The notes under the pieces are model-generated. The model was not told where the DNA came from, did not search any database, and worked only from the letters and a program-made list of their open reading frames with translations. From Anaerolineae bacterium (lineage in GTDB: Bacteria; Chloroflexota; Anaerolineae; Aggregatilineales; Phototrophicaceae), in the NCBI GenBank assembly GCA_020849765.1, contig JADLAY010000027.1, positions 1 through 64,000 on the forward strand: DNA of 64,000 bases. The letters are read 5' to 3'. Below are positions 1 to 64,000 of the stretch, in pieces. The position numbers were made by a program, and so were the translations under genes. Each line of letters opens with the position of its first letter. The first letter of the stretch is position 1.

Positions 1-229
1 CGAAGGCGGCGAAGTCCCCTTCGCTGGCGGGCGCCTGGACATCGAGCGTCCAGCCCAACTCCTCAGCGCGAGCGGTGGCGCCTTCGACCATGGCGACGTG
101 GAACGGGCTGGTCAGCGCCGGGGGCACGAACCCCACGTAATGTGGCTCATCCTGCGCCATCAGGACCTGTACCGACATCAGGAGCAACGCAAGTGCCAGA
201 ACAATGACTAACCATTTGCTTCTACGCAT
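1..229 (-). CDS. Sugar ABC transporter substrate-binding protein, N-terminal part
   Basis: Partial gene: only the first 76 codons are inside the window and the 3' end lies beyond the left edge. The ATG at 227-229 is preceded by a good ribosome binding site (AGGGAGG, 10 nt upstream). The product starts [18 protein letters not shown], a basic-plus-hydrophobic signal peptide with likely cleavage near the Ala-Gln at about residue 25. The following [21 protein letters not shown] is typical of RbsB-like periplasmic binding proteins (Peripla_BP_4). It is the last visible gene of the minus-strand operon carrying an RbsC-type permease and RbsA-type ATPase, so it should deliver the sugar to that importer. 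The sugar is not known. Confidence 0.85.
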
Positions 230-323
230 AATCAAGTGTCCTCCCTAAAGTTATGTATCTTGTTGTTCAACTTCGCTCGCACAGGCAAGCGAAGGCCAAA
301 CCAGTATTATTGGACCAGCGCGA

Positions 324-1379
324 TCACGTCGTTGCTGGTCGTCGCATCCGCAGCCATGGGATTTCACCGCGTCGCAGCACGTCTAATGCGACCGCGATCA
401 CAATGATGATGCCGAGCACAATCTCTTTCGCATTCGAGGGCACGCTCAAATACACCATGCCTGCCTCAACAATGCGGATGATGAACACGCCGATCAGTGT
501 GCCCCAGATGCCACCCTTGCCGCCTGTGAGCGCCGTGCCGCCGATGACGACCGCCGCGACTGAGGCCAGCGTCATGTTGGTGCCGTTCTGATAAGCGCCG
601 GAGACGAGGCGACCCATGACCAGGATGCCGCCCATCGCCGCCAGCAGACCGCTGATGCCGTAGATCATGATCTTCACGCGGTTGACACTGATACCGGACA
701 GCCGCGCCGAGACCTCGTTGCCGCCGATGGCGTAGGTGTAGCGCCCGAAGCGCGTGTGCCTCAACACAACCCACGAAACAAGGTATACGATCAGGGCGAT
801 GATCAGCGGCATCGGAATGCGCCAGTCACCGATCCGGAAGGTGGCCGTGATGAAGGCGAGGAAATCATCTTTTTGAATGTTGATCCCTGCGCCATTGGTC
901 ACCACCAGAGAGACGCCGAGCAAGATACTGCGGAAGCCCAGTGTGACGATCAGCGGGTTCATATTGAGTCCCGTGATCAGTAAGCCTTGTAGCAGACCGA
1001 CGCCCAGACCAGCAGCCAGCGCGATCAAGATGGCGGCGACGGCAGGGATACCTTCGGCGATTTGCCCACCGGCGACGTTGGTCCCGGCGATCAGGATGGC
1101 CGCGACGACGCCCGCAAAGGAGACCATTGCTTCGACGGAGAGGTCGATGCCGCCTGTGAGGATGACGTAGGTTTGCCCTGCGGAGACAATGCCAATGGCC
1201 GCGGCTTCCAGGCCTATCAACATCAGGCTCGTTGGGCTGCGGAAAGGCGGCGAGAGTATCCAGAGGATGGCGGCCATCACCAGCAGGACGAGCAGCGGGC
1301 CTGTATTCGCGATGAAACGGCCGATGTACTGCCCAACACCTCCCTGGCGAGCGTTTGTCACGGTCGCTGTTTGTTCCAT
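324..1379 (-). CDS. Ribose/xylose-type ABC transporter permease (RbsC family)
   Basis: 351 residues, the usual length for the BPD_transp_2 permease family of sugar ABC importers. Long hydrophobic stretches suggest eight to ten membrane helices. Family landmarks visible are [18 protein letters not shown] near residue 65 and the cytoplasmic coupling region around [12 protein letters not shown] (about residue 220), followed by [17 protein letters not shown]. It begins 4 nt after the ATPase stop and is followed by the binding protein, the standard ATPase-permease-binding protein order. It should form the homodimeric membrane channel. Substrate specificity cannot be read from the sequence; context suggests a pentose, deoxyhexose or similar sugar. 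Confidence 0.92.
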
Positions 1380-1383
1380 ATCG

Positions 1384-2919
1384 CTAACCCTGATCCCCTA
1401 CCGGAGTGAGCACCGATCGCCCGGTTCCGGTTGCATATTCCATCAATATTTCCTGGTTGGCTTCTTCTCGATTGACGAAGCCCGTTACATGTCCTTCGCG
1501 AATGACCATGATGCGGTCGCTCATGCCGAGCACTTCAGGCAGTTCCGAGCTGACCATGATGACCGCGCCGCCTTGCCTGACGAAGCGATTGATCAACCGG
1601 TAGATCTCGACCTTGGCGCCCACGTCGATACCGCGCGTCGGCTCGTCGAAGAGCAGCACAAGCGGCTGTGTCGCCATCCATTTGCTGAGGACGACCTTCT
1701 GCTGGTTGCCACCCGAAAGATTGGTGACGAGATGTTCAAGGTTGGCGACCTTGATGGCAATGCTCTCGACGTATTCGTTGGCTACCTCACGTTCACGGTT
1801 GCGGTCGATCAGCACGCCGCGGGTCAGATTCTTGAGCACGGCGAGCGTGATGTTTTCTCGGCACGATAGGCCCAGCACCAGGCCCTGCTGCTTGCGATCT
1901 TCCGGCATGAGTACAACCCCATGCTGAATCGCATCCCGTGGACTTCGTATCGTGACCTTTTTACCCTCGACGTAGACGTCGCCCTTGTCGATAGGATCTG
2001 CACCAAAGACTGCGCGCAAGAGTTCTGTGCGTCCTGCGCCGACCAGCCCGGCGATGCCGAGCACTTCGCCCGCATGTACGGAGAAGCTGATGTCGTGTAG
2101 TCGGTCGCCTTGTGTCAACCCTTCGACGCGCAGCAGCTCCCGGCCGCGCGGTGCGACATCTTTGGGAAACTGCTCATCGAGCGTGCGGCCCACCATCAGC
2201 CGGATCAAGCCGTCCATATCGAGATCGCTGGTTTCGGTCGTCGCGATGTGCAGGCCGTCGCGCAAGACTGTGATCCGGTCGCACAATCGGAAAGCTTCGT
2301 CCAGATGATGCGAGATGTAGACCACAGCGACGTTTTGCTCTTTGAGCTTGCGGATGATGGTGAACAGATCTTCGATTTCGCGCAGGCTCAGCGCCGCCGT
2401 CGGCTCATCCATGATGATTAAGTCGGAACGATGGTGCAGGGCCTTGGCGACCTCGACCATTTGCTGCTGGCCCACGCCAAGCGTGCCCACCATGACCCGT
2501 GGATCGATATCCAGATGCAGGCGCTGAAGCAGAGCTTTCGATTGCCGATGCATCTCCGCCCAATTGATCAGCGGGCCGCGCATGATCTCGCTGCCGAGAA
2601 AGATGTTCTCCATCACGGAAAGCAGCGGAATCTGATTCAGCTCCTGATGAATGGTGGTGATACCCGCCAGTTGTGCCTGTTTGGGGGTGTGAAAGGCGAC
2701 ATGTTCACCTTTAAAGAGAACTTCGCCGGCATCCGCCTGATACACACCAGCGAGAATCTTCATCAGCGTGGATTTGCCCGCGCCATTCTCGCCGACGAGT
2801 GCATGGATCTCACCGCGTCGTACTTCGAAATCGACATTTTTGAGGGCGACGACGCCGGGGAAATACTTTGTGATGCCGTGCATCTCAAGCACTACGGGAT
2901 GCTGTGTTGTCGACTGCAT
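1384..2919 (-). CDS. Sugar ABC transporter ATP-binding protein, two ABC domains (RbsA/MglA family)
   Basis: 511 residues with two fused ABC ATPase domains, as in RbsA, XylG and MglA. Domain 1 has a canonical Walker A at residues 43-51 (GENGAGKST), a signature [15 protein letters not shown] and Walker [13 protein letters not shown]. Domain 2 has the degenerate Walker [10 protein letters not shown] normal for this family, the signature LSGGNQQKV and Walker [12 protein letters not shown]. It energises the RbsC-type permease encoded 4 nt downstream. It follows the DUF4380 gene by 57 nt and shares the operon with a LacI regulator and a sugar isomerase. Confidence 0.95.
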
Positions 2920-2976
2920 GGCGTCCTCTTTTCGTCATGCGGGGCAGCACTTGCCCCGCATGACGATGACTACTAA

Positions 2977-3897
2977 CTATCGTTTCGCCAGTTGCTGTGC
3001 CTCGTGTACCCGTCCGATGATGTCGCGATCGATGTCAGCCTCGGAATCGGGCTTTGGAACGCCCTCGAATAGACACCAATCTTCGGTGTGCTCGATGTAG
3101 CCACCGGGTTCGATCTTCTGCATGGGGCCGAGCGTTTCCACTTCCAGCATGACCGTGTTGGTGAACGTCTCCATGTTGCAGCCCATGTCCGGATAAGTCG
3201 CCCCGGCCTGGTAGTCGAACAGCTTGACGAAAAGATGTCCATTGCGGGCGTAGGCGACCCAGCCATCCGGCACATCGGCGCCGACTTTTTGCGGTGGGGC
3301 ATCCTGCTGGCGCAGCATGACGAAATGATGTCCCCACGTCCAGCGTGGATCGCTCATGTTCGTGTACGGCCAGATCACGAGCCGGTTCCCCGGCAACAGC
3401 GCTTGTGGGTGCGAACCGCGCGGTGGCAGCGGGAACATGACGACGCCTCCCGCAGCCATCACCGAAAGCGCCCAGGGTGCGCACTCGATGGCCCATGGGC
3501 TGGTATTCTTCAGCCGGTGGACGAGGCGAACGTGTGCGCTCTCGGCATCCATATGGATGTCGATCTCTTTCGCCATGCCGGAGGGTTCGACCGGCTGGAC
3601 GACATGGACGTAGCCGTCCTTTTGCTCGACCGTGACCGGCGCATTATCCGGGAAGTAGGTGCGCGGGACGGCTTCCGGCGCGTGCCACAGACGGTGGCCG
3701 CCATAGAGTCGCCACGCATCGCCCCCGGTTTTGCCCATGGCGTCAGGGGCTTCAAAGAACTCGTTCGGCTGGCCTGCAAAACCCAGGCGGATGATGCGTG
3801 GGCCGACCTCGCCGGTGATAACGAGGTCGATGCGACCATTTCCAAGCTGGTAGCAACGTGACCAGCCTCCATAGCTGATCTGTTTGAGTTCAACCAC
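2977..3897 (-). CDS. DUF4380-like protein, galactose-mutarotase fold (putative sugar epimerase)
   Basis: 306 residues. The N-terminal segment, with GPRIIRLGFAGQ at about residues 32-43 and repeated beta-rich patterns (YGGHRLWHAPE, VHRLKNTSPWAIECAPWALS), resembles DUF4380 and aldose-1-epimerase proteins with a beta-sandwich mutarotase fold. These proteins usually interconvert anomers or otherwise handle free sugars; no catalytic residue can be assigned with certainty. The gene begins only 8 nt after the isomerase stop, so the two are probably co-translated. This supports a role in preparing the same sugar for the isomerase. Function is inferred from fold resemblance and context. Confidence 0.7.
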   Translation of the reverse strand: MVELKQISYGGWSRCYQLGNGRIDLVITGEVGPRIIRLGFAGQPNEFFEAPDAMGKTGGDAWRLYGGHRLWHAPEAVPRTYFPDNAPVTVEQKDGYVHVVQPVEPSGMAKEIDIHMDAESAHVRLVHRLKNTSPWAIECAPWALSVMAAGGVVMFPLPPRGSHPQALLPGNRLVIWPYTNMSDPRWTWGHHFVMLRQQDAPPQKVGADVPDGWVAYARNGHLFVKLFDYQAGATYPDMGCNMETFTNTVMLEVETLGPMQKIEPGGYIEHTEDWCLFEGVPKPDSEADIDRDIIGRVHEAQQLAKR

Positions 3898-3905
3898 GTC
3901 GCACC

Positions 3906-5363
3906 TCAGCGATGGTAATAGGTGGCCCAGCCGAGATACTTGTTGAACGCTTCATCGACGACATCGGCGACGCGCGACTGGTTGATGGTCACGTGATGCT
4001 CGTAGCCGTAGTTGCAGATGTAGGCCAGCAGTTCCTGGTAGCGCGGCACCTGCACGACGCCGTAACCGCCGAACGTGTCGATCGGGTCGTTCGTGAACTG
4101 ACCTTCGCCGACGTAGGCGCGGATCTTGCCGGCATAATCGTCGGTCGAGAGGCGCAGGTAGGAGAACGGCTGCGCGCTAATGCGTCCGTAGATCGTGCCG
4201 TAGGTGCTGTCTTTGCCGACCGAACCGGCGATGATCTCCTGGTAATTCATGACCGGGATTTCGTCGACGAACACGTCTTTCGGCAGGTTGGAGCAGTGGA
4301 AGACGACGCCCTTATCCGGGTCGTCGGCGTAGTTGTTGTTCCAATCGACCAGGGCGGACGGCTTGCCCGATGCCAACTGCAGGGCGAGCATCGCCAGTGC
4401 GCCGACGATGTCGGTCTCGCAAGCCGATGGGTTGAGCGTGTTGCTGCTCATGCTCATGAGCGTGCAGGGGACGACGCCGAAGTACTCTTCCATGCTCGTC
4501 CAGCACTGGATTGCAGTTGCGTCGAGTTCGCGGTCAGCCATCCAGCCATCGAGGACGACGCCGAACTTCGCCATCCGGATCAGCGACGTTTCCGGAACAC
4601 CCTGCGTCCGCACATAGCCACGGATCTCATCGATCTTGGCGGCCACCGCATCGGCATTATCGGGCATCTTTTCGATGCGCCCGTAGACCTCGCTCAGGTC
4701 GAGCGTGTCGATGCTGATACCGGCCTGTTCGAGCAGCTTTTCGCTGAAACGTACAGTCTTGAACTGCCACGGGCGCGCGCCCATCATGCCCAGGCGAGCG
4801 GTGCGCATCCCGCGCACGACGCGGCAGATGGCGGCGAACTTCTGCAAGTCCTGCATGAACGACTCACTGGTGGGGTCGACGGTGTGCAGGCTGGTCAGCG
4901 TGTATTTGATCCCGTACTGGTACAGGTTGTTGCAAGCACTCATCTTGCCGCAGAAGCTGTCGCGGCGGTTGGCGAGGTCCATCTTGGTCGCGTCATCCGG
5001 GAAGGCGTGGATGAGCACCGGCACGTTCAGATCGGCAAAGCGTATCACGTCGGCAATGGAGTATTCTTCGCCAAAGTTGGGCAGCGTCACCAGGACGCCG
5101 TCGATCTCATCACGATGCTTGCGGAACAGGTCTGCGCACAGGCGCGCTTCTGCCGTCGTCTCGATGGCACCAACGTTGGTGGCATTCTCATCTGTGATAA
5201 TGGCACGTATACCGGCTTTTTCGAGAAGTTCGAGGATGGTGCGGCGTCCGCTGAGCGCCAGGTGATCCGGGAAGAACCCTCGATTACCCACTATCACGGC
5301 CAAAGTGACCGGGCGCGTATTGATGCGGGAGGCGGGTGTCAGTTGCGGTTGAGCTAAAGCCAT
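3906..5363 (-). CDS. L-fucose/L-arabinose isomerase family protein
   Basis: 485 residues, matching the FucI/AraA superfamily in length and layout: an N-terminal Rossmann-like region (VGNRGFFPDHLA), a middle domain (VTLPNFGEEYSIADVIRFAD) and a C-terminal domain rich in Glu, Asp and His. Family members are metal-dependent aldose-ketose isomerases; which sugar is used here cannot be told. The ATG at 5361-5363 has a good ribosome binding site (AATGAGGTG). It is the first gene after the LacI gene and is controlled by the promoter and lac-like operator at 5471-5519. It leads the isomerase-DUF4380-ABC operon. Confidence 0.85.
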   Translation of the reverse strand: MALAQPQLTPASRINTRPVTLAVIVGNRGFFPDHLALSGRRTILELLEKAGIRAIITDENATNVGAIETTAEARLCADLFRKHRDEIDGVLVTLPNFGEEYSIADVIRFADLNVPVLIHAFPDDATKMDLANRRDSFCGKMSACNNLYQYGIKYTLTSLHTVDPTSESFMQDLQKFAAICRVVRGMRTARLGMMGARPWQFKTVRFSEKLLEQAGISIDTLDLSEVYGRIEKMPDNADAVAAKIDEIRGYVRTQGVPETSLIRMAKFGVVLDGWMADRELDATAIQCWTSMEEYFGVVPCTLMSMSSNTLNPSACETDIVGALAMLALQLASGKPSALVDWNNNYADDPDKGVVFHCSNLPKDVFVDEIPVMNYQEIIAGSVGKDSTYGTIYGRISAQPFSYLRLSTDDYAGKIRAYVGEGQFTNDPIDTFGGYGVVQVPRYQELLAYICNYGYEHHVTINQSRVADVVDEAFNKYLGWATYYHR

Positions 5364-5470
5364 TGTTCACCTCATTATGAAGTTAGGCCGACACGGTACT
5401 GTGCCAGCAACAGAAAATTCTACGCTATATTAACGCCGTATCACTGCGTTAGCTCGCTCCAATTCGGGGA

Positions 5471-5486
5471 TTGTGAACGCTCACAA
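5471..5486. promoter_or_regulatory. LacI-family operator
   Basis: TTGTGAACGCTCACAA is a near-perfect palindrome: 6-bp arms TTGTGA and TCACAA around ACGC. It closely matches the idealised symmetric lac operator half sites. It lies right after the -10 box of the isomerase operon promoter on the minus strand, where a bound repressor would block transcription. The adjacent LacI-family gene at 5543-6565 is the obvious candidate binder (inference). Confidence 0.85.
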
Positions 5487-5490
5487 TTAT

Positions 5491-5519
5491 ATTTAAGCGA
5501 ATAGATGGCGGCCTGTCAA
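5491..5519 (-). promoter_or_regulatory. Promoter of the isomerase/ABC sugar operon
   Basis: On the minus strand TTGACA (5519-5514) is followed after 17 nt by TTAAAT (5496-5491). A second -10-like TATAAT overlaps at 5491-5486. Transcription would start within or next to the operator at 5471-5486, giving a leader of about 120 nt before the isomerase ATG. Confidence 0.7.
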
Positions 5520-5542
5520 ACGGTTCATATAGGTTGCACAAC

Positions 5543-6565
5543 TTATGGTTTTGGCGGGGCTGTGCTTCCGCGCACGACCAATTCGGGCGTGATCACATGC
5601 TGACCTCCTCTGTCTCCCGCCCTTTGGATCAGCGCGACAAGACAATCGAGTCCTTTGCGACCCAGTTCCGAAAAATCCTGACGAATTGTGGTTAGGGGTG
5701 GCAGGAAGTAGGCCGATTCTGGGATATCGTCGAAGCCGACGACAGACACATCCTCTGGCACACGGATGCCGCGCTCGTGAAGCGCTGAAATGGCGCCCAG
5801 CGCCATCTGATCGTTGCCGACCACCAGGGCGGTAAAGCGATGCTTATCCATTAAGGCGAGCGCGGCCGCATAACCGCCCTCCGCCGTCCAATCCCCCTCG
5901 ATGCTCGCCGTCGGTGCAAGACCGGCGTCCTTCAAGGCTTGCAGCCAGCCTTGGTGACGCGCCAGCGCGCCGAACCAATAAAGCGGGCCGCTGATCTCGC
6001 AGATCTGACGGTGCCCCAGGCTGATGAGATGCTCGGTGATGATACGGCTGCCATAGTGCTGGTCGACAATGACCGAGGGGACGGTCGCGCCGGGCGCAAT
6101 GTCGATCTGGATCAGCGGGATGTCGCTGACTTCCTCGACCAGATGGGCATAACGATTGCTGGCGACCGGCGCGATCAAGAGCACGCCGTCGACCGCCCAC
6201 TGAGTCAGCCGTTCGATGGCGGCGTCGATGCCATCGCCGCTCATCGGCTCGATGTTGGAGAAGATGACGTCGTACCCGGCCTCACGGGCGTTGCGCTCGA
6301 TGTTGACGACCATTTGCGTCGGGCCATAGTAGGCCATCGTGTACGTGATCACGGCAATCGTGCGCGATTGACGGGCGGCGAGGCTGCGCGCGGCTTTGTT
6401 GGGGCGGTAGTTGAGGGCCTGAATCACCTGCAGGACACGTTCTCGCGTGTCTGGGGCGACGCTGGGATGATGGTTGATGACGCGCGAAACGGTTTGATAA
6501 GACACACCCGCTTGTTTGGCCACATCCAACATCGTCACCCGTTTGACGACAGATTTCTCGATCAT
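5543..6565 (-). CDS. LacI/GalR family transcriptional regulator
   Basis: 340 residues. The N-terminal LacI-type helix-turn-helix is clear (TMLDVAKQAGVSYQTVSRVI, residues about 11-30), followed by the hinge motif YRPNKAARSLAARQS and a periplasmic-binding-protein-like effector domain (VVGNDQMALGAISALHERGI, VSVVGFDDIPESAYF). It should bind a sugar effector and regulate the surrounding catabolic genes. A lac-like palindrome lies 57 nt beyond its stop codon, in the promoter of the downstream isomerase operon. Whether the repressor also controls the upstream GH2 gene is not visible: no second good operator was found there. Confidence 0.95.
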   Translation of the reverse strand: MIEKSVVKRVTMLDVAKQAGVSYQTVSRVINHHPSVAPDTRERVLQVIQALNYRPNKAARSLAARQSRTIAVITYTMAYYGPTQMVVNIERNAREAGYDVIFSNIEPMSGDGIDAAIERLTQWAVDGVLLIAPVASNRYAHLVEEVSDIPLIQIDIAPGATVPSVIVDQHYGSRIITEHLISLGHRQICEISGPLYWFGALARHQGWLQALKDAGLAPTASIEGDWTAEGGYAAALALMDKHRFTALVVGNDQMALGAISALHERGIRVPEDVSVVGFDDIPESAYFLPPLTTIRQDFSELGRKGLDCLVALIQRAGDRGGQHVITPELVVRGSTAPPKP

Positions 6566-6655
6566 GGGTGGTGGATTTCTATAATTTCAAAGAATGCTTC
6601 AATTGTGCAGATTCTAGTCCGTTCTGCATGCGCACACAAATGGAATTGACCTCCG

Positions 6656-8896
6656 TCATATGGAATCCTGGCCAATCGTTACCCGCGCCTGTGCGGTGAA
6701 GCCGTACGGATGAGCCGTGGCATGCACGGTGACGCCGCCCGACACATGGCGCGCTTTGAGGTAGAGCGCCGCCTGCCCGCCAACCAGCGGAAACGGATTG
6801 ACGCCAATCAAATCCGCCTCGCCTTCGACCTCAAACGTGACTACGGCATGGGCATGCGGCAGGCGCAGTCCGAACTTATCGACCACCTGGAAGGCCAGCC
6901 GCGTCATGTCAATGCCGTCAGCGCGCAGCTCGTCGTCGTCCGCCGCCAGTGTCAGGGCGCGCGGCAGCTTGTCGGTAGCCAGGGCGACCTCGGCGACAGG
7001 GTGGCCGTTGTAGTAGCCTGTGATCCTGGCATCCGGCACGCGCAGGCGCTGCGACTGCCAGAGATAGCCATCGCCGACTTTGAACGGCGGATGCGGCAAA
7101 TGCCCGAATCCTTCGCGGTCGGGTTGGATGCGGCCCAGAGAATCATCGCCGATGAAGACCTCGATCTCGTCGCAGTTGCTGAAGACGTAGAAGGCGCAGT
7201 CGGACTCCGCGCCGTAATTGTTGCGGTCGCCGAAGGCATAGAACGTGCCAGGGCGCAGGACGATGCGCTGTTTGGGGTCGATCTGGCTCTCGTAGACGTA
7301 GGCGGCGAGCTTCGGCAGGCGGAACATATCCATCACGCCGTGATAGCAGACGCGATCGCCTGCGCCGAACTCGACGTGCGTGTTGTAGTCGAAGGCGCAC
7401 CAGCCGATGGCACCGGTCACGTCATAGCGCCCGGCAGCCGCGTTCTGGATGCGCGCGTGACGCAGGGCGTGCTCGACCTGACGCTCTTCATTGTCGAACG
7501 TCTTGGTCGGGAACATGTGCCCACCGAATTCGGTCACCAGATGCGGCGTGTGCTGCGGCGCGACGATCGTGTTCGAGAAGTCGTTGAAAGTGAACACGTC
7601 TTCGAGAAAGGTGCTCTCCTGAAAGTAACGCACGCCGCCGGTCGGGCGAGTCGGATCGAGCTTGTGCGCCAGTTCGTTGGTCGCCGCGTAGAGCGCATCG
7701 TCATCCCACGACTCGTTGACGCGCACGCCCCAGATGATGATGCTGGGACGATTGCGATCGCGCTCGATCATCGCCTGCACGTCGCGCAGGACGAGTGCCT
7801 TCCAGTCGCTGTCGCCGACGAACTGCCAGCCGGGAATCTCCTCGAAGACCAGCAGCCCGATCTCGTCGCAGCGATCCAGAAAGTGAGGCGACTGCGGATA
7901 ATGCGACGTGCGCACGATGTTACAGCCCAGCTCATATTTGAGGATGTCAGCATCTTTGCGCTGCAAACGCTCCGGCGCGGCGATGCCGATGTAGGGGTAC
8001 ATCTGGTGCCGGTTCAGCCCGCGCAGCTTGAGCTTGTCGCCGTTGAGGTAGAAGCCATCCGGGCGGAACTCAGCCTCACGCAGGCCGAAGGTGATCGTCG
8101 TGCTGTCCTCGACGATGTCCTGACCGAGCGCCGCGGACAGCATGATCTCGCAGGTGATTCGCTGAGGATCGTCGAGTGACCAGCGTTTGGCCGCGGCCAC
8201 GTCGAGCGCGCAGGTGTGCTGTAGCGTCGTGTGCGCGGGGATCAGGATGCGTTCTTCGAGTGGATCGGCCAGCACCAGGTTAGCAAGCGCATCCTCGCGC
8301 GCCTCGTAATCACAGATCCAGTTGACAGCGACCTCGACCGCGGCGGCCATGTCATTGCGTATCCACAAGTCAAGCTCGGCCCTGGGCGCATCGGTCAGGA
8401 CATCGTGCGACCGCACAAAGGCATCCTGGATGTGAATCGGTTCGACGTAGCGCAGAGTCACGTCGCGGTAGATGCCGCCAAAAGTCAGGTAATCGACTAC
8501 GTAGCCGAACGGTGGGATGTCCTCGCGCTCGGTCGAATCGACGCGGACTTGGAGCACGTTTTCACCCGCGCGGAGCTGATTGGTGATCTCGATGGAAAAG
8601 GGCACGTAGCCGCCATCCTGTTCACTCAGGCGCTGCCCGTTCAGAAAAACTTCGCAGGCCGTCATCACGCCGTCGAAGTCAAGGAAGACTCGTCGCTGCC
8701 CAGCCGCTTCCGGCAGCGTGAAGCGTTTGCGATAGGTCGAGATGAAGGCGTAGTCACTGACGTCGAAGTTGTGATGTGGCAGCAGGGCGTTGCTGTGCGG
8801 GATCGTCACCGGCACGAAGCCGCTATCTGGTGCGCTGAGCGCCAGGTCACGCGCGGCGTAAAGCCAGCCCTGATTGAAGTTGATGACCGAGCGCAT
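6656..8896 (-). CDS. Glycoside hydrolase family 2 enzyme (beta-galactosidase/glucuronidase-like)
   Basis: 746 residues from the ATG at 8894-8896 (MRSVINFNQGWLYAARD), chosen because GH2 homology begins there; an in-frame start at 8986 would add 30 unrelated residues. Domain order is typical of GH2: N-terminal jelly-roll sugar-binding domain with RVFLDFDGVMTACEVFLNG, an Ig-like domain, a TIM barrel with LKLRGLNRHQMYP and NIVRTSHYPQSP, then C-terminal Ig-like domains. The acid/base Glu is in VNES (E395) and the nucleophile in VTEFGG (E456). No signal peptide is visible, so it is probably cytoplasmic and acts on imported oligosaccharides. It sits upstream of the LacI gene on the same strand. Confidence 0.9.
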   Translation of the reverse strand: MRSVINFNQGWLYAARDLALSAPDSGFVPVTIPHSNALLPHHNFDVSDYAFISTYRKRFTLPEAAGQRRVFLDFDGVMTACEVFLNGQRLSEQDGGYVPFSIEITNQLRAGENVLQVRVDSTEREDIPPFGYVVDYLTFGGIYRDVTLRYVEPIHIQDAFVRSHDVLTDAPRAELDLWIRNDMAAAVEVAVNWICDYEAREDALANLVLADPLEERILIPAHTTLQHTCALDVAAAKRWSLDDPQRITCEIMLSAALGQDIVEDSTTITFGLREAEFRPDGFYLNGDKLKLRGLNRHQMYPYIGIAAPERLQRKDADILKYELGCNIVRTSHYPQSPHFLDRCDEIGLLVFEEIPGWQFVGDSDWKALVLRDVQAMIERDRNRPSIIIWGVRVNESWDDDALYAATNELAHKLDPTRPTGGVRYFQESTFLEDVFTFNDFSNTIVAPQHTPHLVTEFGGHMFPTKTFDNEERQVEHALRHARIQNAAAGRYDVTGAIGWCAFDYNTHVEFGAGDRVCYHGVMDMFRLPKLAAYVYESQIDPKQRIVLRPGTFYAFGDRNNYGAESDCAFYVFSNCDEIEVFIGDDSLGRIQPDREGFGHLPHPPFKVGDGYLWQSQRLRVPDARITGYYNGHPVAEVALATDKLPRALTLAADDDELRADGIDMTRLAFQVVDKFGLRLPHAHAVVTFEVEGEADLIGVNPFPLVGGQAALYLKARHVSGGVTVHATAHPYGFTAQARVTIGQDSI

Positions 8897-9039
8897 AGAG
8901 ATGGCGTACCTTATCCATAGTCGAGGCCTATTTGGCGCAGACATTACCATATGGGTGCGTGTAGAGAAAGTGGGCACGTACTTCATCAGGAATGCCGGTG
9001 TGGTACGATTCCTGCTTCTTCGTCACCCTGGATACGGTC

Positions 9040-10185
9040 ATGAATAGTCCACAACGACGTTATCAATATGCGCGCATCGCCGTCTCGCTGATCTTCCTCG
9101 TCAACGGATTTCTGGTTGCCAACTGGTTCGCCCGCATTGCGGACACGCGGCTGCGTCTCGGCATCGACGAAAGGACACTCGGCCTGGTGCTGTCCGGGCT
9201 GGCAGCGGGCGTCGTCTTCACCCTGCCGCTGACTGGCGGGCTGGTGGCTCGCTTTGGCAGCCGCCGCATCACCATCGTCGGCGCAATCATCAACTCCCTG
9301 ACACTGATCATACTGGCGGTCATGCCGACCCCCGCCGCCCAGTGGATCGCGCTCTTCATCTTCGGGATGTCGACGGTCGCGACGGATATCGCCATGAACG
9401 TGCAGGGCGCCGAAGTCGAAAAGCGGCTTGGCTACCCGGTCATGTCGTCACTGCATGCCTTGTTCAGCGTCGGCGGTGTGCTCGGCGCCGGTCTGACGAG
9501 TTTGTTGACCGGTCTCAATGTCGAGATACTGGCGCAGTTTATTGGGGTGTGCATTGTCGGGGTGTTGCTGGCGAGTCTGAGCGCGTTCTGGCTGCTGGAT
9601 ATCGAGTCGGAAAAGGATCTGCGCGAAAACACCGCTGCTTTCACGCTGCCCGGACGCGCCTTGCTGCCGATTGGAGCGGTCGTCTTCTGTGCGGCCATCG
9701 GCGAAGGCACCGCCGCAGATTGGAGCGGAGTCTACCTGCAAGACATCGTCGGTGCGTCGCCGGAGGTCGTGCCGCTCGGTTATGCCGCCTTCTCGGCGCT
9801 GATGATGATCGGGCGTTTTAGCGGAGATTGGCTGACGGCACGCTTCAATCGGGTGATGTTGGTGCGTGCCGGCGGCGCCATCGCCGCTCTGGGGATGTTT
9901 TTCCTGCTCGCTCTGCCTATGCTATGGAGTACGATCGTCGGTTTTGCCGCGATGGGAGCCGGGCTCTCATTCATTATCCCGCTCGCGTACAGCGCGGCGG
10001 GCAGCATGCCAAATCCCGGCAGCAGCCTGGCGGGTGTGGCGACCATCGGCTATTCCGCTTTCCTGGCTGGGCCGCCGATCATTGGCCTGCTGGCGCACGA
10101 AACTTCGCTGCGCACGGCGCTCGTGTTGATCCTGATCATGCTCGCCACGCTGGTCTATTCTGCGCGCGCGCTGCGCCGTACATAG
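9040..10185 (+). CDS. MFS transporter (YbjJ-like)
   Basis: 381 residues from ATG 9040 (MNSPQRRYQYARIAV); an upstream in-frame start at 8992 is less likely because the extra residues do not fit the family. About twelve hydrophobic segments and the MFS loop 2-3 motif (GGLVARFGSRR, about residue 65) are visible. The N-terminus (LVNGFLVANWFARIADTR) resembles the YbjJ branch of putative sugar or metabolite exporters. It is divergent from the GH2 gene, sharing a 143-nt intergenic region. Substrate unknown. Its position next to the GH2/LacI locus may be chance or may indicate sugar efflux. Confidence 0.88.
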   Translation: MNSPQRRYQYARIAVSLIFLVNGFLVANWFARIADTRLRLGIDERTLGLVLSGLAAGVVFTLPLTGGLVARFGSRRITIVGAIINSLTLIILAVMPTPAAQWIALFIFGMSTVATDIAMNVQGAEVEKRLGYPVMSSLHALFSVGGVLGAGLTSLLTGLNVEILAQFIGVCIVGVLLASLSAFWLLDIESEKDLRENTAAFTLPGRALLPIGAVVFCAAIGEGTAADWSGVYLQDIVGASPEVVPLGYAAFSALMMIGRFSGDWLTARFNRVMLVRAGGAIAALGMFFLLALPMLWSTIVGFAAMGAGLSFIIPLAYSAAGSMPNPGSSLAGVATIGYSAFLAGPPIIGLLAHETSLRTALVLILIMLATLVYSARALRRT

Positions 10186-10267
10186 TTAAGACGGCCCTCG
10201 TTAAGGCTAGGACGCGTGGGTTATGATACAATTGTGAATGATTTATGAAGGTGAAAAGGATGCTCAA

Positions 10268-10636
10268 GTGCTGCGCTTGATCTGGTTTCTCCTTGGATTT
10301 CTGATTGGGTCATGGATAGGGCGGCCGCTGAAATCGTCGCCGTCACAGGCGCCCGCGTCGGATGCATCAAGGGCCGAGCGGTTGCAATCCGTTCAGGCGC
10401 CAGCAGTCACCACCTTTGCGCCCGTCGCCGGCGAACCGGACGATCTGACGGCGATCAAGGGGATTGGGCCGGCGTTTGTCGAAAAATTGAAGGCGCTTGG
10501 CATCACCACCTACGCCGATCTGGCCCAGCAGAACCCGGACCTGCTGGCCGAGCGGTTCGGTGGTCGTCCGACGGCGGAGCGTATTCGCCGTGAACGCTGG
10601 ATTGAACAGGCTCAGGCCAAACGAGAAGGTCAGTAA
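10268..10636 (+). CDS. Small membrane-anchored protein with helix-hairpin-helix domain
   Basis: 122 residues from the GTG at 10268, which is preceded by GAAAAGGA; an ATG at 10238 is also in frame but lacks a ribosome binding site and directly follows a -10-like TACAAT (10227-10232). One N-terminal membrane helix (LIWFLLGFLIGSWIG) is followed by a Ser/Ala-rich linker and a C-terminal helix-hairpin-helix motif (LTAIKGIGPAFVEKLKALGI), then a basic tail. Such domains bind DNA or act as protein modules in ribosomal or repair proteins. Its exact role is unknown. Confidence 0.75.
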   Translation: MLRLIWFLLGFLIGSWIGRPLKSSPSQAPASDASRAERLQSVQAPAVTTFAPVAGEPDDLTAIKGIGPAFVEKLKALGITTYADLAQQNPDLLAERFGGRPTAERIRRERWIEQAQAKREGQ

Positions 10637-10704
10637 CAAGGGGCGGACTCCGGGGGCAAAAGCGATAATGCGGCGCGTTCTGGCTTTTGCCTCGATCTTT
10701 CAAG

Positions 10705-11046
10705 ATGCAAACAACAATTCGACCAAAGAAGATCACGCTGAATAAGAACGACGGCTACCTTGAAATCACCTGGAGCGACGAGCAAGTCTGCAAATACCCA
10801 CTCTCGCATCTCCGTGAGGCCTGCCCATGCGTGCAGTGTCGAGGTGGTCACGAGTTCATGGGGCGTGAACACGACCCCGAAAATATCCTCGTGCTGACGC
10901 CCGCGCGTTCGTACCAGATTTCGAGCATTGAGATGATCGGTAACTATGCTATTCAGCCGTCGTGGGATGACGGACATCACACGGGGATCTATACCTGGGA
11001 ATACTTGCGTCATCTCTGTCCGCCGGAAAGTAAGGATCGAGCGTGA
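10705..11046 (+). CDS. DUF971 domain protein (GBBH-like N-terminal domain)
   Basis: 113 residues from ATG 10705; a TTG at 10687 in the same frame is a weaker start. The sequence has the DUF971 signature: an N-terminal beta hairpin (LEITWSDEQVCKYPLSHLRE), a Cys-rich CPCVQC motif and the C-terminal tail GIYTWEYLRHLCP. The same domain is found at the N-terminus of gamma-butyrobetaine hydroxylase and next to Mrp/ApbC-type Fe-S proteins, where it may bind metal. No Mrp gene is adjacent here. Its stop overlaps the GTG start of the next gene, so the two are likely translated together. Confidence 0.85.
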   Translation: MQTTIRPKKITLNKNDGYLEITWSDEQVCKYPLSHLREACPCVQCRGGHEFMGREHDPENILVLTPARSYQISSIEMIGNYAIQPSWDDGHHTGIYTWEYLRHLCPPESKDRA

Positions 11047-11609
11047 TCGCCGATATGCCGCCTGGGAACGACTTTTCGGACATTCATGATATTGATTCGC
11101 TTCGGCAGCAGGCGATCACTTTGTACGAGCGCTGTCTGACGGAAGATACCCTCGCGCCGCTCATTCGTTTCGTGGATGACCAGATCATCGTCAATCCGCC
11201 GCGCACACAGTTGCTGCGCGATGTGGCCGACGATTTGCACCAGCGTCTCGTGGCGCTCCAGGAGCAGTACTTCGAGGCGCGCGACCGCGTGCTCTACCTC
11301 GTCAGAACTCGTTTCGATCTCGATTTGTCCGCGTTGATCTCACCGTCACCGGAGACGTATCATCGCCTCCCGATTGACGAACTGATCAACACAATCTGCC
11401 TGCAGAAATCTCTGACTGCCGAAGAAGAGGGGCGCCTGAGACGCATTCTCAAGGTTTCCCACGGCATCGCCACGCAGGTTTTCAACGATGCGCTGCTGAC
11501 CCAGGAACTGCACAGCTACATCAACGACTGGTTGACGGCGCTGAATACGCAGAACGCGCGCCGCCAGGCGGGTGACGATCCTCTCGGCAAAGACAAACAC
11601 ATCCAATAA
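11043..11609 (+). CDS. Hypothetical protein, alpha-helical
   Basis: 188 residues, not recognised. It starts with GTG overlapping the upstream stop by 4 nt (GTGA), indicating coupling to the DUF971 gene. The product is rich in Leu, Asp, Arg and Gln and appears almost entirely helical, without signal peptide, membrane helix or cysteine motif. A central segment (LVALQEQYFEARDRVLYLVR) could form a coiled coil. A conserved-looking LPIDELINTICLQK follows. It may be a lineage-specific soluble protein. Confidence 0.6.
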   Translation: MIADMPPGNDFSDIHDIDSLRQQAITLYERCLTEDTLAPLIRFVDDQIIVNPPRTQLLRDVADDLHQRLVALQEQYFEARDRVLYLVRTRFDLDLSALISPSPETYHRLPIDELINTICLQKSLTAEEEGRLRRILKVSHGIATQVFNDALLTQELHSYINDWLTALNTQNARRQAGDDPLGKDKHIQ

Positions 11610-11657
11610 TCCACAAATCCAGTTTCTCGTGTGCTTTACACAAGATTGTGCCCGTCT

Positions 11658-11686
11658 TTGAACTTTGTTTGTGCACACGTTATAAT
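11658..11686 (+). promoter_or_regulatory. Promoter of the malEFG-like operon
   Basis: TTGAAC (11658-11663), a 17-nt spacer and a perfect TATAAT (11681-11686), about 110 nt before the binding-protein ATG. The spacer contains the self-complementary TGTGCACA, a possible regulator site (inference). Confidence 0.75.
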
Positions 11687-11798
11687 CCAGATAGGCGTCA
11701 AGCTGATGCGTTTAACCAAGTCGATGCTCAATCGCTATTGGTATGAACGTAGCGCGTATTGTCCCGTCTAGAGCTTTCTGATTTTAAGGAGTTACTCC

Positions 11799-13025
11799 AT
11801 GAAGAGGTTCTTATTGGTGGTAGTCATGTTAGCGTTGGTGCTCGTTCCGGCGATGAGCATCAGTGCGCAGGATTCGGTCACCCTGGTGCTCTGGCACGCC
11901 AAACAGGATGCCGAAGGCGATGCCCTGCTCGCACTGATTGATGCCTTCGTTGAAGCGAACCCGAACATCACCGTTGAACAGGTCTACAACCCCAGCGGCA
12001 CGCTGCAAGATAGCTTTGTGGCGGCGGCGGGCGCCGGTGAAGGCCCAGATCTGGTTGTTTGGGCGAACGACAGCACCGGCCCGTGGGCAAACGCTGGCAT
12101 TCTGGCCGACCTGACCGCCAGCGTCGATGATGAGCTGCGCGCGCAGGCGAGCGATACGGCCTGGGGCACGTTCACGTTCAACGACAGCATCTACGGCATT
12201 CCTTACAGCGCCAAGACCCTGGCGTTCTTCTACAATAAGGCGCTGGTGCCGGATGCGCCTGAAACCTGGGCTGATGTGTTGAGCATCTCCGAAGAATTGG
12301 CCGCCGATGGTCTGACCGGTCTGGTCTTCCAGAACGGCTTCTTCCACAGCGCCGGTTTCCTCTTCTCGCTCGGCGGCAGCTTGATGGACGCCGATGGGAA
12401 CGCCGCTTTCGCGCCGGATACCGATGGGCGCGCGGCGATGGAAGCCTACCTCCAGTTCCACCAGGATATGTATAACCTCGGCCAGGACCCCGACAGCGGC
12501 GTGCTCGTCGACGGTCAGTCGCCGTACCCTGGCTTCCAGACCGGCGAAGTGGCCATGGTCTATGATGGCATCTGGAATCTGGCGCAGTTCGAAAGCGACC
12601 TGGGTGATGACCTGGGTGTCGCCCTGATGCCTGCGCTGGACAACGGCGAAGTGCCCGCGCTCTTCGCGCAGTCCGAGGGCTTCTATGTCAACGCGACCGT
12701 CGCCAATGACCCGGCCAAGCTCGATGCCGTGATGACCTGGGCGCGCTTCGTCACCAGCGAAGAAGGCCAGAGCATTGCCAGTAGTGTCGGTGGCTTGCTG
12801 CCGATCAACCCGGCGGTCGAGGTCGAGGACCCGAACCTGCAGGTCTTCGCCGAGCAGTTCGCTCTCGGCACGCCCTTCCCGAACCGCGAAGAACTGAGCG
12901 CGTTCTGGGGCCCGATGGGTGATGCGATTGCGGCGGTCGGCGCGGGCGGCGAAACGCCAGCAGATGCGGCACAGGCGGCCTACGAGCTGATCCAGACGCA
13001 AATTGATGGTATCCACGGCATGTAA
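11799..13025 (+). CDS. Sugar ABC transporter substrate-binding protein (MalE-like)
   Basis: 408 residues. The ATG follows a strong AAGGAG ribosome binding site. A signal peptide (KRFLLVVVMLALVLVPAM) with cleavage near SISAQD precedes a family 1 extracellular binding domain: VTLVLWHAKQDAEGDALLAL, NPNITVEQVYN, GIPYSAKTLAFFYNKALV and WARFVTSEEGQ are typical of maltose/maltodextrin and related oligosaccharide binders. No lipobox cysteine is visible, so it may be anchored otherwise or freely exported. It heads the operon with two permeases; a hairpin after its stop probably makes it the most abundant product. Confidence 0.92.
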   Translation: MKRFLLVVVMLALVLVPAMSISAQDSVTLVLWHAKQDAEGDALLALIDAFVEANPNITVEQVYNPSGTLQDSFVAAAGAGEGPDLVVWANDSTGPWANAGILADLTASVDDELRAQASDTAWGTFTFNDSIYGIPYSAKTLAFFYNKALVPDAPETWADVLSISEELAADGLTGLVFQNGFFHSAGFLFSLGGSLMDADGNAAFAPDTDGRAAMEAYLQFHQDMYNLGQDPDSGVLVDGQSPYPGFQTGEVAMVYDGIWNLAQFESDLGDDLGVALMPALDNGEVPALFAQSEGFYVNATVANDPAKLDAVMTWARFVTSEEGQSIASSVGGLLPINPAVEVEDPNLQVFAEQFALGTPFPNREELSAFWGPMGDAIAAVGAGGETPADAAQAAYELIQTQIDGIHGM

Positions 13026-13047
13026 TCGCCGGCGGCCATAACAATAT

Positions 13048-13063
13048 AGGGCTATAAGGCCCT
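13048..13063 (+). terminator. Small hairpin after malE-like gene
   Basis: AGGGC-TATAAG-GCCCT, 5-bp stem. It lies 22 nt after the binding-protein stop, directly before a larger hairpin. Probably part of the 3' stabilising or attenuating structure. Confidence 0.4.
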
Positions 13064-13069
13064 CTCGCG

Positions 13070-13106
13070 ATAACCCAGGGCTTAGCTTGTTCTAACCCTG
13101 GGTTAT
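13070..13106 (+). terminator. Intra-operon hairpin between malE-like and malF-like genes
   Basis: An 11-bp perfect stem (ATAACCCAGGG pairing with CCCTGGGTTAT) with a 15-nt loop and a weakly T-rich tail. Its position suggests partial termination or mRNA stabilisation that favours binding-protein expression over the permeases. Confidence 0.7.
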
Positions 13107-13187
13107 TGTTAAACAGCACATGATCGAGCCAATTCTTGGCTTCTTGCGTCAGACCGTTCTTCACAAAACTATTCGAAGGGTATTGTT

Positions 13188-14444
13188 GTGGCAACCATTA
13201 CCCAAACGCCAACCGATCGACCATCCGGCGAAATGACCCTGTGGGACAGTCTGCGCAAGGGCTTGCGTCAGAGCGGGCTGCCCTGGCTGTTCATCTTGCC
13301 CTCGGCGGTGGCGATGTTTGTCATCACCTTTATTCCGCAGGCATACCAGATCTGGATATCCTTTCGGGACTTCAAAGCCGCGAATCTCGGCGGAGCGCCC
13401 GCGGAATGGATTGGCTTTCTCAACTTCCAGGAAATCCTGACCGGTCAGCTCAACGTACCCCAGTACAATTTCTTGCCGCTGCTCGGCTTCAACATTGTCT
13501 GGACTTTTATCAACGTCTTTTTCCACGTCGCTTTAGGGCTTGCCATCGCGATTGCCCTCAACGGCAAGTTCGTCCTCTTCCGGCGCGCTTACCGGGCCAT
13601 TTTCGTCATTCCGTGGGCGCTGCCCGCCTACATCACCGGCCTGATCTGGAACAACATGTGGCAGGAGAATTCGGGCGGCATCAATCTGCTGTTCGACAGC
13701 CTCAACAAATCGCTCGGCACCAGCCTGCCCACGCGCACGGCCTGGTTGACCACGCTTGATCGCCCGGTAGACTTCCGCACAGGCATTCCCTACGTCGTGG
13801 TCATCGGCTGCGCGATTCTGGCGTTCTTCGTCGGGCGTTATCTGCTCAAGAACGGCCTGACGGACAAGGAGACGGGCAAGCTCAGTTTCGATAAGTCCGT
13901 CTTTGGCCTGGGCGGGCTGATTCTGCTCGTGCTCAGCTTTCTGGCGACGGGCTATGACATCCTGACTGGCAACGTCGCGAACAGCACGGCCTCGCTCTTT
14001 TTTGAGCGAGCGGGTGCGCCTGTACTGGCGTTTTATTCGGTGCTGATCGCCAACATCTGGCTGGGCTGGCCGTTCATGATGGTGGTAGCGACGGGGGCGC
14101 TGACGAGCATCCCGCCCGATCTTTACGAGGCGGCGGACGTCGACGGCGCGAGCAAATGGACGCAGTTCTGGAAAATCACTGTGCCGATGATCCGTCCGGC
14201 CATGGTGCCTGCCATCATGCTCGGCACGATCTGGACGTTCAACCAGTTCAACGTCATCTTCTTTATCACAGCTGGTGGCCCACGCAGCCAGACCGACCTG
14301 CTGATCACGCAGGCGTATAAACTGATCGCGCAAGAGCAGCTCTACGGAGCGGCAGCGGCATTCTCGCTTGTCGTCTTCTTCATCCTCTTGATCATTACGT
14401 TGATCCAGAACCGGATCACGCGGGCGACGGAGGCAGCATACTGA
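13188..14444 (+). CDS. Sugar ABC transporter permease, MalF-like, with membrane insertion
   Basis: 418 residues; the GTG start is supported by an upstream AAGGG. It belongs to the MalF/UgpA permease family: PWALPAYITGLIWNNMWQE, then after an insertion the conserved coupling helix SIPPDLYEAADVDGASKWTQ and a C-terminal membrane pair. Compared with typical 290-300 residue members it has about 95 extra residues (roughly 186-280) between WLTT and the VLIANIWLGW helix. That insert contains two further hydrophobic segments and a short charged loop (GLTDKETGKLSFDKS). It pairs with the MalG-like permease whose gene overlaps it by 1 nt. No ATPase gene is nearby, so a shared MalK/MsmK-type ATPase elsewhere must serve. 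Confidence 0.9.
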   Translation: MATITQTPTDRPSGEMTLWDSLRKGLRQSGLPWLFILPSAVAMFVITFIPQAYQIWISFRDFKAANLGGAPAEWIGFLNFQEILTGQLNVPQYNFLPLLGFNIVWTFINVFFHVALGLAIAIALNGKFVLFRRAYRAIFVIPWALPAYITGLIWNNMWQENSGGINLLFDSLNKSLGTSLPTRTAWLTTLDRPVDFRTGIPYVVVIGCAILAFFVGRYLLKNGLTDKETGKLSFDKSVFGLGGLILLVLSFLATGYDILTGNVANSTASLFFERAGAPVLAFYSVLIANIWLGWPFMMVVATGALTSIPPDLYEAADVDGASKWTQFWKITVPMIRPAMVPAIMLGTIWTFNQFNVIFFITAGGPRSQTDLLITQAYKLIAQEQLYGAAAAFSLVVFFILLIITLIQNRITRATEAAY

Positions 14445-16378
14445 TGAGCACCAATCCAAACATCATCCAGTCGTCGGCGAGCCAGGCGGCGCCACTCTCA
14501 TCGACAAAGCCGGTCGAGGAGTCGCGCGTCAGGTTCAACCTGTCCCCGCACGTCCGCGGGATGATCATCCGGCAGATCTTGCTGCAGCTCTTTTTGCTGT
14601 TCATCACGGCGACCGTCTTGTTCCCGGTCTTGTGGATCGTGTCGATGGCGATCGACCCGCGCGGCATCACGCGCCCGACCGACCTCAACCTGTTCCCGCC
14701 GAACGCAAACCTCGATGCCTTCAACGTCATCCTGACGCAGCAGTTCTCGAACGTGCTGCCGGTCTATTTTGGCGATCTGCTGCTCAACAGCCTGTTTGTG
14801 GCGTTGGGCGTCTCGCTGGCAACGGTGACCATGGGCGCGTCGGCAGCCTATGCGTTTTCGCGCTTCCACTTCATCGGGCGCCAGGCCGGGATGCTCGGCT
14901 TCATCGTGCTGCTGATGCTGCCGTCGACGGGCACGCTGATCCCGCTGTTCATCCTCTTCAGCTCTGTGCAGGTGAACAGCACGTTGGCGGCGGCGGTGCC
15001 CTCGTTCTTCGTCGGCGCGCTGATCGCAGCGGTGGTTTTTGTGGCTTACAACCTGGCGCGCAACTGGTCGAAGATCGATCCGGATCGCTGGTTCAACCCC
15101 GGCCCGATCGGGGTGACAATCGTCGTTGCGGTGGTGATGCTGATCGCCATTCTGATCACCTTCTTCGCGATCTTCCAGCGCACCGAGATTTATGAAACAA
15201 CCATTGCGGCGCCGCTAGCGGAAATCCAGAGCGAGTACGACGAGGCTAAGGCGGATTATGACCGGCGCGTTCAGAGCGTGCAGCAGCGCCAGGGAACAGC
15301 ACTGCGGCGTGAACGCCGCGCCGAAGAAGCTGTCACTGTGCAGTCCTATCTCACGAATCTGCGCGACCGTCTCGCGACCGTCGAGTCGCCGGAGGAGATC
15401 CGCGCCATCATGAACAGCGAACTGGAGACGCGCCTGGAAGAGGCGGAAGACCCCGAAGACGACATCGCGGTGCAGGCGCTGCAAACGGCGCTTCCGATCC
15501 TTGATTCGGGCGGCGTGGCCGGGTTCCGCGCGGGTCTGGATTCTGCCGTGCAGCAGGTGACCGATGAGGTTGCGTCGGCGCAGGACGATGCTGCCACGGC
15601 ACGCGCGAACGCCGACGAGGCGGCCGCCAACCTGGTGACGTCCGAGACAACGCTGGCTGCGGCTCAGCAGCGCGTCGATCAGGAAGCGGCGGGTGTGCTC
15701 ACCCTCCGCGACGATACGTTGCTGCGGGCGATCCCGTATGTGGTGCTGACCTGGATCGCGGGGCTGGCGGGGGCGGCGGTTGTCTGGGTGATCGTGCGCC
15801 TGCTCAAGAACGTCATCGAGCCGAAAGCGCTGGTCAACATCCTGCTCTATGCGTTGATGGCGGCGCTCATCCTCGGCATCGGCCTGACGGCGCTGCAAAG
15901 CCGCATGACGCCGAACATGCCGACGACGCAAGCGCTGCGCACGACCCTGCTCGGCTTGGCGATCGCCTTCGCTTCCGGCGGTCTGCCGTTTGCCATCTGG
16001 AATCTGAAGGGCTACTTCGACACCATCCCGAAGGAACTGGAAGAAGCAGCGCTGATCGACGGCGCAGGGCTGTTCGGCACCTTCATCCGCGTGATGATCC
16101 CGCTGTCGCTGCCCGCCTTCGCCATCGTCATCCTGTTTGCCTTCATGCAGGGCTGGACGGAATTCATCCTGTCGTGGGTGTTCCTGACCGGCCAGACGCA
16201 GAACTACACGCTGGCGATGGCGCTGGCGACGCTGACCAACGGCGCGAATCAGGCGCCGCCGGACATGCAGAAGTTCGCCGCGCTGTCGATCCTGATCTCG
16301 CTGCCAGTGATCATTCTGTTCTTCGCCTTCCAGCGTTGGATCGTTGGCGGCCTATCGCTCGGCGGTGTGAAGGGCTAG
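14444..16378 (+). CDS. Sugar ABC transporter permease, MalG-like, with large coiled-coil/TM insertion
   Basis: 644 residues, more than twice the usual 275-300. The N-terminal part (PLFILFSSVQVNSTL, ending near residue 181) and the C-terminal part (LPFAIWNLKGYFDTIPKELE onward, from about 497) are an ordinary MalG permease with the coupling motif EEAALIDGAG. Between them lie about 310 extra residues: two hydrophobic helices, a highly charged helical region (about 250-425, many Glu, Ala, Gln, Arg) and two or more further membrane helices. The insert falls in the loop before the helix leading to the coupling motif. Reading frame and base composition are continuous across it, so it is not a frameshift or assembly join. 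The start overlaps the malF-like stop by 1 nt. Confidence 0.88.
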   Translation: MSTNPNIIQSSASQAAPLSSTKPVEESRVRFNLSPHVRGMIIRQILLQLFLLFITATVLFPVLWIVSMAIDPRGITRPTDLNLFPPNANLDAFNVILTQQFSNVLPVYFGDLLLNSLFVALGVSLATVTMGASAAYAFSRFHFIGRQAGMLGFIVLLMLPSTGTLIPLFILFSSVQVNSTLAAAVPSFFVGALIAAVVFVAYNLARNWSKIDPDRWFNPGPIGVTIVVAVVMLIAILITFFAIFQRTEIYETTIAAPLAEIQSEYDEAKADYDRRVQSVQQRQGTALRRERRAEEAVTVQSYLTNLRDRLATVESPEEIRAIMNSELETRLEEAEDPEDDIAVQALQTALPILDSGGVAGFRAGLDSAVQQVTDEVASAQDDAATARANADEAAANLVTSETTLAAAQQRVDQEAAGVLTLRDDTLLRAIPYVVLTWIAGLAGAAVVWVIVRLLKNVIEPKALVNILLYALMAALILGIGLTALQSRMTPNMPTTQALRTTLLGLAIAFASGGLPFAIWNLKGYFDTIPKELEEAALIDGAGLFGTFIRVMIPLSLPAFAIVILFAFMQGWTEFILSWVFLTGQTQNYTLAMALATLTNGANQAPPDMQKFAALSILISLPVIILFFAFQRWIVGGLSLGGVKG

Positions 16379-16408
16379 TCCCTACGTCATTGCAGGCAAT
16401 TGGAGAGG

Positions 16409-16441
16409 GTGGCGAGTCTAAGCGGACTCGCCACTTTCTTT
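16409..16441. terminator. Rho-independent terminator of the malEFG-like operon
   Basis: A 10-bp stem, GTGGCGAGTC with GACTCGCCAC (16409-16418 and 16425-16434), followed by TTTCTTT. It overlaps the 3' end of the convergent DUF3291 gene, whose last codons are encoded within the stem. Confidence 0.85.
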
Positions 16442-16912
16442 GACGGGTTGTGCAGCCAGCACTTCGTCGACGGTGAAGCGCTGCTTGAAGGTGAAAGCCT
16501 GTGGTGTCGGGCCCAACGCGCGCAGATGCAGCAGACGTTCCTTCGCTTCTTCCAGCGTCGGGATGTGCCCCACCGGAATCCACCAGAGCACCAGCACTGC
16601 TTCCGTCGGTTTTTCGAACCAATCCAGCCGCCGCCGGTAGATATCCGCATGGCCGCTGTAGTAGGCATAATCGTAGAGAGCGTCAATCGAGTCCCAGACG
16701 GTCATGTTGACGATCGTCCTGTCGTCGAACAGGCGGATGGCCGTGGCGTCACTGCCCTCGTCGTCGATCAGCCGCCAGACAAAACCCGGCGTTTGCTCCC
16801 CCAGAGCATTGATCGCATCCAGATTGGCGACGAAGTCCGCCATCAAGGGATCATCGAGTGGGGCGCGCATCCGGGCGACGTTCAGTTGGGCAATGTGATA
16901 GTTTGCGGCCAT
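16418..16912 (-). CDS. DUF3291 domain protein
   Basis: 164 residues. The pattern HIAQLNVARMRAPLDDPLM, GFVWRLIDDEGSDATAIRLF and MTVWDSIDALYDYAY is that of DUF3291, a dimeric alpha-beta barrel family related to EthD and antibiotic biosynthesis monooxygenases. The biochemical role is unknown; related folds act as small oxygenases or heme-handling enzymes. It lies convergent to the malG-like gene and shares its terminator region: the final residues of the protein fall inside that hairpin. A single stand-alone gene. Confidence 0.82.
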   Translation of the reverse strand: MAANYHIAQLNVARMRAPLDDPLMADFVANLDAINALGEQTPGFVWRLIDDEGSDATAIRLFDDRTIVNMTVWDSIDALYDYAYYSGHADIYRRRLDWFEKPTEAVLVLWWIPVGHIPTLEEAKERLLHLRALGPTPQAFTFKQRFTVDEVLAAQPVKESGESA

Positions 16913-16988
16913 AGGGTCTCCTTTTCACGCCGATCCTCATTCTGCGGCCGGGTGCGGATCGTGCGCAAGCGCCAAGCCGGGCCACGGG

Positions 16989-18764
16989 TTATCCGCCTGC
17001 GGAAAGCGGCACGTCACCGGCCAGCAGCTGCTCGATCAGCGGGTTGCCCAGGCCAATGCACACGTCCGAGACTTCGCCTTCGCGGATCGCTTCCATCGGT
17101 GCGTCGGGATTGAAGTAATTGTAGACCTCGCGCGTGATCTCGGCGACGAGCGGGAATGATTCCTCGAAGTTCATCCAGATCGGATTGTGAACGGCGACGA
17201 CAATCACGAAATCGCCGCCCGGCGTGAAGACGATACCCGCATCGCCATGCGTGTCGTCGATCCAGCCATGCTTATGCGCCACGCGGGTGCCTTCCGGCAC
17301 ACCCATCTCGATCAAGGCGTTGATGCGGTTGTTGCTCATCGTGTTCAGGATCTGGCGGCATTCGGCGGGCGCGTAATCGTCGGGATACGTGTCCAGCAGT
17401 GCGCCCCGTTCGTTGATGCCACACTGATAAAGATCGTTGAGCAGCGCGCCGACCTCGTCGACCTCCAGTTGGTTCGAGGGATCGGGTTCGGTGCGCGTCT
17501 GGTCGATGTTGGAGGTCGGCAGCGTGACCGGCTCCGGCTCGATTCGGGCATCGGGCGTGTACGGCGCGGCGATGAAGGTGTTCTCCAACCCCAGGCCGCG
17601 CAGGCGCTGAGTGACTTCTCGTGCACCTGCGTAAGGACTGCCATCGCCGATGATGCTCAGGATGTCGTTCGTCGATGTGTTTTCGCTGCACGTCATCGAT
17701 TCGACGATCGCATAGGCTTCGGCGTCGCTCGGTGGGGTGTCGATCTGGCCGTAGAACTCGGTCAGGACGGCGATCTTGTTGATGCTCATGCCGCTGAAGG
17801 CGAAATCGCCGCCAAAGCTGAACGCCTCGCCGGTTTGCAGGTTCATGACGAACAGGGTGCCCAGCCTGCTCGTCGCCGGGTCAAAGCCTTCCGACAACAT
17901 CAAGTCCCATAGCTGGTTGCCCAGCGCGGCAAATTCCGGGCTGAGCGGGACGGACTCGCCACCAAGCGGCTGTACCGCCTCGACCACGGCGGGCGTCGGC
18001 GTCAGCGTCGGTAGGGTGAAAAGCGTCTGGCTGATGGCGGGCAGCGAGAAGCGGTCGCCGCTGTACTCCAGCAGATCCGCCTGAATCCAGCCGAGGCCGT
18101 TGGGCGAACCGGCATAGGCGATCTGCACCCAGGGGAGTTGGGTGTGCCAGGCGGTCACTTCGAATGCCTCGCCCTCTTGTGCCACGCCGACGCGTGGATA
18201 TTCGACGCCGGGGCCGTAACGGACGTTGATCTCGCCCTGCGTGATGCCGGTGACGCGCGCGTTGAGGGTCGGCGTGAGCGTCGGCGCCAGGGTTGGGGTC
18301 GCCTGGATCGGCTGTTCCGGCGCTGCGGTTGCGCCTGATGCGTCCGCTGCTGTTGCTGCGGTCGGGGTCGTCTCGACGACGACAAGTTCCGAAATGAACG
18401 CGCGTGGCACATAAACGCCGTTGGCTAAGGGCTGCCAGGTGCTGTCGAGCACGAAGGTGGGCACCTGCGCCGGATCGCCCGTCAGCTCGACCACGTCACG
18501 AAAGACCCAGCCGAGCGGTTGGCCCGTGGCCGGGTCAGCCAGCAGCAGCCATGGATAATCCGCCGTGCGGCCGATGACCGGGTACGATGTTCCAGCCTGG
18601 ATTTCGCCGACCACGTCGGTATCGGTGCCGATGCCCGCACGCAGGTTGGCGAACTGCGTGGTCTGAGCCATCACCGACGACTGCGCGCCGGCGGGCAGCG
18701 CTGCCAGGACATACAGACTGCCTGCGAGCAAAAGCGTGCGAATGAGACGAGGAATGCTCAACAT
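16989..18764 (-). CDS. Secreted serine hydrolase (class A beta-lactamase-like) with SH3 domains
   Basis: 591 residues. A signal peptide (IRTLLLAGSLYVLAALPAGA) is followed by two bacterial SH3-like modules (NLRAGIGTDTDVVGEIQAG; INVRYGPGVEYPRVGVAQEG) separated by a Thr/Pro/Ala linker. The C-terminal half is a class A beta-lactamase-type domain: S327-I-N-K330 is the SxxK catalytic motif, STND near residue 360 stands where SDN occurs, and HKHGW replaces the usual KTG. The changed KTG box suggests a peptidoglycan- or ester-directed hydrolase rather than a true beta-lactamase (inference). SH3 modules commonly bind cell wall. It is monocistronic and faces away from the tRNA cluster. Confidence 0.88.
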   Translation of the reverse strand: MLSIPRLIRTLLLAGSLYVLAALPAGAQSSVMAQTTQFANLRAGIGTDTDVVGEIQAGTSYPVIGRTADYPWLLLADPATGQPLGWVFRDVVELTGDPAQVPTFVLDSTWQPLANGVYVPRAFISELVVVETTPTAATAADASGATAAPEQPIQATPTLAPTLTPTLNARVTGITQGEINVRYGPGVEYPRVGVAQEGEAFEVTAWHTQLPWVQIAYAGSPNGLGWIQADLLEYSGDRFSLPAISQTLFTLPTLTPTPAVVEAVQPLGGESVPLSPEFAALGNQLWDLMLSEGFDPATSRLGTLFVMNLQTGEAFSFGGDFAFSGMSINKIAVLTEFYGQIDTPPSDAEAYAIVESMTCSENTSTNDILSIIGDGSPYAGAREVTQRLRGLGLENTFIAAPYTPDARIEPEPVTLPTSNIDQTRTEPDPSNQLEVDEVGALLNDLYQCGINERGALLDTYPDDYAPAECRQILNTMSNNRINALIEMGVPEGTRVAHKHGWIDDTHGDAGIVFTPGGDFVIVVAVHNPIWMNFEESFPLVAEITREVYNYFNPDAPMEAIREGEVSDVCIGLGNPLIEQLLAGDVPLSAGG

Positions 18765-18885
18765 AAGTCACTGTCGCGAAACTAGCCAACCGAGTGCGGC
18801 GCGCCGCGCCAGCGCAGCATTATAGCACGCCGATTCCAGCCACAGACGTGACCAGCCTGACGGTTCCACAACGCTGGAGAGAACG

Positions 18886-18914
18886 TTGACAGGCGGGTAT
18901 CCGTCATCTACAAT
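18886..18914 (+). promoter_or_regulatory. Distal promoter of the tRNA/translation cluster
   Basis: TTGACA (18886-18891), 17-nt spacer, TACAAT (18909-18914). The -35 is extended as TTGACAGGCGGG, the same 12 nt seen at the rho promoter. Confidence 0.8.
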
Positions 18915-18940
18915 GACGTCCGTCGAGGGAAAACGAATCC

Positions 18941-18968
18941 TTGATGCCAATAGGCGACGTGGTATACT
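18941..18968 (+). promoter_or_regulatory. Proximal promoter of the tRNA/translation cluster
   Basis: TTGATG (18941-18946), 16-nt spacer, TATACT (18963-18968), 12 nt before the first tRNA. Together with the distal site it forms a tandem promoter of the kind used for stable RNA operons. Confidence 0.7.
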
Positions 18969-18980
18969 GAAAATTGGTCT

Positions 18981-19053
18981 GCCGCCGTAGCTCAATTGGC
19001 AGAGCACCCGCCTTGTAAGCGGGCGGTTAAGGGTTCGAGTCCCTTCGGCGGCT
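18981..19053 (+). tRNA. tRNA-Thr(TGT)
   Basis: Full cloverleaf: acceptor GCCGCCG/CGGCGGC, anticodon loop CTTGTAA with anticodon TGT, T-loop TTCGAGT, discriminator T. CCA is not encoded. Confidence 0.97.
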
Positions 19054-19088
19054 TTGCGGTCACAATCAGTGACGTGCACGTCAAAAAT

Positions 19089-19171
19089 GGGTCGGTGTCC
19101 CGAGCGGCAAAGGGGGCGGACTGTAAATTCGCTGGCGGTAGCCTTCGCAGGTTCGAGTCCTGCCCGGCCCA
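19089..19171 (+). tRNA. tRNA-Tyr(GTA)
   Basis: Class II tRNA of 83 nt with a long variable arm. Acceptor GGGTCGG/CCGGCCC (one G-T pair), anticodon loop CTGTAAA with anticodon GTA, T-loop TTCGAGT, discriminator A. Confidence 0.96.
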
Positions 19172-19192
19172 CTTTTTGTAACACCGTGTTTT

Positions 19193-19265
19193 GCTCCAGT
19201 AGCTCAGTCGGTAGAGCACACCCTTGGTAAGGGTGAGGTCACGAGTTCAAGTCTCGTCTGGAGCT
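19193..19265 (+). tRNA. tRNA-Thr(GGT)
   Basis: Acceptor GCTCCAG/CTGGAGC, anticodon loop CTTGGTAA region with anticodon GGT, T-loop TTCAAGT, discriminator T. Second threonine isoacceptor of the cluster. Confidence 0.96.
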
Positions 19266-19303
19266 TTTCGTGTCTGAGCGATAACTCAGGTAAGAGGATT
19301 GAG

Positions 19304-19465
19304 ATGGCGAAGAAGGGCAACCGCGTATTGGTGAAGATGCGCTCCACCGAAAGCGGTCACATGTATTACACGCAAAAGAACAAGCGCAATGATACGACCC
19401 GGCTCGAACTCATGAAGTACGATCCGTACATTCGTAAGCATGTGCTCTATCGCGAAACCAAGTAG
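19304..19465 (+). CDS. rpmG: 50S ribosomal protein L33
   Basis: 53 residues ([20 protein letters not shown]...YRETK), a complete L33 preceded by AAGAGGATTGAG. Typical landmarks are [15 protein letters not shown] and [16 protein letters not shown]. It lacks the two CxxC pairs of zinc-binding L33, so it is the zinc-independent form. It sits between tRNA-Thr(GGT) and tRNA-Trp, where many bacteria have tuf or rpmG before secE. It is probably transcribed from the tandem promoters at 18.9 kb. Confidence 0.96.
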
Positions 19466-19554
19466 CTCAATACAAGGCTTGTAAACATACGCTTTATGTG
19501 GGAAAATCGACCGTCACATGGATGGTCGCTTGGCATTGAAGCGTGTGACCAAGT

Positions 19555-19625
19555 AGGGGAATGGTGTAGTGGTAGCGCGACGCTCTCCAAAAGCGTAGGC
19601 CAGGGTTCGATTCCTTGTTCCCCTG
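19555..19625 (+). tRNA. tRNA-Trp(CCA)
   Basis: Acceptor AGGGGAA/TTCCCCT, anticodon loop CTCCAAA with anticodon CCA, T-loop TTCGATT, discriminator G. Located just upstream of secE, a common bacterial arrangement. Confidence 0.96.
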
Positions 19626-19631
19626 CAGAAC

Positions 19632-19661
19632 AAAGACACCGTCCAGTGTGACGGTGTCTTT
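19632..19661 (+). terminator. Hairpin between tRNA-Trp and secE
   Basis: A 12-bp stem, AAAGACACCGTC with GACGGTGTCTTT, 6-nt loop, then TTG. It may act as partial terminator or as the tRNA 3'-processing boundary, reducing secE-nusG expression relative to the tRNAs. Confidence 0.7.
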
Positions 19662-19706
19662 TGTCGATGGCTGAGTGTGAACAGGGTATCCGAGGAGAAA
19701 GCAGCG

Positions 19707-20171
19707 ATGTCTGCCGATGACACGCTAGGCACCAAACCACAGCGCCGGCGCAATCGCCTTGCCGGAAAATCGCGAGAAGAAATTCAACGCGAAGGCGTTG
19801 AAGAAGGCGAGCAGGCGCTGGCAAAATCCAAGTCGCGCCCGACCCCTTCGCGTCGCGAGCAAGAAGAGGACAGCCGTTCAAGCGGCTTTTTCACACGTCT
19901 CGTCACCGGGATACGTGAATACCTTGAAGGCGTGAATTCCGAGATGCGGAAGGTCGTCTGGCCGACCAACGAGGATACACGTCACCTGAGTACCGTCGTT
20001 CTGACGACGTTGGTCGTTTCGTCAATCGTCCTGGGGGCGATCGTCTTGTTCTTCACCGAGCTGTTCCGCATCGGTCTGGCGCAACCGATCATCTTGATTG
20101 GCGTGATGGTGCTGGCAGCTATTGTTGGCTTTGTGATTGCACGGATGAACAGCCAGCGATCATCACTCTAA
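19707..20171 (+). CDS. secE: Preprotein translocase subunit SecE, extended
   Basis: 154 residues from ATG 19707, chosen for its AGGAGA ribosome binding site; an in-frame upstream start at 19677 is weaker. The SecE core is ITGIREYLEGVNSEMRKVVWPTNEDTRHLS followed by a membrane helix (conserved amphipathic helix plus TM clamp of the SecYEG channel). Two oddities: a charged N-terminal extension of about 70 residues, and a second C-terminal hydrophobic helix (PIILIGVMVLAAIVGFVI), whereas most bacterial SecE proteins of this type have one TM. It is followed by nusG 60 nt later, the standard order. Confidence 0.93.
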   Translation: MSADDTLGTKPQRRRNRLAGKSREEIQREGVEEGEQALAKSKSRPTPSRREQEEDSRSSGFFTRLVTGIREYLEGVNSEMRKVVWPTNEDTRHLSTVVLTTLVVSSIVLGAIVLFFTELFRIGLAQPIILIGVMVLAAIVGFVIARMNSQRSSL

Positions 20172-20231
20172 CCGCGCTGTGCTTGTCGCATATTCATCGC
20201 GCTGGCACACGAGCAGAAGGAGTTCGCAGGC

Positions 20232-20894
20232 ATGGCGAACGACGAGAATAAATTCGCACAATCAACCGATTACGATCCGGAACCTGTCGACCTCAACGAA
20301 GCCGTCGACGATGGCGATGCCGTTGAACACGACATTCTGGGTGATGGCATCCTGGCGCCCAAGAACACGGGCGAGCGCCAGTGGTATGTCGTTCATTGTT
20401 ATTCCGGTCAAGAGAATAAAGTCCGGCACGCCATCGAGCAGCGTATCGAAACGATGGGCATGCGCGACAAGATTTTTGACGTGATCGTGCCGACCGAAGA
20501 AGAGATCGAGGTCAAGGACGGCAAGCGCCGCACAGTCGAGAAGCGCGTCTTCCCCGGTTATCTCCTGGTCGAAATGATCATGGACGAAGACTCGTGGTAC
20601 GTCGTGCGCAATACGCCAGGCGTGACCGGGTTTGTCGGCATGGGCAACGAACCGACGCCGCTGCGTGCGGATGAAGTCAAGCAGATCATGGAGCGGATGA
20701 CCGAGGAAGCGCCCAAGGTCAAGGTCACCTTCAAGATCGGCCAGAAAGTCCGCATCATCGACGGGCCTTTCAACGATTTCATCGGTACCGTGGCCGCGAT
20801 TGACCCTGACCGCTCCAAGGTGCGCGTCATGGTCAACTTCTTCGGGCGCGATACCCCGGTCGAGCTGGACTTCCTGGAAGTGGAAAAGCAGTAA
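20232..20894 (+). CDS. nusG: Transcription termination/antitermination factor NusG
   Basis: 220 residues; ATG follows AAGGAG. After an acidic N-terminal extension of about 48 residues comes the NGN domain (RQWYVVHCYSGQENKVRHAI, FPGYLLVEMIMDEDSWYVVR, PGVTGFVG) and a C-terminal KOW domain (IGQKVRIIDGPFNDFIGTVA). NusG binds RNA polymerase and links it to Rho or the ribosome. It lies between secE and rplK as in most bacteria, and rho is also in this window at 30 kb. The acidic tail is longer than in E. coli NusG. Confidence 0.97.
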   Translation: MANDENKFAQSTDYDPEPVDLNEAVDDGDAVEHDILGDGILAPKNTGERQWYVVHCYSGQENKVRHAIEQRIETMGMRDKIFDVIVPTEEEIEVKDGKRRTVEKRVFPGYLLVEMIMDEDSWYVVRNTPGVTGFVGMGNEPTPLRADEVKQIMERMTEEAPKVKVTFKIGQKVRIIDGPFNDFIGTVAAIDPDRSKVRVMVNFFGRDTPVELDFLEVEKQ

Positions 20895-20983
20895 ACGACG
20901 TTCAAGGAACGCGGATAAGTTTCAAATAGCGCTGTTGGCTCATGTGGCGCCAATAGCTGGCACGACGAACTAAGTGAGGCAAT

Positions 20984-21409
20984 ATGGCGAAGAAGATCAA
21001 AGCGATTGTCAAGTTGGAGCTGGATGCAGGTAAAGCGAACCCCGCGCCGCCGGTCGGCCCTGCGCTGGCACAGCACGGCATCAACATCATGGCGTTCTGC
21101 AAGGAATACAATGCCAGGACGTCGAACCGCATGGGTGAAATCATCCCTGCGGAAATCACCGTGTTCACCGATGGCTCGTTCAAGTTCGTGCTCAAGAGTC
21201 CGCCGTCGGGCTTCTTGATCAAGAAGGCGGCAGGCATCGACAAAGGCTCCGCCAAAGCCAATTCGGAGAAGGTGGGCAAGGTCACGCGCAAGCAGCTCCT
21301 GGAGATTGCCGAAATCAAGCGCGCGGACATGAACACGGATAACGTGGACTCGATTATTCGCCAGCTTGAAGGCACGGCGCGTAATATGGGTGTCGACGTC
21401 GTCGATTAA
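20984..21409 (+). CDS. rplK: 50S ribosomal protein L11
   Basis: 141 residues, standard length. Landmarks are the N-terminal [20 protein letters not shown] with the Pro-rich switch, [19 protein letters not shown], and the RNA-binding C-terminal domain ending [13 protein letters not shown]. It binds 23S rRNA at the GTPase centre. GTGAGG upstream of the ATG is the ribosome binding site. It is 89 nt after nusG and 106 nt before rplA. Confidence 0.98.
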
Positions 21410-21515
21410 GTTTGACGGCTGTCTCATTCCGGCATTTTTCGTGAGAATGCGCCAAGCAGGCGCACATACGAGTGGGAGGGCGTTACGCCCGCTTGACCAC
21501 AGGAGATAAAGAACC

Positions 21516-22223
21516 ATGGCCCACAAAGGCAAACGCTTCACTGATCTCTTGAAACTGGTCGATAGCGATCAGTTATACAGCCTCGAAGAAGCCGTCAAGC
21601 TCGTCAAGCAGATGGCGAACACCAAGTTTGACGAGACGGTGGAATTCCATTTCCGCCTCGGCATCGACCCCCGTCACAGCGACCAGCAGGTGCGCAGCAC
21701 GGTGCTGCTGCCGCATGGTCTGGGCAAGACGGTGCGCGTCCTCGTCTTCGTCGAAGGTGAAGATGCCCGCGTCGCCCGCGAGGCCGGCGCCGACTTCATC
21801 GGCGACGACGAAATGATCGGGCGCATCCAGAAGGATAACTTCCTCGATTTCGACGCCACGCTGGCGGTGCCGAGCATGATGTCGAAAGTCGGTCGCCTCG
21901 GTCGTATTCTCGGTACGCGCGGTTTGATGCCGAACCCGAAAGCCGGTACCGTCGTGCAGCCGGATGACCTGCCGCGCGCCATCAACGAGCTCAAGGCCGG
22001 TCGCGTGGAATTCCGCAACGACAAGTCGGGCAACCTGCACGTCCCGGTCGGCAAGGCCAGCTTTGATGCGCAGCGCCTGTTCGAAAATGCGCAGGCGATC
22101 TTCAACGCCGTGCAGCAGCAGAAGCCATCTGCCGTCAAGGGCATCTACATCAAGCGCGTGACGTTGACCTCGACCATGGCCCCTGGCGTCCACATCGATC
22201 AGTCGAGCATCCCGCTGAACTAA
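21516..22223 (+). CDS. rplA: 50S ribosomal protein L1
   Basis: 235 residues, standard length, with a GGAGA ribosome binding site. Landmarks are FDETVEFHFRLGIDPRHSDQ, GRLGRILGTRGLMPNPKAGT and VEFRNDKSGNLHVPVGKASF. L1 forms the mobile stalk at the ribosomal E site and represses the L11 operon mRNA in other bacteria. A rho-independent terminator follows directly, so the usual rplJ-rplL genes are not continued here. Confidence 0.98.
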   Translation: MAHKGKRFTDLLKLVDSDQLYSLEEAVKLVKQMANTKFDETVEFHFRLGIDPRHSDQQVRSTVLLPHGLGKTVRVLVFVEGEDARVAREAGADFIGDDEMIGRIQKDNFLDFDATLAVPSMMSKVGRLGRILGTRGLMPNPKAGTVVQPDDLPRAINELKAGRVEFRNDKSGNLHVPVGKASFDAQRLFENAQAIFNAVQQQKPSAVKGIYIKRVTLTSTMAPGVHIDQSSIPLN

Positions 22224-22254
22224 CGTTCGTCACATTGCCATTGAAACTTTGTAG

Positions 22255-22279
22255 GGGCGCGTTTGCGCCCTTACTTTTT
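22255..22279 (+). terminator. Rho-independent terminator after rplA
   Basis: Stem GGGCGC/GCGCCC (22255-22260 and 22265-22270), loop GTTT, followed by TTACTTTTT. It ends the secE-nusG-rplK-rplA unit. Confidence 0.85.
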
Positions 22280-22293
22280 GGGATAACCCGGGC

Positions 22294-22722
22294 ATGTCTT
22301 TTCAGATGATCTCTGGCGATCCGCTGCAGACCCAGGCGCAAGTGCTCGCCTTCGGCTACAACGCGCGCGGTCGAGCGGAGGTTAATCCCTTGCAAACGAC
22401 ACTCCAATATCGCTATCCGGCAGCCTTTGCTGCCTTTGGCAAGCAGGCGCGCGCTGGGCGCATTACGCCTGGAGCGCTCTGGATCTGGCGCGAGGCGCAG
22501 CCGCATCTCGCCTTCATGGTCGTGCGCGAATCACCGGTCGGCCCGACGCGTCTGCGCTTCGTGCAGCACGTCGCGCTCACGCTGGCACGTGATTTTCAGC
22601 TTGAGGGTATCAAGAGCGTCGCCATCGCCGGGTTATGCACGCCGTCCGAGCTCGCGCCGATTCGCGAACTGCTCCTCCAATGGTTCGAGCGGATCAGCCT
22701 GCCGGTCACGCTCTACGAATAG
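22294..22722 (+). CDS. Divergent macro-domain-like protein (DarG-type)
   Basis: 142 residues. The order of motifs resembles a macro domain of the DarG/TARG branch: ISGDPLQTQAQVLAFGYNAR (beta strand, GD, then residues in place of the usual Asn-rich loop), YPAAFAAFGKQARAGRITPG, LWIWREAQPHLAFMVVRES, GIKSVAIAGLCTPSELAPIR and a C-terminal LPVTLYE strand. DarG-like macro domains reverse DNA or protein ADP-ribosylation; the resemblance here is by pattern only. The canonical NxxN-type loop is altered, so activity is uncertain. It starts 15 nt after the rplA terminator. No DarT-like toxin ORF is adjacent. Confidence 0.6.
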   Translation: MSFQMISGDPLQTQAQVLAFGYNARGRAEVNPLQTTLQYRYPAAFAAFGKQARAGRITPGALWIWREAQPHLAFMVVRESPVGPTRLRFVQHVALTLARDFQLEGIKSVAIAGLCTPSELAPIRELLLQWFERISLPVTLYE

Positions 22723-22729
22723 CGCACAC

Positions 22730-24658
22730 TCACTCCCGGAACATCGCATTCAAGAACGTCACCGCCGTAACCACGTAGCCAATCGCGGCAATCGCGACAT
22801 CGCCATGCGTGTAGAAGAGCGTCGACGTGATCAGCAGACTGCCGACGAAGACCACGCGCCCGGTGCGCTTGGTCTGCGCTTCGATGCGCGCCAACTGCCG
22901 CTTGTGACTGGCGCTCGGCTCGGTGTGGAAGTGGATCTCGCCGCGTTCAATCTTGCCGATCAGATCCTGCGCCGTCATCGGCGGGGTGAGCGCACGCCCG
23001 ACCTGCTGGCCGAACTGCGTCAGCGTGCGCCCCGCCTCTTCACCCAGGATGGCACTGACGACCGCTGTCCCAACGGGGATCAGCGCGCCGGGGCCGGTCT
23101 GGCTGAGGGCCTGCGTCGCCATGCGCGTCGCATACGGCTGTAACTCGCTCCACGGGTTGAAGTCGGGGTCGATGGCCGTGCACATCCCATTGAGGATGCC
23201 GACCGTGCGCCCCAGATAGACGAAATCTTGCGGCACCTGGAATGGCATGGCGAAGATCAGATCATTGAATTCGTTGCCCAGATCCGCCGCTGCCGAGTAG
23301 CTCAGGTTGCTCATCTCGGCCATGCTCAGGCCCCACACTTGATCGAAGACCGCGCGCGTCGCCTCTTCGATGCGCGCCGTATCCGCCTCCGGCAGCAGGA
23401 AGCCAAGCCGCTTGTAGTTCTGGATCATGCCTGCCGCATCGCGGTTGATGACGGCGGCCAAGGTATCGATCAAACCCTCGGCAATCTGTGGCGTGAGCGA
23501 GCCGGTCATGCCGAAGTCGATGAAGATCAGGTAGAAGGGGCGATCGCCTTTGTATGACGTCGCGCCGTTCTCGTGCGGCAGCGGGTAGACGAACAGATTG
23601 CCCGGATGCGGATCGGCATGGAAGAAGCGCTCTTCGAAGATCTGGCGCAGATACGTATCCATCAGCCGCTTGGCGACCACCTTGCGACTGATCCCGGCGG
23701 CTTCCAGCGCGGCGTAATCGTTGATCTTGATCGTCGTCACGTCTTCCATGGTCAGCACGCGGTCGGTCGAGTGCTCAGGGTAGACGGCGGGGATGTAGAC
23801 GCCCAGGTCGTTTTTGAACATCTCGGCAAAACGCCTGGCGTTCTTGGCCTCGTGACGATAGGAGAGTTCTTCCAGCAGCACGCGTCCGAACTCGCGCGCC
23901 AGAGACTCCGCATCGGCGCGGCGGCGCACAAAACCGAAGTGATTAGCGAAGCGGCCCGCCGCGATCAGCGCAGCGAGATCGGTGTGGCAAATGTCGACGA
24001 TGCCGGGCCGCTGTACCTTGACGACGACGCGCTCACCATCTTTCAGCCGAGCGCGGTAGACCTGACCGATCGAGGCCGCCGCCACCGGATGATCGTCGAA
24101 TTGGCTGAAGCGCCCGTCGATCGGCCCAATCTCAGCGTCGATGATCGGCTTCATTTTGTCGAACGGCACCGCCGGGACTTCATCCCTCAGCGCGCTCAAC
24201 TCGTCGATCACCTCTTTCGGGAAGACGTCCTCGCGCGTGGACAAAAACTGGCCCGCTTTGATCATGACGCCGCCGGTTTTTATGGCGAACAAGCGGAATG
24301 AGTGCGCGTAACGCTGCCAGCGCTTCAGGCTGGTGCGCTCGACGTAATCGGGGAAGAAGTTGGCGACGACCAACTGCCAGAAGATGATGCGCGCGAACAG
24401 AAGCACCGCATACAGGAAGACACGCCAGAAGCGAAAACGCATGCGCAGCGATTTGGGCGGTGTCGGCTCCGTTGGCACGACGATCGGGTCTTCGGCTGCA
24501 CTGCGGGCATCCGCGCTGACGACAGCGATCTGTTTGGGGAGAGCCGGGCTGGCTGTCCCCAAGGGTGTCGCGCTGTGATGCCCGTTGAGAGAAGCCGCGT
24601 CAGGCTTTTGGTTCTTTGGCGAATTGGATATTGAGGGCGGATTGCTCAAATCTTGCAT
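22730..24658 (-). CDS. ABC1/UbiB-family atypical kinase
   Basis: 642 residues. Family hallmarks are the KxGQ motif (MIKAGQFLSTREDVFP), the Ala-rich loop AAASIGQVYRA, the Lys in VVKVQRPG, the helix ELSYRHEAKNARRF, the catalytic HADPHPGNLF and the metal-binding FIDFGMTGS. UbiB/COQ8 proteins are ATPases supporting quinone or isoprenoid-lipid metabolism. Two membrane segments are predicted: one near residue 85 and a C-terminal pair. The N-terminal 70 residues are Pro/Ser-rich. Its start overlaps the 3' end of the ArsA-type gene by 59 nt, so the two are one operon. Alternative downstream starts cannot be excluded. Confidence 0.92.
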   Translation of the reverse strand: MQDLSNPPSISNSPKNQKPDAASLNGHHSATPLGTASPALPKQIAVVSADARSAAEDPIVVPTEPTPPKSLRMRFRFWRVFLYAVLLFARIIFWQLVVANFFPDYVERTSLKRWQRYAHSFRLFAIKTGGVMIKAGQFLSTREDVFPKEVIDELSALRDEVPAVPFDKMKPIIDAEIGPIDGRFSQFDDHPVAAASIGQVYRARLKDGERVVVKVQRPGIVDICHTDLAALIAAGRFANHFGFVRRRADAESLAREFGRVLLEELSYRHEAKNARRFAEMFKNDLGVYIPAVYPEHSTDRVLTMEDVTTIKINDYAALEAAGISRKVVAKRLMDTYLRQIFEERFFHADPHPGNLFVYPLPHENGATSYKGDRPFYLIFIDFGMTGSLTPQIAEGLIDTLAAVINRDAAGMIQNYKRLGFLLPEADTARIEEATRAVFDQVWGLSMAEMSNLSYSAAADLGNEFNDLIFAMPFQVPQDFVYLGRTVGILNGMCTAIDPDFNPWSELQPYATRMATQALSQTGPGALIPVGTAVVSAILGEEAGRTLTQFGQQVGRALTPPMTAQDLIGKIERGEIHFHTEPSASHKRQLARIEAQTKRTGRVVFVGSLLITSTLFYTHGDVAIAAIGYVVTAVTFLNAMFRE

Positions 24659-25781
24659 CAGCTATCTCGAGATCCCACAAAGCATATGGCAGGACGATAT
24701 TGCGGCGATATGGCCCCACGCGGAGGGTCAGCTCGTCACGTGAGCGGTAGATATCCAGATCTTGCTTGTTGGCGAAGGGCAGCGGCACGATCAGCCGGTA
24801 GCCATCGTCACCGATGTTTTCGATGCGGTGTGTGCTGCCGTTGAAGAACTGCTCTTCCGGCTCATGATCCTTATACAGCTCAGCGCCGAGTTTGCGCAGT
24901 GCGTCCAGCCCGGTCACTTCCTGCCCGAACAATGGCGCCTGCAGCAGGGGCAGTTCGCCGAAGGCCTCACCGATGAAGACGATGTTGTCTTTCTGGTTCG
25001 ACTTCCACATGGCAAAGTAGGGGTCGGTCACCTCGTCAGGGATGACGCGATTGCACAGGATGGCGTCGGTCGCGTAGCCATAGAGATTGAGATAGGTGTA
25101 CGTGCGTTGCGTCTCTTTAATGACCATCTTCTCCGGGTTGACGACGAGCCGCACGCTCGCCATGTTCGGATCGGAGAGGATGCCGCGCACTTTGTCGAGC
25201 GTGTCGAACAGTACCTGCACCTCGTCCCAGGCCGTCTTATCCGGAATCGCGTCGCCGCGTCCGATGGCCTTGCCGATCGGGCGCAGGACGCGCGATGCGC
25301 CGCGCGTCAGGCTGATGATCTTCTCGAACCACCAGCGCGTGACATCCGGCAGGCTGAGCAGGCGCAGTGTTTCCGCCGTCGGCGCCGAGTCGACGATCAA
25401 GACGTCGAAGAAACCCTGCTCGACATACTGGTTGATCCAGAGCAGGTGCGAGCCTTCTTCCAGGCCCGGCAGGATCGTGACCTCTTCAGCGACGATCTCG
25501 TCCGCGCCCTGGCGGCTGAAAAGCGCCGATAGATAGCGCTGAATCCGGCCCCAGTATTTATCCATCGAGTAGCGGGTGTCGATCTCCTGCGCCCACAGAT
25601 TTGGGTACAGTTCGACCGGCTCCGGCCCGATGGTTTTTTCCAGTGAATCGGCCAGGCTGTGGGCCGTATCGGTGCTGATGACGATGGTTTTCAGGCCGCG
25701 CTCGGCGCAGCGGAGTGCCGTGGCCGCAGAGATACTCGTCTTGCCAACGCCACCCTTACCAGTGTGAACAATCACGCGCAT
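24600..25781 (-). CDS. ArsA/Get3-family ATPase with HSP20-like C-terminal domain
   Basis: 393 residues, single ATPase half. The deviant Walker A GKGGVGKTSISAA is at the N-terminus, followed by switch I TDTAHSLADSL and VLIVDSAPTAETLRLLS. The last 70 residues (DGYRLIVPLPFANKQDLDIY...RNIVLPYALWDLEI) form an alpha-crystallin/HSP20-like domain found in many bacterial ArsA homologs. No arsenic genes (arsB, arsC, arsR) are nearby, so arsenite export is unlikely; a tail-anchored or membrane-protein chaperone-like role is possible (inference). It is co-transcribed with the UbiB-type gene and diverges from the alcohol dehydrogenase. Confidence 0.92.
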   Translation of the reverse strand: MRVIVHTGKGGVGKTSISAATALRCAERGLKTIVISTDTAHSLADSLEKTIGPEPVELYPNLWAQEIDTRYSMDKYWGRIQRYLSALFSRQGADEIVAEEVTILPGLEEGSHLLWINQYVEQGFFDVLIVDSAPTAETLRLLSLPDVTRWWFEKIISLTRGASRVLRPIGKAIGRGDAIPDKTAWDEVQVLFDTLDKVRGILSDPNMASVRLVVNPEKMVIKETQRTYTYLNLYGYATDAILCNRVIPDEVTDPYFAMWKSNQKDNIVFIGEAFGELPLLQAPLFGQEVTGLDALRKLGAELYKDHEPEEQFFNGSTHRIENIGDDGYRLIVPLPFANKQDLDIYRSRDELTLRVGPYRRNIVLPYALWDLEIADARFEQSALNIQFAKEPKA

Positions 25782-25969
25782 ATTGTTGTCTCTCGTTCCA
25801 TTCGTTTTGAATTGTACAATACGCCCGCACGTTTTTAGTGTGCTCTCATGAGGTATATACGTGGGAAGCAGGAGGCGAGTTGTGTCCTTTCGCGATACGC
25901 CGCCTATTTCTTACGCGGTTCTTGCGCGATTCTCAACCGCTCGTGAGCGAACGCAGCGGTGCAGACCGC

Positions 25970-25975
25970 TATAAT
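25970..25975 (+). promoter_or_regulatory. -10 element before alcohol dehydrogenase
   Basis: A perfect TATAAT about 77 nt before the dehydrogenase ATG. No convincing -35 is seen. The 270-nt intergenic region must also hold the divergent promoter of the ArsA-UbiB operon. Confidence 0.4.
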
Positions 25976-26051
25976 GAATTTAGAAACAATCGGAGTTGCC
26001 GATGATGACTAGCCCCATTTGCTCACTTGTCTCCGTTCTGGCGTGATCGCC

Positions 26052-27062
26052 ATGAGAACCGAACTGCTCACCACGCCCGCGCCGATTGATACCGCTCCTT
26101 TGATGCTGATCGATAGACCCAAACCGATACCTAAGCCGCGCGAACTGCTCGTGCACGTGCACGCCTGCGGCGTCTGCCACACCGATCTGCACGTGACTGA
26201 GGGTGAGCTGCCGCATCCCAAGTTACCCTTGATCCCCGGCCATGAGATCGTCGGGGTGGTCGAGGCGGTCGGCGACCAGGTGACGCGCTTCGAAATCGGC
26301 GCGCGGGTGGGCATCCCGTGGCTGCATGAAGCCTGTGGCACGTGTGAGTTCTGCCGCCGCGGCCAGGAGAATCTGTGTCCCTATGCGCTGTTCACCGGCT
26401 ACACCGCCGACGGCGGCTATGCGGAATACACAACCGTGCGCGAGGACTTCGCCGTGCCGATCCCGGACGCGTTCGGTGATGCCGAGGCCGCACCGCTGCT
26501 GTGCGCGGGTATCGTCGGCTACCGGGCGCTGCGGTTGGCAGGCATCGAGCCGGGCGAGCGCGTCGGTCTCTACGGCTTCGGTGCGAGTGCGCACATCTGC
26601 GTTCAGGTGCTGCGTCATTGGGGCTGCGAGGTGATCGTCTTCTCACGCAGTGAAGATCATCAGGCACACGCGCGCGAGCTAGGCGCGGCCTGGGCCGGAG
26701 ATGCGAAGACAGCACCACCTGCGCCGCTCGATCGGGCCGTCTCGTTCGCGCCCGCAGGCTGGATCGTGCCGTTGGCGCTGGAACATCTTCGACCCGGTGG
26801 TACCCTCTGCATCAACGCCATTCACGCCAGCCCGATCCCGGAGATGCCCTACGATCTGCTCTGGGGCGAGCGCGTCGTTCGGACAGTCGCCAATGCAACG
26901 CGGCGTGACGCCGACGAATTCATGCCGCTGGCCGCACAGATCCCGATCCACACCGATATCGAGCTGTTCCGGCTCGATCAGGCCAACGAAGCGCTGCAGC
27001 GCGTCAAAGCCGGGCAGGTGCGCGGCGCCGCCGTCCTCACGCAGATGGATGGAGCAACTTAG
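26052..27062 (+). CDS. Zinc-dependent alcohol dehydrogenase (MDR family)
   Basis: 336 residues from ATG 26052 (MRTELLTTPAPIDTAPLM); the in-frame start at 26019 would add 11 residues without support. The catalytic zinc site is visible in HACGVCHTDLHVTEGELP and GHEIVGVVEAVG, and the structural zinc site in CGTCEFCRRGQENLC. The nucleotide-binding fold GLYGFGASAHICVQVL follows. It is of the AdhA-like zinc-binding alcohol dehydrogenase type that oxidises short alcohols with NAD(P). It is monocistronic. Confidence 0.92.
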   Translation: MRTELLTTPAPIDTAPLMLIDRPKPIPKPRELLVHVHACGVCHTDLHVTEGELPHPKLPLIPGHEIVGVVEAVGDQVTRFEIGARVGIPWLHEACGTCEFCRRGQENLCPYALFTGYTADGGYAEYTTVREDFAVPIPDAFGDAEAAPLLCAGIVGYRALRLAGIEPGERVGLYGFGASAHICVQVLRHWGCEVIVFSRSEDHQAHARELGAAWAGDAKTAPPAPLDRAVSFAPAGWIVPLALEHLRPGGTLCINAIHASPIPEMPYDLLWGERVVRTVANATRRDADEFMPLAAQIPIHTDIELFRLDQANEALQRVKAGQVRGAAVLTQMDGAT

Positions 27063-27289
27063 TCCGTCCCCAGCGCTGTACGGCGTGTGTAGAGAAGCAT
27101 CGGGCGTGTTTCCAGACCTGTGACCGGCTGGAAGGCATGATCATCAACGTACGGGATCGGTTCGCCGACGTAATAGTGCTCGATCGTGTCCTGATAATCT
27201 TCGCTGACGAAGACCGCTTGATCGACGATCAGAGCGCCCCAGTCGTGAGCGCGAGAAGAAACGACGCCAGCGAGGCAGGATGATGGCAT
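27059..27289 (-). pseudogene. Possible 3' remnant of a truncated gene
   Basis: 76 codons, not recognised with confidence. The C-terminal 49 residues (DYQDTIEHYYVGEPIPYVDD, then VTGLETRPMLLYTRR) have protein-like composition and could be the tail of a membrane glycosyltransferase. An in-frame TAG lies just upstream of the ATG at 27289, so the reading frame is cut off. The stop overlaps the convergent dehydrogenase stop. The truncation coincides with the left edge of the odd 27.3-29.0 kb stretch. Confidence 0.35.
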
Positions 27290-27390
27290 GATGTCCTAGG
27301 GGTTGACAGCGGGTGTACACCTAGAAAAGTTGTGCATCTATCTATTGGCACGCGTTTTTGATTCCTACACCGTTCGGCTGTCAGATGCAC

Positions 27391-27468
27391 GCTGCCAACG
27401 CTGTGTGGTAGTGCGCACGGTGTGATCCGGGAGGATGTGGTTCAATTCCACGCTAGCGTGTAGGCAGC
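27391..27468 (+). ncRNA. tRNA-like structured element (degenerate tRNA-His-like)
   Basis: A perfect T-arm (27436-27452: TGTGG, loop TTCAATT, CCACG) is enclosed by a long interrupted stem: GCTGCC pairs with GGCAGC and ACGCT with AGCGT. Between them GGTAGTGCGCACGG and TGTGATCCGG resemble the D-loop side and anticodon arm of a tRNA-His, but the D arm is shortened by about eight nt and the anticodon loop by one. It does not form a functional cloverleaf. It may be a decayed tRNA or an unidentified structured RNA in the 316-nt intergenic stretch before the GT87-like gene; nothing else is seen in that stretch. Confidence 0.45.
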
Positions 27469-27638
27469 GCCGCCATCGCCTTCAACCTGGAAGCTCTTCT
27501 GTGGACGAACGCCTAGCTTAGCTCCTCATCTGACCATCGAGGCGGTGTTGGAGGTCAACTTTTCGCCGCGGCAGACATTTACCGCATTCACGCGCATTTT
27601 CGTGTATGTTGAGTGTATCGAATTATTCAGGTGTCCTG

Positions 27639-28514
27639 ATGCGATACATCTCGTTCGTCATTTTTGCCATCATCGTCTCCGCGATTGCGGTGGCTCAGCC
27701 TAACACCGATGTGACGAAGTTCTTCACGCCTGCGGCACACATCATCGCGCAGGGAGGTGATCCTTACGCACTCAGTTCCGAAGCTTGGCCGTTCGTGTAT
27801 CCACCGTATGTACTACCACTGCTCATCATCTACGGACTGCCCGGCGCTTACGTGCTGGCGGTGCTCGCGAACGCAGGCGCGGCGCTTTTGATAGTGCGTG
27901 CGCAGCGGGTGAACTGGGCCTGGCTACTTTATCCTCCAGTGCTCTCTGCCATCTGTTATGGCACCTTTGACTTACCGGTCGTCGCGTTGGCGATGCTGGC
28001 ATACCGGCGACGCAATCCGGTGCTCATGGCGCTGGCACTGCTCATCAAGCCGCAGGCGGCGGTATTCTGGCTCGTGCCCATGGTTATCGAGCAACCGCGC
28101 GCCGTCTGGCGGATGGCAGCGACAGGGATCGCAGTCATCGTCATGTCGCTTGTCCTCATGCCTGATACGTGGGGCAGTTGGCTGGCGGCGGCTTCGGCTA
28201 ACGCGAGGCTACTGTCGCACTATGCCGTGAACAGCTATAGCGTGTTTGCCGTCGGCGCCATCGGCGCGTGGGGGGCACTATCGCGGTTGCATGAGAAGCA
28301 ATGGCGCGCATTGACTGCATTGCTACTGCCGTTCGTGCGCTACTACAGCGCGGTTGGGCTAATTGGCTACGGCGGCGCATGGGTGGTTGCGCTCGCGTGG
28401 GTGTTGATCGCGCTGTTGATGAACGGCGTGCGCGTGCTGTGGATTGAGCCGATGGTAGTGCTCGGAGTGGCGTTTTGGATAGAACGACAATCAAACACAT
28501 CCTCGGCAACGTAG
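27639..28514 (+). CDS. GT87-like membrane glycosyltransferase
   Basis: 291 residues from ATG 27639 (MRYISFVIF); an ATG at 27606 would add 11. Eight or more hydrophobic segments are visible. The first loop, KFFTPAAHIIAQGGDPYA, followed by WPFVYPPYVLPLL, fits the GT87/DUF2029 family of GT-C mannosyltransferases using polyprenyl-phosphate donors. It is shorter than the usual 400 or so residues, which may mean truncation or a small family variant. It has no operon partner, and lies beside a truncated ORF and a phage-type remnant. Function by resemblance only. Confidence 0.65.
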   Translation: MRYISFVIFAIIVSAIAVAQPNTDVTKFFTPAAHIIAQGGDPYALSSEAWPFVYPPYVLPLLIIYGLPGAYVLAVLANAGAALLIVRAQRVNWAWLLYPPVLSAICYGTFDLPVVALAMLAYRRRNPVLMALALLIKPQAAVFWLVPMVIEQPRAVWRMAATGIAVIVMSLVLMPDTWGSWLAAASANARLLSHYAVNSYSVFAVGAIGAWGALSRLHEKQWRALTALLLPFVRYYSAVGLIGYGGAWVVALAWVLIALLMNGVRVLWIEPMVVLGVAFWIERQSNTSSAT

Positions 28515-28584
28515 CCGAGATGAAACGCATCTGGCGCGCGGTGTATCGCAATCGGGATAATTAACCTCATGAAAAACACTGGAC

Positions 28585-28940
28585 GTGAATAATTCCGTGA
28601 AATTATGTGGTGCTAAAACACGTAGCGACGCTCCTTGTCGGAAAGCGGCTATGGAGAATGGTTGTTACTCTAGGTACGCCGCCACACTTGTTGTGAAAAT
28701 CGACGACTTGAGCGTTGGCGATGCTCTCGATCTACTGCCCGAACTTCAAGTGCAGCGTGCCCGATTCGCCGATTACCTTGAACGTTCTGGCCGGGCGTGG
28801 GTCTCACAGCGGGTGACTTCTCCAAGTTGATGCAGTGGGGCAGTGAGATCGGTCGCATGGTCGAGCGTAACGTCAAGATGTGCAACGAAACTACGCTTAC
28901 GGATGCTGAACTTGCGTTGTTGTACGCACATCTTGCGTGA
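28585..28940 (+). pseudogene. Frameshifted phage-type Cys-rich protein gene
   Basis: The first part (GTG 28585; KLCGAKTRSDAPCRKAAMEN) matches the CGAKTRSGxPCR motif of small proteins common in phages and mobile elements; the expected RCRxHGG continuation is degraded to CYSRYAA. Near 28795-28805 the frame breaks: the original frame stops at 28830, while the next frame continues coherently as GDFSKLMQWGSEIGRMVERN and ends LTDAELALLYAHLA at 28940. One frameshift thus splits a single ancestral gene. Base composition at the 5' end is lower in GC than the neighbours, consistent with transfer. Confidence 0.6.
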
Positions 28941-28982
28941 GGTCATCTCAACGGAGGAGCGACTAGCCATGCCGCGCACAAA

Positions 28983-29007
28983 AACACCCCTGCTGAGCAG
29001 AGGTGTT
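28983..29007 (-). terminator. Rho-independent terminator of flavodoxin gene
   Basis: Hairpin AACACC...GGTGTT with inner stem CTGC/GCAG. On the minus strand it is followed by TTTTTG. It lies 37 nt beyond the flavodoxin stop. Confidence 0.85.
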
Positions 29008-29044
29008 CATCGAGATGCTATTTCAATTTGCAGGCCGCGGGAGG

Positions 29045-29563
29045 CTAGATCCCAAACTGGTCGACGACTTCGTCGAGCCATGCCTTGATGCGATCCGAGG
29101 TGAGGTCTTTCTGACCCTCTTGATCGATGCCCACGCCGAGGAAGTAATCTTCCACCGATGCCTTGGACTCTTCGAACTGGTAGCCCTTGGTCGTCCACAT
29201 ACCCCACATGATGGCGCCGCGATCCATGAATGCGTCCGCCAACATGCCGAGCGCATCGAGAAAGTTGTAGCCATAACCATTCTGGTCGCCCAGGCCAAAC
29301 ATGGCAATCTTCTTGCCCGCCAGGTCGAGTCCCGCCAGTTTGGGCAGGAAGGCTTCCCAGTCGTCCTGCATCTGGCCCGTGTTCCAGGTCGGCACGCCCA
29401 CGATCATGTACTCGTACTTGAGCAGGGTGCTCGGATCGGTCTGACCGATGTTATGAATGTCAATCTCGCCCGGTCGCAGCTTCTCGAAGGCGTCCTTGAT
29501 TTGTTCGGCAACGAACTCGGTGTTGCCGGTATTGCTCCCGTAGATCAGGCCGACTTTTGCCAT
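29045..29563 (-). CDS. Flavodoxin (long-chain)
   Basis: 172 residues from ATG 29561-29563, preceded by GAGG; an in-frame upstream start at 29638 adds 25 unrelated residues. The FMN phosphate loop GSNTGNTE is at residues 8-15, and the aromatic FMN-stacking loops are VGVPTWNTGQMQDD and GLGDQNGYGYNFLDAL. The insertion in the fifth strand marks a long-chain flavodoxin, a low-potential electron carrier that can replace ferredoxin. It has its own terminator and is divergent from rho. Confidence 0.95.
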   Translation of the reverse strand: MAKVGLIYGSNTGNTEFVAEQIKDAFEKLRPGEIDIHNIGQTDPSTLLKYEYMIVGVPTWNTGQMQDDWEAFLPKLAGLDLAGKKIAMFGLGDQNGYGYNFLDALGMLADAFMDRGAIMWGMWTTKGYQFEESKASVEDYFLGVGIDQEGQKDLTSDRIKAWLDEVVDQFGI

Positions 29564-29744
29564 TTTGCATACCTCTACGCGGTTTTCTGGGTCGCTAGAA
29601 TGCCCATAAGGATACTCGTGAACGCGCAGCACGTCCACTGGATTTCGTGGCGACTTTCACGAGCGTGACGACTGCTCTGTAAGGATTCTGGAATATAAAG
29701 CGCGAACTTACCTTAGAATCGTCTGATTATCGCGGAAAATTGAT

Positions 29745-29772
29745 TTGACAGGCGGGAAATTTATGCTATATT
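29745..29772 (+). promoter_or_regulatory. rho promoter
   Basis: TTGACA (29745-29750), 16-nt spacer, TATATT (29767-29772). The -35 is extended as TTGACAGGCGGG, identical over 12 nt to the distal tRNA-cluster promoter. It predicts a leader of roughly 345 nt before the rho start. Confidence 0.8.
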
Positions 29773-29778
29773 GACGGT

Positions 29779-30123
29779 GAGAGCAGTATACCACGCACTC
29801 TCGAACCATTCTGGCGCGCTGTTCAATTGCATCAGCCTGCCGCGTTATCCGGGTCAGAAGCACTTCGAACCCGGGTCGGTAGCGGCGCGTACCGGCGTTC
29901 AGCGCAGGTCTTTGAGGTCATCAGCATCATTTGTTGAATACAGCCTGGTATTATCGCCATTCCCTCATGCTGTTGTCCTGCCGTGCGCATGGAACGCAGT
30001 ATTCCATCAAGCAAAATGCAAAAGTGTCATAGCTCTACAACATCGAATATGAAAGGAGGCAGGCGGCGGCTGTTTTCTTACGCCTGATACGTTGAACGAG
30101 GTAGGCGAACTAATACCCCGCCA
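29779..30123 (+). other. Long 5' leader of rho
   Basis: No convincing gene is present in this stretch between the rho promoter and start. Structures seen are CCGGGT pairing with ACCCGG (near 29848-29875) and a 13-codon ORF beginning ATGAAAGGAGGCAGGCGG near 30050, which has a GGAGG inside it. A long leader is typical of rho genes, which are autoregulated by attenuation in other bacteria; that this leader does so is inference. Confidence 0.5.
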
Positions 30124-31419
30124 ATGAGGACTATGGATATCGCAACACTTGAAAGCAAAACTCTGGACGATTTGCGTGATATGGCACGCGAAGCAAGCAT
30201 CAGCGGCTTTAGCCGGTTGAAGAAAGAAGAATTGGTGCTTGCTCTCCTGCGCAATCATGCGGAGCGTCAGGGTCTCAAACTCCGTGGTGGCATTCTCGAA
30301 ATTGTCGACGACGGCATCGGCTTCTTGCGCGCAGAGAAGTATCTGCCTGGCCCGGAAGACATCTACGTCAGCCAGACCCAGATCAAGCGCTTTGGGCTGC
30401 GCACAGGGGATATGGTTGTCGGTCAGGTACGCGCACCCAAAGACTCTGAAAAGTACTACGGGCTGCTGCGTGTCGAATCGGTCAACGGTCTCAATCCTGA
30501 AGATGCCAAGAACCGCCCCAATTTCGAAGACCTGACCCCGATTTTCCCGCAAGTGCGTTTCGATCTCGAAACCAACCCTCGTATCCTCTCGACCAGACTG
30601 CTCAACCTGGTAACTCCCATCGGCAAAGGCCAACGCGGTTTGATCGTTTCGCCCGCGAAAGCCGGTAAGACGACCATCCTCAAAGAGATCGCCAATGCCA
30701 TCAGTGAGAACTATCCGGAAGTGCATCTGATGATGGCGCTCATCGGCGAGCGTCCTGAAGAGGTCACGGACATGGATCGCTCGGTCGCTGCCGAAGTGAT
30801 CGCGTCGACGTTCGACGACCCGGTGCAGAATCACACGCGCGTTGCCGAGATGGCGCTCAACCGCGCCAAGCGGCTGGTTGAAATCAAGAAGGACGTCGTG
30901 CTGCTGCTCGACAGCCTGACGCGTTTGACCCGCGCTTACAACCTGGTCGTGCCGCCGAGCGGCCGCACGCTCACCGGCGGTCTCGATCCGTCGGCAGTAC
31001 ATCCGCCGAAGCGCCTGTTTGGTGCGGCGCGTAATGTCGAAGAGGGCGGCAGCCTGACCATCATCGCCACCTGCCTCGTGCAGACGAACAGCAAGATGGA
31101 CGACGGCATTTACGAGGAATTCAAGGGTACTGGCAATATGGAACTCACGCTCAGCCGTAAGCTCCAGGAACGCCGTATCTTCCCCGCCTTTGACATCGAG
31201 CAGTCGGCCACCCGCCGTGAAGAACTCCTGCTTGGGCCGGACATTCTCCAGCGCGTGTATACGCTGCGCCGCATGTGGAGCCATCTGGCGGAAGACCCGG
31301 ACAGCGGTGCTGTCGGCGCGACCGAGCAGCTGCTCAACAGCCTGCGCCAGACGGACAGCAACGAGGAATTCCTCAACACGCTGCCCGGCGTTAGCGGGCA
31401 AAGCAACCGCTTCTTTTAG
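30124..31419 (+). CDS. rho: Transcription termination factor Rho
   Basis: 431 residues. The N-terminal Rho_N helix bundle ([20 protein letters not shown]) and the cold-shock-like RNA-binding domain ([19 protein letters not shown]) are followed by the hexameric ATPase core: Walker [13 protein letters not shown], the R-loop GKGQRGLIV, Walker [18 protein letters not shown], and the Q-loop [18 protein letters not shown]. It unwinds RNA-DNA to end transcription. ATG 30124 is used; ATG 30133 (MDIATLES) is an alternative, and neither has a well-spaced ribosome binding site. Preceded by a long leader. Confidence 0.97.
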
Positions 31420-31448
31420 CCAGCGGTACGCACCCATGGTGAACTGAT

Positions 31449-31471
31449 CGAGGCGCACACTGTGCGCCTCG
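31449..31471 (+). terminator. Hairpin after rho
   Basis: A perfect 10-bp stem (CGAGGCGCAC with GTGCGCCTCG) with a 3-nt loop, 29 nt after the rho stop. No T-run follows, so it is a weak intrinsic terminator or a 3'-end stabiliser. Confidence 0.55.
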
Positions 31472-31555
31472 CTGATTCACTGATAACGCCTTGCTCAGCT
31501 TCGGCGCATATGGGACAATGTTCCCTTCTAGAACATTAGTGCCGCGGGCGAAGCG

Positions 31556-34105
31556 ATGCTCCCCATTCGTCTCGAAATCAAGAACTTCCTCGCTTATCGA
31601 GCGCCGGACCCGGTGCGTTTTGATGGGATTCATCTCGCCTGTCTGACCGGCAACAACGGCGCGGGCAAATCCTCCCTGCTCGATGCGATCACCTGGGTGC
31701 TGTGGGGCAAGGCGCGCGCCCGGCGTGACGAGGAACTGGTTCATCTGGGCCAGCACGATATGTACGTGCAGCTTGACTTCGAGCAAGAGGGCACGATCTA
31801 CCGTGTGCTGCGCCAACGCACGCGCAAGTCCGGCGGTGCGGGCACGCTCGAACTGTTCTCGATTGGCGACGACGGCCAGTTGATCCCGCTGACGGAACCC
31901 AACATGCGGGCGACTCAGGCGCGCATCAACCGGTTGCTCCGGCTGGATCATGAGACGTTCGCCCACTCGGCCTTCCTGCAGCAGGGGCGTGCCGATGCCT
32001 TCACCGTCAAGACGCCCAAGGAACGCAAGCAGATTCTCTCGGATATCCTCGGCCTGGCGCGCTGGGAGGATTACGAGGAAGCGGCCAAAGAAACGCTCAA
32101 ACAGATCGACTCGGATATTCAGGTCTACGAAAGCCGTCTGCAGGATATTGACCTGGAACTCCAGAAAGAGCCTCAGCTCCAAACCGAGCTAGGGCATGCC
32201 GAAGCCTCCCAGAATGAGGCTCAGGCCGCGCTCGAAATCGCCGAGAAATCATTGGCGGAGGTCGCTCATGCCGAGTCTGATCTGCGGGCGGCGCGCGAAC
32301 GGTTGGCGGAGATCGACGGGCGCATCAAAGAGCGGCAGGCTGAGCTCAAGAACACGCAGGCGGAGATCGGGCGCCAGCACGAGCGCATCGCCAGTTATGA
32401 AGCGGTGGTCGCGCGCCGTGGCGACATCGAGGCTGGCTACAATGCGCTCCAGGCTGCGCGCGAGGCCGATCACGCACTGGGCGATCTGTTGATTCAGATG
32501 AGCGATCTCGAAACGCAGCAGCACCGGCTGGAACGCGAACTCGACGCGGCACGCGCGGAATTGACCAACGAGTTGAGCGCGTGCGAGGCGGAAATCGCGG
32601 CCTTCGAGCGCACGATTGAGATGGCCCAGGCGGAAGATTTGGTGGATGTGCAGTCGGAGATTGCCTCCCTGCACGCGCTGGACACGCAGCGGGAAGAGCT
32701 TCAGGCGGTCATCGGCCAGTTGGAGCAGGAGCGCTCCGGCCTGGTGGCGACCAACACGCATCTCCGTGAAGAGATGGACACGATGAAAGATCGTCTGGAA
32801 AAACTCGCCGTCGTCAGCGGCGCCACCTGTCCGTTGTGTGGCCAGCCGCTGGACGAGGCGCATCGCGAAGAACTGATGACACAGGTGCAGGCGGAGGGCA
32901 AGCAACGGGGTGATACCTACCGTTCCAATATGGCGCGCACCAAAGAAATCGACGCATTGCTGACCCGTAACCGAACCGACATCGGCAAACTGGTAGAGGA
33001 CCTGAAGAATCTGCAGCCGATGATCGAGCGCGCCGGGGTCTTGCAGGCGGGCGTCGATGCGGCATCCAATGCGCAGGCGCATTTACAGGCGGCGCAGGCG
33101 CGCGCCGAGACGCTGCGCGCACAGTTGGCGCAGGATGATTTCGCCGCCGACGTACGTCAGCAACTGGCGGATCTGCTGGCGCGGCGCGAGTCGATTGGCT
33201 ACGACAGCGATCGCCACTCGGCAGCGCGGCAAGATCTGGATACCTATCGCGAATTCGAAGCGCAGCAGACGGCGCTCAACCTTGCACTCAGCGCGCTGCC
33301 GGATGTGCAGGCAGCCTTGGAAGGCGCGCAGCTGCGTCAGGAACGGCTCGACAAGGCGATTGCCGAAGAACAAACCAAACGCGAGAGCGTGACCGTCGAC
33401 ATCGCAGGCCTGGAAGTGCTGGCGAAGGAGCAGCTTGCGCGCGAAGAAGAAGTACGCAAGCAGCGTGCCCTCGAACGGAGCGCCTACCAGCGGCTCGTCA
33501 ACGCCCAGCAGGAACTGGCGGCGCTCGCCTCACAGCGCGAACGCAAGCTGGATCTCGAAGCGCGCTGCCAGCAGCGCCGCGAAGATCGCGCGCTCTACGA
33601 CGAACTGCGCGAAGCCTTCGGTAAGAAGGGCATCCCGGCGATGATCATCGAGACGGCCATCCCGGAACTGGAGACGGCGGCCAATCGCCTGCTTGCGCGC
33701 ATGACCGACGGCCGCATGCAGTTGAAGATGGAGACGCAGCGCGAAAAGGTCACCGGCGGGGTAATCGAAACGCTCGATATTCACATCGCCGACGAATTGG
33801 GCACGCGCAGCTACGAAACTTACAGCGGCGGCGAGGCTTTTCGCATCAACTTCGCTATCCGTGTGGCACTCTCGCAGCTGCTGGCGCGCCGAGCCGGGGC
33901 CCATCTGCGCACGCTCTTCATCGACGAGGGCTTCGGCACGCAAGATGAGGATGGGCGCAACAAGCTGGTCGAGGCGATCACGGCGATCCAGGGCGACTTC
34001 GACATGATCCTGGTCGTCACGCACATTGACGACCTGCGCGACTCGTTTCCCGTGCATCTGGTCGTTACCAAAACCAACGACGGCAGCTACGTGAGTGTGC
34101 GCTAG
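31556..34105 (+). CDS. SbcC/Rad50-like SMC-family ATPase
   Basis: 849 residues. The N-terminal Walker A is GNNGAGKSSLLDAITWVLWG; two long charged coiled coils flank a zinc hook C425-P-L-C428; the C-terminal half has the signature YSGGEAFRINFAIRVALSQL and Walker B LRTLFIDEGFGTQDEDG. This is the layout of SbcC/Rad50, which with the SbcD/Mre11 nuclease processes DNA ends and hairpins. It is somewhat shorter than E. coli SbcC. No SbcD-like gene is adjacent; the next gene is a lipoprotein. The partner is presumably elsewhere. Confidence 0.92.
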   Translation: MLPIRLEIKNFLAYRAPDPVRFDGIHLACLTGNNGAGKSSLLDAITWVLWGKARARRDEELVHLGQHDMYVQLDFEQEGTIYRVLRQRTRKSGGAGTLELFSIGDDGQLIPLTEPNMRATQARINRLLRLDHETFAHSAFLQQGRADAFTVKTPKERKQILSDILGLARWEDYEEAAKETLKQIDSDIQVYESRLQDIDLELQKEPQLQTELGHAEASQNEAQAALEIAEKSLAEVAHAESDLRAARERLAEIDGRIKERQAELKNTQAEIGRQHERIASYEAVVARRGDIEAGYNALQAAREADHALGDLLIQMSDLETQQHRLERELDAARAELTNELSACEAEIAAFERTIEMAQAEDLVDVQSEIASLHALDTQREELQAVIGQLEQERSGLVATNTHLREEMDTMKDRLEKLAVVSGATCPLCGQPLDEAHREELMTQVQAEGKQRGDTYRSNMARTKEIDALLTRNRTDIGKLVEDLKNLQPMIERAGVLQAGVDAASNAQAHLQAAQARAETLRAQLAQDDFAADVRQQLADLLARRESIGYDSDRHSAARQDLDTYREFEAQQTALNLALSALPDVQAALEGAQLRQERLDKAIAEEQTKRESVTVDIAGLEVLAKEQLAREEEVRKQRALERSAYQRLVNAQQELAALASQRERKLDLEARCQQRREDRALYDELREAFGKKGIPAMIIETAIPELETAANRLLARMTDGRMQLKMETQREKVTGGVIETLDIHIADELGTRSYETYSGGEAFRINFAIRVALSQLLARRAGAHLRTLFIDEGFGTQDEDGRNKLVEAITAIQGDFDMILVVTHIDDLRDSFPVHLVVTKTNDGSYVSVR

Positions 34106-34176
34106 ATGGCGCATTTGAGACCTGCCGGTTGCCCACCTTTCGCTCACGGATTATGATTCAGCCTTGAACCGATGAA

Positions 34177-35223
34177 ATGATTACGCGTTGGCTGATGCGC
34201 TTACGAAAAACCGACCCGTCGGCGGTCATCCCCAAGCTCATACTGGCATTGATCCTGCTGATCGCTGTGCTGCCTGCTTGCTCGGCGACGGAGACTATCG
34301 TCGTGCCAACCGAGCGCCCGACGGCGACGGCAACCGCGACCGGCACGCCGACGCGTGAACCCGGCATCGACGTTACGCCGACGGCGCCGCCCACGCGCGA
34401 AGCCGTGACGCCGACTGGTGGCCCGTCGCCGACTCCGTTGCTCGGCCAGCCGCTGGTCATCGGTTTGCAGCCGACCGCGTCGCGCGCGCCCAATCCGAAT
34501 GCGCCGCGCATCGAATACTTCACCACGGACGTGCTCTCAGTCGTGCCTGGGGACTCCGTGCGCTTGCTGTGGGCAGGGCGTGGCGCGGATACGGCGGCCA
34601 TCTACCGCCTCGATCCTGCGGGCAACCGGACGCAGCTCTGGAACGTGGGGCCGGATGGGCAACTCTCGGTGCAGACCAGCCGCCGCGATCGCGGTCAGAT
34701 CGAGTTCGTGCTCAGCATCGGCGAGGGCATCAGCCGCGTCGAACAATCGCTGATCGTGCCGCTGGCCTGCCCGGATACGTGGTTCTTCTCACCCTCACCT
34801 GAGGCCTGCCCGGTGGGGCCGCCGGTCGAGACGGCCATCATCGAGCAGCCGTTTGAGCGCGGGCGCATGATCTACATCGAGACGAGCAACCGTGTCTACG
34901 CGCTTTTCAACGATGGCGCCGAACCAGCCTGGTTCTCGATCGACAATCGCTATGACCCGGCCATCCACCCGGAAACCGAGGAGAGCTTCCAGCCGCCGCC
35001 CGGTTTCTACCAGCCGATTCGCATTCTGGGCTTCGTCTGGCGAGGCAATGATCGAGTGCGCAACCGCCTGGGGCTGGCGCTCAATCTGGAGTCGAGCTAC
35101 CAGGGCGTCGTGCAGGCAGCGCCCAACGGAAGTGACGAAACGCTCTACATCAGCAGTTCGGATGGCACCGTGCTCGAACTGCTGCCGAACGGCGATGTCT
35201 GGCAAATTATCACGCCGTCTTAA
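34177..35223 (+). CDS. Hypothetical lipoprotein with Thr/Pro-rich linker
   Basis: 348 residues, not recognised. An N-terminal membrane segment ends in the lipobox LPAC (about residues 31-34), followed by a Thr/Pro/Ala linker (PTERPTATATATGTPTREPG) that would span the envelope. The remainder is beta-rich, with a segment resembling an Ig-like domain (APRIEYFTTDVLSVVPGDSV) and a C-terminal module (GRMIYIETSNRVYALFNDGA, then PGFYQPIRILGFVWR) seen in other Chloroflexota lipoproteins. A -10-like TATGAT lies at 34152-34157. It may bind a cell-surface ligand. Confidence 0.75.
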   Translation: MITRWLMRLRKTDPSAVIPKLILALILLIAVLPACSATETIVVPTERPTATATATGTPTREPGIDVTPTAPPTREAVTPTGGPSPTPLLGQPLVIGLQPTASRAPNPNAPRIEYFTTDVLSVVPGDSVRLLWAGRGADTAAIYRLDPAGNRTQLWNVGPDGQLSVQTSRRDRGQIEFVLSIGEGISRVEQSLIVPLACPDTWFFSPSPEACPVGPPVETAIIEQPFERGRMIYIETSNRVYALFNDGAEPAWFSIDNRYDPAIHPETEESFQPPPGFYQPIRILGFVWRGNDRVRNRLGLALNLESSYQGVVQAAPNGSDETLYISSSDGTVLELLPNGDVWQIITPS

Positions 35224-35300
35224 TCCTCCTGACCTATGCTGGCCTATGATGGATGCGCGAGGGTTCGCAAACCCGCGTCACGTATTGGAGACCGCACCTT

Positions 35301-36623
35301 ATGATCAACGAAACCGCATCATCGGCAGACGACAGGCCCATCCAACGACCTGTGATGCCGTTCGAGCCGACTACGGAAAGCAGCGTGCGCAGCGAACTGC
35401 GCCAGATGGTGATGGAAGTCTTCACTATCGAACGCGAGCCGACCGGCGACCCGGACTTGCTGATGCAGCGGGACGGTATTCTGCTCTTCAACCCAAACGG
35501 CGCACTGACGGCGACCTTCGAAGGCCGCCTGCTGATTGACTCCGAAGCCGCCTACAGGCAGCTTGACACCGCCTTTGCGGCGCTCGACCACATACCCTAC
35601 TTCCGCGAGCACGACGGTCGGCAGGTGATTCATGCGGTGCGCGGGCGTATTCGCCCTAAGCCGCGCGGCTGGTACTGGAACGCGATCTTGTTTGTGGCGA
35701 CGTTCCTGAGCGTGCTGCTGCTGGGCACCGAGATGGCAATCAGCGAAATCGCGGCCACTAATCGGCCGCTGGCCGAGCAGTTGATCGCCAACATCTCCGG
35801 CGAATTGTGGCGCGGGCTGCCCTACGCGCTGAGCCTGATGCTGATCCTGGGTGCGCACGAACTCGGCCACTATTTCGCCGCGCGCTATCACCGGATTGCG
35901 GTGACGCTGCCCTATTTCATCCCGGCGCCCTTCATCAGTTTCCTGGGGACGTTTGGCGCGGTCATCCAGCAGCGTGAACCCTTCCGCAATCGCAAGTCGA
36001 TGCTCGACATTGGGGCGGCTGGCCCACTGATGGGTCTCGTCTTCGCCATCCCGATCGTCTTCATCGGCCTGGCGACCTCGCCAACCGGGCCGATTGTGGC
36101 GGGCGGCTGGGTCGAGGGCAATTCGTTCATTTACGCGTGGGCGAAGACGCTGGTCTTCGGCAAGTTCCTGCCCGCCGATGGCATCGACGTCTACATGAAC
36201 CAGTTGACGCAGGCAGGTTGGGCCGGGCTGCTGGTCACGTCGCTCAACCTGATCCCGCTCGGCCAGTTGGATGGCGGGCACATTCTCTATTCGGTCCTGG
36301 GCGAGCAGGTCAGGCGCCTGTTCCTGCCGATCGTCGGGCTGCTGATCGCGCTGGTGTTCGTCAGCCAGTTCTGGCTGCTGTGGGCGCTGCTGCTCTTCTT
36401 TCTGGGGCGCATCTACGTGCCGCCGCTGGATATGATCACGCCGCTCGATACGCGCCGCCGCATGATCGCCTACCTGTCGCTGGCTCTGTTCTTCCTGACC
36501 TTCGTGCCTATTCCGCTGAGCCAGGTCGTCGTCGAGAACAGCCTGCCGATCCCGCAGGACACCGTCTGGCTGCAACTGACGGTCGGCGTGATGGTCGTCT
36601 ATGGCTGGCTGCGGCGCCGCTAA
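35301..36623 (+). CDS. Site-2 protease family protein (EGY1-like, M50)
   Basis: 440 residues from ATG 35301 (MINETASSADDRPIQ); the in-frame start at 35253 is less likely. The N-terminal 130 residues are soluble, followed by about eight membrane segments. The zinc site is HELGH in GAHELGHYFAARYH, and the third ligand motif is QLDGGHILYSVLG. The soluble domain plus M50 layout resembles plant EGY1 and cyanobacterial homologs. Such proteases cut within membranes to release regulators. No sigma or anti-sigma factor is nearby, so the target is unknown. Confidence 0.88.
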   Translation: MINETASSADDRPIQRPVMPFEPTTESSVRSELRQMVMEVFTIEREPTGDPDLLMQRDGILLFNPNGALTATFEGRLLIDSEAAYRQLDTAFAALDHIPYFREHDGRQVIHAVRGRIRPKPRGWYWNAILFVATFLSVLLLGTEMAISEIAATNRPLAEQLIANISGELWRGLPYALSLMLILGAHELGHYFAARYHRIAVTLPYFIPAPFISFLGTFGAVIQQREPFRNRKSMLDIGAAGPLMGLVFAIPIVFIGLATSPTGPIVAGGWVEGNSFIYAWAKTLVFGKFLPADGIDVYMNQLTQAGWAGLLVTSLNLIPLGQLDGGHILYSVLGEQVRRLFLPIVGLLIALVFVSQFWLLWALLLFFLGRIYVPPLDMITPLDTRRRMIAYLSLALFFLTFVPIPLSQVVVENSLPIPQDTVWLQLTVGVMVVYGWLRRR

Positions 36624-37180
36624 TCCGGGAATCTGACGTACTGGAGGGTATCGCGCAGCGCGCCGGTGTTATCGCGCAGGTCGTTGTGCAGGCGCGCTTC
36701 CAACACGTAGCCGGCGCGTTCGGCCACCGCGGCGCTGCGCACGTTGCGCGAATCGCAGCGGATGATCAGCCGCTGGGCGCCCTGCGCCTCGAAGGCGAAG
36801 CGTGTAATCTCGTTGACCGCTTCCGTGACTAAGCCCTGGCCTTCGCGGCTGGCGCGTATCCAATAGCCGATCTCGAACTTAGGCACGCGCCAATCGTGCG
36901 GGTGCAGGCCGCTTGCGCCCACGAAGATCCCGGTCTCCTTGTCGTACAAGAGCAGTGGATAGTCTTCTTGCGCGTGATAGCGCGACCAGCCATCGCGGGC
37001 GAAGTTTTCGGTGTCGTCGACGGTGGGCATGGTCTTGGCCCACGGCATCCACTGCGTCAGCGCAGCGAAGGTCTCGCGGACGGCATCGTTGATCGCCTGT
37101 CCATCACCCGGCTGCGGCGGACGCAGGATCAGGCGGGCGGTTTCGAGTTGTGGGGGAAACGGTGGGGGTGTCGACAACAT
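36620..37180 (-). CDS. GNAT N-acetyltransferase (RimJ/RimL-like)
   Basis: 186 residues from the ATG at 37178-37180, chosen for its AGGAG ribosome binding site; an upstream in-frame start at 37294 would add 38 residues without family similarity. The segment LETARLILRPPQPGDGQAIN is the typical RimJ/RimL start; the acetyl-CoA loop is FEIGYWIRASREGQGLVTEA and the C-terminal GYVLEARLHNDLRDNTG is conserved. It likely acetylates an N-terminal amine of a ribosomal protein or a small molecule. The 3' end overlaps the convergent protease gene by 4 nt. Confidence 0.9.
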   Translation of the reverse strand: MLSTPPPFPPQLETARLILRPPQPGDGQAINDAVRETFAALTQWMPWAKTMPTVDDTENFARDGWSRYHAQEDYPLLLYDKETGIFVGASGLHPHDWRVPKFEIGYWIRASREGQGLVTEAVNEITRFAFEAQGAQRLIIRCDSRNVRSAAVAERAGYVLEARLHNDLRDNTGALRDTLQYVRFPD

Positions 37181-37293
37181 GGTGACATCTCCTGAACAGA
37201 GGAACCCATTGTTGCCCCATCTTGCCCTCTTGCCAACCATCAATTTTTCGCCTATGCTCTTGCCATCGCTATGCACCCTTATGGGAGTAAACA

Positions 37294-37927
37294 ATGACAG
37301 ACTTGGTTCAGATTACTCGTTAGCAGCCTCATCATTGGCGTCTCGGTCGCCGCGCCCGTCGGCCCGATGGGCATCCTGACCATCCGGCGCACCCTCGCGC
37401 ACGGGCGGCTCAGCGGATTGGCAACCGGCCTGGGCGTCGCCACTGCCGATGGCGTCTACGCCAGCATCGCCGCCTTCGGACTCACTCTCATCGCCAGTTT
37501 CCTGACCAGCATCGAAGTCCCGGTTCGCATCATCGGGGGCCTCTTTCTCATCTACCTGGGTGTGAAAGCATTTTCGGCTGCCCCGGCGGAGCGTGGTGCG
37601 CGGGCGGAGGGCAGCGGCTTGCTCGGCATGTATGGCTCGGCCTTCGCGCTGACGATGACCAACCCGCAGACGATCCTCGCCTTTCTCGGCATCTTCACCG
37701 GTTCCGGCCTCATCTCGGCGACTACCGAAGCCAGCCCGAACGAGTCGCTGGTGGTCGTGCTCGGGGTCTTCGGCGGGTCGGTCTTGTGGTGGACGTTCCT
37801 GAGCGGCATCGTCAGCCTGCTGCGCGAACGGTTCACGCCGAACATGATGCGTTGGGTCAACCGATTCTCCGGGGCGATCATCATCGCTTTCGCACTCTGG
37901 GCGCTCGGCGGGCTGCTGGCGCGCTAG
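37294..37927 (+). pseudogene. LysE family transporter with 5' frameshift
   Basis: The ATG at 37294 has a strong GGGAG ribosome binding site but reads only nine codons to a TAG. The family N-terminus continues in the next frame: TWFRLLVSSLIIGVSVAAPV then GPMGILTIRRTLAHGRLSGL. That frame has no start until ATG 37367, which would remove the first membrane helix. The rest is a normal LysE/RhtB amino acid exporter of six helices (ATGLGVATADGVYASIAAFG, ALTMTNPQTILAFLGIF). A single-base indel, or a sequencing error, near 37297 explains the pattern. Confidence 0.75.
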
Positions 37928-38066
37928 GCTAAGCATGGGCGGCGGAGGGGCGATCACATTCCTCTCCGTCGTTCATATCTATCGCCTTCGTTGTGCTTAG
38001 CTCTCGCTCATGATGTCTATGCTATACTCCACATATTCATCCAGATTGCAGCCTGGGAGCTATCCA

Positions 38067-38708
38067 TTGCTCTTCAACCTCACGCCTGAACGTCTGATCG
38101 CCAACCTGATCGCGTTGTTGATCGGGATGACGATACACGAATTTGCGCATAACTATGTCGGCTGGCGCATGGGTGACCCTGTCCCCGCGCGTGAAGGCCG
38201 TTTGACCCTCAATCCCTTCGTCCACATCAACTGGGTGGGCTGGTTGATGTTCGCCATCATCGGCTTCGGCATCCTGGGTGGGGCGCCAATTTCCCCCTAC
38301 CGGATGCCCGCACAGAATCGCCGCTGGCGCTGGCTGGCCGCCGTTGCTGCGGGGCCTGTGTCCAATCTGCTGCTGGCGATCCTGTTTGCCATCGTTTACC
38401 GCCTGTTTCAATCGACGATTTTGAGCAGCCAATTATTGTCGATCCTGATCTTTTCGCTGGTCTATTGGAACATCCTCTTGTTCTTCTTTAACCTGCTGCC
38501 GATGTTTCCCATCGACGGTTGGCATATCGTCTACAGCCTGCTGCCGCCCGATCTCGCAATTCAGTGGGAGCGGCACCAGCAGACGACGCAGTACATCTTC
38601 TTCGGCTTGCTGCTGCTGTCATTCCTGAACATTCCCGGCCTGCCGAACATCTTCGGGTTGTTAATTGGGCAGCCGAGCAGCGCGCTGCTCACGTTCCTGC
38701 TTGGCTGA
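38067..38708 (+). CDS. Site-2 protease family protein (M50B)
   Basis: 213 residues from TTG 38067, which is preceded by GGGAG; upstream ATGs at 38010-38019 overlap a -10-like TGCTATACT, so they are probably not translated. The zinc site is HEFAH (MTIHEFAHNYVGWRM) and the third ligand lies in FNLLPMFPIDGWHIV. Six membrane segments. This short form is the common uncharacterised bacterial M50B. It is followed 8 nt later by an HD-domain gene, suggesting an operon. Substrate unknown. Confidence 0.85.
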   Translation: MLFNLTPERLIANLIALLIGMTIHEFAHNYVGWRMGDPVPAREGRLTLNPFVHINWVGWLMFAIIGFGILGGAPISPYRMPAQNRRWRWLAAVAAGPVSNLLLAILFAIVYRLFQSTILSSQLLSILIFSLVYWNILLFFFNLLPMFPIDGWHIVYSLLPPDLAIQWERHQQTTQYIFFGLLLLSFLNIPGLPNIFGLLIGQPSSALLTFLLG

Positions 38709-38716
38709 GACAGCCG

Positions 38717-39232
38717 ATGACGACGGCGCTCTACCGGGTGCGCCAGGGCTTGCGCGCACTGTTCGCGTTCGCGTTCCCGGTCGATTACACACAGGCACAG
38801 CGCTTCCTGTCGCCCGCATTGATGGCGCAGTTTCAGGCCATGCGCCGGAGCGAACAGCTCCACAGTTTGCGCGTCCTGCGCGCGGTGGGCGATCTGTCTC
38901 CAGGATTGGCCGTCGCGGCATTGCTGCACGACGTCGGCAAGAGCCGCTATCCCATGTCCTTGTGGCAGCGCACGCTGCCGGTGCTGGTCAAACGCTTCTT
39001 CCCTGAGATGTTCATGCGTCTGAGCGCGGGCGACCCGGCGACGCGCTGGCAGCGCGGCTTCGTCGTCTACGCGCATCATCCCTTGTGGAGCGCGGACATC
39101 ATTGCCGAGGGCGGCGGGCCTGCGGAGGCTGTCTGGCTGGCCGCGCATCACGCCGACGATCCTGCACAGTGGCGCCAACATCCCCTTTACGACTCGCTGT
39201 GCCGCCTCCAGGCTGCCGATGACACGGAATAG
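38717..39232 (+). CDS. HD domain protein (phosphohydrolase-like)
   Basis: 171 residues from ATG 38717; longer in-frame starts would lie inside the protease gene. The HD motif is in LAVAALLHDVGKSRYPMS, with upstream His in SEQLHSLRV and downstream VVYAHHPLWSADI and WLAAHHADDP. These fit a metal-dependent phosphohydrolase fold. Small single-domain HD proteins can act on nucleotides or cyclic dinucleotides; no GYP motif is visible. The gene lies between the site-2 protease and queG with short gaps, likely one transcription unit. Confidence 0.85.
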   Translation: MTTALYRVRQGLRALFAFAFPVDYTQAQRFLSPALMAQFQAMRRSEQLHSLRVLRAVGDLSPGLAVAALLHDVGKSRYPMSLWQRTLPVLVKRFFPEMFMRLSAGDPATRWQRGFVVYAHHPLWSADIIAEGGGPAEAVWLAAHHADDPAQWRQHPLYDSLCRLQAADDTE

Positions 39233-39241
39233 TGGGCCGCG

Positions 39242-40396
39242 ATGACCAGCTCCAGCGACGCGTTCTCCGCTGCACGGATCAAGCAGGAAGCTCTGGCGCT
39301 GGGCTTCAATCTCGCTGCGATCGTGCCTGCCCAACCTTCGCCCTTTATCGCCGCTTATGAACGCTGGCTCGCCGCCGGGATGCACGGCGAGATGGGCTAC
39401 ATGGCGCGTCCGGATCGCACGGCGCGGCGGCACGATCTGAACGTCATCCTGCCTGGCGTGCAGACGTTGATCGTCGTCGGGTTGGATTACCGCGTCGCCA
39501 TGCCGGAAGCGCTGCTCGCCGATCCGTCGCGTGGGCGCATCGCCAGCTATGCCTGGGGACTGGACTATCACGAGGTCATGCTGCCGCGCCTTGACGCGCT
39601 CACGGAATGGCTGGCGCAGTCAAGCCCGCACAGCCTGCGCGCGCGCAGTTACGTCGATACGGGCGCAATCCTCGAACGAGGCCATGCTTACGCCGGAGGC
39701 CTGGGCTTCATCGGCAAGAACACGATGCTGATCCATCCGCGCCGGGGCAGCTATTTCTTCCTCGGCGAAATCCTGACCGATCTGCCCTGTGACGCTTACG
39801 ATGCGCCCGCCTTTCGCGCCTCGATGTGCGGGACGTGCAAGCGCTGCCTGCGTGCCTGCCCGACCGATGCCTTTCCACAGCCGCATGTGCTCGACGCGCG
39901 CCGCTGCATCAGCTATCTGACCATTGAGCACAAGGGCTGGATCGAGCGCGACTTGCGCCCGCGGATGGGTAACTGGCTGTTCGGCTGCGACGTGTGCCAG
40001 GATGTCTGCCCGTTTCAGCGCTTCGCACCTGATGCCGGCACCGAATCGCCCCTGCACGGCGAACAGCAGATCGAGCGCGTCGCGCCGTCGGTGCTCGATC
40101 TCCTTGCGCTCGACGAAGAGACCTTCGCGGTGCGCTACGCCGGGACACCGATCGCACGGATCAAGCGCGAGCGGCTCGTGCGCAATGCCGCTATTGTCGC
40201 CGGGAACTGGGGCGATCCGGCAGTCGCGGCGCCATTGATTGGACTGCTCGCCGACTCGTCTCCGCTCGTGCGCGGCCATGCGGCCTGGGCGTTGGGACGC
40301 CTCCCCGGTGACGACGCGCGAGCCGCGCTGGCCGCCGCTCAATCCGCCGAGTCTGACGAGCGCGTGCGTGAGGAAATCGCCCTCGCCCTGGTCTGA
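39242..40396 (+). CDS. queG: Epoxyqueuosine reductase
   Basis: 384 residues. The N-terminal cobalamin-binding and catalytic domain is recognisable by LALGFNLAAIVPAQPSPF and GKNTMLIHPRRGSYFFLGE. Two 4Fe-4S clusters are bound by CGTCKRCLRACPTDAF and CDVCQDVCPF. The C-terminal HEAT-like repeats (VAAPLIGLLADSSPLVRGHA) bind tRNA. QueG performs the last step of queuosine synthesis in the tRNA wobble position and needs B12. ATG 39242 is 9 nt after the HD gene. Other queuosine genes are not in this window. Confidence 0.95.
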   Translation: MTSSSDAFSAARIKQEALALGFNLAAIVPAQPSPFIAAYERWLAAGMHGEMGYMARPDRTARRHDLNVILPGVQTLIVVGLDYRVAMPEALLADPSRGRIASYAWGLDYHEVMLPRLDALTEWLAQSSPHSLRARSYVDTGAILERGHAYAGGLGFIGKNTMLIHPRRGSYFFLGEILTDLPCDAYDAPAFRASMCGTCKRCLRACPTDAFPQPHVLDARRCISYLTIEHKGWIERDLRPRMGNWLFGCDVCQDVCPFQRFAPDAGTESPLHGEQQIERVAPSVLDLLALDEETFAVRYAGTPIARIKRERLVRNAAIVAGNWGDPAVAAPLIGLLADSSPLVRGHAAWALGRLPGDDARAALAAAQSAESDERVREEIALALV

Positions 40397-40490
40397 GCAT
40401 GCACATCGATTTTCCCCACAGGTTGTGAACGCCCGCATTTCTGTGCAGGTATTTATAGTGGATATAGTGCATCACCATGAGGGGATGAAC

Positions 40491-41408
40491 ATGCGTTTGT
40501 CTGTTGCTCTGTTTCTCTTGATCGTACTTTCCTTCTCGACCGTCTTTGCGCAAGATGAGGAAGTAGAGCTTCCCCCGGAGGATCTCGTGGCCCTGTTCGA
40601 CTACGATCAATCCGCTGCGCCGGATATCACGGTCGTCTCCAGTGAACAACGCGGAGACGCCACCGTTCAAGACATCACCTATCCCAGCCCGGTCGACGGC
40701 GAACCGATTGCGGCGTATCTGGTTACGCCATCGGGCGATGGGCCGTTCGCGGGTGTGCTCTATGTGCACTGGTACGAGCCGGAGTCTGACCTGTCGAATC
40801 GCGGCCAGTTCCTGGACGAAGCTGTCACGATGGCCGCCGAGGGCGTTGTTTCTCTGCTGCCTGCCACGCTGTGGGAAGACCCGGCCTGGTACACCAGTGG
40901 GCGCTCACTCGACACCGATTATGATGACACGGTCAAGCAGGTGATCGATCTGCGGCGCGCGCTCGACGTGCTCGTCGCTCAACCCGGCGTGGATGCCGAG
41001 CGCATCGCCTACGTCGGTCACGATTTCGGCGCCATGTACGGCGCCATCCTGGCCGGGGTCGACCGGCGCGCCAAGGCCTACGATTTGATCGCCGGGACGT
41101 CGGATTTCAACAACTGGATGCTGTTCGGCGTCGATGAAGGCACTGCCGGACTGGACGATTACAAAGCGAAGATGGCGCCGCTCGCGCCGACCCAGTACGT
41201 TCCGTTTGCCGCGCCTGCATATGTCCTCTTCCAGTTTGGCGGTGAGGATTTCTACACGCCGCGCGATGTGATCGACGAGTTCTCTGGCGCGGCCTCCGGC
41301 CCCAAGCTGAGCCGCTTTTACCTGGCGGAAACGCACGCGATGGATCATCGCTTCGTACGCGAGGATCGTATGAATTTCCTGCGCGAACAGCTTGGCCTGG
41401 GCGACTGA
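40491..41408 (+). CDS. Secreted dienelactone hydrolase-family protein
   Basis: 305 residues from ATG 40491, which has GAGGGG at good spacing; ATG 40485 is also in frame. A signal peptide (RLSVALFLLIVLSFSTVFAQ) precedes an alpha/beta hydrolase of the dienelactone hydrolase type (PSPVDGEPIAAYLVTPSGD, GVLYVHWYEPESD). The nucleophile elbow reads GHDFGAMYG, so Asp178 stands where dienelactone hydrolases have Cys or Ser; an Asp nucleophile occurs in epoxide hydrolases and dehalogenases. A C-terminal His (LAETHAMDH) fits the catalytic base. Substrate unknown. A terminator follows. Confidence 0.8.
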   Translation: MRLSVALFLLIVLSFSTVFAQDEEVELPPEDLVALFDYDQSAAPDITVVSSEQRGDATVQDITYPSPVDGEPIAAYLVTPSGDGPFAGVLYVHWYEPESDLSNRGQFLDEAVTMAAEGVVSLLPATLWEDPAWYTSGRSLDTDYDDTVKQVIDLRRALDVLVAQPGVDAERIAYVGHDFGAMYGAILAGVDRRAKAYDLIAGTSDFNNWMLFGVDEGTAGLDDYKAKMAPLAPTQYVPFAAPAYVLFQFGGEDFYTPRDVIDEFSGAASGPKLSRFYLAETHAMDHRFVREDRMNFLREQLGLGD

Positions 41409-41437
41409 AGCTCGGCTGGCGGTCAAGGATCAAGCAG

Positions 41438-41470
41438 AACGGGTGGAGCGCGGCTTCACCCGTTTTCATT
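41438..41470 (+). terminator. Rho-independent terminator after hydrolase gene
   Basis: Stem AACGGGTG/CACCCGTT (41438-41445 and 41457-41464) followed by TTCATTT. Confidence 0.8.
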
Positions 41471-41524
41471 TGTGCCGGGCTACAATGGGGAGCCTATTCG
41501 CATCATCTCGGATGAGGGAAGATC

Positions 41525-42265
41525 ATGTCCTCGCTGGATGTCGCCTACGAAAAGGCGCAACTGATCGACCAGTTGCGCGAGTTGGCCGACCCTGTGCGCG
41601 CGGTCAACGAGAAGAAATATCTCAAGAGCGATCTCAACTTCCACGGCCTGACCGTGCCCAAACTCAATTCACTCATGAAAAGCTGGTGCAAAGCGCACGC
41701 CGATCTCTCGATTGAGGAGATCGCCGCGCTGGCCGAGGCGTTGTGGGCGAGTGATTGGCACGAGGAACGCTCACTGGCGGTCTTTCTGCTGGTTGAATCG
41801 GCGGATCGACTGACGCTCGATCAACTGCCGCTGGTCGAGCGCATGATCCACGAGGTCAACACCTGGGCGCATCTGGACGAGATCGCCGTTCACGTCGTCG
41901 GCGCACTGCTGGCACATGATCCGGATGTGCTGCGCCCCTATCTGTTCAAGTGGGCGGAAGATCCCAACTTCTGGGTGCGGCGCACAGCCATCCTCTCGCA
42001 GAATGCGCATTTCCGGCGTAATAAGTGCGATTTCGAACTCTTCGAGCAGATCACGTCGCCGATGCTGGACGAGAGCAAAGCCTGGTCGCCGGACGAGCGC
42101 TTCTTCATCCGCAAGGCGATTGGCTGGGCACTGCGTGAGCTGGCGCCGCGCCAGCCTGAGCTGGTCGTTGGCTACGTGCAGCGGCATCGCGAGCGCATGA
42201 GCGGGCTGACCTTTCGCGAGGCGACGCGCAAGTTACCCGACGAATGGAGACAGCGCCTGGATTAG
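41525..42265 (+). CDS. DNA alkylation repair protein (AlkD-like)
   Basis: 246 residues, all-helical. HEAT-like repeats match the AlkD family (KSDLNFHGLTVPKLNSLMKS, WHEERSLAVFLLVESADRL, PNFWVRRTAILSQNAHFRR, FFIRKAIGWALRELAPRQPE). AlkD glycosylases remove bulky or cationic alkylated bases such as N7-methylguanine and 3-methyladenine. The conserved Asp and Trp contacts lie in VNTWAHLDEIAVHVVG and EDPNFWVRR. A -10-like TACAAT lies at 41481-41486. Single gene, followed by an acetyltransferase. Confidence 0.92.
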   Translation: MSSLDVAYEKAQLIDQLRELADPVRAVNEKKYLKSDLNFHGLTVPKLNSLMKSWCKAHADLSIEEIAALAEALWASDWHEERSLAVFLLVESADRLTLDQLPLVERMIHEVNTWAHLDEIAVHVVGALLAHDPDVLRPYLFKWAEDPNFWVRRTAILSQNAHFRRNKCDFELFEQITSPMLDESKAWSPDERFFIRKAIGWALRELAPRQPELVVGYVQRHRERMSGLTFREATRKLPDEWRQRLD

Positions 42266-42296
42266 CGCTCATTCCATACTGAAGAAAGGTCGAAAC

Positions 42297-43220
42297 ATGG
42301 AGGCTTCTTTCACGCATCGGGCTTACCACGGCGCGGGTGATCTGGCGGCGATGCAAGCGGTGCTGGCGGGCTGGGTTCGTGAGAGTGGGAGCTGTGGCTA
42401 CTGCCATGTCGGCGATCTGCCACACCGCATCTACAACGGGCTGCGCGGTCAATATCCGCGCGACGAGATGATCCGTCTGTGGTCTCTCGATGGACAGTTG
42501 GTGGCCTTTGCCCTGGTGTATCCGCGCCATGCTTGTTACGACGCGTTTGTTAGCCCGGCGCATCGCAGCGGCGCATTTGAACGTGACGTGCTCGCTTGGG
42601 CCGCGGAAACCTTACGTGACTGGCTGGATCGCGAAGGTGCTCACGCGAAGGCGGTCATGACCGGCGTCGATTCGTGTGACACCTGGCGGGCCAACTACCT
42701 GATCGAATGTGGCTACCAGCCGGACGAAACCGCCTGGATCACGCTCAACGAGCGCGAGATCATCACGGACTTGCCCGACGTCGTCCTGCCTGAAGACTAC
42801 CGCATCCGTTCAGCACTTGGTGAGGTGGATGCCGCGGGCCTGGCGGCGGTTCACAGCGGCGCCTTCGGGTCGAAGTGGACGCCGGATCTCTATCGCGATG
42901 AAGTTATGCGCAAGCCGGGCTATGATCCGGCGCTGGAGCATGTGGTCGTCGCGCCGGACGGGGCCTTCGCCGCGTTTTGCATCACCTGGCTCGATGATCA
43001 GAATGCCATCGGCCTGTTCGAACCGGTCGGTACGCACGAGGCGTATCAGCGCAAAGGGCTGGGGCGGGCACTGATGGCGCATGGGCTGCGCTTCATGCAA
43101 ACACGCGGGATGCGACTGGCGCAGGTCGGCAGTGAACCGGATAATCCTGCCTCGAATGCCCTCTATCGGGCAGTGGGCTTCGCGCCCAAATATACGACCA
43201 CGTCCTATCGCAAACGCTAG
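42297..43220 (+). CDS. GNAT family acetyltransferase, tandem domain
   Basis: 307 residues, two GNAT folds in tandem. The first (about 1-150) is degenerate, with VAFALVYPRHACYDAFVSPA. The second (about 160-307) has the acetyl-CoA loop EAYQRKGLGRALMAHGLRFM and the C-terminal NPASNALYRAVGFAPKYTTT. Tandem-GNAT proteins of this sort resemble mycothiol synthase and related acyltransferases, but no exact function can be assigned. It begins 31 nt after the AlkD gene and precedes an aldo/keto reductase, perhaps in one transcript. Confidence 0.85.
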   Translation: MEASFTHRAYHGAGDLAAMQAVLAGWVRESGSCGYCHVGDLPHRIYNGLRGQYPRDEMIRLWSLDGQLVAFALVYPRHACYDAFVSPAHRSGAFERDVLAWAAETLRDWLDREGAHAKAVMTGVDSCDTWRANYLIECGYQPDETAWITLNEREIITDLPDVVLPEDYRIRSALGEVDAAGLAAVHSGAFGSKWTPDLYRDEVMRKPGYDPALEHVVVAPDGAFAAFCITWLDDQNAIGLFEPVGTHEAYQRKGLGRALMAHGLRFMQTRGMRLAQVGSEPDNPASNALYRAVGFAPKYTTTSYRKR

Positions 43221-43265
43221 AGCGACGCGCGCTTCTTTCCCAATCTTCACATCGGAGGTGAAACC

Positions 43266-44231
43266 ATGCTTTATCGCCAACTCGGACGCACCGGCTTGAA
43301 AGTCAGCGCGCTGTGCCTGGGGACGATGACGTTCGGCTGGAGTGCAGATGAATCGACCTCACATGCCATCCTCGACGCGGCGATGGATGCCGGGATCAAC
43401 TTCATCGACACGGCGGATGTCTATTCGAGGTGGGTCGATGGCAACAAAGGCGGCGAAAGCGAGACGATCATCGGCAACTGGCTCAAGCAGCAGGATCGCC
43501 GTCAAGTTGTCCTTGCGACGAAGGTGCGCGGCATCATGTGGCTCGGCCCCAACGGACAAGGGCTGAGCCGCATGCACATCATGCAGGCCGTCGAGGACAG
43601 CCTGCGTCGTCTGCAAACCGATTATATCGATCTGTATCAGGTGCATTATCCTGACGACGAGACGCCGCTGGACGAAACGCTCGCCGCCCTCGACGATCTG
43701 GTGCGCAGTGGCAAAGTGCGCTACGTCGGCGCGAGCAATTATCCGGCCTGGCTGCTCATGAAGTCGCTCTGGATCAGCGAAAAGCATGGCTACGCGCGCT
43801 TTGATTGCCTGCAACCGCATCACAGCCTGCTGCATCGCCAGGAGTGGGAGCGCGAGCTGCAGGCGACCTGCGTCGATCAGGCAATTGGGGTGATCCCGTA
43901 CAGCCCACTGGCCGCCGGCTTCTTGACCGGCAAGTACAAGCGTCACGATCGACAGGCGGATACCACACGCGCGAGCAGCGGGCTGATCCAACAACTGCTG
44001 CCGGATGACCGCGCCTTCGACGTACTGGAAGAAGCCGAACGCATCGCCGCTGCCCATGGGGTGCCCGTGGCACAGGTCGCCCTGGCCTGGCAGCTCTCCC
44101 TGCCGGGAATCACGTCGCCGATCATCGGCGCGCGGCGGGTGGATCAGTTGAAGGAAGTTTTGGGCGCGGTCGACGTCTCGCTCGCGCCGGATGAAATCGA
44201 ACGGCTGAATACGATCAGCGCGGGTTACTAG
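43266..44231 (+). CDS. Aldo/keto reductase
   Basis: 321 residues, standard length. The N-terminus (LGRTGLKVSALCLGTMTFGW) is the AKR signature. Catalytic residues are visible: Asp and Tyr in FIDTADVYSRW, Lys in VLATKVRG, His in YQVHYPD. NADPH-binding residues fall in SPIIGARRVDQLKEVLGAVD. It reduces aldehydes or ketones; the branch resembles YajO/Tas-type enzymes. GGAGGT precedes the ATG. Convergent with prs, 6 nt apart. Confidence 0.93.
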   Translation: MLYRQLGRTGLKVSALCLGTMTFGWSADESTSHAILDAAMDAGINFIDTADVYSRWVDGNKGGESETIIGNWLKQQDRRQVVLATKVRGIMWLGPNGQGLSRMHIMQAVEDSLRRLQTDYIDLYQVHYPDDETPLDETLAALDDLVRSGKVRYVGASNYPAWLLMKSLWISEKHGYARFDCLQPHHSLLHRQEWERELQATCVDQAIGVIPYSPLAAGFLTGKYKRHDRQADTTRASSGLIQQLLPDDRAFDVLEEAERIAAAHGVPVAQVALAWQLSLPGITSPIIGARRVDQLKEVLGAVDVSLAPDEIERLNTISAGY

Positions 44232-44237
44232 GGCACG

Positions 44238-45212
44238 TTATTCGTTGAACAACTCGCCAACGCTGCGGCCTTCGTGCGCGCGCCGGATGACTTCGCCGAG
44301 CATCGGCGCGACCGACAGGATCGTCATGTTGGGCATCCGCTTTCCTGGCGGGATCGGGATCGTGTTGGTCGTGATGATCTCTTTGAAGCTGCCTGAGGCG
44401 AGTTTATCGTAGGCGCTGGGGCCGAGCATCGGATGCGTGAAGGCCAGGTAGACGTCGCGCGCGCCTTCCTTGTGAATCAAGTCGGCGGCGTTGGTGACGC
44501 TGCCGCCGGTCAAGACCTCGTCGTCGACCAGCAGCACGTTCTTGTCCTTGACGTCACCGATGATCGTCAGCGCTTCGGACATGCCGGTGTTGCCCGTGCG
44601 CCGCTTCTCGATGATCACCAGTGGGGTGTTCAGGCGTTCAGCCCAGTTACGCGCTTTCTTGGCAAAGCCCAGGTCGGTCGAGCAAACGACCAGATCTTCG
44701 ATGTGCTTTTCTTCCACATATTTGGCAAGAATGTGAAATGCCGTCAGCGCATCGCCCGGAATGTTGTAGAAGCCCTGAATCTGCCCCGCGTGGAGATCAA
44801 TCGTCATGTAGCGATCGGCGCCCGCCGTCTCGATGATGTTGGCGAGCAAGCGCGCCGCAATGCCCACGCGCGGCTGATCTTTCTTGTCCGACCGTGAGTA
44901 AGCGAGATACGGCACGACGACGTTGATGCGCGCTGCCGAGTCGCGCTTGATTGTGTCGATCATGATCAGCATCTCGAAGATGTGATCGTGCACCGGCGGG
45001 CACAGCGTTTGAACGATGAACACATCCTGCCCGCGCACACTCTCTTTCAGTTGGATGAAGATGTTTTCGTTCGAGAATATTTCACGCGAGTAAGAGCCGA
45101 CCGAAACGCCCAGATAAGCTGCGATCTCACGAGTGAGATCCGGACACGACGAGCCGCCGAAAAGCTTTATCGCGCCATATGAAGCAAGATAATCATGACG
45201 AGCGTAAGCCAT
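44238..45212 (-). CDS. prs: Ribose-phosphate pyrophosphokinase
   Basis: 324 residues. The PRPP synthetase motif is YMTIDLHAGQIQGFYNIPGD, the flexible catalytic loop contains IEKRRTGNTGMSEAL, and the PRPP loop reads VLLVDDEVLTGGSVTNAA. The canonical loop has DDxxDTGGT; here Leu and Ser replace two positions, a mild variation. The enzyme makes PRPP for nucleotide, histidine and NAD synthesis. Start ATG has GAGG upstream. It is transcribed in the same direction as meaB and the B12-subunit gene, 27 nt from meaB. Confidence 0.93.
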   Translation of the reverse strand: MAYARHDYLASYGAIKLFGGSSCPDLTREIAAYLGVSVGSYSREIFSNENIFIQLKESVRGQDVFIVQTLCPPVHDHIFEMLIMIDTIKRDSAARINVVVPYLAYSRSDKKDQPRVGIAARLLANIIETAGADRYMTIDLHAGQIQGFYNIPGDALTAFHILAKYVEEKHIEDLVVCSTDLGFAKKARNWAERLNTPLVIIEKRRTGNTGMSEALTIIGDVKDKNVLLVDDEVLTGGSVTNAADLIHKEGARDVYLAFTHPMLGPSAYDKLASGSFKEIITTNTIPIPPGKRMPNMTILSVAPMLGEVIRRAHEGRSVGELFNE

Positions 45213-45239
45213 AGCTGGATATCCTCAGTTCTTTATGCG

Positions 45240-46268
45240 TCATTCCTCAGAAGGCTCAAAACGCAGCCCTGCCAGCAGCATATCGACCGCTTCGTGCGGG
45301 GGCATGTGTCGTTGTTGTATCCGCTCGACCAATGTGCTGAGGTCTTGGGCGGAGATGTTCTCCAGTAGGCGAGTCAGCAGCGCCTCGCGTAGCCGGTCTT
45401 GCAGTTCGATCTCGATCTGGCGCTGTTCCAGCTCGCGCAGATGTCCATTGCGCCTGAGGTGCGCTTGATGCGCCTCGATCGCCCCGATTAACTCGTCGAT
45501 GCCCCGGCCATCCGTCGCCACCGTCTGCACGATGACCGGTATCCACAAGGCGTGATCGACGCTGGTCATGGTCGGCGCAGGCGTCGACATCATCGCGCCA
45601 TGATGCCCGCTTACCTGGCTGCGCGACGCCGGGTGGCCGAGTTCGAGCATCAGCTTCAAAGCGCGAATGGTGTTATCCAGGCCGGGGCGGTCGGCTTTGT
45701 TGACGACCAGGATGTCGGCAATTTCGAGGATGCCCGCCTTGATCGCCTGAACGTCGTCGCCCATGCCCGGCGCTTCCACGACCAGCACCGTCTGCGCCAT
45801 GCGGGCGATTTCGACCTCGCTCTGCCCGGCGCCGACTGTCTCGACCACGACGTAGTCGAAGCCCGCCGCATCGAGGATGCGCACGGCATCGCGCGCGGCC
45901 CGCGCCAGCCCGCCCAGGCTGCCGCGCGTTGCCATGCTGCGGATGAAGACGCCGCTGTCACCGGACAGGTCGCGCATCCGAATGCGGTCGCCCAGGATCG
46001 CGCCGCCGCTGAAGGGACTCGTCGGGTCGACGGCGAGGATGGCGACGGTCTTTCCCTGCGCGCGCACGGCCTTGGTCAGCGCGCTGACCAGCGTGCTTTT
46101 GCCCGCGCCGGGCGGCCCCGTGATACCGATGATGTGCGCATGGCCGGTATGCGGAAATAAAGCGGCGAGGGCGTGATCACCACCCTCGCGCGCATTTTCC
46201 ACTATCGTCAAGAGCCGGGCCAGTGCTCGGCGATCTCCTTGCAGGATCTGTGTCGCCAGCCCGCTCAC
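45240..46268 (-). CDS. meaB: Methylmalonyl-CoA mutase-associated GTPase MeaB (ArgK family)
   Basis: 342 residues. The P-loop is [14 protein letters not shown]; other G-domain motifs include [34 protein letters not shown]-like [17 protein letters not shown], and VVNKADRPG. The C-terminal helical region provides dimerisation. MeaB loads and protects the B12 cofactor of methylmalonyl-CoA mutase. Its start overlaps the stop of the B12-binding subunit gene by 4 nt (ATGA). The large catalytic mutase subunit is not in the window. Confidence 0.95.
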
Positions 46269-46687
46269 GCCGGTGCATCCTTGTCTTTGGCGGCCACCAG
46301 CGTCCGGATGAAGCCTGCGATCTCCTCCGTATTCGCGCCGGGGCCGAAGATGCCGCGCACCCCCATGGCCTCGAGCGACGGCTTGTCGACGTCTGGAATG
46401 ATACCGCCAATGATCAGCGGCACGTCTTCCAGGCCGCTTGAATTCATGACTTCACGAATGCGGGGCACCAATGCCATGTGTGCCCCGCTTAGAATGCTCA
46501 ATCCCACCACGTCGACGTCTTCTTGGAGTGCGGCCTCGGCGATCATCTCCGGCGTCTGGCGCAGCCCTGTGTAGACCACTTCCATACCGGCGTCGCGCAG
46601 CGCCCGTGCAATGACTTTTGCACCCCGGTCATGACCATCCAAACCTGGCTTGCCGATGAGAACCCGAATCGGGCGTTCGCTTGACAT
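46265..46687 (-). CDS. Cobalamin-binding subunit of methylmalonyl-CoA mutase
   Basis: 140 residues, a stand-alone B12-binding domain. The cobalamin His is in [20 protein letters not shown] (DxHxxG motif), followed by [15 protein letters not shown] and the GG loop [10 protein letters not shown]. It is the small subunit of a two-part mutase acting on acyl-CoA. The large subunit (mutase barrel) is not adjacent, so it must be encoded elsewhere. It is translationally coupled to meaB. Confidence 0.93.
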
Positions 46688-46907
46688 GCAGTTGAATCCT
46701 GTGCCGTGTGCAAATCATATAAACGAAACTTAACCTTTCGCCCTCATTATAGCAAAAAGCCTGGGCGGGTGCGAAGCCCGCGCCGCGTGCTAACGGGTCA
46801 TTTCTGCAGAGCAAAACTCGTCACAAACGTTAATCTATCGGAATCGCAAGCCTACCTCGTGTTAGAATTTATCCATCGTCATGTGATGAAGCCTGTCAGA
46901 ACGCTCT

Positions 46908-49900
46908 ATGTCTGCAATACCAAACAGCAGCGACCGTGTCAACACGCTCACGGGCACACGGGCCGTTCAGGGCAGCACCAGCCGCCTTGATCACCGTGTC
47001 GCGACGTTCGTGGTGGCGCTTGTGATCCTTGCCAGCGGTCTGCTGGCGATTCTGGCGTTGTTCGCCGCCATGGAGTGGCGCGTCCAGCCGTTCCCCGGCC
47101 TGATGGTGACGCGCGTGCTCGTGGTCGATGGGACGAAGCCGATTGGCTGGGAGTGGCCAGGGTTGGCCGCGGGCATCCAGCGCGGGGATCATCTCATCGC
47201 CCTGGATGGGCAAACACTTGGCGATGATCCTGACGCGTATCAGCATCTGAATGCGCTGCTGTCCGCGCGCAGCGTCGGCGACGAAATCAATCTGACGTTT
47301 CTACGCTCGTCGGCCAACCTGGGCGAGCTCGCGCCGGGGATCGTCTGTGACGCGCCGATGGGCGGTTTCGCCTCCTGCAACGCGCGTATCTCGCTGATCG
47401 AATTTCCCGATAACGACATCATTGCTCTGTTCTGGGTGCCGTTCTTCGCCGGCGTGCTGGCGCTCGGCATCAGCGTCATCGTCCTCGTGCTGCGCCACAA
47501 ATACACCAGCGGCAGATTGGTCAGCCTGGTGAGCGCGCTGCTGGCGATCTTCTGCGTCGGCCTGTTCGACATCAACACGACCCATCGCTATACCGAGGTC
47601 TGGATCGTTGGTACCGCGCTGCTTGGCGGCGCGGTCGTCAGCCTGAGTCTCGTCTTCCCGGCGCGGCTACCCCGCGTCTATCGCTATCCGATGCTCCTGC
47701 ATGCGCCCCTGCTGATCGCACTCGTCCCGGCACTGATCGGCTTGTGGCTCTATCTGTCGCCCACCGATCCGACCAGTGTTTCCGTGGGCAGCCAGCTCGC
47801 CGTAATGGCAGCCCTCAGCGGTGCCGTCGTTTCAACCGTGTTCTGGATACGGCAGCGCCGTCGTGCGGCGACGTCGTTGATGCGCGATCAGGCGAACATG
47901 GTGCTGACAGGGTTTCTCTTCGCCGTGATTCCGGGCATCATCTGGCTGATCAATTTGATCGCCAGCGCCACGACGGGGAGCCCGCTCATCCCGTTCAATA
48001 CGTCGGTCGTTGCGCCCTTCTTTGCGTTGCCCACGTTGAGCATGGCCTATGCCATCTCGCAGGCGCGCCCGGTCGATGCCGACCGCTGGATCAGCAATGG
48101 GATCACCTATACCTTCCTGGCGCTGGGGCTGGTGCTCGGCTATTTCCTGCTCGTGCTCAGTGCGACATTGTTCACCGGGCGCATGGTCGAGGCCAACAAT
48201 CCGTTCATACTTGCCCTGGCCGTCTTCATCGTCGCCCTGATCTTCCTGCCCGTGCGCACGCGGCTGCAAAAGCAGATCGACAAGCTCTATTTCCGCCAGC
48301 GCATCAATTACCAGGATCAGGTTGAGCAGTTCGCGCGCAGCCTGAGCGCGCTTCGTGAATTGCCTGCCATCAGCGCTGAATACCGCACAACCATCGAACA
48401 GACGATTGCGCCGACTCATTTCTTCATCTTCTTGCCGGGGCCGCAGTTCGAGGAGTACATCGCTTTCGGCAAAGTCAGGCCGGATACGGACATTCGCTTT
48501 GCGGCGGATAGCCCGCTGGTCGACCTGCTCCGGCGTCAGGATAGTGTGATCTACCTGGGCGCCAACACGCCCTGGCCAGAGGATTTGATTGCCGAGCGCG
48601 CACGGCTCAATGTGCTCAAGCCGCGCCTGATCGTCGGCTTTCGCGGCAGCAGCCGTTTGAGCGGCTTCGCCATTCTCGGCGGCCCGCTCTCCGGCGCGAG
48701 CGACTACACCTTCGAAGAGCAGCGCTTCGTCGAGAACCTGACCAACCAGATGACGATCGCCGTCGAGCGCGCGCAGGTGGTCGATTCGCTCGAGCGCCGT
48801 GTGCGCGAGCTGGGCATCCTCAGCCGCGTCAGCCAGGCGGTCAACTTCACGGGCGAGTTCGATCAACTGCTTGAGCTGATCGGCACGCAAACCCTGCGCC
48901 TGATCGACGGGACGCACATTTACATCGCGCTCCGTGACGCTGCCTTGAACGAGCTTTACTACGCGTTCGTCCAGGAAGATGGCGAGCGCTACATTGACAA
49001 AGAGAACCGCCGCTGGACGCTCAGCAGCGACGTCGTCAGCGAGGTCGCGCGCACCGGGCAGCCCTTGCAGGTGCCCAGCTTCTCCCGTGCCATGTCGGAA
49101 CGGGGCGCGGCGATCCAGCGCGAGGATAAGGCGATTCAGGCGTGGATGGGCGTGCCCTTGATAGCCGGGTCGCGCACGTTGGGTGTGCTCTCTGTCGGCA
49201 CGATCGAGACGAACCGGCAGTTCAGCGACGAGCAGATGCGCATGTTGAGCGATATCGGCTCGCTGGCGGCCACCTCGTTCGATAAAGCCCGCCTGTTTGC
49301 GGAGACAAATCTACGCGCGCGCCAGTTGGCCGCCCTCAACGACGTCAGCCGAGTGTTGGTGGCGACCGAGTTGAACCTCGACCTCGATAAGCTGCTTGAG
49401 TTGATCACGTCGAGCGCGACCAAAATCCTCAATGCCGAGGCCGGTTCGCTGCTGCTAACGGTCGACGACGGCAGCGGCGATCTGGAATTCCAGGTCGATA
49501 TTGGCAGCCCGGAAAGCGATCTTGTCGGGATGCGCGTGCCCTATGGGCGTGGGCTGGTCGGCCAGGTCGCGCAGTCGGGCCAGGTCATCATCGTCAACGA
49601 TGCTGCGTCCGACCCGCGCTGGACGGGCGAACTCGCCGCCGGTGAATTCGTCACGCAGAGTGTGCTGGCCGCGCCGCTGATCACGCAGAAGCGAACCATC
49701 GGCGTGCTGGAGATCTTGAACCGGCGTGATGGTGTCTTCACCCAGGAAGATGCCGACCTGCTGACGACCTTCGCCGGGCAGGCGGCCGTCGCGATTGAGA
49801 ACGCGCGCTTGTTCCAGATGACCGACCAGCAGTTGAGCGAGCGCTTGACCGAACTGGAGATGCTGGAGCGCATCGACGCCGAGATGAATCGCTCGCACTC

Positions 49901-51104
49901 GCTCGATGCGGTCGCCGAGATCGCGCTGCGTTGGGCGGTCGCCAATACGCAGGCGTCGGCGGGGGTGTTGGGCGTCGTGTCGAGCGACAAGCAGTTCATG
50001 CGCATCGTCGCGCGCGCGGGTTATCTGGATGACGAAGCTCCGGATGGCGCGCAGGGCGATATGTGGCCGCTAACGAACGGCATCGTCAGCCGCAGCATGC
50101 GCACGCGGCGCGCGGAACTGGTCGCCGACGTGCTCATCGACCCGCTCTACATCCCCAGCCGCCGGGATACGCGATCCCAGATCACACTGCCGATGTTGAC
50201 GGCCGGTGACGTGATCGCACTCATGATCCTGGAAAGCGCACAGGATGGCGGTCTGCGCCTGGCGCACATGCCGTTCTTACAACGTCTGGCCGAACACGCC
50301 AGCATCGCCATCGCCAATGCCCAGTTGTACGAAGAACTGGCGCTCGCCAACCAATCCAAGAGCGAGTTCGTCAGTTTCGTCGCCCACGAATTGAAGAACC
50401 CGCTCACGTCGATCAAAGGCTATGCCGACGTCATCATAAGCGGTGCGGTCGGCGCGTTGAGCGATCAGCAGCGGAATTTCGTCGGCACGATCCGCTCCAA
50501 CGCCGAGCGCATGAACACGCTCGTCAGCGACCTGAACGACGTGACCAAGCTGCAGACGAACAATCTGCGCATCGAGCCGGAAGAATTAGCGATTGCCGAC
50601 GTCATTGAAGAAACGCTGCGCCCGCTGCAGAAACAGATTGACGACAAAGGCCAGCGCGTTCGTCTGGCGCTGGTGGACAATCTGCCGTTGATCTATGCCG
50701 ATCGCAACCGCATCATACAGGTGCTCACCAACCTGATCAACAACGCGCACAAGTACAGCCCTGAGGACGCGCAGATCACGATCGGGGCCGAAGTCACGAC
50801 GCCACAGCGCACACCACAAGGTAAAGTGAGCAAGCCGATGCTGCACGTCCGTGTGCAGGACGAGGGCATCGGTATGGATGAGGACGACCTCGCCAAGCTG
50901 TTCACGCCCTACTTCCGCAGCGAGAATCCGATCGCGCGCGAGCAGCCTGGCACCGGCCTCGGCCTGACGATCACGCGCGGTATTGTCGAGCGGCATGAGG
51001 GGCACATCTGGGTCGACAGCACGCTCGGCCAGGGGACAACCTTCCACTTCACCGTGCCGCTGGCAGAGGCGAAAACGCCTGAGCCGGAGGCCGAAGCGGA
51101 ATAA
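46908..51104 (+). CDS. Multi-domain histidine kinase: PDZ, membrane region, GAF domains, HisKA/HATPase
   Basis: 1398 residues. An N-terminal membrane helix (about 30-55) is followed by a PDZ-like domain (about 60-135: GLAAGIQRGDHLIALDGQTL) and about eight further membrane helices to residue 440. Then come several GAF domains: about 490-630, 640-800, 815-970 and 985-1130 (for example VPYGRGLVGQVAQSGQVIIV). The kinase core has the phospho-acceptor H1160 in FVSFVAHELKNPLTSIKGY and the ATP site with NLINNAHKYSP (N box), DEGIGMDEDDL and GTGLGLTI. No response regulator lies beside it. The signal sensed is unknown. Confidence 0.93.
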   Translation: MSAIPNSSDRVNTLTGTRAVQGSTSRLDHRVATFVVALVILASGLLAILALFAAMEWRVQPFPGLMVTRVLVVDGTKPIGWEWPGLAAGIQRGDHLIALDGQTLGDDPDAYQHLNALLSARSVGDEINLTFLRSSANLGELAPGIVCDAPMGGFASCNARISLIEFPDNDIIALFWVPFFAGVLALGISVIVLVLRHKYTSGRLVSLVSALLAIFCVGLFDINTTHRYTEVWIVGTALLGGAVVSLSLVFPARLPRVYRYPMLLHAPLLIALVPALIGLWLYLSPTDPTSVSVGSQLAVMAALSGAVVSTVFWIRQRRRAATSLMRDQANMVLTGFLFAVIPGIIWLINLIASATTGSPLIPFNTSVVAPFFALPTLSMAYAISQARPVDADRWISNGITYTFLALGLVLGYFLLVLSATLFTGRMVEANNPFILALAVFIVALIFLPVRTRLQKQIDKLYFRQRINYQDQVEQFARSLSALRELPAISAEYRTTIEQTIAPTHFFIFLPGPQFEEYIAFGKVRPDTDIRFAADSPLVDLLRRQDSVIYLGANTPWPEDLIAERARLNVLKPRLIVGFRGSSRLSGFAILGGPLSGASDYTFEEQRFVENLTNQMTIAVERAQVVDSLERRVRELGILSRVSQAVNFTGEFDQLLELIGTQTLRLIDGTHIYIALRDAALNELYYAFVQEDGERYIDKENRRWTLSSDVVSEVARTGQPLQVPSFSRAMSERGAAIQREDKAIQAWMGVPLIAGSRTLGVLSVGTIETNRQFSDEQMRMLSDIGSLAATSFDKARLFAETNLRARQLAALNDVSRVLVATELNLDLDKLLELITSSATKILNAEAGSLLLTVDDGSGDLEFQVDIGSPESDLVGMRVPYGRGLVGQVAQSGQVIIVNDAASDPRWTGELAAGEFVTQSVLAAPLITQKRTIGVLEILNRRDGVFTQEDADLLTTFAGQAAVAIENARLFQMTDQQLSERLTELEMLERIDAEMNRSHSLDAVAEIALRWAVANTQASAGVLGVVSSDKQFMRIVARAGYLDDEAPDGAQGDMWPLTNGIVSRSMRTRRAELVADVLIDPLYIPSRRDTRSQITLPMLTAGDVIALMILESAQDGGLRLAHMPFLQRLAEHASIAIANAQLYEELALANQSKSEFVSFVAHELKNPLTSIKGYADVIISGAVGALSDQQRNFVGTIRSNAERMNTLVSDLNDVTKLQTNNLRIEPEELAIADVIEETLRPLQKQIDDKGQRVRLALVDNLPLIYADRNRIIQVLTNLINNAHKYSPEDAQITIGAEVTTPQRTPQGKVSKPMLHVRVQDEGIGMDEDDLAKLFTPYFRSENPIAREQPGTGLGLTITRGIVERHEGHIWVDSTLGQGTTFHFTVPLAEAKTPEPEAEAE

Positions 51105-51135
51105 ACGCCACGGTCGCTCGCCTGTCAGATTCGAT

Positions 51136-51843
51136 TTAGCCGATGCGGATCGCCTGCCCGGTGATCAATTGCGCAGCATCTGAACATAAAAACAGCACGA
51201 GCGGCGCAATTTGCTCCGGCGTGGCGGGCATATCCGTGCGCAGCGGCGTGCCGTCGCTTTCGTCGACGTCGCCGGGGCAGACGGCGTTGACGCGGATTTG
51301 ATGCGGCTTGAGTTCTTGCGCTGCCTGGATCGTCATGCCAATCATACCCGTCTTGCTGGCGGCATAGGCGATGCCTTCCGCGAGCGGATTGGGATACGCG
51401 GCGTCCGAGGCAATATTGACGATCACCCCGCCGCCTTCGTCCGCCATCACCCGGCTGAGCAGCTGCGTGCAGAAGAACGCGCCCGTCAGGTTGATGTCGA
51501 GGATGCGCCGCCAATCCCATTCGTCAAACGTCTGGATACTGCCTCGTTTGAAGACACCCGCCGCATTGACCAGGATGTCGATGCGCCCAAAAGCGTCGCG
51601 CCCGGCTTCGATCATCGCGCTCACCTGAAAGCGGTTGGCGACGTCGGCGTCCCAGGGCAGCGCTCGCCCGCCCGCGTCGATGATCGCTTGCGCCGTGTCG
51701 TCGACGCGATCAGGATTGATGTCGCCGCAGACGACTGCCGCGCCCGCCGCGCCCAGCGCCAGCGCGATGGCGCGTCCAACGCCGCCGCCGGCGCCGGTCA
51801 CCAGGGCGGCGTGATTATGAAAGTCAAATTGTGTTTCCGTCAT
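51136..51843 (-). CDS. Short-chain dehydrogenase/reductase
   Basis: 235 residues, classical SDR. The cofactor loop is VTGAGGGVGRAIALALGAAG, NNAG corresponds to VNAAGVFKRGSIQ, and the catalytic pair is in GIAYAASKTGM (Tyr and Lys of YxxxK). It uses NAD(P)H to oxidise or reduce an alcohol or keto group. FabG-like in architecture, but no fatty-acid genes are adjacent. Its start lies divergent from nothing and it follows the convergent kinase gene by 31 nt. Substrate unknown. Confidence 0.93.
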   Translation of the reverse strand: MTETQFDFHNHAALVTGAGGGVGRAIALALGAAGAAVVCGDINPDRVDDTAQAIIDAGGRALPWDADVANRFQVSAMIEAGRDAFGRIDILVNAAGVFKRGSIQTFDEWDWRRILDINLTGAFFCTQLLSRVMADEGGGVIVNIASDAAYPNPLAEGIAYAASKTGMIGMTIQAAQELKPHQIRVNAVCPGDVDESDGTPLRTDMPATPEQIAPLVLFLCSDAAQLITGQAIRIG

Positions 51844-51932
51844 GATCCAATCGTTTCATAGGTCTGGCATGACCAGACGTGGGTTGATTCTATTGAGCGT
51901 GCCGGAGGGGCGTCTCGCAAGCTCAGATGATA

Positions 51933-52343
51933 TCACCAGTCGCGACGCCGGGAGTCACCGTCGTCATCGACGCCCAGGATGCGCTCCAGCACGATCCCGA
52001 TCACGCTGGCGATGATGGCGCCAATGATACCCCAGAGCAGATTGTCGACCTCCAGCCTGCCGCCAATTGTCGGTTCGAGCAGGCGCGAGAAGTAGGCCGT
52101 CAGCATTAACATCGCGCCGTTGACGATCAGCCGGAAGAGGCCGAACGTCAGCAGCGTCAGCGCGCAGGTCATCAGGTTGACGAGCGGCTTGATCAGCCCG
52201 TTGACGATGCCGAAGATCAGCCCGATGCCCAGCAGGATGGGGTAAATATTCTGCCCAACGATGCGAATGCCGGGCAGAAAGCCCGATGCGATCACGGCGA
52301 TGGCGGCGGCATTGATGATGATCCGTAGAACCAGGGTGCCCAT
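51933..52343 (-). CDS. Small four-helix membrane protein, phage holin family 4 (PF04020-like)
   Basis: 136 residues with four hydrophobic helices and a short basic C-terminal tail (DDDGDSRRRDW). FGIVNGLIKPLVNLMTCALT followed by LLTFGLFRLIVNGAMLMLTA is the repeat pattern of the superfamily annotated as mycobacterial 4-TM phage holin. Despite the name, these proteins are mostly chromosomal housekeeping membrane proteins of unknown role. It ends up 9 nt downstream of the VWA gene and is probably co-transcribed with it. Confidence 0.85.
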   Translation of the reverse strand: MGTLVLRIIINAAAIAVIASGFLPGIRIVGQNIYPILLGIGLIFGIVNGLIKPLVNLMTCALTLLTFGLFRLIVNGAMLMLTAYFSRLLEPTIGGRLEVDNLLWGIIGAIIASVIGIVLERILGVDDDGDSRRRDW

Positions 52344-52352
52344 AGGCTTGGC

Positions 52353-55253
52353 CTATCTTCTGCGGTCACGGCGGCGTTGGCTGCCGCCGATCAGGACGAA
52401 AATGACCGCCATCACGCCTGCAATCAAGCCAATGACGCAGGTCAGCGGCAGCAAGTCGGTCGGGATGGGCGGGCTTTGCGTGACCACCTCTTCCAGTTGC
52501 AGCGTCGCCGTGATGCTCGGCGTCACCGAGGGCGCAGCGGCCGTCGTGGCGATGATCGCCGCCGTCTGCGTCGCCTGGATGGCCTGCGTCTGTGCGGCTT
52601 CCGTCGCGCTTGAGCGGGTGGCCGCTGCCAGCGCGGTCTGGCTGGCGAGCGCATTCTCGGTGGCCAGGGCGCGTTGTGTCGCCGCCTGTTCCGTCGCCGC
52701 GGCGCGGGTCGCGGAGGCGGCTGCCGTCTGGGTGAACTGCAAGGCGAGCGTTGCCGCGGCGGCTTCGGTAGCCGCCTGTTCGGTGGCGAGCGCATTCTGC
52801 GTCGCGGCTTGCTCGGTCGCTAAGGCTTGCTGTGTGGCCGCAGCGGCAGTTTGAGCTGCCTGCGCATCGAGTGCGGCCTGTGTCTGCGCCGCCTGGGTGG
52901 ACGCGGCGGCCGTCTGCGTCGCGATCGCCTGATCGGTGGCGGCGGCCAGGGTCTCCAGCGCGCTCAGCGTCGCCGCAAGCTCGGTCGAGCGCGACTGCTC
53001 CGTCGCCATGAAGGCCGTCTGCGTCGCCATCGCATTCAGCGTCGCTTGAGCGTCGACCGTTGCCGCCGCACGCGTGGCAGAAGCCGCCGCCTGCGTCGCG
53101 GCATTGACGGTCTGAGTCGCGCCGATATCCTGCGTCGCCTGCGCATCCGCCGTTTGCCGCAGCGCGACGACCTGCGCGATCGTCGTCTGCGTCGCCTGCA
53201 GGTTGGCGACCTGCGTTTGTTCGACGGCCTGCGTTTGCAGCGCTTGAGCGGTCGCGGCTTCGGCGGTTGCAGTGGCTGCATTGGCCGTCGCTTGCGTCTG
53301 AGCGTCAGCCGTCGCTGCCGCGGCGACCTGGATGGCAGTCGCTTCGGCCTGCTGAGTAATGACGGCGGCCTGGGTCGCGGTCGCCTGCACCTGGGCCGTG
53401 ACCGCGGCAGCCGTGCTCTCGTTGACGGCGGCGGCGGTGGCCTGCGCAGACTCCTGTGTCGCCTGAATCTCGGCTTCGGACGTGGCGGCGCTCTCGGTCG
53501 CGGCGGCATTGGCCGCCTCGAAGGTCGAGCGGAAGTCGGCGGTCGCTTGTGCATCCGCCGTCGCGTTCGTGATCACCTGGGCGTCGGTGGCGCGCGCATC
53601 CGCCGTGCCGATGGCGGCGACCTGCACCGCCGTGCTCTGCGCATTGATGGTGGCCTGCGCACCCGCACCCGGCACACCGGTGGCCGCTGTCCCGGTCAGG
53701 GCCGGGAGGATGGCGTCGCCTTCGCCCGGCGTCGTGCCGAGGGGCGGCGTGGTCGGCGTCGGCGTATTGGTTGGGACGAGGGCGGTCAACGTCAGCCCGA
53801 TCGCTTCGTCGACCGTAAAGGCGATATCCTGACGTGAGGTGATGCCCGCTGCGTTTTCGGCGATGACGCTGAGGATGTGCCCGCCGCCGTTCAGTTGGAA
53901 GACGTCGAGCGGCGCCTCATAGGGCGGGCTGAGTCGCTGCCCATAATCCGCTTCGTCGAGCAGGAAATTGACGCGGATGACGGGCGTCTGGCTCTCATAC
54001 GTGACATTGACGGTGCGGCTCTCGCGCAGGGTCTCGCCCGGCTGCAGGTTGGTGATGGTGGCAATCGGCGGCAGCGCGGCGATCTCGACCGTGAAGCGCG
54101 CCTCGCCAACATCGCCGGTTTCGTCGGTCGCACGTACGGTGTAGGCGCGTGGCCCCGGCGCGAGTGTTTGCGGGTCGATGGTCACCTCATAGGGCGAAGT
54201 GAATTCGGCCAGCGGGGAGGCGCCATCGCCCGAATCGACGGTGACTTGCGTTAGTTCGTCATCCGCCAGCACGTCGACCGTGAAACTGACGGGCGCCGTG
54301 ATCAGACGGTTGGGCACGTCGAGGACGCGCACAATCGGCACCAGGATCGGTGCGCGGAAGATCTCTTCGGCTGCCGCACCGCCGATGGCCGTCTCCGCCT
54401 GCAAGCGGAGCAGGTATTCCTGCCCGTCGCCCGGGACGCTCGCTTCCAGGGTCAGAATGTACTGGCTGCGAAAGAGCGCCGACAGATCGGTGTAAATCTG
54501 ATCGAGCTGGTCGGGACTGGGCGACTCGAAGAAGAGCGCGTTTGTCCCGCCGGAGAGTTCGGCCAGGTAGGTGCGGTCTGCTCCGAAGCCGAGGCCGATG
54601 GTATACACGGGAACGTCGTTCGGACCCGCTTCCAGGATGGCGTCTTCGCGCGTCACTTCGCTGCGTCCGCCATACTCTGCGCCGTCGCTGAGCAGAATGA
54701 CCGCCCGCCGCGGGATCGGCGAATTGGCCGCCAAACGAACCGCCTCATAAGCGCCTTGATAGAGCGCTGTTTGACCTGCAGGGGTCAAGCTGGCAATGGC
54801 ACGGCTGAGGCGGTCACGGTCGGTCGTAAATTCCTGAACGACGGTGGTCGTGGTGCCGAAGGTGACGATGGCGACTTCATCGTTCGGGCGCAAGCTATCG
54901 ACAAACAGTTGGGCAGCGGCCCTGGCGCGCTCGATCGGGGTTCCATCCATGCTGAAGCTGGTATCGATGGCGAGCACGGTCGCCAGCGGAAGGTTGTCAT
55001 CGGTCACGTTTTCGACATCCTGGACGGTCACCAGCCCGGCCAGATCGCCTTTGATGGCGAAGTTTTCGCGGACGAGACCGCGCACCGGCTGGCCCTGGGC
55101 ATCATACACGTTGGCTGTAACGATCAGCTTGGGGAAGCTGCTCGTTCGCACGCTGCTGATTTCCATCGTCATCAGTTCGCTGCCCTGACCCGCGATCCAG
55201 GCGACAGGCACGGCGAGCACGAACAGGACGAGGAGAACAAGGACTTTGCGCAC
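52353..55253 (-). CDS. VWA-domain surface protein with a long Ala/Thr/Gln-rich stalk
   Basis: 966 residues. A signal peptide (RKVLVLLVLFVLAVPVAWIA) is followed by a VWA domain with the MIDAS motif DTSFSMDGT and PRRAVILLSDGAEYGG, then two or three Ig-like modules (about 310-480). From about 540 to 915 the sequence is an unusually long low-complexity region built of Ala, Thr, Gln, Glu and Ser, with units like ATQTAAA, TAQAQAT and no Cys and almost no aromatic residues. A final membrane helix (LTCVIGLIAGVMAVIFVLIG) with an Arg-rich tail anchors it. It may present the VWA head away from the cell. The stalk DNA is also repetitive. Confidence 0.88.
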   Translation of the reverse strand: MRKVLVLLVLFVLAVPVAWIAGQGSELMTMEISSVRTSSFPKLIVTANVYDAQGQPVRGLVRENFAIKGDLAGLVTVQDVENVTDDNLPLATVLAIDTSFSMDGTPIERARAAAQLFVDSLRPNDEVAIVTFGTTTTVVQEFTTDRDRLSRAIASLTPAGQTALYQGAYEAVRLAANSPIPRRAVILLSDGAEYGGRSEVTREDAILEAGPNDVPVYTIGLGFGADRTYLAELSGGTNALFFESPSPDQLDQIYTDLSALFRSQYILTLEASVPGDGQEYLLRLQAETAIGGAAAEEIFRAPILVPIVRVLDVPNRLITAPVSFTVDVLADDELTQVTVDSGDGASPLAEFTSPYEVTIDPQTLAPGPRAYTVRATDETGDVGEARFTVEIAALPPIATITNLQPGETLRESRTVNVTYESQTPVIRVNFLLDEADYGQRLSPPYEAPLDVFQLNGGGHILSVIAENAAGITSRQDIAFTVDEAIGLTLTALVPTNTPTPTTPPLGTTPGEGDAILPALTGTAATGVPGAGAQATINAQSTAVQVAAIGTADARATDAQVITNATADAQATADFRSTFEAANAAATESAATSEAEIQATQESAQATAAAVNESTAAAVTAQVQATATQAAVITQQAEATAIQVAAAATADAQTQATANAATATAEAATAQALQTQAVEQTQVANLQATQTTIAQVVALRQTADAQATQDIGATQTVNAATQAAASATRAAATVDAQATLNAMATQTAFMATEQSRSTELAATLSALETLAAATDQAIATQTAAASTQAAQTQAALDAQAAQTAAAATQQALATEQAATQNALATEQAATEAAAATLALQFTQTAAASATRAAATEQAATQRALATENALASQTALAAATRSSATEAAQTQAIQATQTAAIIATTAAAPSVTPSITATLQLEEVVTQSPPIPTDLLPLTCVIGLIAGVMAVIFVLIGGSQRRRDRRR

Positions 55254-55434
55254 GTGATGATCCTTCAGTCAGATAGGGACGCCAGCGCTGACGGGCACCC
55301 GAAGCGCGTTATGACGTACTCAAGCGCTCTGATCTTAGCCGGAATCGACCATCGTGCAAGCAAAGATCAGTTAAATCTCAAGGGTATCGTCGGGTATGAG
55401 TAGGGTAGGCGATGGTCATCGCATCAGGCGAGGC

Positions 55435-55947
55435 TTATTCGGCGTAACCGAGTTCGGCCAACGTGCGCGCGACGGCTTCCGCGACCGTGTTATCGCCGTC
55501 GAAGCGTTTCTCCAGGTCGTTGCGCAAGGCCAGCAGTGAGGGAATGGCGCGCTTATCGCCGAGCTGATTGAGCGCCAGGATGCCGCTGCGCCGGATGTGC
55601 ACGTCGTCAGAGCGCAGCGCATTGATCAGGACGTGGAAGTAATCTTCGCCCAGGCAGGTCAGCGCGAATGCTGCCCAGATGACGACCTGGCGATTATCGT
55701 GGAGCAGCAGTTTCTCAAGATAGGGCAGCGCGCGTCGGTCGCCGATTTTGCCGAGCGCGTTGGCCGCCGCGCCGCGCACGCCGACATTTTCGTCTTCAAG
55801 CAGGGCGATCAAGGGCTCGACTGCCTGCTCGCTGCCTGCCTGGCCGAGCAAGTAAGCCATGAACTGGCGGATCTGCATATCGGGCGACTGCAGAAGTGCA
55901 ATCGCGCCTTCGATGTCAGGCTCGGTTGAAGATTGATCGGGAAACAT
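55435..55947 (-). CDS. HEAT-repeat protein
   Basis: 170 residues, four to five HEAT/PBS-lyase-like repeats, such as AVEPLIALLEDENVGVRGAA, NALGKIGDRRALPYLEKLLL and IRRSGILALNQLGDKRAIPS. Such repeats form helical solenoids for protein-protein contact. No catalytic feature is visible. It is transcribed toward the VWA gene with a 180-nt gap. Its partner is unknown. Confidence 0.88.
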   Translation of the reverse strand: MFPDQSSTEPDIEGAIALLQSPDMQIRQFMAYLLGQAGSEQAVEPLIALLEDENVGVRGAAANALGKIGDRRALPYLEKLLLHDNRQVVIWAAFALTCLGEDYFHVLINALRSDDVHIRRSGILALNQLGDKRAIPSLLALRNDLEKRFDGDNTVAEAVARTLAELGYAE

Positions 55948-56109
55948 GGGCGACCTGCTGGGTTCGACGTGCTCTCTTACGCTATTGTACCTCTGCCTGT
56001 CATAAATCAGGCGAAAGTATTTGCAGGTGCGAAGGTCGTGGGTACGAGCTTCGCTTCGTGAGCCTGGCCGGGGCGACAGTCAGTCTGCCGCCCCAAGTCA
56101 TTCGTGGTG

Positions 56110-56694
56110 CTACTGCGGCGCCTGGCCGATGCGGCGCCACTCGTCGAACGCGATGTCTGTGCTGAAGACCGTGTTGCCCTCGGCGTCGAGCACGCGCACG
56201 CCGTTAATGTCCAGCGGCTTGCCATCGCGATAGAGCGGCACGACGAGCTGCCATTCGATGTCCGGCGCGACTTCGTAGGTGGTTGGGTTGTCGGCTTCGG
56301 TCGCGCCGACGATTTCGAGTTCGGCCCGGCGCGGGTCGAGCGCGAAGAAGCTGGCCGACTCATTGCCCAGCAGTTCGACCTTCCAGTCGCCGCCCTGCTG
56401 CGCGAAGACGTTCGGCGCATAACCCTGGACGATGCGCGCATCGCTCAGTTCGGCCCGCTCGACATCGCCAGCCGCATTCGACTCTAGATGAATGGTCAGA
56501 ATGGCGATCTCGCGCCCGTCCGCCGGTGTCGGCACCGTGAAGCCGGCTTCTGCCGGGATCATCGTCGGCGGAATGACGACACGCCCGCCGGTCACCTGAC
56601 GAATAGTGTCGATGTTGCCGGTCACGATCAGGCCCAACACGATCAGGATCAGGATCACGAGGATCAGGACTACCAGCCAAAGAATGCGTCTCAT
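56110..56694 (-). CDS. Hypothetical membrane-anchored protein
   Basis: 194 residues from the ATG at 56692-56694, which has GGAGG six nt upstream; starts at 56700 and 56718 are in frame but badly spaced. One N-terminal membrane helix (ILWLVVLILVILILIVLGLI) is followed by a soluble beta-rich domain (about 45-194), for example GREIAILTIHLESNAAGDVE and IEWQLVVPLYRDGKPLDING. Not recognised. It starts 11 nt after the stop of the M64-like peptidase gene, so the two should form one operon. Confidence 0.78.
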   Translation of the reverse strand: MRRILWLVVLILVILILIVLGLIVTGNIDTIRQVTGGRVVIPPTMIPAEAGFTVPTPADGREIAILTIHLESNAAGDVERAELSDARIVQGYAPNVFAQQGGDWKVELLGNESASFFALDPRRAELEIVGATEADNPTTYEVAPDIEWQLVVPLYRDGKPLDINGVRVLDAEGNTVFSTDIAFDEWRRIGQAPQ

Positions 56695-56705
56695 GATCAT
56701 CCTCC

Positions 56706-57560
56706 TCACCAACTCCACGCGCTCGGCGCAAAGACTTCAGGATTGTAGATGGTGCCACTGTTCAGCCCTTGCAGCACGTTGCGCATGACGACCCAGTCGC
56801 CTCGCCCATATTCGAGCACGACACTGCCGCCCGCGCTCATGATATCAATGGTGCTATCCTCTGAACGCCACCAATTGACCGTGGTGGTGCCATTGGTGAT
56901 CTGATCGCAATCGCGCCAGGCCGCGTTAGCCGCGTCGTTGGTGCAGCCGTTCTGCGTGTTATAGAGCACCGGCGAGATATTCCAGTAGCCGCCATCACAG
57001 CAGTATTCATCCGGCAGATTGAAAGCCGCATGGCTGGCCTCATGCACGACGGTGCGATAACTGGTCGGCTCGCTGGTCACTCGATTGCCCCAACGGCAGT
57101 CGCGCAGGTCGTTGGTGTGCAGCAGCACCAGGACTTCGGCAAAGGCCGCGTCCGGCACATTCGGCCAGGTCACAATCGGGCAGTTGTTCGGGTTCGACGG
57201 TGCCTGGACGGTGCCAGAAATCGTCGTGTACCAGAAGTTGAATTTGCCCAGATTGCGCACGATGGCGTTGTTTTGCCAGAAGCCGGTGTCGATCATGTCG
57301 GCGATGTCGTCCAGGAAGGCCTGGCGGTTCGCCGTATTGTTCAGGTCGCCATACCCGTTCGCCGGTGCAAAGACGACGTCGATCGCGCCATCCGGGTCTG
57401 ACCAGCGCACCGCGGAAAAGACGGTGTCCCCTTCCGTGAATGGCGGCGGCTGTGTGGCGTCCAGGTTCAGATCGCAGGCTGCAAGCAGAAATGTGCACAG
57501 CATGGCGACCACGAGGACACCTCGATGTTTCCCTGTGGCTGATAGCTTTGTGAACTCCAT
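56706..57560 (-). CDS. Lipoprotein metallopeptidase (M64 IgA-peptidase-like)
   Basis: 284 residues. The N-terminus has a lipoprotein signal (VVAMLCTFLLAACDLN). The zinc motif H173-E-x-x-H177 occurs in VVHEASHAAFNLPDEY, the HExxHxxxxLxDEY pattern of peptidase family M64. Four or more further cysteines after it (DEYCCDGG, NGCTND, WRDCDQ) may form disulphides. It is smaller than typical M64 proteins, so it may be a compact surface peptidase. Start ATG at 57560 is the best visible. The membrane-anchored protein gene follows directly. Confidence 0.8.
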   Translation of the reverse strand: MEFTKLSATGKHRGVLVVAMLCTFLLAACDLNLDATQPPPFTEGDTVFSAVRWSDPDGAIDVVFAPANGYGDLNNTANRQAFLDDIADMIDTGFWQNNAIVRNLGKFNFWYTTISGTVQAPSNPNNCPIVTWPNVPDAAFAEVLVLLHTNDLRDCRWGNRVTSEPTSYRTVVHEASHAAFNLPDEYCCDGGYWNISPVLYNTQNGCTNDAANAAWRDCDQITNGTTTVNWWRSEDSTIDIMSAGGSVVLEYGRGDWVVMRNVLQGLNSGTIYNPEVFAPSAWSW

Positions 57561-57725
57561 AGCCTCTCACCCCTGTCTACAGCGCAGTTATAAGGCGGCT
57601 GTTTGCCGTGATTCTCTTATGTGTCTGGGGGGACATTCGTATACAAGTTGATCGGCAGGGTTTGCGCAGTTTTGTATCCTGGGCGACAATTCCTGGACGT
57701 CCATCAGAGCGAAATTGAGGTCTCT

Positions 57726-59207
57726 ATGCGCCCGACCGTTCTGCTCTATAACCCGATCAGCACGTCGCCCGGCAAGCAGCGGCTTCCGCTCTCCCTGTTG
57801 GCGATTGCCGCCGTGATCGTGAGCGATTACGACGTCGAGTTCGTCGACGGCAATCTGATCGCCGACCCCGCCGCGCAGATCATCGAGCGGGCGCGGGCGA
57901 CGGGCGCCAAGCTGCTCGCCTGCACGGTCATGCCGGGGCCGCAGCTGCGCCAGGCGGTGCCGGTCTGCAAGCAGGTCAAGCGCGCCCTGCCGGATCTGAC
58001 AATCCTCTGGGGTGGCTACTTCCCGACACAGCACTACGAGGTCACGCTGCAAAGCGACTGCGTCGACTATGTCATTCAAGGCCAGGGCGAAGCGCCGTTC
58101 CGCCAGTTCGTTGATGCGCTGCATCAGGGCGGCTCGCTGGCCGACATTCCATCGCTGGTTTATGTTGATGGCGGCAGCATCAAGGTCAATCCGCGCGCAC
58201 CCGTCATCCCGCTCAACAATTTGCCCTGGTTTCCCTATGACCGCATCGACGTGGGGCGCTACGTCGGCAGCAGCTACCTGGGTGAGCGCGTACTCTCGCA
58301 CAACACGAGTTTTGGCTGCCCGTTCGCCTGCAATTTTTGCGCCGTCGTCGCACTGGCGAACCGCCGTTGGATCCCTGAAGGCGCCGAGCGCGTGGCTAAG
58401 ATCGTGGCCTATCTGCAAGACAACTGGCACATCGACGGCCTGGAATTTCACGACATGGATTTCTTCGTCAGCGAGTCGCGCACGGCGGAATTTTCCGAGC
58501 GCATGATCGGGCGCGGCCTTCGCTGGTGGGGCCTGGGGCGCGTCGACACGCTGATGAGCTACGACGACGCGACCTGGGACAAGATGCAGCGCGGCGGCGC
58601 CAAGATGTTGTTCATGGGCGCGGAGAGCGGCGATGACGAAACGCTCAAGCGCATGAACAAGGGCGGCCACAGCGGCACGGCGATGACGCTAGCGCTGGTC
58701 GAGCGCATGAAGCACTACGGCATCGTACCGGAACTCTCGTTCGTGCTCGGCAACCCGCCCGATCCGCTGGACGACATCGAGAAGACGATCGCCTTCATCC
58801 GCAAGATCAAGCAGATCAACCCGGCGACGGAGCTAGTGCTTTACACCTACACGCCCGTGCCGCAGGAAGGCAGTATCCTGCTCGACGAGGCGACCCGGCT
58901 CGGCTTCAGATTTCCGGATACGCTCGAGGAATGGGCCAGCGACGAGTGGGCCAAACGCGCCATGCGCCGCGACCCTGGCACGCCCTGGTTCAAAGACGAC
59001 GTGCGCCGCCGCGTGCGCAATTTCGAGTCCGTCGTCAACGCCTTCTACCCGACCGTCACCGATATGCGCCTGCGCGGCAACGTGCGCCACGTCCTGCGCG
59101 CTATGAGCGGCTGGCGCTACCAGACGAAGACCTACGCGTTTCCGTACGAACTCAAGGCGTTACAGCGCGCGATTCACTATCGCCGCCCGGAGACGACGGG
59201 GTTCTGA
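57726..59207 (+). CDS. B12-binding domain radical SAM enzyme
   Basis: 493 residues from ATG 57726, chosen for the GAGG ribosome binding site; GTG 57621 is in frame but unsupported. The N-terminal Rossmann-like cobalamin-binding domain (about 1-140) contains VLLYNPISTSPGKQRLPLSL and ILWGGYFPTQHYEVTL. The radical SAM core has the cluster motif C198-P-F-A-C202-N-F-C205, then GLEFHDMDFFVSE, FMGAESGDDETLKRMNKGG and VPELSFVLGNP. Family members carry out methylations, cyclisations or other radical chemistry on lipids, hopanoids, tetrapyrroles or natural products. No partner gene is adjacent, and the substrate is unknown. Confidence 0.92.
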   Translation: MRPTVLLYNPISTSPGKQRLPLSLLAIAAVIVSDYDVEFVDGNLIADPAAQIIERARATGAKLLACTVMPGPQLRQAVPVCKQVKRALPDLTILWGGYFPTQHYEVTLQSDCVDYVIQGQGEAPFRQFVDALHQGGSLADIPSLVYVDGGSIKVNPRAPVIPLNNLPWFPYDRIDVGRYVGSSYLGERVLSHNTSFGCPFACNFCAVVALANRRWIPEGAERVAKIVAYLQDNWHIDGLEFHDMDFFVSESRTAEFSERMIGRGLRWWGLGRVDTLMSYDDATWDKMQRGGAKMLFMGAESGDDETLKRMNKGGHSGTAMTLALVERMKHYGIVPELSFVLGNPPDPLDDIEKTIAFIRKIKQINPATELVLYTYTPVPQEGSILLDEATRLGFRFPDTLEEWASDEWAKRAMRRDPGTPWFKDDVRRRVRNFESVVNAFYPTVTDMRLRGNVRHVLRAMSGWRYQTKTYAFPYELKALQRAIHYRRPETTGF

Positions 59208-59364
59208 GGAGGAGTCGAGGAAGAAGCGTTTAGCTGCTCAACTTGTTCGTAAATAACTGGACGACTTACCCAATCTCACGCGGGTTTCCTTGCCCCGTCC
59301 CGCCCACAGGGCTATGATTCGCCCTAAAGTAGTCGTCTTTTCTTGCCTCGAAAGCGCAACATCC

Positions 59365-60333
59365 ATGTCCTACATCACAACTCGAGACGCGGCGGCGGAG
59401 TACACCCAGTTGTTCCGCGACCGCAAGGCGGCAATGGCTATTTTCTGCACCGCCTCCCACTGGAATACAGAAGCGATTCTGTTGGCCGGGCAGCGCTTCG
59501 CCGAAGCACATCACCTGGCTGAAGTGCCGCTCGCAATTGCCATGACCGGCACTTATCCGCACATGCCGCAGATGAAGCGCGTCACCTACAGCGGCGACCC
59601 GCGCGTCGGCTTCCTGTCGATGATGACGCATCTGCGCCTGCTGACCGAAGGCGATGACGCGCCCTATCGCAACGTCGTCGTGCTGCCGCACCTCGATCAC
59701 CACGATCCCAAGCGCGATCATTGGGCGCTGACCCAGGGTGTCGATCACGTCGCCACGGTCATGTTCGATGCGCAGAAGTACCCGCTCGAAGAGAACACCG
59801 CCATGACGCGCGATTACGTCCAGACCTACGGCAAGCGTGTGCTCGTTGAAGGCATCATCGAGGAGCTGAGCGTCGCCGGGCAGCATGGCGCCGTCCAGAA
59901 AGATGATTACATCGACAAGGCGACAGCCTACATGAAAGAGACCGGCGTCGATTTCATCGTCGCCGACCTGGGCACCGAGCAGCAGTCAGATCACGTCGGC
60001 GGCGTGACGTACCTCAAGCAGCGCGCGGTCGATTTGACGCGCAGCCTGGGCGGCGATGCCCGGCTGGTGCTGCATGGCACGTCCAGCCTGTCGCCGGAAC
60101 AGATGCAGAATCTGGCTGACGATGGCGTTGTCCGCGTCAACATGTGGACGCGCATCGTGCGCGAGGCGGGGCAAGTCGCGGCGCAGCGGCTGTTCGAGCG
60201 CCGTGACGCCATCGCGCGCGGCGACTTCGAAGCCAGCGAATCGCGCCAGTATCTGACGGACTCGCTCGAGACTGCCGCCGACATCATGGTCGACGTCATG
60301 GACTTGCTCGGCTATGGCCGCCTTGGGCTGTGA
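59365..60333 (+). CDS. Class II fructose-bisphosphate aldolase family protein
   Basis: 322 residues from ATG 59365 (MSYITTRDAAAEYTQ); upstream in-frame starts would add unrelated residues. The zinc-binding LPHLDHH corresponds to the class II LHLDHG, MFDAQKYPLEEN to the MIDGSHxPFEEN motif, VEGIIEELSVAG to the VEGExGxxGG loop, and LVLHGTSSLS with VVRVNMWTR to the phosphate-binding end. It cleaves or forms a sugar-phosphate C-C bond; several motif changes suggest a substrate other than fructose bisphosphate. It is followed 63 nt later by an FGGY kinase, suggesting a kinase-aldolase pair. TATGAT lies at 59313-59318. Confidence 0.88.
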   Translation: MSYITTRDAAAEYTQLFRDRKAAMAIFCTASHWNTEAILLAGQRFAEAHHLAEVPLAIAMTGTYPHMPQMKRVTYSGDPRVGFLSMMTHLRLLTEGDDAPYRNVVVLPHLDHHDPKRDHWALTQGVDHVATVMFDAQKYPLEENTAMTRDYVQTYGKRVLVEGIIEELSVAGQHGAVQKDDYIDKATAYMKETGVDFIVADLGTEQQSDHVGGVTYLKQRAVDLTRSLGGDARLVLHGTSSLSPEQMQNLADDGVVRVNMWTRIVREAGQVAAQRLFERRDAIARGDFEASESRQYLTDSLETAADIMVDVMDLLGYGRLGL

Positions 60334-60396
60334 GATTGCCCTTCGCGCGCGAACATCGCCTATGTTGCCATCAACGATGAACCAGAGGTTATGCTG

Positions 60397-61896
60397 ATGA
60401 GTTTGCTTGGTATTGATGTCGGAACCACGGGCTGCAAAGTCCTGGCCATTTCCAGCGAAGGTCAGATCATCGCGCTCCAACAGTGCGAATACAACCTTCA
60501 GCGCCCGCAGACAGGCTGGGCCGAGCTCGACAGCCGTGCCGTCTGGGACAGCATCAAGGGCGTGCTGCGCTCGGTCGTCGCCGAAACGAAGCACGATCCG
60601 GTCACGGCGCTGTCCGTCTCGTCGATGGGTGAGGCGATCACGCCGGTCTCCGCCAATCGCGAAATCCTGGGCAATTCGCTCATGGGCTTCGACGAGCGCG
60701 GCACGGAAACAGTGCAGCACTTGCAGCAGATCGACCCGGCTATGTTTCTCCAGCGCAGCGGCAATATCGTCACCAACATGATGGGCGGCCCCAAGCTCGT
60801 CTGGCTGCGCGATAACCAACCGGAACTGTTCGAGAAGACCTATAAGTTTCTCAATTGGGCAGATCTGGTCTCGTATCTACTGGGCGGCGAGCCGGTCACG
60901 AACTATGGGCTGGCTAACCGCACGCTGTTCTTCGACCTTGAACGTGAGCGTTGGTCGCAGGAAACGCTCGACTACGTCGGCATGCCGATCGAGAAGCTGC
61001 CCGACGTCGCCCCGTCCGGCACGCCGATTGGCGAAGTCTCGCCTGAGATGCAGCGCGAACTTGGCCTGCCGCCGGGTGTCAAGATCATCGTCGGCGCGCA
61101 CGATCAATGCGCCAACGGCCTGGGCGCGGGTGTCTCCAAGCCGGGCATGGCCGTCTACGCGATCGGCACATTCATCGTCATCGTCCCGGCCTACGACCGC
61201 ATCCCGCCCGCCGACCAGATGCTGGCGATTCAGCTCAACGTCGAACATGCGGCGCTGCCGGATATGTACGTCAGCTTCTACTACAATCTGACTGGCGGCT
61301 CGCTGCTCAAGTGGTTCCGCGATACGTTCACGGCTGCCGAGCATGCCGCCGCCAAACAGCAGGGGGTGGATATCTACGATCTGCTGCTGGCGGAGATGCC
61401 GCCGGAGCCGAGCCGCGTGCTCGTGCTGCCGCATTTCGGCGTCACCGGCGCGCCTTATTATGACGAGCGGCCCTATGGTTTGATCGCCGGGCTGACGCTC
61501 GGCACGACACGCGGTGAGTACGTCCGCGGGCTGCTCGAAGGCGCGACCTACTATTTCCGCGAAGGGTTGGAACTGATGGAGGCCGCGCAAATCCACATTG
61601 ATGAATTCCGCGCGGTCGGCGGCGGCGCCAAGTCCGATACCTGGATGCAGATCAAGGCCAACATCCTGGAGCGCCCGTTGGTGCGCCCGCGCATGACCGA
61701 GGCCACGGCGCTCGGCGTGGCGGCTCTCGCCGGGTTGGGCGGTGGCGTCTACAGCTCGATTGATGAGGCGATGGACAAGCTGATCCAGATCGACCGCGTC
61801 TTCGAGCCGGATCTGCGCTGGAAGCCTGCCTACGACGAGCAGTTCGCGCGCTACAAGAAGATGTACGCGGCGGCCAGGTCCCTGCGCGATCTCTAG
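60397..61896 (+). CDS. FGGY-family carbohydrate kinase (xylulokinase-like)
   Basis: 499 residues from ATG 60397, which has AGAGG at good spacing; ATG 60391 is in frame two codons earlier. N-terminal GIDVGTTGCKVLAI binds ATP phosphates, followed by GWAELDSRAVW and the conserved MMGGPKLVWLRDN. C-terminal AVGGGAKSDTWMQIKANILE and TEATALGVAALAGLG are FGGY signatures. It phosphorylates a ketose or polyol, most like xylulokinase or L-ribulokinase relatives. With the upstream aldolase it would complete a sugar route; the isomerase of the 1-8 kb operon is a plausible first step (inference). Confidence 0.92.
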   Translation: MSLLGIDVGTTGCKVLAISSEGQIIALQQCEYNLQRPQTGWAELDSRAVWDSIKGVLRSVVAETKHDPVTALSVSSMGEAITPVSANREILGNSLMGFDERGTETVQHLQQIDPAMFLQRSGNIVTNMMGGPKLVWLRDNQPELFEKTYKFLNWADLVSYLLGGEPVTNYGLANRTLFFDLERERWSQETLDYVGMPIEKLPDVAPSGTPIGEVSPEMQRELGLPPGVKIIVGAHDQCANGLGAGVSKPGMAVYAIGTFIVIVPAYDRIPPADQMLAIQLNVEHAALPDMYVSFYYNLTGGSLLKWFRDTFTAAEHAAAKQQGVDIYDLLLAEMPPEPSRVLVLPHFGVTGAPYYDERPYGLIAGLTLGTTRGEYVRGLLEGATYYFREGLELMEAAQIHIDEFRAVGGGAKSDTWMQIKANILERPLVRPRMTEATALGVAALAGLGGGVYSSIDEAMDKLIQIDRVFEPDLRWKPAYDEQFARYKKMYAAARSLRDL

Positions 61897-61930
61897 ACGG
61901 GATGCAGTGGCGGTAGGCCGATAAACGAAA

Positions 61931-61970
61931 ACAGGCCGGATGTGCGGCTTGAACCGCGTATCCGGCCTGT
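61931..61970. terminator. Bidirectional terminator between kinase and dioxygenase genes
   Basis: An 11-bp perfect stem (ACAGGCCGGAT with ATCCGGCCTGT) enclosing an inner GCGG/CCGC stem. It lies between convergent genes and can serve both. Confidence 0.85.
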
Positions 61971-61995
61971 GCTTATTTCTGCTGTCGGTTGTCCG

Positions 61996-62964
61996 TCAGC
62001 GCGTCTCGCTCACGGTGTCGAGCGGCTTCAGGTTGGCCTCGATCTGTGCACGGTGCGGCTCCAGGAAGGGCGGCAGCGCCAGGCGCTCGCCCAGCGTTTC
62101 CAGGCTTTCATCCGCCGCGAAGCCCGGTCCATCCGTCGCCAACTCGAACAGGATGCCGTTCGTGATGCGGAAGTAAAGCGACTTGAAGTAGTAGCGGTCG
62201 ACCTGGCCCGACGTGCGCATGCCAACCTGGGTCAGGCGCTCTTCCCACGCGCGCTGCTCCTCCTCGTCCTTGAGGCGGAAGGCCACATGATGGACGCCGC
62301 CGGAGCCGAGCATCGCCATGCGTGAGCGCGTGTCCTCGACGACGTAGACTTCCCTGCCAGGGCCGCCGCCATCCATGCCGAAGACGACGATCTCCTTGCC
62401 ATCGTCGGTCGCCACGCGCCCCATCTCTTCGAAGTTGAGCAGCATCGTGAACAACTGCGCCAGCGGCTCCAGACGCGGAACCGTCAGCATGACGCCGTAG
62501 AAGCCGCGGATGGCGTACTCGGTCGGGATGCCCGCGCCGTCCCACAGTTCGCCTTCGACGGGCGCGCCGCCGTCATCGACCAGGGCCATGCGCTGGCCTT
62601 CTGGATCTTCGAACAGCAGCGCGTCATGCCCGGCGAAGGTGCCGATGGGATCGTGGGAGACGCCGAGCTGGTCAAAGCGCGCTGACCAATACTTGAGCGC
62701 GTCCATGCCGTTGACGCGGAAGAGTGTCTTCGAGATGCTGTCCGTGCCACGCGTGTTGGGGCCGGTTTGCGGCCAGTCGAAGAAGGTCATGTCCGTGCCA
62801 GGGCTGCCGACCTTATCCGCGTAGAACAGGTGGTAGGCCGAAACGTCGTCCTGATTGACCGACTTCTTGACCAGGCGCAGGCCGAGGGTGCGCGTGTAGA
62901 AGCCGAGATTTTCCTTGGCCGTGCCGGTGACGGCTGTTACGTGATGGAGACCGTGCAGTTGCAT
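61996..62964 (-). CDS. Ring-cleaving dioxygenase, VOC superfamily (MhqO/LinE-type)
   Basis: 322 residues made of four vicinal-oxygen-chelate repeats. The N-terminal LHGLHHVTAVTGTAKENLGF and FYTRTLGLRLVKKSVNQDD are family signatures; metal ligands should be the His in HGLHHV, the His in GGVHHVAFRLKDEEE and the Glu in GILFELATDGPGF. These Fe(II) enzymes open hydroquinones or catechols. It shares the strand and much of its sequence pattern with the adjacent gene, its tandem paralog, 11 nt upstream. Substrate here is unknown. Confidence 0.93.
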   Translation of the reverse strand: MQLHGLHHVTAVTGTAKENLGFYTRTLGLRLVKKSVNQDDVSAYHLFYADKVGSPGTDMTFFDWPQTGPNTRGTDSISKTLFRVNGMDALKYWSARFDQLGVSHDPIGTFAGHDALLFEDPEGQRMALVDDGGAPVEGELWDGAGIPTEYAIRGFYGVMLTVPRLEPLAQLFTMLLNFEEMGRVATDDGKEIVVFGMDGGGPGREVYVVEDTRSRMAMLGSGGVHHVAFRLKDEEEQRAWEERLTQVGMRTSGQVDRYYFKSLYFRITNGILFELATDGPGFAADESLETLGERLALPPFLEPHRAQIEANLKPLDTVSETR

Positions 62965-62975
62965 GAGTGTGCTCC

Positions 62976-63950
62976 TTAGCTCAGTTCAATTTCTGGGATA
63001 CGAATCGGTTTCAGTTGGGCTTCGATGGCTGTGCGCTGATCTTCCAGGAAGGGCGGCAGCGTCAGGCGTGCGCCTAGTGTCTCAACGTCCTCGTCCACTG
63101 CCAGCCCGCGGCCCACGGTGGCGAGTTCGAACAGGATGCCACCGGGAACGCGCACGTAGATCGAGTCGAAGTAGTAGCGCCGGATCACGTCCGTCACCTG
63201 CAGACCGGTCGCCGCGATCCGGTCGCGCCACGCTTCAATCGAGTCGCCCGCCGCGATGGCGATGGCGATGTGATGGATGCTGCCGATGGCGCGGAAGCCC
63301 GTCCGCGCGTCGGTGCGTTCTACGACGACCATCTCCTTGCCCGGCCCGCCGTCACCCAGCGTCAACACGACCGCCTGGCCTTCGTTGGCCGCGTCCGACC
63401 GGAATGCACGCTGCTGCCGGTAGCCGAAGATCTCGGTCAGGAAGGCGACGGTGGGTTCGACCTCACTGACGCCAAGAACAGCGCTGTGCAGCCCCTGAAT
63501 GGCGTAGGCTTGAGGCACGGGATTGGCCGCCCAATGGTCGTAGGCGTCGTTCGCACCATCGGCGACTAGTGCCAGCCGCTGCCCTTCCGGATCGTTGAAG
63601 TGGAGGCTGGCACGCCCGGCGAAATCCTGCTGCCGCGTCGCGGGTGTGCCCAACTGCGCCAGGCGACGTGCCCACCAGTCGATGGCTTCGTCGTCAGGCA
63701 CCGTGAGCAATGTGCGTACGACGTTGCGCGGGCCGGGACGATCGTGGCCAAGATGCGGCCAATCGAAGAACGACAGCTCCGTGCCAATCGTGCCGACCCG
63801 GTCACCGTAGAACAGATGATAGGTCGTCGGCTCTTCCTGAATCACCGTCCGTTTGACCAGCCGCAGTCCCAACGTCCCGACGTAGAAGTCGAGATTGCGC
63901 TGGATGTCGCCGCTGATGGCCGTGATGTGATGCATGCCTGTGAGTGTCAT
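62976..63950 (-). CDS. Ring-cleaving dioxygenase, VOC superfamily, tandem paralog
   Basis: 324 residues, the same four-repeat VOC architecture as its neighbour: TGMHHITAISGDIQRNLDFY, YVGTLGLRLVKRTVIQEEPT, SIHHIAIAIAAGDS and GGILFELATVGRGLAVDE, with the metal ligands in HHI, IHHIA and FELA. Sequence divergence between the two copies is large, so the duplication is old and substrates may differ. It is the first gene of the pair, and a palindrome AATTCGAATT lies 31 nt upstream of its start. Confidence 0.93.
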   Translation of the reverse strand: MTLTGMHHITAISGDIQRNLDFYVGTLGLRLVKRTVIQEEPTTYHLFYGDRVGTIGTELSFFDWPHLGHDRPGPRNVVRTLLTVPDDEAIDWWARRLAQLGTPATRQQDFAGRASLHFNDPEGQRLALVADGANDAYDHWAANPVPQAYAIQGLHSAVLGVSEVEPTVAFLTEIFGYRQQRAFRSDAANEGQAVVLTLGDGGPGKEMVVVERTDARTGFRAIGSIHHIAIAIAAGDSIEAWRDRIAATGLQVTDVIRRYYFDSIYVRVPGGILFELATVGRGLAVDEDVETLGARLTLPPFLEDQRTAIEAQLKPIRIPEIELS

Positions 63951-63980
63951 GGTCGCCGTCCCGGATTTGCTGGGTCAAAT

Positions 63981-63990
63981 AATTCGAATT
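63981..63990. promoter_or_regulatory. Palindrome upstream of dioxygenase pair, candidate operator
   Basis: AATTCGAATT is a perfect 10-bp inverted repeat 31 nt before the dioxygenase start. Its core resembles MhqR-type MarR-family operators, which contain CGAATTCG-like centres. The promoter and any regulator gene lie beyond the right edge. Confidence 0.4.
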
Positions 63991-64000
63991 CAAATCATTT

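Follow-up and report, generated by a model that had tools for sequence, protein, structure and literature searches.

A MalG-type permease of an Anaerolineae bacterium with a predicted helical stalk between core helices 3 and 4

Permeases of type I importers are generally regarded as compact cores of six helices that carry no more than one additional domain. The stretch of DNA analyzed here (64,000 nucleotides of contig JADLAY010000027.1 from an Anaerolineae bacterium, hereafter the window) holds a MalG-type permease gene for which this description is too narrow, and the questions were what the additional length consists of, whether it belongs to the protein, and what it may do there. The uninterrupted malG frame (14444-16378, + strand) starts with ATG, encodes a 644-residue protein, and shares one base with the 3' end of malF. 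The N-terminal permease core (residues 1-177, 14444-14974, +), delimited by alignment to MalG and hydropathy, comprises core TM1-TM3, and the C-terminal core (residues 498-644 and the stop codon, 15935-16378, +), delimited by the MalG alignment and by 74-98% identity among orthologues, comprises core TM4-TM6 and the EAA loop. Between them, an insertion of 320 residues (178-497, 14975-15934, +) was placed in the extracellular loop between core TM3 and TM4 from alignment, hydropathy, and orthologues. Its GC3 was 0.81, within the range of the neighbouring genes (0.78-0.90).

The identity of the core was established by sequence and structure comparison. Residues 44-174 and 505-644 align to residues 13-146 and 162-296 of Escherichia coli MalG (2r6g_G, E 7e-30), and the split of the permease falls exactly at MalG residues 146-162. 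The preliminary description had named the protein as MalG and divided it into N- and C-terminal halves around an insert, with boundaries close to the 178-497 found here; this alignment of both ends bears out the name as well as the division. The NCBIfam MalG model NF008231 was matched in two stretches (E 5e-39) with 134.8 bits, under the curated cut-off of 261, and because this is below the maltose equivalog cut-off, the substrate was left unassigned. The score for Pfam PF00528 was 39.8 bits, above the curated cut-off of 26.4. The EAA loop precedes the fifth core helix (ELEEAALIDGAGLFGTFIRVMIPLSLP, residues 531-557), and its residues E533, A535, A536, D539, and G540 were invariant across 27 sequences. 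For the whole protein, ten TM segments were obtained by hydropathy (45-63, 112-130, 153-171, 182-200, 226-244, 433-451, 466-484, 500-518, 550-568, and 611-629), six of which belong to the core and four to the insert. The six core helices have the MalG fold (VIA-align to 2r6g_G: Z 15.5, 265 residues, rmsd 6.2), with several other permeases scoring alike, and the core fold matches both MalG and other type I permeases. A MalF-type permease and a binding protein are encoded next to malG, in a gene order kept in related loci, and no ATPase gene of the MalK/MsmX type was found within this SBP-MalF-MalG cluster. Taken together, the fold, the EAA loop, the PF00528 score, and the operon context identify this protein as a MalG-type permease.

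The six core helices and the EAA loop are undisturbed by the insert, which adds four TM helices, in line with the count of inserted membrane helices (two, then two or more) proposed from the sequence earlier. In the AlphaFold2 model (27 sequences), the insert was the highest-confidence part of the chain, above the core (pLDDT blocks 82-95), and consisted of a TM hairpin, antiparallel helices of 63 and 88 residues, and another TM hairpin, in this order. The first hairpin is composed of inserted TM helices a (residues 179-209, 14978-15070, +) and b (221-245, 15104-15178, +), and the second of helices c (430-453, 15731-15802, +) and d (460-487, 15821-15904, +), all assigned by AlphaFold2 and hydropathy. 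Stalk arm 1 is modelled as a single 63-residue helix (248-310, 15185-15373, +; AlphaFold2, conservation) and is where conservation within the insert peaks (R275..S278..T285-A286..R288). It is followed by a variable, acidic tip (311-340, 15374-15463, +; AlphaFold2) with a short helix at 316-333, and by stalk arm 2, a single Ala-rich helix of 88 residues (341-428, 15464-15727, +; AlphaFold2, periodicity). Identical elements were obtained when the insert was modelled alone (mean pLDDT 84.8). The stalk is predicted to fold as a helical hairpin with both ends at the membrane, and its length would be approximately 9-13 nm, calculated from 63-88 helical residues at 0.15 nm.

Coiled-coil periodicity was seen in the paired parts of the arms but was not robust, as it depends on the scale and the limits chosen. 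With a nonpolar scale and the arm middles (258-305 and 362-420, limits chosen after the first test), the 3.5-residue periodicity was significant (reached in 19/2000 and 0/2000 shuffles), whereas plain Kyte-Doolittle values over the entire arms gave 388/2000 and 209/2000 (non-significant). Known antiparallel helical hairpins can be superposed on the stalk, e.g., the receptor-binding domain of colicin E9 (119 residues, 2.4 Å). In Foldseek, the insert alone had no matches at E<=0.001 and retrieved generic helical hairpins only, and we therefore propose for it neither a relationship to a known protein nor a novel fold. Within the insert, Pfam matches such as OEP and YdcZ were below the cut-offs and of the kind typical of helical or TM sequence, and were rejected.

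The side of the membrane was assigned by homology: the core helix 3-4 loop is extracytoplasmic in MalG, and the stalk should accordingly lie outside the cell, where the insert is predicted to be near the expected docking site of the sugar-binding protein. The K+R counts of the loops fit the positive-inside rule only in part (the outer loop before core TM4 had 2.4), and the topology is therefore based on the comparison with MalG. Among the three partners suggested in the preliminary description, the ATPase is unlikely to contact an insert in an extracellular loop; the binding protein and the cell envelope are still candidates.

An insert of 313-325 residues was found at the same place in all 14 family orthologues detected (this and 13 other species); it is thus neither missing in close relatives nor coincident with an assembly error, an outcome that the preliminary description had named as fatal to its claim. 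Within the family, the relatives searched yielded no uninserted orthologue, and those genomes that lack the insert had matches of only 43-48% identity in the C-half, which are probably paralogues. The closest uninserted orthologues, approximately 60% identical, have a loop of seven residues at the insertion site. A profile of the insert alone, a search also proposed earlier, matched solely these MalG genes: within the order, 17 of 154 genomes had a match, and of 396 genomes sampled from the class, four did, each with a single copy in this gene. No stand-alone copy was found in these searches. A mobile origin was rejected, there being no plasmid or phage matches. On the core tree, the 14 carriers group with three others that have a longer insert, the uninserted L053/L024 being the next relative (bootstrap not fully settled). 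One gain, in the ancestor of some Anaerolineae, suffices on this tree, which indicates that the insert was gained once. Two database records, L046 (titled Pleurocapsa minor) and L097 (Comamonas sp.), grouped with Anaerolineae and Myxococcus, respectively, and are probably mislabelled or contaminated.

The insert is under purifying selection, looser than that on the C-terminal core: dN/dS between species was mostly 0.05-0.46 for the insert vs 0.02-0.09 for the C-half, with dS near saturation in places. Mean pairwise identity was lowest in the stalk (0.34), slightly higher in the inserted TM hairpins (0.39-0.40), and far higher in the N- and C-terminal core halves (0.73 and 0.82). Divergence is fast in the middle and at the tip of the stalk, and the most conserved stretches of the insert are the membrane-proximal neck and arm 1, away from the tip. 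The shaft is variable and acidic (net charge -7 to -27), and the stalk measures 174-184 residues in all 14 species.

The three longer inserts (L050, L051, and L052, from another family) comprise 579-636 residues at the same site, in proteins of approximately 890-940 residues. Profile comparison with the 320-residue form (272 columns, probability 99.1%, E 2e-18) identifies the two as homologous. The long form continues into a second extracellular part of approximately 300 extra residues, within which L052 (4195-6861) has a PDZ domain at residues ~596-634 (PF17820, E 2.5e-8). A GH13 alpha-amylase-like gene is located near the L050 and L051 permeases. Many loci of uninserted orthologues also adjoin such a gene, and this association in the uninserted loci suggests alpha-glucans as substrates of the group; in the loci with the 320-residue insert, no such gene was found within the stretches fetched.

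The partner permease has also been enlarged, which the preliminary description had overlooked. The MalF-type protein (418 residues, 13188-14444, +) has an extra TM hairpin (TM 198-216 and 237-255, 13758-13997, +) in the loop that matches the MalG insertion site. An insertion of approximately 96 residues with two TM segments was present in MalF of all 14 species with the 320-residue MalG insert, and the hairpin was absent from the three long-insert species and from the uninserted relatives compared. In the same MalF loop, L071, L073, and L107 have insertions of 67 residues and L091 one of 92 residues; these look independent and seem to mark the loop as a hotspot of insertion. At the P2 position, which separates core TM segments 1 and 2, this MalF has only approximately 45 residues, too few to accommodate a P2-like domain. 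When compared by hhalign, the MalF hairpin and MalG hairpin 1 gave P 4e-4 and the other two pairs P 0.003 (probabilities 10-34%), whereas comparisons of the hairpins with core helices failed (P ~0.1 or more). These values are weakly suggestive of a common origin of the three hairpins (one in MalF, two in MalG) by duplication. In a number of Myxococcota-like loci (L092, L096-L102, L105, L109-L112, and L114-L116), the binding protein and MalF match one frame of ~740-1160 residues, a MalE-MalF fusion.

The MalE-like binding protein (11799-13025, +) has a signal peptide ending in ISAQDS and no lipobox cysteine. Just upstream of its gene, a frame of 188 residues (11043-11609) was observed, and similar frames occupy the same place in L038, L039, and L044-L047. 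Where the N-terminus could be read in closely related loci, the binding proteins of insert-bearing loci lacked a lipobox and those of most uninserted relatives had one. An association of the stalk with a binding protein that is not lipidated thus seemed perfect in this set, until the missing lipobox proved to be genome-wide: a lipobox cysteine was present in none of the 30 binding-protein loci examined in the own genome (L118-L147; the N-terminus of L136 was unreadable), where signal peptides end in forms like SAQD and two resemble Tat signals. As no examined binding protein of the genome shows a lipobox, the link is confounded; other importers of this genome have no such insert. Exceptions were also found, namely L051 (long insert and a lipobox-like signal, TAC) and L053 (neither insert nor lipobox). 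Loss of the lipoprotein pathway as the cause of the missing lipobox was ruled out because homologues of lgt and lspA are present.

For the function of the stalk, we tentatively favour, at rather less than even confidence, an extracellular arm by which the MalE-like binding protein is docked or retained at MalFG. An ancestral MalG gained a module, predicted as TM hairpin, helical hairpin, and TM hairpin, once, in the core helix 3-4 loop, and a TM hairpin arose later in the matching loop of MalF. The stalk would then guide or retain the binding protein at the MalFG docking surface, a job like that of MalF-P2, while the extra TM helices would surround the core and serve as the base of the arm. 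This reading is drawn from the position of the stalk beside the docking surface, the MalF-P2 analogy, and the lack of room for P2 in this MalF. For E. coli, MalE is described as an interaction partner of MalF-P2 and of both permeases (PMC3150292). The fast divergence of the stalk middle and tip (34% identity vs 82% in the C-half) speaks against a docking arm, being spacer-like rather than what a fixed binding site would show. A docked binding protein is approximately 5 nm in size, and a stalk of 9-13 nm would extend past it, which also counts against docking. The same excess in length would suit a stalk that spans the wall or a surface layer and holds the importer by a wall component or another surface protein, as would the variable acidic shaft and the extracellular residues added in the sister group, with a protein-binding PDZ domain in one species. 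However, the Pfam search returned no wall-binding domain in the insert, no conserved partner gene was identified, and conservation peaks near the membrane and not at the tip; we consider such an envelope role unlikely, if still a serious competitor of the docking arm.

It is somewhat less probable again, though still a serious alternative, that the stalk is a tolerated by-product of membrane helices added to both subunits, whose packing on one another or on the core would stabilise the heterodimer. The presence of TM hairpins in corresponding loops of MalG and MalF in 14/14 species is in line with this explanation, and the MalF insertions of other lineages at a similar position imply that the loop tolerates insertions, but the near-constant length of the stalk, the purifying selection on the insert, and the conserved residues inside arm 1 argue for more than a by-product. 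A bolder proposal is that the permease-borne stalk captures a freely secreted binding protein in place of lipid anchoring, the matched MalF and MalG hairpins forming an enlarged membrane ring and the whole a distinct class of MalFG; we hold this to be improbable. The chance of an assembly or annotation artefact, or of an unrelated gene inserted into malG, is close to nil: the unusual length was all that spoke for it, and independent genomes refute it, since 14 of them share the insert and its position, three others have a longer homologous version, and the core tree has a single gain.

The stalk-bearing MalG is a real, new form of a known transporter. The open-access papers searched contained no account of a stalk of this kind. 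The 320-residue stalk module and the matched MalF hairpin amount to a natural experiment on the membrane retention of binding proteins in single-membrane bacteria, for which the uninserted orthologues supply the comparison.

Among known systems, mycobacterial LpqY-SugABC (7cae, 8ja7) includes, in SugB, one of the closest solved chains by sequence and fold; SugB, unlike the MalG described here, is of normal length (approximately 275 residues) and stalk-free. The stalk is similar in shape alone to the receptor-binding domain of colicin E, YscO, and the RipA N-terminal domain (Z ~10-11), values within the common range for helical arrangements that do not imply relatedness. With E. coli MalFGK2-MalE (MalG, 2r6g chain G), the protein shares the core fold, the EAA loop, and the C-terminal ...GGVKG end, and the locus shares the neighbouring MalF-type permease and MalE-like binding protein. 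The core helix 3-4 loop has approximately 15 residues in E. coli MalG vs approximately 330 here, where four TM helices and a stalk are added and no ATPase gene was seen beside the operon. MalF-P2, the working analogy for contact with the binding protein, is likewise a large extracytoplasmic addition to one MalFG permease subunit. It lies between MalF TM3 and TM4 (core TM1-TM2), a different loop from that of the stalk. In E. coli, it comprises MalF residues 91-271 and contains sheets (PMC3150292), whereas the stalk is borne by MalG between core helices 3 and 4 and is all-helical.
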